Positions 1-20,233 of a stretch of 20,233 nt of DNA are shown piece after piece. The translations under genes were made by a program, and so were the position numbers. The stretch is from Thermoproteota archaeon (GTDB taxonomy: Archaea > Korarchaeota > JAOZGF01 > JAOZFZ01), in the NCBI GenBank assembly GCA_027492035.1, contig JAOZFT010000005.1, forward strand, positions 1-20,233, given 5' to 3'. A model generated the notes under the pieces. The model was not told the DNA's origin and did not search any database. It saw nothing but the letters and a program-made list of their open reading frames with translations. How positions within the stretch are numbered: the first letter of the stretch is position 1; each line of letters starts with the position of its first letter.

Positions 1-1067
1 AATGGGCTTATAAACATTTACTTGGTTTTGAAAAGGGGGCTTATAAACCTTCCTTCCTAGAGGCTCCTTTAATTCTTTCAGGTAAAGAATTAACTGATAC
101 AGTGAATGTGTATCCACATTTTTCAGCCGAATTTCTCATTCTTTCATCTATACTTTCAGATAAAAGGGCAAATGAAACAGTTGAATGGTTACTTTCTATG
201 CAAGCCCCAACTGGTGGATTCTTCTACTTTAAAAAGCCAACAGGAGAAATAGAGAACGAAACATATATTTGGGATACTTTCTGGGTTGTACAAGGCTTAA
301 GTATATACCTAAATGAAAAATGTAGGAGGGAAGCATATGTAAAGTTGAAAGAAGCTGAAGAAATGGTTAAAGAAGCTGAAAAAGGAACAAATGTTTCTCA
401 AGCAGAAAAATACTTAATTAAGGCGCTTAACGCCTTCAAAAAAATGAATTACGAATTATCGCTGAACTACTCTGAAGCAGCAATAAAGGAAATTGAGAAA
501 TCTGAAGAAGCATATTTCCTCATCAAAAAGGCCATGCTGTATCTTGAAAACACCTCAGCTGCAGGAATAAATACAACTACATTTAGAGAAGAAATAAAGA
601 AGGAAAAAATTAAATACGATTTAGGATTATTTGATGAAACAATTAAGGAAACAAATGAAATAATTAATCAAATAAGGGAGGCTCTTGACCTAAAAAGAAA
701 CAGAACATTGAAGCATTTAACAGAAATAAAAAACCTTATTTGTAACTCAACAAATCAAGCAAGAAACTTCACAGCAGCTAAGAAATACTTAGAAGAAGCA
801 TACAAATTTTTCAAAAAAGGAAACTATAGCGAAGCAGAGAAATACGCTACAAAAGCTGAAAAATCAGCTTTACAGGAGTTAAAAATGAAAAGAAACATAT
901 TAAACATAACTATTTTAATACCTCTCATAGTTATACCTCTCACAGTTATTGCATTAACTCGGCGAAAAAGAGGCGGAAAAAAGAAGATAACGTTAATTGA
1001 AACTAAACCGGAATATAGAGAAATCCTTCAAAAATACATATTTTTGAGGGAGGAAGAAGAAAAATAA
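1..1067 (+). CDS. Exported membrane-anchored protein, prenyltransferase/terpenoid-cyclase-like repeat plus helical stalk (5' partial)
   Basis: The open frame runs without a stop from position 3, so the true start lies upstream of the window; GTG 102 is internal. The visible N-terminal part contains LLSMQAPTGGFFYF followed by a TYIWDTFWVVQGLSIYL stretch, which resembles the QxxxGGF repeats of alpha/alpha-toroid proteins (squalene cyclase, prenyltransferase, complement-like). After it comes about 170 residues of charged amphipathic helix with TPR/coiled-coil character and several N-x-S/T sequons, then one hydrophobic helix (ILIPLIVIPLTVIALT) and a basic tail. This suggests an extracytoplasmic head and stalk anchored by a C-terminal membrane helix with about 35 cytosolic residues. 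No enzymatic residues can be assigned. It ends convergently with the minus-strand operon; the 166-bp gap between them shows only a weak CCTTT/AAAGG inverted repeat near 1198. Substrate and function are unknown. Confidence 0.7.
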   Translation, partial: WAYKHLLGFEKGAYKPSFLEAPLILSGKELTDTVNVYPHFSAEFLILSSILSDKRANETVEWLLSMQAPTGGFFYFKKPTGEIENETYIWDTFWVVQGLSIYLNEKCRREAYVKLKEAEEMVKEAEKGTNVSQAEKYLIKALNAFKKMNYELSLNYSEAAIKEIEKSEEAYFLIKKAMLYLENTSAAGINTTTFREEIKKEKIKYDLGLFDETIKETNEIINQIREALDLKRNRTLKHLTEIKNLICNSTNQARNFTAAKKYLEEAYKFFKKGNYSEAEKYATKAEKSALQELKMKRNILNITILIPLIVIPLTVIALTRRKRGGKKKITLIETKPEYREILQKYIFLREEEEK

Positions 1068-1233
1068 ATTTTTCATTAAGAACTTGAGTAATTTTTCCTA
1101 AGTTATTGAATTCAATTATGGGAAAACATTAAAAAGATTGCCAGATTTTCCACCCTACCCTGTAATGACGCAAAACTTTACTTCTAATTCAGAGCTCCTT
1201 TCATTAAAAAGGGGAAATCTTTTAAGCAGCTTT

Positions 1234-1446
1234 TCAGTCTTTAAAGTAGTTGTGTGCTATATAAATCCTTACAAATGAAACTCCAGCTGAAAACACTACT
1301 CCACCGATGACAGTGGTTAATATAGAGCCTACTAAGAAGCCTTTCTCCAAAAAGGAAACAGTTTGATAAAAAAAGTAAGTGCCTGCAGCTAAAAGCACAA
1401 TTCCTAATGCTAAAACCCAGTTCATTCCCTTTTTCGCTTTAGCCAA
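1234..1446 (-). CDS. Small two-helix membrane protein, last gene of the MoxR operon
   Basis: About 70 residues: a short basic N-terminus (AKAKKG), a first hydrophobic helix (WVLALGIVLLAAGTYFF), a loop, and a second helix (VGSILTTVIGGVVFSAGVSF). I favour TTG 1446 as start because an AGGTGG site ends five bases upstream; this makes the gene overlap the end of the preceding gene by 8 bp, consistent with translational coupling. GTG 1455 would coincide with the ribosome-binding site itself, and ATG 1425 has no clear site. The lysine-rich N-terminus suggests it stays in the cytosol. I do not recognise a named family. Its place at the distal end of the operon suggests an accessory membrane subunit, but that is inference from position only. 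Confidence 0.65.
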   Translation of the reverse strand: MAKAKKGMNWVLALGIVLLAAGTYFFYQTVSFLEKGFLVGSILTTVIGGVVFSAGVSFVRIYIAHNYFKD

Positions 1447-2047
1447 CTGAACCACCTAAAAAGAAATTAAACCTCTTAACTATTTCATTCACAGTAAAAA
1501 GAAGCCAATTATCAGCTTTTTCCCCAGTTTTTGAAAGTAATTCATCAAGAAAAGTCTTTGTTAATGGTTTCCCTGTTAACACAGCAATTGAAGTATTTAT
1601 TAAGTTATTAAATCCTTGGAAATATAGAAATAAGAGAAGAAAAGAAAGGATTATGAATGGTGTTAAAAGCTCCAAACTTATTAACTTCCTTGTTTTTGCA
1701 GTGAAATCCCAAATTAGATTCTTAATTTTCCAAAATTCAACAATTGCAGAGTTCCTTGTAACTATTGAATAAATATTTTCCATTAATTTGTCCTTAATTT
1801 CTAAATAACAATTTATAAATTTATTTTCAACATATTTTGAAATAAGTACAGAAAATATAAGCGAAATCAAAGCTAAAGGTGGAGAAACAACCAAGATCAG
1901 TGTAAAAAAATTTATTTTAGAAGAAAGTTCAGTTTCAGTAATTAAGGGGTGATGAACCCATTTGAAAACTATGAAAAGAGAAAAAGAATAAATAAAAGTA
2001 AATAAGAGTAAAAGAAACAATTTCCAGGAACTAATTCTTCCATACAT
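1439..2047 (-). CDS. Multispanning membrane protein of unknown function in the MoxR operon
   Basis: About 202 residues, with apparent membrane helices near residues 6-26, 46-70 and 126-146 and a cytosolic-looking charged stretch between the second and third. The C-terminal 50 residues are soluble. The start is placed at ATG 2047, nine bases after AAGGTG; GTG 2059 is part of that site and would lack its own. The gene follows the DUF58 gene by about 30 bp and overlaps the next small gene. I do not recognise a family. Membrane proteins of this size are common passengers of MoxR/DUF58 clusters, so a structural or scaffold role for that complex is the simplest reading. Confidence 0.65.
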   Translation of the reverse strand: MYGRISSWKLFLLLLFTFIYSFSLFIVFKWVHHPLITETELSSKINFFTLILVVSPPLALISLIFSVLISKYVENKFINCYLEIKDKLMENIYSIVTRNSAIVEFWKIKNLIWDFTAKTRKLISLELLTPFIILSFLLLFLYFQGFNNLINTSIAVLTGKPLTKTFLDELLSKTGEKADNWLLFTVNEIVKRFNFFLGGSVG

Positions 2048-2078
2048 AAAGGAATACACCTTAAATAAAAAGAAGAAA

Positions 2079-3407
2079 TTACTTTACCTTCATTACATGA
2101 TACGCCTTAAACATCATTGGAAGGAAGTCACCCGGCCCTACTTCATAAACATCAACCCCTAAACTCTTCAATTTTGAAATGTTCCTTTTTCTTCTCTCCC
2201 TTTCTTCTTCTATTACATGTAAAGTTGACACGACGCAGAAATTATCCACGTCAGGAAAAACTTGGCCTGGTTTTTTAAAAAGGTAAGTGGAGGGTGACAC
2301 CACAACCGGGTTGTAACCCATTGAAACAGCTTTCTTTAAAGCTTCATAAACCTTTTTTTCAGCGAAATCTTCTAAGTCGGAAATTAATAAAACCTTTGCA
2401 GGGGTTTTAATTTTTTTACCCAGAAACTCAATAGCTTTCAAGAAATCAGGTTTACCGAAGCATTGAAGCAAAAAGGAAGTCTTCAAAATCGCGTAGAAAT
2501 GATTTAGAGTTGAACCAGGTTTAATATATGTTGATGTTTCCCTTGGCAAAAGAACACCGGAAACCGTAGGTATAATTATTCCTATTAAGTCACCGTTCCG
2601 AATGGCCTGACTCGCCAGAAACAAAACAGCCTTTTTCAAATAGTTTAGCTTTTCTCCAGCCATACTTTCACCTGTATCAATTATAATTACTAGCACTCTC
2701 CCAGTTCTCGCCTCGAATTCTTTTATGATAGGTTTGCCTAACCTTGCAGTCGCTTTCCAGTCAATGAACCTCAAGTCATCCCCAGGCTGGAACTCCCTAC
2801 TTGAGTAATAATCTGTACTTAAACCCTTCGATTTCAATGTGTAAGGCCCAATCCAAAAGTAACGTTTTTCTCTTTCTCCAACAAATACTTTTTTCAATTC
2901 AGAAACCCTTGGAAGCACAGTCACAAAACTAAAATTCTTTATTTCCCTCGAAAATCTAAAAAAACCAAGTTTATCTTGGAAAGAGAAATAAATAGGACCT
3001 ATAGTGAATGTCCCCTCCCTTCTCCCTTTCAAAACATATTCAGCCTTCACTTCACCTAAATCATTAGTTTCAACCTTAACTGGCAGTTTACCTTCCACAA
3101 GTGTTAAGGAATCACTTGGGAATTCATCGTTCAAAAAAAACTTTTTTAATAATTTATTTTTGCAATTAGACACTTCCAGTTTTACTGTCAGGAAGCCCCC
3201 CTCCACAATAAATCTCTCACTTAAAACCCTTTCAACTTTAATATTGCTTGAAAACATTATTTGTTCCAAAGAGAAAAGTAAGGAGAGAAAAGAAATAAAG
3301 AGAGGAACCGTAGACACAAGTATTAATAGAGGAAGCTGAAAAACAGCACCTAAAACCATTAATGAGAAACTGCCTACGTAAACAGAAATTACCCTTTTAG
3401 TGAACAA
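2079..3407 (-). CDS. DUF58 domain protein (von Willebrand A-like), MoxR partner
   Basis: About 442 residues. Two membrane helices lie near residues 8-45, followed by a beta-rich region and the DUF58 hallmark at about 204-222 (REFQPGDDLRFIDWKATAR). A vWA-like fold follows, with the MIDAS position reading DTGES at about 244-248. Canonical MIDAS is DxSxS, so the first serine is a glycine here. DUF58 proteins are membrane-associated partners of MoxR AAA+ ATPases. TTG 3407 is chosen as start: GAGGTG inside the last codons of moxR sits seven bases upstream, and the start falls one base after the moxR stop. The TTG at 3422 would precede that ribosome-binding site. The tight junction indicates co-translation with MoxR. 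Family assignment is firm; the molecular role is known only in general terms. Confidence 0.9.
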   Translation of the reverse strand: MFTKRVISVYVGSFSLMVLGAVFQLPLLILVSTVPLFISFLSLLFSLEQIMFSSNIKVERVLSERFIVEGGFLTVKLEVSNCKNKLLKKFFLNDEFPSDSLTLVEGKLPVKVETNDLGEVKAEYVLKGRREGTFTIGPIYFSFQDKLGFFRFSREIKNFSFVTVLPRVSELKKVFVGEREKRYFWIGPYTLKSKGLSTDYYSSREFQPGDDLRFIDWKATARLGKPIIKEFEARTGRVLVIIIDTGESMAGEKLNYLKKAVLFLASQAIRNGDLIGIIIPTVSGVLLPRETSTYIKPGSTLNHFYAILKTSFLLQCFGKPDFLKAIEFLGKKIKTPAKVLLISDLEDFAEKKVYEALKKAVSMGYNPVVVSPSTYLFKKPGQVFPDVDNFCVVSTLHVIEEERERRKRNISKLKSLGVDVYEVGPGDFLPMMFKAYHVMKVK

Positions 3408-3408
3408 G

Positions 3409-4881
3409 TTAAGGCACCTCAACTTCCCTTAAAACAGAGGAAATGATACTTTCAACAGTTACCCCTTCAAGTTCAGCTTCTGGTTTAAGCATGATCCTAT
3501 GTCTCAAAACAGGATTTGCAAGATACTTTACGTCGTCAGGTACCACGTAACTTCTACCGTTAAGCAGAGCTCTGCATTTACTCCCTTTAACAAAGGAAAT
3601 AGATGCTCTTGGACTTGGGCCGAGAAGCACTAATTCATGCCTCCTTGTTTCATGCACAATATCACTTATGTAATTAATCACTTTGTCATCAACAAAAATG
3701 TTTTCTTTCACCGTGTCCTGAAGAATTTTTAGAATTCTAGGTGACCCGATTGAATACATGTTTTTTATTGCTTCAAATCCCTTACCCTTCATTATATCTC
3801 TCTCCTCTTTTTTAGAGGGGTAATTAACTTTTATTTTAAACATAAACCTATCTATTTGGGCTTCAGGTAAATTATAAACGCCTTCCATTTCTAACGGGTT
3901 CTGAGTTGCAACCACAAAGAAAGGGTTTGGGAGAGGGAAAGTTTTTCCTTCAACAGTCACTTGTTTCTCTTGCATGGCTTCAAGTAAGGCGGATTGAGTG
4001 TTGTGAGTCAAGACGCCTCCATTCCATCCACAAACATAGCTTTCAGCACCATCCTCCATTGATAAATCAAAAAGCGCTTTCAGCTTCCCTTCCCCCTTAA
4101 CTTTAATTTTCTCGACATGCACTAGGTTTAAAGGGTGATTTTTGCTTTTTAAGGGCTGCATTACTGCTGAAACAATGTCTCCAACCCTTAAAGAGAATGC
4201 TTCTTTCCATTTAAACCTTCCCAGTTCATAAACGTGAAAAAAGTGACGAGGTGAACATTTAACCACTTGACCTGCACTCAGTTCAACTTCATAAACAGGT
4301 TTAAGGGTTAACTGCCTATAAAGATACTTAATTTTCCTTTTCACAACAAAGCCTCTTTGGTTAAGGGAATAGCTTTTAAGGTTTCTGCACACTTTAACAA
4401 ACTCTCCAGCCCCTACTCTTTTTTCAGTTGCTTTACAATTTTCATAAATTTTCCTTATTTCAACCTGCCCAGTGGATAAGTGTATAGGTGTTTCACCATC
4501 TAAACATTTAGGTGGGGCTCTGTTTATTTCATCCGCCAATATTATGTTAGAAAAAATAGGTCCCTGCATGAATTTGAATTCACCTTCCTTACTTGAATAA
4601 ATAAATGACCCTATTATGTCTGAAGGAAGCATGTCGCTTGTGAACTGAATCCTTTTGAAGCTACAGCCTAAAACTTTACTGAACCCTCTAGCTATAAGTG
4701 TTTTACCTAGACCAGGAACTCCTTCCAGTAATATGTGCCCCTCAGCTAAAATAGCTATCAATATTTTTTCAAGAAGCTCCCTCTTACCTACAACAACTTT
4801 TTTAAGTTCAAACAAAATTTCCTCTTTCAATTTCGGCGCTAAATCAAAAACAAATTTTTCTTTGGTTTTGTAATCTGCCAT
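3409..4881 (-). CDS. moxR: MoxR-family AAA+ ATPase interrupted by a mini-intein
   Basis: 490 residues as translated, 321 after removal of the intein, the usual size for MoxR. Walker A is GVPGLGKT (54-61) and Walker B is IILADE (113-118). The next conserved block, normally DEINRAPPKTQSALLEAMQE, is split after Lys125 by 169 intein residues and resumes at Thr295. Sensor 1 (VVATQNP, 323-329) and the downstream LPEAQIDRF block are present, followed by the C-terminal lid (GPSPRAS). MoxR ATPases act as chaperone-like remodelers with DUF58/vWA partners. ATG 4881 is preceded by AGGGGC overlapping the upstream stop; the upstream gene ends two bases away. Splicing is needed for a working enzyme, because the insertion separates Walker B from the following helix. 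The reading frame and all extein motifs are intact. Confidence 0.95.
   Translation of the reverse strand: MADYKTKEKFVFDLAPKLKEEILFELKKVVVGKRELLEKILIAILAEGHILLEGVPGLGKTLIARGFSKVLGCSFKRIQFTSDMLPSDIIGSFIYSSKEGEFKFMQGPIFSNIILADEINRAPPKCLDGETPIHLSTGQVEIRKIYENCKATEKRVGAGEFVKVCRNLKSYSLNQRGFVVKRKIKYLYRQLTLKPVYEVELSAGQVVKCSPRHFFHVYELGRFKWKEAFSLRVGDIVSAVMQPLKSKNHPLNLVHVEKIKVKGEGKLKALFDLSMEDGAESYVCGWNGGVLTHNTQSALLEAMQEKQVTVEGKTFPLPNPFFVVATQNPLEMEGVYNLPEAQIDRFMFKIKVNYPSKKEERDIMKGKGFEAIKNMYSIGSPRILKILQDTVKENIFVDDKVINYISDIVHETRRHELVLLGPSPRASISFVKGSKCRALLNGRSYVVPDDVKYLANPVLRHRIMLKPEAELEGVTVESIISSVLREVEVP
4000..4506 (-). other. Mini-intein (Hint domain) within MoxR
   Basis: 169 residues from Cys126 to Asn294 of the precursor. 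Block A begins CLDGETPIHLSTG; block B is VVKCSPRHFFHVYE, with SPRH in place of the usual TxxH; block F is around LFDLSMEDGAESY; block G is NGGVLTHN, ending in the penultimate His and terminal Asn. The +1 extein residue is Thr295. Removing the segment restores the uninterrupted RAPPK-TQSALLEAMQE motif of MoxR. Only about 45 residues separate blocks B and F, and no LAGLIDADG motif is seen, so there is no homing endonuclease. It is expected to splice by the class 1 route (Cys1, Asn, Thr+1). The His usually seen in block F is not obvious. The intein sits at a highly conserved nucleotide-binding site, as inteins typically do. Confidence 0.95.
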
Positions 4882-4883
4882 TT

Positions 4884-6203
4884 TTAAGCCCCTATCTTTT
4901 CTAAAACCTCCATTAAACTGTCACACATATTTATGAAATCTTTAAAGCCCACAACCTTCTTACTCCCCTTCTTAACCATTAAACATGACTCTAACAGTTT
5001 TTTTAATTCCTCACTTTTAACGCTTGGATACTTTTCCACAATCTCTTCATAAATTAATTTAGGAACAGAAATTTTTGGGTTAACTCCTACCCTTTCAAGA
5101 AACCACTCAAAAAAGGATGTTAAATACTTGTTGTAATCATTTTCAGAAGATTTAAATTCCGAAACTAATTCAGAACCCTTCCCTTCTCCACCTCCTCCTT
5201 TCACGCTTAAAAAGTTTAGTGGAGATTTTGAAAGATGGGAACCTACTGATTTAACAGTTAAGAGAATAAGAAATGAAAAAAAAACAATTGAAAAAAGAAA
5301 TGAAACTGAAAACCTGAAAATTAAAGGTTGTTGCGACCATTCAATCAGAAAAGTTAGGAAATAAATTGAAAGAGGCTTAAACAACCAAACCTTGGATTCA
5401 CAAACGTAAACAGTTACTTCCTTTTCAGGAGCTAAGTAGTTTAACATGTAATTAGCTGCTGCTAAGTTACTTCCTTTAAATAACATATCGTTAATGAAAA
5501 TATCGGGGTCGCTTACAATCACTGCTTTCCCTTCACCGTAAGACGTAAAAACTACTACTGGAAAGGGACCCCGGGGTTCATCTTCATCTCTTTCTAGGTT
5601 ATAGTTTACATCAAGCCAACTTGACCCTGAACTCTCAGCTTGAATTGACAAATTAACTTTTAACCACGTCCCATTTAACTTCACATAATATTTCCCGTTT
5701 TTAAGTTTGCCTTCAAAAACAAGTGCACTTGGGTGATTCAAAACCAAAGTGAAAACCTTTTTAAACCCTTTTTTAACTGTTAGGTTCACCAATGGAAAAA
5801 CAGGTTGTTTAGAGTAAAGAGAAGGTTCAAGAAGTAAATTTCTCCTAAACTCAACCCCAAAAACCCTTGAAAGGGAGTTCCCTTCCCTGAAATCATCAGC
5901 TAAAAGTAAACCGCCTCCATTATAAACAAATTCTTGAACAGCATCAACTTCCAAGTCACTTAATTTTTCAGCTGGACTTAAAAAAATTAATAATTTACCG
6001 TGTGGATTCGTTAAGTTAAGGGTTAAGGGAGAGTAGATAGTTTCTAACCTCCACCCCTTACCTTTAATGAATTCAGCAAAATCTGAACAACCGTCCCATT
6101 TCTTATTGAAAACTGAAAAAGCTGGTAAAGGATTGTAAAATAACAGGACTAGGAAAGAGAAAAAAAGGAGATAGAGTGCAGTATAAGAAAAAAGTTTGTT
6201 CAA
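4884..6203 (-). CDS. DUF4350-type membrane protein with Rossmann-like exported domain
   Basis: 439 residues. An N-terminal hydrophobic helix (about 7-28) is followed by an extracytoplasmic domain of about 240 residues with the DUF4350-like pattern: KLLIFLSPAEKLSDLE (70-85), then VYNGGGLLLADD (93-104) and AVIVSDPDIF (227-236). A second membrane helix (about 298-317) leads to a cytosolic helical tail of about 120 residues. DUF4350 proteins sit next to MoxR, DUF58 and DUF4129/transglutaminase genes in many prokaryotes, as here. The fold resembles a class I amidotransferase-like domain without its catalytic residues. The start is TTG 6203, preceded by AAGGTG, and the upstream gene ends 12 bp away. 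No enzyme activity can be assigned. Confidence 0.8.
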   Translation of the reverse strand: MNKLFSYTALYLLFFSFLVLLFYNPLPAFSVFNKKWDGCSDFAEFIKGKGWRLETIYSPLTLNLTNPHGKLLIFLSPAEKLSDLEVDAVQEFVYNGGGLLLADDFREGNSLSRVFGVEFRRNLLLEPSLYSKQPVFPLVNLTVKKGFKKVFTLVLNHPSALVFEGKLKNGKYYVKLNGTWLKVNLSIQAESSGSSWLDVNYNLERDEDEPRGPFPVVVFTSYGEGKAVIVSDPDIFINDMLFKGSNLAAANYMLNYLAPEKEVTVYVCESKVWLFKPLSIYFLTFLIEWSQQPLIFRFSVSFLFSIVFFSFLILLTVKSVGSHLSKSPLNFLSVKGGGGEGKGSELVSEFKSSENDYNKYLTSFFEWFLERVGVNPKISVPKLIYEEIVEKYPSVKSEELKKLLESCLMVKKGSKKVVGFKDFINMCDSLMEVLEKIGA

Positions 6204-6215
6204 ATCCTTAACACC

Positions 6216-8039
6216 TTATCCTAAACTTTTAAATTCCATTCCCTTTTCATTCCCCCTTCCCAACTTGTTTATGAAAAAGTCAATAATCAATGAAAAAACA
6301 AATATTGTTTTTAGATATTCAGCTGAAGTGATTTCTTCCCTTCCATACTTCGCCTTCTCTACAACTCTTGTGAAAAACTGAATATCGCTTTCATTCTTTT
6401 TATACTTATTAAAAACTTTTAGGAAAAATTCCCTAACTGTTTCTCCACGCTTCTTTTCCACCCCGTTTAATTTTGAAGCCATTTCAACTAAAAGGTCTCC
6501 AAGGAAGAGAACTCCTTCCCTGAAATTACTTGAATCATAAAAAGCAGCTACTCTTTCGACAATTTTCTCAAGGTCACTAATCAGTTTATCTTCCTCTTTT
6601 TCTTTACTTTCCACAGCTCCACCAACATTAAGTTTTTCTTCCTCTTCTTCCCTTTTTCTGCGTAAAGAGAAAGACACAGCTAAAACTGCAATTAAAACAG
6701 CTGAAAATGGAAATACTAAGAAGTATATGTTTCCTGCCAAACTTTGAATACTTGAAGTAAACCTTGTTTTGTTTTGAAATACGCTTGCGTTTACGCTAAC
6801 ATTAAATTTGTTAAATTTAATTTTTTCAGGATTAGTTTTGTTCAGAGACGCATTCTCATTACCAACTAATCTGTTCTCTTTCTCAGCTGACAAGTTAACA
6901 GCTGACAAGTTAACATTTGAAGCTGTTTTGTTACTAATCACAGATTTCCAACTTTTCTTTATTTGTTTTTTATGTACTACTTTAATTTTGTTCAGGGGTA
7001 AAACATCAATTGTTTCCAATTTAGATGGTGAAGGATCGACTGGGCACCAACCGACTCCTGGGAAGAAAACCTCTGCCCAACAATACTCATCGCCACTATG
7101 AACCCAGTATCCGTTGCCTGAAATATTAACCGGTTTAAAGCCAACAACCAGCCTGGCAGGTATGCCTATTTCCCTTGAAAGAAGCGTAAAAACTGTTGAG
7201 AAAAGAAAACTGTCACCTTTACCTTTCTTGAAGAAAAGAGAAATTGCTTCGTAAGTGGAAACGTTCCCAAAATCCACTTCAGAAACATACTTAAAACCTT
7301 TAAGGAAATCAATTAAAACCTTAACCTGTCCAGCCATGGTTAAGCTGCTGTTTTTAACTTTCTCAGCCGCCTCAACTAATTCAGGAGGTAACTTTGAAGG
7401 AAGAGAAGTAAACCTAGATTTCACTTCACTAGGTACATCTGAAACATCAGCTAAGGAAATTTTTGAGAGGTTATAGATTCTTTCTTGATAAGAAATGTTA
7501 TAGAGGAGGTAAGTTCCTGAAACATTTCCAGAAACCAAGACAGAACCAGTGTCTGTTAAGTAACTTTTCACTTCCACATTTGACACAGTTAACCCTTTAA
7601 CCGTTTCAATCATTGAAGGAACAGGAAGGATTCCTACGTACTTCCGTAAGCTTCCTTTATTAATTATAACTGTGAAAGAAGTAAGACTTGAAACATTAAC
7701 CTTGAGAGGGTATTCTTTACATTTATAACTGAACTGAGCCCATCCTTTACCGTCGAAAAAATCAAAAGAATCAACACGCCAAAGAACTTCTTTACTTAGG
7801 CCTGAAACATAAAACAGAGGCAAATTAGGTTTTATTTTCGATAAAGGGGTAAGTGGAAAGTAACCCCATTTAAAAGATAAGTTCCCAGTCACCCAAGAGA
7901 TTAAAAGTTCTTTACCCGGTGGAAGAGAAATTGCAGGGGCTAATTCATAATTTATGTGTTGAGGAGGCTGACCATAAGCAACTGACCATGTAGGGAAGAC
8001 AAAAAAAAGCATTAAAACTAAAATAAATTTTTTATCCAT
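6216..8039 (-). CDS. Transglutaminase-like membrane protein with DUF4129 tail, catalytic residues apparently lost
   Basis: 607 residues: signal-like helix (4-22), a beta-rich exported region, a transglutaminase-like core (about 235-340), a low-complexity N- and K-rich linker (about 350-430), a membrane helix (about 437-459) and a cytosolic DUF4129-like helical domain ending VEKAKYGREEITSAEYL. The core keeps the fold signature LLSREIGIPARLVVGF and GWCPVDPS. However, the position of the nucleophile Cys reads Ser277 (GKGDSFLFS) and the position of the catalytic His two residues before Trp reads Tyr319 (DEYCWAEV); Asp335 remains. The protein is therefore probably not a transglutaminase or protease but a binding or scaffold module. 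ATG 8039 follows AAGGTGAG by seven bases, overlapping the upstream stop. Such proteins belong to MoxR/DUF58 gene sets. Confidence 0.88.
   Translation of the reverse strand: MDKKFILVLMLFFVFPTWSVAYGQPPQHINYELAPAISLPPGKELLISWVTGNLSFKWGYFPLTPLSKIKPNLPLFYVSGLSKEVLWRVDSFDFFDGKGWAQFSYKCKEYPLKVNVSSLTSFTVIINKGSLRKYVGILPVPSMIETVKGLTVSNVEVKSYLTDTGSVLVSGNVSGTYLLYNISYQERIYNLSKISLADVSDVPSEVKSRFTSLPSKLPPELVEAAEKVKNSSLTMAGQVKVLIDFLKGFKYVSEVDFGNVSTYEAISLFFKKGKGDSFLFSTVFTLLSREIGIPARLVVGFKPVNISGNGYWVHSGDEYCWAEVFFPGVGWCPVDPSPSKLETIDVLPLNKIKVVHKKQIKKSWKSVISNKTASNVNLSAVNLSAEKENRLVGNENASLNKTNPEKIKFNKFNVSVNASVFQNKTRFTSSIQSLAGNIYFLVFPFSAVLIAVLAVSFSLRRKREEEEEKLNVGGAVESKEKEEDKLISDLEKIVERVAAFYDSSNFREGVLFLGDLLVEMASKLNGVEKKRGETVREFFLKVFNKYKKNESDIQFFTRVVEKAKYGREEITSAEYLKTIFVFSLIIDFFINKLGRGNEKGMEFKSLG
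6885..6914 (-). repeat. Tandem 15-bp duplication in the linker of the transglutaminase-like gene
   Basis: Two perfect copies of AGCTGACAAGTTAAC, read on the plus strand, lie head to tail. On the coding strand they give VNLSA twice in the linker between the transglutaminase-like core and the membrane helix. The unit is a multiple of three, so the frame is kept; each copy adds an N-x-S sequon. It looks like a recent slippage duplication. Confidence 0.85.
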
Positions 8040-8046
8040 TTAATTC

Positions 8047-8820
8047 TCACCTTAAGAATCTGTAAACAGTTTCCACATATTCACCCTCAGGTGAAACAAT
8101 CGTTGACTCTATAAACACAGAGTCACCTGTTGATTCACAAAGTACACAAGCAACTAAACTACAGAATGGACACCCTATTTGTTCACATAAACCAGGATAT
8201 TTTCCTTTAATGCTTCTGCAAAGTTTTCCTGTAAGTAAACCTGTAAACCTGACTTTCACCCTATCCTCTTCAAAAACATAATCCAGAGTTTTCAAAACTT
8301 CAAGTTTATTTAAGCCTTCTGAAACCTTATTAATGGCTTCATGAACCTCTAACTTTTTAAATTTTACATTCAAAAACTTTTCAATTAATTTTTCCAGGGT
8401 ATAACCAGGAGGATCTAAAACAAACCCGCTTGGTGCATAAATTCTCAAACTCCTCTTATCAATGACGCCTTCTAGAGGGACATAGGTTTCTGCTTCACTT
8501 AAAGGAACAAAAACTTTTATTAAGGACTCAGACCCTTTAAGAGAAAGATAAACCCCTCTTCCCTTGCATCCTTCAACCAAAAAAAGTGTTCGGTAATAAT
8601 TAAAGGAGTTTTCAATGAAGGGGTGAAGCAAATCTGCTTTAATGAAACCTCGGTAGCCAATGAGGTAAACAATTGCTCCGTAAAAAATGCATCCCGCACC
8701 TATTAACCCTAAAATTAAAGATTCATATCGAAAAGAAAAAAACAGAAAAATGAAACCAAGAGAGAAGAGGATTAAGACAGGTAACCGGGAAATTTTCCTC
8801 ACATACAAAACATTCTCCAT
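8047..8820 (-). CDS. Membrane protein with a six-cysteine C-terminal domain, MoxR operon
   Basis: 257 residues. Two membrane helices lie near residues 13-30 and 35-56, followed by a soluble domain. The distal part carries six cysteines at 201, 212, 217, 220, 225 and 228 (spacing 10, 4, 2, 4, 2), around CEQIGCPFCSLVACVLCES. This could bind zinc or an iron-sulfur cluster, though the hydrophobic residues between the last cysteines also fit a buried helix. ATG 8820 is chosen as start because GAGGAG lies six bases upstream; TTG 8826 would abut the site. The gene is eight bases from the transglutaminase-like gene and 15 from the gene before it, so it belongs to the operon. I do not recognise a named family with confidence. 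Confidence 0.75.
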   Translation of the reverse strand: MENVLYVRKISRLPVLILFSLGFIFLFFSFRYESLILGLIGAGCIFYGAIVYLIGYRGFIKADLLHPFIENSFNYYRTLFLVEGCKGRGVYLSLKGSESLIKVFVPLSEAETYVPLEGVIDKRSLRIYAPSGFVLDPPGYTLEKLIEKFLNVKFKKLEVHEAINKVSEGLNKLEVLKTLDYVFEEDRVKVRFTGLLTGKLCRSIKGKYPGLCEQIGCPFCSLVACVLCESTGDSVFIESTIVSPEGEYVETVYRFLR

Positions 8821-8835
8821 CTTCAACTCCTCTTC

Positions 8836-9039
8836 TCAACCAAAAACTTTGAGGAAACCATAAAGAAGAAGCAAAGCAGTCGAAATTAAACCAAGATAAA
8901 TAGATAAAGATTCAAGAACCTTTCTTTTAACATGTGCCCCAGTTAGATCAGAGATAAGCTCAGAAATTATTAAGATAAAGATAGTTGAAACCGAAAACCA
9001 AAGCGTAAAATTACCCAGAACAGAAAACAAAGGAAACAT
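8836..9039 (-). CDS. Small two-helix membrane protein, first gene of the MoxR operon
   Basis: 67 residues with two hydrophobic helices (about 8-28 and 45-64) separated by a short charged loop containing AHVKRK, which by the positive-inside rule would be cytosolic. ATG 9039 follows GAGGGTGG by a few bases. It is the promoter-proximal gene; the divergent control region begins immediately upstream. No family recognised. The frame has a clear ribosome-binding site and fits the operon spacing, which supports it as real in spite of its length. Confidence 0.7.
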   Translation of the reverse strand: MFPLFSVLGNFTLWFSVSTIFILIISELISDLTGAHVKRKVLESLSIYLGLISTALLLLYGFLKVFG

Positions 9040-9094
9040 GAGCCACCCTCAACAAAACTTAAACACTTAAGAAGTTGAAATTGGAAAGAGGCAG

Positions 9095-9113
9095 TATTTA
9101 AAATTTATTTAAA
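9095..9113 (-). promoter_or_regulatory. Tandem box-A elements upstream of the MoxR operon
   Basis: On the minus strand TTTAAATA occurs twice, at 9113-9106 and 9102-9095, 11 bp apart. Either would place a start site near 9070-9085, giving a 30-45 base leader that includes the GAGGGTGG site of the first gene. Prediction from consensus only. Confidence 0.5.
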
Positions 9114-9125
9114 ATCTAAAGGAAC

Positions 9126-9133
9126 TTATATAT
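9126..9133 (+). promoter_or_regulatory. Box A of the small winged-helix-like gene
   Basis: TTATATAT is preceded by the purine-rich AAAGGAAC, a plausible BRE. A start site about 26 bp downstream (near 9155) leaves a short leader just before the ribosome-binding site of the gene starting at 9178. It also argues against a TTG start at 9157. Confidence 0.55.
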
Positions 9134-9177
9134 TTTTTAAAAACTTACATTAGATTTTGAAAGAAGGGGGCTTAACA

Positions 9178-9471
9178 ATGGAGCAAGAACAGGAAATAAA
9201 TAAGTTAGTAATAGAGACAGTGAAAAAATTAAACAGTGAAAAAGGAAAAGTGAAAGTAAGCGATGTAGCAGTTTATTTAGAGGACAAGTACGGTTTAGAA
9301 AAAACCGAAATAGTTAACAGAATAATAAAAATGGAGAAAAGCGGCGTCATTAAACTTTCCGATTTACCCATAAACTTGGAGAAATACCCTACAGAAATAA
9401 CTCAATTGAACAATAAAGTAAAAAAGTTAATTCAAATTATAAAACAAAAAAGAAAAATAACTGAAACTTAA
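9178..9471 (+). CDS. Small winged-helix-like protein, possible regulator
   Basis: 97 residues, highly charged and without membrane helices. Residues about 5-55 have the helix-helix-turn-helix spacing of a small winged-helix domain (KVKVSDVAVYLEDKYGLEKTEIVNRIIKMEKSGVIKL); the rest is a basic helical tail ending KKLIQIIKQKRK. ATG 9178 lies seven bases after AAGGGGG. The gene is divergent from the MoxR operon, sharing a 138-bp control region, and ends 19 bp before the convergent permease gene. Divergent placement next to an operon is typical of a local regulator, so control of the MoxR operon is a reasonable guess; nothing in the sequence proves DNA binding. Confidence 0.65.
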   Translation: MEQEQEINKLVIETVKKLNSEKGKVKVSDVAVYLEDKYGLEKTEIVNRIIKMEKSGVIKLSDLPINLEKYPTEITQLNNKVKKLIQIIKQKRKITET

Positions 9472-9490
9472 AATACTTAAACCAGCTGTT

Positions 9491-10933
9491 TTATTTCATA
9501 AAACCAATTTCCCCCTGTTTCTTAAGTTCATTAAGAACCAATAAATAACTGTTTAATGTACCTAACGAAACAGTAAGAGAAAGGACTGCACCTTCAATCC
9601 ATGGAGTAATTGAAAAAGTTAAAGCATGTGAAAAAACAAGTAAGTTTCGGAAAAAGAAAAAAGTTATGAATGTCCCAAGTAAACACCCTCCAAATCCACT
9701 TAGAAGAGAAACAATAACCAGTTCAGACAAGAGCTTCTTTAAAACATATTTTTTTGACGCCCCAAGAGCCCTTAAAACATGTATTGTTTGTACAATGTTT
9801 TTTATAAGGGAAGACGAAGCCTGATTAACTGTTAACATTGAAAAAAGGAAAGTTAAAGAAGCCAAAAGCCAAAGAAAAGCATCCGTAAATCCGATTTTCT
9901 CTTCAAGAAACCCTTTAATATCCCCACTTTTAAGAGTCACGGAAGAAACTTGCCACTTAACCCCTCGAAAAACAGAACTGTATGCTTTAATCTCTTCTGG
10001 TTTCCCTGCACTAGGTTCTATCCTCTTCTTTGGAGGTTTACCTGTTAAATTAGAAGGCAAAATAAACGTTAACTCTTCATTCCTTGACACATTAAACTTG
10101 AAAGGTTCAGTTGTGGTTCTATTATGTAAAACAACATATAAAGAGTAAGTTCCAATAGGTAGCTTAAAAGAAGTTTTTCCTTCTGCACCTGTCACTTTTT
10201 TGGAGTAGAAATTACCTAGAGGATCAAATATTAAAACAGTAGCACCTTGAACAAGTGAAGAATTGTTTTTCATTCTTAAAGAAACTTTAACACTATAGGT
10301 TTCAGTAACTTCCCGAAGAAGAAACTCCTTATTAATAACCTTTTCTTCAATCTTAACCCTTAACAAAGAAACAAAACCGTAATTAGTGCCTCTAAGCCAC
10401 TGCCCAATGTTTAAAGGAACCAATATTTCGTCCTTGAAGGGAGAACGTGAACTAAAAAATCCTTTAATTTTCAACTCAACAAATTTATCATTTAAACCAC
10501 TAAACACAAGCAGTTCCTCCCCGGTTCTAACCCTTAATCTTTCAGCTAAATCTAAGCCTAAAACAGCTGAAAAAACATCACTTTGGTTTAGTTTAACTCC
10601 CTTAACTGTAACTACTCTGTAGAAAATTTTAGGGTTTACACCTCTAACTATTACAGGTTCCCCTTTCACGTAACAAAGAGCAACTGCTTCAGGGCTTACT
10701 TCCTTAACTCCCTTAACCATTTTTAAGACATGTGTAAAATAAAGTGGGATAAGGCTTGTGGCAGAGGATACAGCCCCTTTTTCACGGAGAACAAAAACAC
10801 CTCTTTCTTCCTGATTAGATATGTCAAAGGAGTAAACATTATTGAAAAGAGTAACTGTGATTAAAAAGAAGGAAGAAGCTAACGAAAGAGTTAGGATGTA
10901 GATGAAACATTCTTTAAAGGTTAAAATTTTCAT
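9491..10933 (-). CDS. FtsX/MacB-type ABC transporter permease with an Ig-like insert
   Basis: 480 residues. An N-terminal membrane helix (about 10-30) is followed by a large extracytoplasmic MacB-like region and a C-terminal FtsX bundle of three helices with the characteristic VLRALGASKKYVLKKLLSE segment. Within the extracytoplasmic region, about residues 215-294, lies a compact beta domain (GATVLIFDPLGNFYSKKVTG, then KTSFKLPIGTYSLYV) typical of carboxypeptidase-regulatory-like folds. That domain is absent from ordinary MacB cores, so it appears to be an insertion that could bind a ligand or extend the periplasmic arm. ATG 10933 follows GGGAG by nine bases; TTG 10939 is closer than usual. The upstream permease ends two bases before, so the two are co-translated. 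With the divergent ATPase it forms one transporter. Confidence 0.88.
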   Translation of the reverse strand: MKILTFKECFIYILTLSLASSFFLITVTLFNNVYSFDISNQEERGVFVLREKGAVSSATSLIPLYFTHVLKMVKGVKEVSPEAVALCYVKGEPVIVRGVNPKIFYRVVTVKGVKLNQSDVFSAVLGLDLAERLRVRTGEELLVFSGLNDKFVELKIKGFFSSRSPFKDEILVPLNIGQWLRGTNYGFVSLLRVKIEEKVINKEFLLREVTETYSVKVSLRMKNNSSLVQGATVLIFDPLGNFYSKKVTGAEGKTSFKLPIGTYSLYVVLHNRTTTEPFKFNVSRNEELTFILPSNLTGKPPKKRIEPSAGKPEEIKAYSSVFRGVKWQVSSVTLKSGDIKGFLEEKIGFTDAFLWLLASLTFLFSMLTVNQASSSLIKNIVQTIHVLRALGASKKYVLKKLLSELVIVSLLSGFGGCLLGTFITFFFFRNLLVFSHALTFSITPWIEGAVLSLTVSLGTLNSYLLVLNELKKQGEIGFMK

Positions 10934-10935
10934 TT

Positions 10936-12126
10936 TCAAAATCTCCCGGGTATATTGGCAACCTCTTTAATTTTCACTTTCAAAGTTTTATAAGTTGAAA
11001 ACAAAGAAGCTGCAGAAGATATTAAGAGAACCGCAATCAAAGACTGAAAAACTTGCCAAGGTTCAATAAAAGGGTTAACCTGCATACCTTTCATGAAATA
11101 AATGATTCTTGAAACTACCTGAGCACCAACTAAACCAATGGATAAACCTAACATGTAACCTGTAACTGAAACAATTAAAACTTTGTAGAATAGTGTTTTA
11201 ATAACTTCTCTCCTCTTCATGCCAAGAACCTTGAAAACTGAAACATCTCTTTCGGTTTCAGCCACTATATTAGATGAAACAGCATAAATTGATATTGAAA
11301 CCATTAAGTAAACAATGTAAATCCAAATTGTTACAACTTCCTCAAATTGTTTAAGAAGCAAAGAAGTAACTAAATTCGTTTTACGTATAGGTTGCGCTTT
11401 TAAGCAAGGATTCCTTCCCTCAATTTCCTTAACAGTTTCTTTTTCAAACCTTGCGTTAGAAAGAGAAACCTCGAAAAAAGAAACTTTTTCCTTAAGGTTA
11501 GGTTTCAAAAACCACAATGTTTTTAGAGGAAGAATTATTTCCCAGTCACAAGGGCCATTAGTGTAAATAATGCCTGCAACAGTTAAGTTAACTACTTCAT
11601 TGTTTAAAAGGAAGCTAAGGTTTTCACCTACTACAACCCCTACTTCTTCACTAAGCAAAGACCCTACGTTACATTTTAATCCATCCTCCACAAGCACCCC
11701 CTTAACTTTTATAGGTTTAAAACTAGCAAAAACATAAGGATCAACACCTTCAACCCTGACTTCCCTCACTCCATTTCTAAATTTAACCTTCAGGTTCGTA
11801 AGTAGTACAGGTAAAACAAACCTTACTTTCGTAACATGTAAATCTTTAACAGCCGAGTAATTAATTAAGCCACTAAATAACTCGTTAACCCCTCTTTTAG
11901 TTACTAAAAGTTCTGGAGTTAAACTGTATGGCTGAAGCATTTCCTGAACTTGTTCCCTGTACCCGTTAAAAGAGGAAACAGTGGAGAAAATTAAAGCCAC
12001 TAATGCAGCGACAGTTAAAATTTCAGCAAATGTTTTTCTAGAGTAAAGAACCCCTTTTAAAGCTAGCAGCAACATACAGAAAACCAGCAGTGTAAAAAAA
12101 TAAACTAAAAATTCATTAAACAGCAA
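10936..12126 (-). CDS. FtsX/MacB-type ABC transporter permease
   Basis: 396 residues. It carries an extra N-terminal hydrophobic helix (about 4-24), then the usual FtsX first helix (about 34-52), an extracytoplasmic core of about 200 residues, and a C-terminal three-helix FtsX domain with ERDVSVFKVLGMKRREVIKT. FtsX-type permeases couple ATP hydrolysis to work on the outer face, such as lipoprotein or lipid extraction, rather than classical transport. The start is uncertain: TTG 12126 lacks a ribosome-binding site, while an excellent GAGGTGG-ATG pair at 12169 opens a 17-codon frame in another phase that ends across the first codons of this gene. Either a leader peptide or a frameshift near 12120-12130 is possible. 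Confidence 0.85.
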   Translation of the reverse strand: MLFNEFLVYFFTLLVFCMLLLALKGVLYSRKTFAEILTVAALVALIFSTVSSFNGYREQVQEMLQPYSLTPELLVTKRGVNELFSGLINYSAVKDLHVTKVRFVLPVLLTNLKVKFRNGVREVRVEGVDPYVFASFKPIKVKGVLVEDGLKCNVGSLLSEEVGVVVGENLSFLLNNEVVNLTVAGIIYTNGPCDWEIILPLKTLWFLKPNLKEKVSFFEVSLSNARFEKETVKEIEGRNPCLKAQPIRKTNLVTSLLLKQFEEVVTIWIYIVYLMVSISIYAVSSNIVAETERDVSVFKVLGMKRREVIKTLFYKVLIVSVTGYMLGLSIGLVGAQVVSRIIYFMKGMQVNPFIEPWQVFQSLIAVLLISSAASLFSTYKTLKVKIKEVANIPGRF

Positions 12127-12169
12127 AAATATAAATTTTATGCGGAGAACATAGTTCCCTACGCAGCAT
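12116..12169 (-). CDS. Possible 17-residue leader peptide upstream of the FtsX permease
   Basis: ATG 12169 is placed five bases after a perfect GAGGTGG (12181-12175) and encodes MLRRELCSPHKIYIFAV, ending at TAA 12116-12118, which overlaps the beginning of the permease frame. The ribosome-binding site is the best in the area, better than anything in front of TTG 12126. It could be a leader for translational coupling, or the true N-terminus of the permease if a one-base frameshift exists. No homolog is known to me. Confidence 0.35.
   Translation of the reverse strand: MLRRELCSPHKIYIFAV
12141..12165 (-). promoter_or_regulatory. Imperfect hairpin in the permease leader
   Basis: On the plus strand TGCG...CGCA closes an inner stem GAAC-ATA-GTTC, with a further G-C pair between them; unpaired bases at A/C and TA interrupt it, about nine pairs in all. 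In minus-strand RNA it would lie inside the 17-codon leader frame and just before the permease start, a position suited to control of translation. Stability was not computed. Confidence 0.3.
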
Positions 12170-12182
12170 ATGTACCACCTCT

Positions 12183-12204
12183 ATACTTTAAATATTTAAA
12201 GTAT
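12183..12204. promoter_or_regulatory. Perfect 22-bp palindrome with box A on both strands (divergent promoter)
   Basis: The 22 bp are a perfect inverted repeat around the core TTTAAATATTTAAA. Each strand therefore carries TTTAAATA, at 12187-12194 on plus and 12200-12193 on minus, matching the archaeal box-A consensus. It lies between the divergent ATPase and permease genes. Start sites about 26 bp downstream would be near 12216 (+) and 12171 (-). It could also be a repressor operator that covers both promoters. Confidence 0.6.
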
Positions 12205-12284
12205 TGATTTCCACCACTTACAATTACCAACTGAACCAGTGCGCTAAAAAACTTATGAACCAACGGACAGAGGTGGAAAAGAAA

Positions 12285-12980
12285 ATGAAAAATTGTGAAT
12301 CCAGTAACTCTAGAACTTGCCCTGTGGAACTTGTTAATGTATGGAAAAGTTATGACGGAACATATTTTGTCCTCAAGGGAGTGAATCTAAAAATTAAGGA
12401 AGGAGATTTTATCTCGGTAAAAGGTAAATCAGGAATCGGTAAAACAACTCTCCTTAAACTAATAGGATTAATTGACACCCCCACAAAGGGAAAAGTTTTA
12501 TTCTATGGAAGAAACGTTACAGTGTTAAAAGACGAAGAGTTGTCAGAGTTTAGACTGAAAAAGATAGGTTTCGTTTTTCAATTCTTCAACTTAATCCCTT
12601 CACTAAGTGTCCTAGAAAACATAGAGTTACCCATGGCAATTGCTGGGTTAAAAAAAAGTGAAAGAAGGAAGAAGGCTTTCACTCTCCTAAAGAAATTTAA
12701 ACTTGAAAAACTTGCTTACAGAATGCCTGATGAAATAAGTGGGGGAGAAAAGCAAAGAATAGCTATTATAAGGGCTTTAGTTAATGAACCTCGTGTAATA
12801 GTGGCTGATGAACCAACAGCAAACCTTGACGAAGAAAATACATTTAAAGTACTTACCCTACTTAAAAAAATAAATGCAGAGAGAAGGGTGACAATAATTT
12901 TAGCTACAACAAGTTTCCAAGAAGAAATTCCTTCAAATAGAAACTACACACTTAAAAACGGGAAATTGGTTGAAATTTAA
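12285..12980 (+). CDS. ABC transporter ATP-binding subunit, MacB/LolD type
   Basis: 231 residues. Walker A is GKSGIGKTT (about 47-55), the Q-loop is FQFFNLIPSLS (Gln about 99), the signature is ISGGEKQR (about 151-158), Walker B is VIVADEP (171-177) and the D-loop is ANLDEEN. The H-loop, usually a THD-like triplet after the last beta strand, reads ATTS (Thr about 209 in the His position), so the switch histidine is missing. ATG 12285 is selected because GAGGTGG ends eight bases upstream; starts at 12204 and 12255 lack a site, and 12204 falls inside the palindromic promoter. The LPMAIAGL segment before the signature is typical of ATPases that serve FtsX/MacB permeases, here the two divergent genes. 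The next gene begins 24 bp downstream on the same strand. Confidence 0.9.
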   Translation: MKNCESSNSRTCPVELVNVWKSYDGTYFVLKGVNLKIKEGDFISVKGKSGIGKTTLLKLIGLIDTPTKGKVLFYGRNVTVLKDEELSEFRLKKIGFVFQFFNLIPSLSVLENIELPMAIAGLKKSERRKKAFTLLKKFKLEKLAYRMPDEISGGEKQRIAIIRALVNEPRVIVADEPTANLDEENTFKVLTLLKKINAERRVTIILATTSFQEEIPSNRNYTLKNGKLVEI

Positions 12981-13004
12981 CTTTATAGCAGTTGAGTTTC
13001 AGAA

Positions 13005-14618
13005 ATGAGAAAAACTGAAATATTTTGTCTGTTAATTTTATTCATTTCTGCAGCTTCTTTGAGAATGTATCCCTATATTTTAAGATTCACCCCCTACATG
13101 ACAGATTCATGGCCCATAATCCATTTAGCAGAAGAAATATCCAAGAATACGCCAACTCCTTTTAAAGGAGGCGATTTGTTTGGTGAATACAATATTTACT
13201 GGCCAATGGTGGCAGTGTTAATCGTTGAAACAGCTCATTTAACAAATTTAAAAATAATTGAAACAGCACCCCTTATTATTCCTTTAACAGCAGCCCTTTC
13301 AATATTCATTTTTTATCTTTTAACTTTAAAATTAACTGGAAAAAAAGAAATAGCTTTTGCTTCAACCATGCTTTTCGCAGCTTGCGGCTTCCATTCAATA
13401 CTTACAGCTGGGGCTAAAAAGGAAACACTCGCAAATCCGCTTTACTTCACAATACTCTACCTTTACATTTTTTCAAAAGGTAAAAAGAAAGCCTTCCTAT
13501 ACCTGCTTTGCTTCACAACACTGGTTGCTACCCATCACTTAACCACACTTGTAACAGTTGTGATTCTGTTAAACATAGCCCTTGCCTCAACAATTTCCTC
13601 AATAAAGAAAAGCAGAGAAATAAATAAAGAAAAATTATTTTTAATAATTGCTTCCTTATTTATAACACTTACCTACTACCTGTTTTATGCTTATAAAGGG
13701 TTTAAATATGTTTTTGGTTTCACGGACTTTATTTCAATTTTCAGCTTTCAAGCAATAACATGGATCCCTGTTCTCCGCACGATTTTAACCCCAGATAAAA
13801 TGGGAAACAAAAAAAGTTTAACTCCCTTCATTGTAGCAACTGCCGCTATTTTCCTTCTTACACTTATATCATTTAAACCATTAATACCAGGTGCACCTGT
13901 CATCCCTTTAAAAAACCAAGTAACAATTATACCTTATGAATTGGTTGCCTTAATAGCTGCATACGGATATGTTTATTTGAAGGAAGACAATGCAAAGGAG
14001 AAAGTTACAGTTTGCCTTGTGTGGTTTACATCAATTCTTGGATTGGAAGGCTACGCCTTTTTTAGCAGCCAGTATGGTTTAGTAGTTGCATATAGACTGT
14101 TAAATTTCCTGTATCCGCCACTAGCCGTTTTTGCAGGTGCAGGGGTTGCAGCCTTCCTTAAAAAGAAAAAACCCCTTCAAATGTTCCTTTACTTTGTCCT
14201 CCTCATAGCTTTATCTACAGGTACAGCTTATCAATCGTACACAGTTGTAGTTGAAAAGAATAATTACTTCGGTGGCCAGGGAGTGTACACTCAACAAGAC
14301 CTGAAACTTATTCAATGGATTAAGAAGCAAGATGTTGGGAAGAGAGGAATAGCTTCAGATCAAAAAATAAACTATCTTTTAATGTATATTGGAAGGAAGG
14401 CAGATGTACTTGACGGTTTCCTTTACTTAAAAGAAGTAAAGAAACAACTTAAAAACTCTTTCTTAATTACATATAAAGATATGGAGGAAAGAGGCTACTA
14501 CCTAACTTATTACGGTTTAAAACTCCCAAAAGGGTACATTAAAAAACTAAACAAAAAAGGAGAAATGAACATTATATACGTAAATAACCAAGACAAAATG
14601 TACATGAAATTAAAATAA
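13005..14618 (+). CDS. GT-C-like multispanning membrane protein, probable lipid-linked sugar transferase
   Basis: 537 residues with about 11-13 predicted membrane helices and a soluble C-terminal region of about 110 residues. The first outer loop has YMTDSWPIIHLAEEI (Asp34), the place where GT-C glycosyltransferases (PMT, STT3, ArnT) carry their catalytic acidic residue. A second motif, THHLTT, is at 176-181. The C-terminal region reads DLKLIQWIKKQDVGKRGIASD, like the segment after the last helix in archaeal oligosaccharyltransferase-like proteins. GT-C enzymes transfer sugars from polyprenyl phosphate on the outer face. There is no WWDYG motif, so it is not a standard AglB/STT3. The ATPase gene ends 24 bp upstream, so the two may be co-transcribed. 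The assignment rests on topology and motif position; a non-enzymatic role is possible. Confidence 0.65.
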   Translation: MRKTEIFCLLILFISAASLRMYPYILRFTPYMTDSWPIIHLAEEISKNTPTPFKGGDLFGEYNIYWPMVAVLIVETAHLTNLKIIETAPLIIPLTAALSIFIFYLLTLKLTGKKEIAFASTMLFAACGFHSILTAGAKKETLANPLYFTILYLYIFSKGKKKAFLYLLCFTTLVATHHLTTLVTVVILLNIALASTISSIKKSREINKEKLFLIIASLFITLTYYLFYAYKGFKYVFGFTDFISIFSFQAITWIPVLRTILTPDKMGNKKSLTPFIVATAAIFLLTLISFKPLIPGAPVIPLKNQVTIIPYELVALIAAYGYVYLKEDNAKEKVTVCLVWFTSILGLEGYAFFSSQYGLVVAYRLLNFLYPPLAVFAGAGVAAFLKKKKPLQMFLYFVLLIALSTGTAYQSYTVVVEKNNYFGGQGVYTQQDLKLIQWIKKQDVGKRGIASDQKINYLLMYIGRKADVLDGFLYLKEVKKQLKNSFLITYKDMEERGYYLTYYGLKLPKGYIKKLNKKGEMNIIYVNNQDKMYMKLK

Positions 14619-14746
14619 AAAATTACTTGCCTAAGAAATAATTGAAAAATTTTGTTCCTTATAACCAAATAAATTATTTCCATTCCTTACTGTGTCATGT
14701 TCAAGTGCAGGAGGAAAAGTGAAATTATAAAGGTAGAGAAATTAAA

Positions 14747-15055
14747 ATGTCAGATAGAAAAAAAATTAATAAACATAAATTCGTAATTAAAACCTTAATT
14801 GCAACTTTAACTTTAACAATTTGTTTCTTTACATTTATTCAGCCTCTTCAGAACAGAAGGATTCCAAATATAGAGATAAAAGTAGAAACAGGAAACGTTA
14901 AAGTAGAGGTACCTATAGGTGCAATAACGGAAGAAATAGTAGGACCCTTCATAACACCTGTAACCTTAATTTTAACCCTTTTTATAACTATTAAAACTGT
15001 TGATTTAGCCGATAAATTAATGAAAGGTTTTTTTGGAGAAGATAAGGAAAAATAA
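14747..15055 (+). CDS. Small membrane protein with two helices
   Basis: 102 residues: a lysine-rich N-terminus, a hydrophobic helix (about 14-32), an outer segment of about 30 residues (NIEIKVETGNVKVEVPIGAI), and a second helix (about 66-86) followed by a charged tail. Both ends are predicted in the cytosol. ATG 14747 has only a weak AAAGGT upstream, but TTATAAAG at 14724-14731 could be a box A that gives a nearly leaderless transcript. A site reading GGAGGAAAAGTG just before it opens a frame that stops after two codons. No family recognised. It lies 128 bp after the GT-C-like gene. Confidence 0.55.
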   Translation: MSDRKKINKHKFVIKTLIATLTLTICFFTFIQPLQNRRIPNIEIKVETGNVKVEVPIGAITEEIVGPFITPVTLILTLFITIKTVDLADKLMKGFFGEDKEK

Positions 15056-15172
15056 GTTAAGCCTACCATATTTTGTTAAAAAAACTCTTCTAATCACAGA
15101 TTCATTTTCTTCTATTTAAGAAACAAATAAAACTAACTTTGATGAATAACTTAATTGAAAGGAGATGCCTCC

Positions 15173-15490
15173 TTGTTTACAGTGCCACCTAAAGTAACTG
15201 TAAGGAAATTAGGTAATACATTCACATTTGGTTGAAAACCTTTTTTGGGAATAAAAAGGATCCACAGGGGAAGTTTTTAGTGGATACAGACCAAAAAGAA
15301 ACCAGAAATGCACTTTACTCTGAAAAGGAAGATTTTTAGGAGAAACATAAATTAAGGAATTCACCGAACAGTCAAAGGTAAGGAACACCTGAAAAACAGG
15401 GTTGATCTTGAATTGAGAAGGAAAGTTTTAGGCGTGAAGAACAAGTATTTTAACAAAATGCAACCTCCTTCAATTTATAAATTATGTTAA
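15173..15490 (+). pseudogene. Decayed small gene with three in-frame stops
   Basis: AAAGGAG (15158-15164) precedes TTG 15173 by eight bases, a good start. The frame reads about 20 residues (FTVPPKVTVRKLGNTFTF) and then meets TGA 15233, TAG 15278 and TAA 15353 before finishing at TAA 15488. Between the stops the translation is strongly basic, with stretches such as TLKRKIFRR and LELRRKVLGVKNKYFNK. The first 15 residues recall AbrB-type DNA-binding antitoxins, but too little remains to be certain. It fills most of the 497-bp gap between the flanking genes; I see nothing else there that can be called. Confidence 0.35.
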
Positions 15491-15552
15491 CGGCCTCATG
15501 CTTTTCAAGCCAAGCTTCTTCTACAGGTTCTTTTAGGTGTGTTCTGCAAGTT

Positions 15553-16035
15553 CTACTCCCCTGTTACGTTTAACCATAACTGAAGCCATCTTCCATTATA
15601 CTTGAACCCCTTAATTTCTTCATTGTAAACCCACATTTCAAAAATAAGTCTAGCATCTCTGACTTTTCGGTTTACAAGTATGTTAATAGGTAAAGTTAAG
15701 TTTTGGTTATGGGCAAGCACTGCTTCAAAAACATCAATCACTTCAGCGTTAGCGCTTACGTTTTCATTTATAACCGTTGATTTATTCCCTAGTTTCACAT
15801 ACACCCGATAATACATTATTTTTCCTTCATGGTTCCCAATGTAAAGGTAAAGCTTTAAGGGTTCATTTACATGAACAATCTTAGGATAATCCCCTATTTT
15901 CTTTTTGGGACCAAGTACACCAAGTTCAGAAAAAGGCTCAACTACCCTTTTAGAAAATAAAAATTGAGAAAAAGCAAAAACACCTGCAACCACAATTATT
16001 GCTAGAACTACAGCGGAAACTTCTTCATCAATCAT
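15553..16035 (-). CDS. DUF1616 domain protein with a single N-terminal membrane helix
   Basis: 160 residues. One hydrophobic helix (about 7-27) is followed by an extracytoplasmic beta-sandwich-like domain. The segment PFSELGVLGPKKKIGDYP (34-51) and the following LKLYLYIGNHEGKIMYYRVYV are typical of the C-terminal half of archaeal DUF1616 proteins. Those are generally longer, with several membrane helices before this domain; here the membrane part is reduced to one helix. ATG 16035 has AAAGGG about nine bases upstream. The partner gene ends 15 bp before, so the two form an operon. DUF1616 genes are often found near surface glycosylation genes, which fits the GT-C-like gene nearby. Its molecular role is unknown. 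Confidence 0.8.
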   Translation of the reverse strand: MIDEEVSAVVLAIIVVAGVFAFSQFLFSKRVVEPFSELGVLGPKKKIGDYPKIVHVNEPLKLYLYIGNHEGKIMYYRVYVKLGNKSTVINENVSANAEVIDVFEAVLAHNQNLTLPINILVNRKVRDARLIFEMWVYNEEIKGFKYNGRWLQLWLNVTGE

Positions 16036-16050
16036 TTATTAAACCCTTTT

Positions 16051-16497
16051 TCAATTTCTTCTAATTTTCCATTTCCTTCTAGATTTAAGCCAGAGACTCC
16101 AAAAAAACTTAGGCCCGTAAAAGTAAAATATGAAACCTATAAATAATAAAAGAGCCAAACTTGAAAAAGTAGTTATTAAGTACATTTTTCTTTCACGCTG
16201 GCCCTTTTCAATGATTTCTGGAATAGATAACTCAACCTCTTTTATTAATGAATCAGCTTCCCCTAGAAGTTTAGATTTTTCAGATTCATTTCTTGTTTTT
16301 TCAGCTTTATCAATAAGTTGAAGAGCTTCATTAAGTTTTGAAGCTGCTGCAGTTACATTTCCACCTTCCTTTTCAGCCTTCACCAACAAAACATAAACAT
16401 TTTTAATTTTACTTCTTAAATCAGGTTGCCCATTACATAAACTCACAGATAAAAACAGAAACATGAAAAACAAAACAAAACCAAAGTGAACCCTCAT
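16051..16497 (-). CDS. Exported coiled-coil protein with C-terminal membrane anchor
   Basis: 148 residues: a signal-like N-terminus (about 6-22, ending SLCNGQ), a heptad-rich helical region of about 75 residues (KAEKEGGNVTAAASKLNEAL and onward) with several N-x-S/T sequons, one membrane helix (about 106-125) and a very basic tail (KSRRKWKIRRN). ATG 16497 is chosen because GGAGGAG lies five bases upstream. The layout, helical stalk plus anchor plus basic tail, resembles the C-terminal part of the protein at 1-1067. It is the first gene of the pair with the DUF1616 gene. No family name can be given. Confidence 0.75.
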   Translation of the reverse strand: MRVHFGFVLFFMFLFLSVSLCNGQPDLRSKIKNVYVLLVKAEKEGGNVTAAASKLNEALQLIDKAEKTRNESEKSKLLGEADSLIKEVELSIPEIIEKGQRERKMYLITTFSSLALLLFIGFIFYFYGPKFFWSLWLKSRRKWKIRRN

Positions 16498-16542
16498 AAT
16501 CACTCCTCCCCTAAAAAAGCAACTTTAGAAACTTCTCCTCCC

Positions 16543-16552
16543 ATTTATAAAT
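16543..16552 (-). promoter_or_regulatory. Box A for the DUF1616 operon
   Basis: ATTTATAAAT, a palindromic TATA element, lies 46 bp upstream of ATG 16497 on the minus strand. A start site near 16521 would leave a leader of about 24 bases containing GGAGGAG. Consensus-based. Confidence 0.5.
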
Positions 16553-16727
16553 CTGTTTATGTAGGAAACTAAAACTTTTCTTTGCAACCTATAAAAAGCT
16601 TAATTAACAAATTAATAAACCTTATACCTGCAAAAAGTTTTTCAAGTTTGTTAACATCTTTTTTTCGGAAGCTCCAGGCAAAGGTTTTTGTTTTTACTTT
16701 ACAAAGCTGTTTTTGAACGAAAGAAGG

Positions 16728-16735
16728 TTATATAT
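16728..16735 (+). promoter_or_regulatory. Box-A-like element facing the 3' end of the MFS gene
   Basis: CGAAAGAAGG followed by TTATATAT is a close match to archaeal BRE plus box A. It would give a plus-strand transcript from about 16757 that runs antisense into the MFS gene. Directly after it a 19-codon frame starts at ATG 16758 and ends inside the MFS gene. It may be a leftover promoter or a source of antisense RNA. Confidence 0.3.
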
Positions 16736-16767
16736 GTAAACGTGTTGGTAGGGGTTAATGAAGCTAC

Positions 16768-18084
16768 TTAAGATATTTCCTCTAAGGTTTTCCCCTTTGT
16801 TTCTATTCCAAGTGTAGCTGTGTCAAGTGCCCCAATGAGGAAAACAGCTGCTGTCACTATGAGGGCTGTGTAGAGACCGTAGCTGTCAAGTATGAAACCC
16901 ACTATTGCGGGACCAATTATGCCTGCTAACCTGCCGAATCCTGAAGCTGCACCGTAACCTGTTCCTCTGATCCTTGTTGGGTAGATTTCAGCTGTGTAGG
17001 TCATAACTACCCCCCATGCTCCTAGGCAGAAGAAACTGATTGCCGAGATCCAAGTTACAACTTCGAAACTTACTTTAGAATATGCGAAACCTATTGTTGA
17101 AACAGCTGTTAAAACAAGGAAAAAAGTTAAAACAGGTTTCCTCCCTATTTTATCTATAAGCCAAGCTGAAAGGAAGTAACCTGGTATTTGGGCGAATGAA
17201 GTTATTAATGCATACAGCATTGCAGTTGGTACAGGGTATCCCATTTTAGCCATGAATTTTATGAGCCAGAGGAAAAGGGAGTAGTAGCCGTAAACCATAC
17301 AGAACCAAAGTATCCAGGAGAAAACAGTTCTTTTTCTGTAGTTTTGGGACCAAAGCTCCCAGACAGGGACCTTAAATGCTTCCTTTCCCTCCTCTAATTC
17401 TCCTTTTAGGGTTTCAGGTAAGCTATAACCTGTTTTCCTCCCTATTTCCCTAAGGGTTTCATGAGCTTCAACAAATCTTTTCCTTTCTTCAAGGAACCTT
17501 ACAGATTCCGGGAGATAAACCTGTAAAATCACCAGCGTTAAAATTGGCAATGCCCCACTTATGAAGTAGCACCTCCAACCTAGCCTTGGAATTATTAGGT
17601 AACCAAGTAAAGCGGCCATTATCCATCCATAGGCCCAGAAACTGTCAAGTAGTACCAGGAACCTCCCCCTGTATTTTGCAGGTATAAACTCTGAAAGGTA
17701 AATGAAGCATAGGGGAATAGTTCCCCCGATGCCTATACCAGTTATAACTCTAAAAATCAACATTGAAACCCAGTCCCATGAAAAAGCAGATAAACCAGTG
17801 AACAAAGTGTAAATAGTGACAGTTAACTGCAAAGCCTTTTTCCTTCCTAGAACATCTGAAAGGAAACCCCAGCTTGCTGCCCCGATAAACATTCCTATAA
17901 AGGTTGAACCAGCTATAAATCCAGTTAAACCTTCAGACAAGTTAAAAACTTTGCTGATGTAAGGCAGGGCAAGAGATATAAACAACAAATCCATAGCGAC
18001 GAAGAGGTAAGGGATACCAACTATGAAAAGTAGAAAGTAATGAAATTTCGAAAGAGGCATTTTCTCCAAGTGTGCAGCCAGCAT
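16768..18084 (-). CDS. MFS transporter, sugar/organic-acid type
   Basis: 438 residues with 12 predicted membrane helices. Major facilitator signatures are present: SDVLGRKKA (76-84) after helix 2, its repeat IDKIGRKPV (310-318), PESVRFLEERK (192-202) after helix 6 and AEIYPTRIRGTG (365-376), as in the sugar-porter, NiaP and aromatic-acid subfamilies. Asp32 in helix 1 is typical of proton-coupled symporters for organic acids. The substrate cannot be read from sequence; a sugar, aromatic acid or nicotinate-like compound is possible. ATG 18084 is six bases after GAGGTT. G+C looks somewhat higher than in many neighbours, which could indicate later acquisition. It appears to be a single-gene unit. 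Confidence 0.9.
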   Translation of the reverse strand: MLAAHLEKMPLSKFHYFLLFIVGIPYLFVAMDLLFISLALPYISKVFNLSEGLTGFIAGSTFIGMFIGAASWGFLSDVLGRKKALQLTVTIYTLFTGLSAFSWDWVSMLIFRVITGIGIGGTIPLCFIYLSEFIPAKYRGRFLVLLDSFWAYGWIMAALLGYLIIPRLGWRCYFISGALPILTLVILQVYLPESVRFLEERKRFVEAHETLREIGRKTGYSLPETLKGELEEGKEAFKVPVWELWSQNYRKRTVFSWILWFCMVYGYYSLFLWLIKFMAKMGYPVPTAMLYALITSFAQIPGYFLSAWLIDKIGRKPVLTFFLVLTAVSTIGFAYSKVSFEVVTWISAISFFCLGAWGVVMTYTAEIYPTRIRGTGYGAASGFGRLAGIIGPAIVGFILDSYGLYTALIVTAAVFLIGALDTATLGIETKGKTLEEIS

Positions 18085-18711
18085 AAAGGCAACCTCAACA
18101 AACCATTGTAACTACCTGAAAATTCTAGAATTCCTTATTTTAAACTTTTTTAAAACAAAACCTGGAAAATGTAAAGTAACTTTTGTTTAATTGCTTTTAC
18201 TAATACTTCCCGGGTTATTATATTCAGAGAAGACCTTATGCAGTTTACCTATGTTTATCTTTTATTACCTGTTCCTTTAACAAGGACTGAAGTTTATTTG
18301 GTTTGGCCGTGTATCTGCGGCTCAAATTTATGCGGTCAGTTAAGCCTTGACAGCATAACTGAGCTTGATGAACTCCAAGGCTTACATAGACCTACCGAAA
18401 CCTATGTAAGCTGAACCCTTCGGTCCTCATTCTATATTTTTTCAGTTGATCCATTCAACGGCTTCTCAGAGCCTATGTTATGCCTTGTATAAGTAGTTGC
18501 TGCCTTTTCCAACAAGTCTATTACCTTAGATCATTTATAGTGGCACTGAAACCAATGCTTCTTTAAGAGGCATCATTTCTTTGCTTTGATTAATTTTGTT
18601 TTTTGAGGAAAAACATTGGTTTTAATTCCCCATTTGAGTTGTGAATAAAAGATCTTAATAACATTTTTTATTTGTTGGTTCATTTAGTTTTCCCCTTTGT
18701 GGTGAGGGTGA
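18085..18711. other. 627-bp gene-free stretch
   Basis: No frame with a convincing start and codon pattern was found on either strand. The outer parts are AT-rich promoter-like DNA for the two flanking divergent genes. The middle, about 18300-18500, is visibly richer in G+C and holds the inverted repeats described separately. Short stop-riddled translations on the minus strand could be remnants of a gene but match nothing I recognise. Confidence 0.6.
18342..18483. ncRNA. Candidate structured RNA with pseudoknot-like repeats
   Basis: Several inverted repeats are nested or interlocked. AAGCCTTG (18342-18349) matches CAAGGCTT (18376-18383), enclosing a small GAG-C-TT/AACTC stem-loop. GCTTACATAG (18380-18389) matches CTATGTAAGC (18402-18411). 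ACCGAA (18394-18399), inside that loop, matches TTCGGT (18419-18424), giving an H-type pseudoknot. GCATAAC (18353-18359) matches GTTATGC (18477-18483), and GGCT-TCTCAG-AGCC forms a further hairpin near 18460-18474. The first two stems share three bases, so they cannot both be full length. The strand is not determined; it is not a tRNA, rRNA, SRP RNA or RNase P RNA that I recognise. It could instead be the remains of a mobile element. Confidence 0.35.
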
Positions 18712-19740
18712 TTGATTGGAGTGGTTCTTTGCGGTGGATATGCTAGAAGGCTTTGGCCTTTAACGCTTGAGAGGTCTAAGCCTTTGCTTCCGATTGGTGA
18801 TAAATGTATACTTGACCTTGTCCTTGAAAAGCTGTTTTCAATTGGGGAATTAAATGAAATTGTTATTTCAACCAATAAGAGGTTTAAAAGTGACTACGCT
18901 GAATATGTTTCCTTTCTAGGTAGAGGAGATGTCAGTTTATTTGTGGAGGAAACAATGAGTGAAGAGGAGAAATTGGGGGCTGTAGCTGGACTTGACTATT
19001 TAATAAGAGAGAAAGGGTTTAAAGATGACTTGTTAGTGGTTGCAGGGGACAATGTTTTCTCCTTTAACCTAAGGGAACTTATATCTCTCTTCAATGAGAA
19101 AGGTGGAACCGTGGTTGCACTATACAACGTTAAAGACTTGAAGCTTGCAGAGAAATATGGAGTAGCTGAACTTAACCAAAACAAAAAACTGGTTTCCCTA
19201 GTTGAAAAACCACGTAACCCATTAACAACAACGATTTCAACCGGTTGCTACATTTTTCCAAGGGATAAACTTTCATTAATCCATGAATACCTGGACATTG
19301 GTGGTAAAAGGGATGCTCCAGGTTACCTCTTAGAATGGCTGCACCAGAAAACCGATGTTTATGGGTATATTTATGAGGGGTACTGGTTTGACATTGGTGA
19401 TTTTTCATCTTACCTTGAAGCAAACAGGTTTGTCACTAGTCATAGAACCATTGTCTCCGATGAGTCGAAGGTGGAGGTAGGGTCTAAACTGTTTCCACCA
19501 GTTGTTTTAAGGGGACCTGTTTCAATTTCAAATAGTAAAGTTGGACCAAATGTCTTATTAGTTGGAGAAGTGGAGGTTAAGGGTTCAACCCTCAACAACA
19601 CAATAGCTTTCGGGGGAACTGAAATTGTTGATTCAAAAATTAGGAACTGTGTAATCGACGAAGGTTGTATTGTTAAATCAGTTAAACTTGAAAAAGTGGT
19701 TCTGGGTAAATACTCAAAGGTGAATACAGGGTTCCTATGA
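18712..19740 (+). CDS. Sugar-1-phosphate nucleotidyltransferase with beta-helix domain
   Basis: 342 residues. The N-terminal Rossmann-like domain carries the nucleotide-binding motif LCGGYARRLWPLT (6-18) with KPLLPIG (23-29), the metal-binding AGDN (111-114), VEKPRNP (164-170) with TGCYIF (177-182), and GYWFDIGD (223-230). From about 247 on, hexapeptide-like repeats form a left-handed beta-helix tail (VGPNVLL, TLNNTIAFGG, RNCVIDEGCIV). The enzyme activates a hexose-1-phosphate with NTP to an NDP-sugar; glucose, mannose or GlcNAc derivatives are all possible. TTG 18712 is the first possible start, directly after an in-frame stop, and GGTGAG lies five bases upstream. It probably supplies donors for surface glycans. 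The cupin isomerase gene follows after about 130 bp with its own promoter. Confidence 0.9.
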   Translation: MIGVVLCGGYARRLWPLTLERSKPLLPIGDKCILDLVLEKLFSIGELNEIVISTNKRFKSDYAEYVSFLGRGDVSLFVEETMSEEEKLGAVAGLDYLIREKGFKDDLLVVAGDNVFSFNLRELISLFNEKGGTVVALYNVKDLKLAEKYGVAELNQNKKLVSLVEKPRNPLTTTISTGCYIFPRDKLSLIHEYLDIGGKRDAPGYLLEWLHQKTDVYGYIYEGYWFDIGDFSSYLEANRFVTSHRTIVSDESKVEVGSKLFPPVVLRGPVSISNSKVGPNVLLVGEVEVKGSTLNNTIAFGGTEIVDSKIRNCVIDEGCIVKSVKLEKVVLGKYSKVNTGFL

Positions 19741-19799
19741 AAAATTTCACCGGGTTTCCAAGTTTATCTGTTTACATTGAACTATGTGAATATAGAGGA

Positions 19800-19807
19800 T
19801 ATATAAT
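19800..19807 (+). promoter_or_regulatory. Box A of the cupin isomerase gene
   Basis: TATATAAT, preceded by AGAGGA, sits about 60 bp before the gene. The expected start site near 19829 coincides with the GTGTTAC direct repeat. Consensus-based prediction. Confidence 0.5.
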
Positions 19808-19827
19808 TAAAAAGTGTTTTGTTTAGA

Positions 19828-19844
19828 GTGTTACAAGGTGTTAC
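19828..19844 (+). repeat. GTGTTAC direct repeat, 10-bp period, at the presumed start site
   Basis: GTGTTAC occurs at 19828-19834 and again at 19838-19844, exactly 10 bp apart, so both copies face the same side of the helix. Placed just downstream of the box A at 19800, it could be an operator for the isomerase gene. It may also be chance. Confidence 0.35.
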
Positions 19845-19868
19845 ATTTTTTCAGAGGTGTTTAAAAGG

Positions 19869-20233
19869 TTGAAGTTTCTGTTACAACCTTTTGAAAATAT
19901 TTGTTCTGAAAAAGTTTTAGATGAACTGAGGAAATCCTTTAAGAAGGGCTTTTACGTGAAGGTACCTATCAAGGTAAAGTTAACCTGTGGAAAGTTGGCT
20001 GGGAGAATGGAAAGATCCCTAAGATTATTATCGGACATGGAAGTACTCTTCAAAGACAAAGAAGCATTTAAATCCATTAATGGAAATAGAATTGTCTACG
20101 AGGTTTACAGAGGAACTGTTAATGGGTTAGGTGCCGGTTTAACAGTTATTTACCCGGGGAAAGTTGGAGAAGAGTTTCACATGACAAAGGGACATGTACA
20201 TGTTGAGAAAAGCCACTCTGAGATTTACCTTGG
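19869..20233 (+). CDS. Cupin-type glucose-6-phosphate isomerase (3' partial)
   Basis: Interconverts glucose-6-phosphate and fructose-6-phosphate in the cytosol; this is the archaeal metal-dependent cupin enzyme, unrelated to the classic PGI fold. About 121 residues are visible before the window ends. RLLSDMEVLFKD, IVYEVYRG, LTVIYPGKVGEEFHMTKGHV and the metal ligands in KGHVH...SEIYL match the family; the two His of GHVH and the Glu of SEIYL are the expected ligands. TTG 19869 is preferred because GAGGTG lies nine bases upstream; GTG 19857 is the alternative, with no site at a usual distance. The N-terminal segment is about 20-30 residues longer than in the compact Pyrococcus enzyme. With the nucleotidyltransferase upstream, it ties this end of the window to hexose-phosphate supply. 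Confidence 0.88.
   Translation, partial: MKFLLQPFENICSEKVLDELRKSFKKGFYVKVPIKVKLTCGKLAGRMERSLRLLSDMEVLFKDKEAFKSINGNRIVYEVYRGTVNGLGAGLTVIYPGKVGEEFHMTKGHVHVEKSHSEIYL

Follow-up and report, generated by a model that had tools for sequence, protein, structure and literature searches.

A 20,233-nucleotide stretch of archaeal DNA (hereafter the window) encodes a MoxR protein that carries a 169-residue insert, which raises the question of whether this insert is an intein capable of splicing, from what it derives and why it has persisted in its host gene. The open reading frame at 3409-4881 on the minus strand encodes a precursor of 490 amino acids including the insert, with residues 1-125 and 295-490 constituting a MoxR-type AAA+ ATPase. 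The N-extein (residues 1-125; 4507..4881, minus strand; Pfam AAA_3, e-value: 1.5e-58) spans the Walker A (GVPGLGKT) to Walker B (LADEINRAPPK) motifs and shares 87.6% amino acid identity with its counterpart in a second genus of the same family (genome G001), while the C-extein (3409..3999, minus strand; AAA_lid_2, e-value: 2.6e-21) comprises Thr+1, the sensor region, the AAA lid and the stop codon, and shares 82% identity.

The gene is flanked on the same strand by a downstream DUF58/vWA gene (2079..3422; PF01882, e-value: 1.7e-17), which overlaps the MoxR stop codon, an upstream DUF4350 gene (4884..6203; PF14258, e-value: 6.6e-18) and a transglutaminase-like/DUF4129 gene (6216..8039; PF01841, e-value: 3.4e-17). 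DUF58/vWA genes are the customary partners of moxR, and the combination of the AAA_3 and AAA_lid_2 domains with an adjoining DUF58 gene identifies the host as a MoxR AAA+ ATPase within the standard, envelope-linked MoxR-DUF58-DUF4350-transglutaminase layout. No second full MoxR was found in the source genome (G000), where the remaining matches are weak; two of these, on contigs C8 and C9, are divergent AAA proteins with a vWA-like domain association.

Splicing motifs, empty site and predicted fold

The insert corresponds to precursor residues 126-294, located between K125 and T295 (4000..4506, minus strand), with codon-exact coordinates. Its first codon (TGT; 4504..4506, minus strand) encodes Cys1, the predicted N-terminal splice nucleophile, which is kept in the MoxR inteins of G001 and of two nanoarchaeal genomes, G394 and G469. 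Block B reads SPRH (4243..4254, minus strand); when compared to the class 1 expectation of Thr at B:7 and His at B:10, the His (H88) is present, with Ser (S85) in place of Thr, and both residues are likewise kept in G001, G394 and G469. In block F (FDLSMEDGAESYVC; 4030..4071, minus strand), alignment places Asp147 at F:4 and Glu155 where a His (F:13) is usual, and these two residues as well as Cys159 are kept in G001. Block G (VLTHN; 4000..4014, minus strand) ends in the penultimate His168 and Asn169 (codon AAC at 4002-4000, minus strand), an HN end common to all aligned inteins, and is followed by Thr+1, the native host residue. All the nucleophiles of the class 1 chemistry, in which a Cys1 acyl shift, transfer to the +1 residue, Asn cyclisation and an O-N shift follow one another (PMC4031507), are thus present. 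A class 3 mechanism, with no N-terminal nucleophile and a Cys at F:4, was ruled out by the presence of Cys1 and of Asp at F:4.

The insert scores 41.3 bits with the TIGR01445 intein_Nterm profile (NCBIfam; cut-off: 24.5 bits; e-value: 2.3e-10), while the Pfam Intein_splicing match (e-value: 4.6e-7) falls slightly below the family cut-off. No LAGLIDADG domain was found in the insert by Pfam search, and it lacks an insertion of approximately 360 amino acids found in the inteins that G394 and G469 have at this site, in keeping with a mini-intein that is class 1 by sequence. The preliminary description had proposed an endonuclease-free mini-intein with exactly these ends, an SPRH variant of block B and no block F His, and had called for a profile search for intein domains; each of these features is present in the sequence, and the profile evidence agrees for TIGR01445.

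Joining residues 125 and 295 yields a MoxR protein of 321 amino acids with the junction DEINRAPPK-TQSALLE, which after excision reads RAPPK-TQSALLEAMQEK. The claim that exact removal recreates this conserved block, for which an alignment with empty alleles had been proposed, was borne out by 21 MoxR proteins from other archaea, in which the matching block is found with the site empty and the +1 residue is nearly always Thr, with Val or Ala in some. Excision would therefore recreate a conserved host protein in frame. Among the relatives with an empty site are members of the same phylum, including G028, G023 and G024.

An AlphaFold model of the insert, based on a seven-row alignment, has a mean pLDDT of 88.9. 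Comparison by Foldseek and VIA-align places this model among the archaeal inteins TvoVMA (4o1s), PhoCDC21-1 (6rpq), Pab PolII (2lcj) and its Pho counterpart, and Pho RadA (4e2t), with VIA Z-scores of up to 24.1 and the best matches scoring about 22-24 over about 160 residues. As in these solved structures, a HINT fold is predicted over the full length of the insert (Z about 19-23; 22-26% identity), but the host proteins and insertion sites of 4o1s, 6rpq, 2lcj and 4e2t differ from the MoxR site. In a model of the whole precursor, parts of the intein were predicted with low confidence, and this model was not relied on to place domains. The insert is a real intein and is probably active.

Inteins at the same MoxR site in distant archaea

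A degenerate scan for the N-terminal junction (DEINRAxxxC) across a genome collection of 84,980 species returned 41 stretches, with inteins only in those of G001 (locus L055) and a nanoarchaeal metagenome-assembled genome (locus L058); the remaining matches are MoxR proteins with a native Cys and no intein, or unrelated chance matches, and the pattern misses MoxR proteins with DEINRS, such as that of G469. The C-terminal junction was found only in G000 and G001 among 394 archaeal genomes; in the nanoarchaeal phylum (194 genomes) it was found in G394 and G469. This insertion point, after Lys125 of RAPPK (site a), is hence filled in at least three other genomes (G001, G394 and G469), and is rare but not unique among the genomes compared. 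Viral contigs gave no match to the C-terminal junction, and no relative was found in them when they were searched with the intein alignment for carriage by phages.

The L058 intein belongs to G394 (JAHJRB010000048.1; 'Nanoarchaeota archaeon OS_PC_MetaG.mb.127'). The site-a inteins of G394 and G469, of 533 and 530 amino acids, share with that of the window an identical insertion point, Cys1, an SxxH block B, the HN end and Thr+1, but they differ in carrying a LAGLIDADG endonuclease and the block F His (THSFVAGF), and their splicing domains show only about 29% identity to the window intein. The roughly 0.9-Mb G394 genome (JAHJRB01; L058, L116) has 46 intein splicing-domain matches in some 25 or more reading frames, an unusually high load for its size. 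One MoxR gene of this genome has both site a and a second site, b, filled. The site-b inteins, observed in two distant archaea (L116 of G394 and L087 of G050), occupy the same host protein as the window intein but lie after NPIExxG in the sensor region, begin with Ser1 rather than Cys1 and bear LAGLIDADG motifs. Near the nanoarchaeal MoxR (L116:4129-8724), a 1,532-amino-acid frame contains many imperfect FFHxxLGLFKTxEE repeats.

The source genome itself encodes three further inteins, all endonuclease-free (142-164 amino acids) and all in P-loop NTPases, namely a Hel308-like helicase (in motif VI), a HerA-like ATPase and an SMC protein (directly behind Walker A, GPNGSGK), located on contigs C9 (L113, L115) and C21 (L114). 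Loss of the endonuclease at each of the four sites of this genome, or inheritance of the mini-inteins as such, would explain this. In G028, an ATPase frame on contig C49 (L126) has an endonuclease-size intein directly behind Walker A (GETGSGKS), and a second intein shortly after (VEDS).

The mini-intein probably derives from a site-a homing intein by loss of the endonuclease, because the LAGLIDADG-bearing inteins of G394 and G469 share its junction to the residue and, in the genomes compared, no intein from outside the family is closer to it. Of the many inteins that G394 encodes, the site-a intein matches it best (e-value: 1.9e-9, the next being 4.9e-4), and the site-a intein is likewise the best match in G469. 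When G394 and G469 were searched along with other genomes, nine in all, using a two-row profile, their site-a inteins ranked above all other non-family inteins. A KYLYxQxT segment and the Ser at B:7 (SPRH, SMVH and SNIH) are also common to the three, unlike the other three G000 inteins, which have Thr at B:7. Most forks stayed open in a maximum-likelihood tree built from eight splicing domains, in which no clade of site-a inteins was recovered, and this descent is thus no more than probable. A mini-intein with no recent kinship to the nanoarchaeal inteins may instead have entered the same permissive site; the low identity, the open forks and the HerA intein of G000, which scores not far behind, are compatible with such an independent origin, but the identical junction, the profile ranking and the common sequence features make it unlikely.

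Conservation in a second genus and persistence in MoxR

The genome G001 (Thermoproteota archaeon isolate Flange_M5_B4; JAOZFL01) belongs to the same family but another genus. Its MoxR intein, which is the same by descent, is split over two contig ends, between which residues of about 14-44 are lacking. In the parts seen, the intein shares 69-70% amino acid identity with that of the window, as compared to about 88% for the N-extein and 82% for the C-extein, and C1, C84, S85, H88, D147, E155, C159, T167, H168, N169 and T+1 are all kept, so that every catalytic residue seen is intact. Relatives with disrupted splice junctions had been named as evidence that would speak against an intein; the copy in G001 has intact ends, and since it occurs independently in this second genus an assembly artefact was ruled out. 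Nei-Gojobori dN/dS between the two copies is 0.150 for the intein (95% interval: 0.063-0.272), and the N- and C-exteins have values of 0.062 and 0.089; the corresponding dS values for intein, N-extein and C-extein are 1.29, 1.44 and 1.22. Recent transfer was ruled out, as the dS of the intein equals that of the exteins. The low omega of the intein and its extein-like dS indicate an old intein that was inherited with its host gene and diverged along with it under purifying selection, which would not be expected of a dead insert.

These observations are very likely explained by a self-excising class 1 mini-intein, descended from a homing intein at the same site and persisting vertically in the only MoxR of the cell. 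Under this explanation, an ancestral LAGLIDADG-bearing homing intein at site a would have lost its endonuclease before the split of the two genera. Following translation, Cys1 would undergo an N-S acyl shift and transesterification onto Thr+1, Asn169 would cyclise with the help of His168, and a final O-N shift would link residue 125 to residue 295, giving a normal MoxR of 321 amino acids. The intein would persist because loss of splicing would destroy the sole MoxR and precise deletion is rare. We infer the occurrence of splicing, its constitutive nature and this order of events; the replacement of the block F His by Glu, the split copy in G001 and the open forks of the tree count against this explanation.

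The position of the insertion beside Walker B makes it plausible that the unspliced precursor would be inactive, and the preliminary description had further suggested that splicing may be slowed or made conditional by the SPRH variant and the lack of the usual block F His. This latter suggestion was not supported: the same-site inteins with an endonuclease likewise have Ser at B:7, and assisting positions of block F, F:13 among them, are less conserved (PMC4031507), so that neither feature argues for slow or conditional splicing. The block F His is also absent from two of the three other G000 inteins (Glu-Thr-Phe in Hel308; Asn-Arg-Tyr in HerA). A signal such as redox state, temperature or metal could nevertheless free active MoxR, which would make the intein an on-switch for the MoxR/DUF58/transglutaminase envelope cluster. 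Such a switch would account for an endonuclease-free intein retained under purifying selection since before the two genera split, for the additional cysteines C84 (block B) and C159 (block F) kept in G001 and for the interruption of the only full MoxR directly behind Walker B, and there is precedent in the conditional splicing described for the Pyrococcus horikoshii RadA intein (PMC5790916). However, purifying selection is equally expected if splicing is constitutive and the host gene is needed, as any intein in such a gene is kept where precise deletion is rare, and constraint therefore does not discriminate between the two; furthermore, conservation of C84 and C159 does not extend to the nanoarchaeal inteins. 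It is accordingly improbable that the locus is a conditional switch, and retention is hardly to be attributed to, for example, a redox gate via Cys84/Cys159 timing the activity of MoxR and the envelope-linked cluster. That the insertion has decayed, with MoxR dead or working as a 490-amino-acid protein, could be read from the replaced block F His and the Pfam score slightly under its cut-off, but is highly improbable given that all nucleophiles are intact in two genera despite high synonymous divergence and omega is well below 1 in the intein and both exteins.

AAA+ and P-loop proteins are known to host inteins, and the MoxR intein belongs to a known kind. No paper on MoxR as an intein host was found in the open-access literature searched, although an earlier listing in InBase or subscription papers is possible. 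What the locus adds is that one codon junction is occupied, in distant archaea, by a mini-intein and by inteins with an endonuclease, together with constraint across two genera on an intein that has no endonuclease. It thereby provides a small, testable example of why inteins outlast the loss of their means to spread.

Follow-up and report, generated by a model that had tools for sequence, protein, structure and literature searches.

Proteins that resemble TgpA and are encoded beside MoxR usually carry the annotation transglutaminase or protease. The Pseudomonas aeruginosa protein TgpA (PA2873) has transglutaminase activity in vitro (PMC3507681), and its structure (PDB 6g49/6g4h) combines a periplasmic beta domain with a transglutaminase core. 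The archaeal DUF4350 family (arCOG01314) has been assigned to a predicted secretion or membrane-remodelling complex by Makarova, Galperin and Koonin in 2015 (PMC5898192); the main text of that paper lists Ig-like S-layer proteins for the complex and mentions no transglutaminase domain. Transglutaminase folds that have outlived their catalytic residues are described from eukaryotes, where XPC/Rad4, menin, EPB42 and FBXO21 are pseudo-transglutaminases (PMC10318531); the domain serves binding or scaffolding in XPC and menin, and menin has Ser in place of Cys. These proteins differ from the one described here in belonging to other clades and compartments, and none is encoded in a MoxR operon or is of TgpA type. 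Our literature search on transglutaminases together with MoxR, DUF58, archaea or Asgard, largely limited to papers outside subscription, returned no account of triad loss.

The gene examined here occupies positions 6216-8039 (minus strand) of a 20,233-nucleotide stretch of DNA from a Thermoproteota archaeon, referred to below as the window; it starts with ATG and encodes 607 amino acids. It sits in a cluster whose genes all lie on the minus strand, separated by a few bases or overlapping: p259 (8047-8826), the transglutaminase-like gene, a conserved neighbour encoding a DUF4350 membrane protein (4884-6203; Pfam E 6.6e-18), a MoxR AAA+ ATPase (3409-4881; AAA_3, E 1.5e-58), a DUF58 (vWA-type) protein (2079-3422; E 1.7e-17), and p206 (1439-2059), which has no Pfam match and is conserved in genomes G023 and G024. 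This order is retained in G023 and G024, and in G001 and G028 for the parts that fit their short contigs. MoxR and DUF58 genes beside a transglutaminase gene form the TgpA-type neighbourhood, also found around the bacterial TgpA relatives in our survey. DUF4350, MoxR and a vWA protein in one operon are the genes of the arCOG01314 complex, which the locus further resembles in having extracellular membrane-anchored components. Searches of the cluster proteins gave no Ig-like Pfam match and no NCBIfam match.

Several features of the neighbouring genes deserve mention in their own right. The MoxR gene carries an in-frame mini-intein of 169 amino acids (about 4000-4506, minus strand; Pfam Intein_splicing, E 4.6e-7) that starts at Cys126, ends with HN before Thr295, and is inserted directly after the Walker B motif LADEINRAPPK. 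It is absent from MoxR of G023 and of the other archaea checked, and a literature search for archaeal MoxR inteins found no paper. In the DUF58 protein, the vWA motif reads IIDTGESM, so that Gly takes the position which the first Ser holds in the usual D-x-S-x-S metal site. The first gene of the cluster, p259, encodes a membrane protein with N-terminal TM helices and a V4R/Bet3-like domain whose model matches the TRAPP Bet3 / V4R / H-NOX group (2cfh, Z 8.1; Thorarchaeota TRAPPC3 7yh2, Z 7.9; MopR sensor 5kbi, Z 6.7; Foldseek alone gave a weak match). It has four invariant Cys (C203, C214, C219 and C222; proteins of the same type are L026, L027, L028 and L029), and a weak relative lies upstream of the transglutaminase gene in L116 (E 0.03); p259 is a possible metal-binding sensor. 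Divergent from the operon, a gene at 9157-9471 (plus strand) encodes a 104-amino-acid protein, possibly a regulator, that adjoins p259 in G001, G024 and G028. A search of the window for repeats gave nothing relevant.

The 607-residue protein consists, in order, of a signal peptide, a TgpA-like ectodomain, an Asn/Ser/Thr-rich linker, a single TM helix, and a cytoplasmic DUF4129-like tail. The predicted signal peptide (residues 1-22; 7974-8039, minus strand as for all parts of the gene) corresponds to a hydropathy peak at residues 3-21 and a model helix at 3-20, with a putative cleavage site. That peak is the only hydrophobic segment of the N-terminus, in contrast to the multi-TM bundle (DUF3488/TgpA_N) of bacterial TgpA; the TgpA_N match covers only the last third of the profile (E 0.057). 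The ectodomain (residues 44-343; 7011-7910), supported by superposition on 6g49, includes the transglutaminase core (residues 233-336; 7032-7343), which matches Pfam PF01841 with E 3.4e-17 and 63.1 bits, above the curated cut-off of 23 for superfamily membership. Of 17 N-glycosylation sequons in the protein, many fall in the linker. The TM helix (about residues 439-461; 6657-6725), placed by hydropathy and a model helix at 439-469, precedes RRKR and a helical bundle on the cytoplasmic side (residues 475-592; 6264-6617). The bundle matches DUF4129 below cut-off (E 0.0044); the match is above cut-off in the relatives L170 and L187. Helical proteins of the HEPN type align with it as well (2hsb, Z 9.2, rmsd 3.5, 112 residues), a likeness that may reflect a common helical-bundle arrangement only.

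An AlphaFold2 model of the protein has a mean pLDDT of 74, with most of residues 191-340 above 85. It superposes on P. aeruginosa TgpA (6g49) with Z 22.1 and rmsd 3.4 over 257 residues, and Foldseek matches it to TgpA with E 1.4e-14; the best structural match outside TgpA, 3isr, scores far lower (Z 11.3). A search of the PDB with the protein alone returned only TgpA (6g49, E 8.7e-7). A sequence-only reading of the window had proposed an intact transglutaminase fold, and both this superposition and the Pfam match bear it out.

The same reading had placed the catalytic Cys at Ser277 and the catalytic His at Tyr319, leaving Asp335 as the sole triad residue kept. These numbers proved right. A profile of 31 sequences matches TgpA 6g49 over the ectodomain with E 8e-41, pairing GDS with GFC, DEYCW with DAHAW, and VDPS with VDPT of TgpA; Ser277 (codon 7209-7211) falls on the Cys of SGFCAHY, Tyr319 on the His of DAHAW, and Asp335 (codon 7035-7037) on the Asp of SVDPT. 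In the model, the central helix (277-290) begins with Ser277, at the place where the profile puts the catalytic Cys, Tyr319 lies within the strand 318-326, and Asp335 just follows the strand 330-334, in a region mostly above pLDDT 85. The profile match, together with the superposition, rules out a shifted alignment. Cys320, which adjoins Tyr319 (the two codons span 7080-7085), aligns with the Ala of HAW in active enzymes. Ser-Tyr-Asp thus stands where TgpA has Cys-His-Asp, and from sequence and model the archaeal protein would be expected to lack transglutaminase activity.

Within the small phylum-level group to which the window genome belongs, presumably korarchaeal, orthologs are present in four of the 29 genomes searched (records QMVZ01000028, QMVU01000220, JAOZFL010000195 and JAOZGB010000006, all from 'Thermoproteota archaeon' MAGs). 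Scanning genome contigs with the single protein as query found no relative; an alignment used as query found them. Three orthologs, 66, 37 and 29% identical to the window protein, cover the active site, and the fourth ends at a contig edge before reaching it. Of the two substitutions singled out at the start, the serine is conserved in all three, as is Asp335, whereas the tyrosine is not: the His position holds Tyr, Tyr and Arg. Since relatives from separate MAGs share these substitutions, neither sequencing error nor chance accounts for them. The Cys320 column contains Ala, Ser and Met, in agreement with the earlier view that this residue is not catalytic. We looked for another Cys-His pair and found none: the G023 ortholog has one Cys in the entire protein (residue 577, on the cytoplasmic side behind the TM helix) and so offers no alternative pair outside the membrane, and H28, which adjoins the signal peptide, is the only His in the mature domain that the orthologs conserve. 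The 607-residue protein is under purifying selection (dN 0.21, dS 1.0, and dN/dS about 0.21 between the window gene and its G001 ortholog; NG86, 381 codons).

To place this triad loss in context, we typed the triad in 179 non-redundant transglutaminase domains, retrieved with profiles that mixed Cys-bearing and Cys-less sequences, the hits being ranked by similarity to those profiles. The surveyed genes mostly adjoin MoxR and DUF58, and often DUF4350. His is kept in all 100 Cys-bearing domains, and the residue after it is non-aromatic (Ala, Ser, Gly or Arg) in every one. Bacterial TgpA proteins retain the Cys in 70 of 74 cases. The four exceptions (L030, L036, L038 and L082) are of a Chloroflexota type with Ser-His-Glu instead of Cys-His-Glu, a candidate serine variant; they resemble the window protein in having Ser for Cys in a TgpA-type protein with MoxR nearby (three of four), but differ in keeping His and the acidic residue. 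In archaeal MoxR/DUF58/DUF4350 clusters, by contrast with the intact triad of TgpA, the Cys is usually replaced by S, P, G, A, W, F or N. The suggestion that the protein is a non-enzymatic module of its MoxR system is thereby supported, on sequence and model grounds, by how common Cys loss is in clusters of this kind.

One set of these domains comes from a phylum of 227 genomes, probably the Asgard archaea, in which gelsolin was found in 8 of 11 genomes tested compared to 0 of 14 controls. Here 55 of 58 domains are without Cys, and 16 of the 19 families sampled contain Cys-less copies only, with one mixed and two C-H-D. The His site is occupied by H, M, Y, A, I, T, V or L and the Cys site by P, S, W, G, F, A or N. 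One large family, with proteins of more than 2000 amino acids, combines Pro at the Cys site with hydrophobic residues at both the His site (Met among them) and the Asp site; another has Trp at the Cys site together with Tyr, and the rest have Ser, Gly, Ala, Asn, Pro or Phe. Because some Cys-less copies of this phylum have no MoxR gene within the stretch read, Cys loss is linked to clade first and to the cluster second.

The Thermococcaceae were recognised by a PCNA in G075 identical to PDB 6t7x, which we take to be the P. abyssi protein. Among genomes with a match, the genus taken as Pyrococcus (g36) is C-H-D throughout; the genus taken as Thermococcus (g15) shows S-H-D, A-H-D, P-H-D, S-Q-D, S-W-D or S-S-D. 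We infer these two genus names, as well as the Asgard and korarchaeal group names, from such indications. In three Thermococcus-type genomes (L246, L247 and L248) the protein is present in two copies, one Cys-less and one intact. Tandem domains occur within one protein in L189 (C-H-D followed by P-H-D) and L194 (F-H-D and S-H-D). C-H-D is retained not only in Pyrococcus but also in other archaeal MoxR clusters (L123, L187 and the first of the L189 repeats); not every version of the system is therefore non-catalytic. Other archaeal transglutaminase types, without MoxR neighbours, keep both Cys and His. The longer transglutaminase proteins of other archaea match Big_1, Big_3_5 and CarboxypepD_reg; Ig-like and CarboxypepD_reg domains are typical of surface proteins. 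Some of the Ig-like S-layer proteins of PMC5898192 may be these long transglutaminase-plus-Ig proteins.

The framework of the fold has fared differently from its chemistry. In the 75 archaeal Cys-less domains, the positions of G275, R289, R296, G300, E323 and W331 are 99-100% conserved and that of W321 97%, as in Cys-bearing domains, while the His is kept in 37% and the Asp in 63%. Selection therefore appears to act on the fold but not on the chemistry. Phe or Tyr follows the His site in 54 of these 75 domains, compared to 0 of 100 Cys-bearing domains, where this residue is mostly Ala or Ser; the korarchaeal set has Cys, Ala, Ser or Met there. A bulky Phe or Tyr suggests, as far as sequence can tell, a crowded or filled active-site pocket. 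For joint change of the Cys and of the residue after the His site, the well-supported branches offer three independent pairs, too few for a statistical test. Parsimony requires 5 changes of Cys state when regain is allowed; without regain, the number of losses is 11 on the best tree, falling to 7 when branches with support below 80 are collapsed and to 4 when those below 95 are. Since the count varies with the support threshold, we claim several losses and no fixed number.

Triad loss shared by orthologs at 29-66% identity, an intact fold, dN/dS of about 0.21 and a kept operon lead us to regard the protein as a conserved TgpA-type pseudo-transglutaminase. Our preferred reading, with a probability of roughly 0.7, is that it forms a non-catalytic, protein-binding or scaffold ectodomain of a membrane complex driven by MoxR and the vWA protein. 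This reading is strengthened by the recurrence of Cys loss in archaea with different residues, by the near-complete conservation of framework positions in Cys-less domains, and by a second transglutaminase of the genome, G000:C38, whose triad is intact. Instead of doing chemistry, the ectodomain would bind or scaffold on the outer side of the membrane, its old substrate groove perhaps holding a peptide or a partner surface protein unprocessed. The TM helix and DUF4129-like tail would connect it to the cytoplasmic MoxR ATPase and DUF58 protein; these would assemble or remodel the complex with ATP, and the tail would either pass binding on to them or receive remodelling from them. Such a mechanism is consistent with the complex predicted for arCOG01314.

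An alternative casts the pseudo-enzyme as a regulator or competitor of another, active transglutaminase-like protein of the cell. The same genome does encode a second transglutaminase with Cys, His and Asp (G000:C38), and the three Thermococcus-type genomes pair Cys-less with Cys-bearing copies. However, G000:C38 lies on another contig and has a different, shorter architecture (351 amino acids), and the stable neighbours of the gene are MoxR, DUF58 and DUF4350; we consider this role unlikely. Ser277 could instead be a working nucleophile, in which case the protein would be a hydrolase or acyltransferase of the serine type, using some other general base. The invariance of Ser277 in all four sequences covering the site could mean use, but invariance extends to many other columns. 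S-H-D, in principle the set of a serine hydrolase, is found in many relatives, S-H-E relatives also exist, and a 2023 census of papain-like proteins describes conserved Ser-for-Cys families and residual activity in C-to-S mutants (PMC10318531). Tyr or Arg at the His position of the korarchaeal-type orthologs nonetheless argues against this chemistry, as do the Pro, Gly, Ala, Trp, Phe or Asn found at the Cys site in equivalent archaeal clusters, which are incapable of acting as a nucleophile, and we hold it to be distinctly improbable. There is still less to commend the idea of a recently inactivated enzyme heading for loss, without present function: the series of triads within Thermococcus does look like stepwise decay, but the long open frame, the low dN/dS, the same loss at about 30% identity and the retention of the whole operon make it very improbable. 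Finally, a misread alignment with another catalytic Cys-His pair, for example one using Cys320 next to the His position, is scarcely credible given the variability of that column and the want of a conserved Cys or His in the folded domain, and is refuted by the G023 ortholog, whose ectodomain has no Cys.

Beyond this locus, the pseudo-transglutaminase reading can be extended tentatively, at somewhat short of even odds, to MoxR-DUF58-DUF4350 as a widespread archaeal surface machine (Asgard, Thermococcus and korarchaeal-type) in which the transglutaminase subunit has more than once turned into a non-catalytic receptor or scaffold, binding being the essential role of the fold. Pyrococcus, with the triad intact, and Thermococcus, with the triad lost, form a natural genus pair for a direct test, and genetic tools exist for both. 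The findings also counsel caution, in that TgpA-like proteins of archaeal MoxR clusters should not be annotated as enzymes. If the active site has gone from most archaeal versions and they nevertheless keep the fold, the operon and selection on the framework, then the common function of the operon would be independent of transglutaminase chemistry: the MoxR machine probably needs the fold of the enzyme, not its chemistry.
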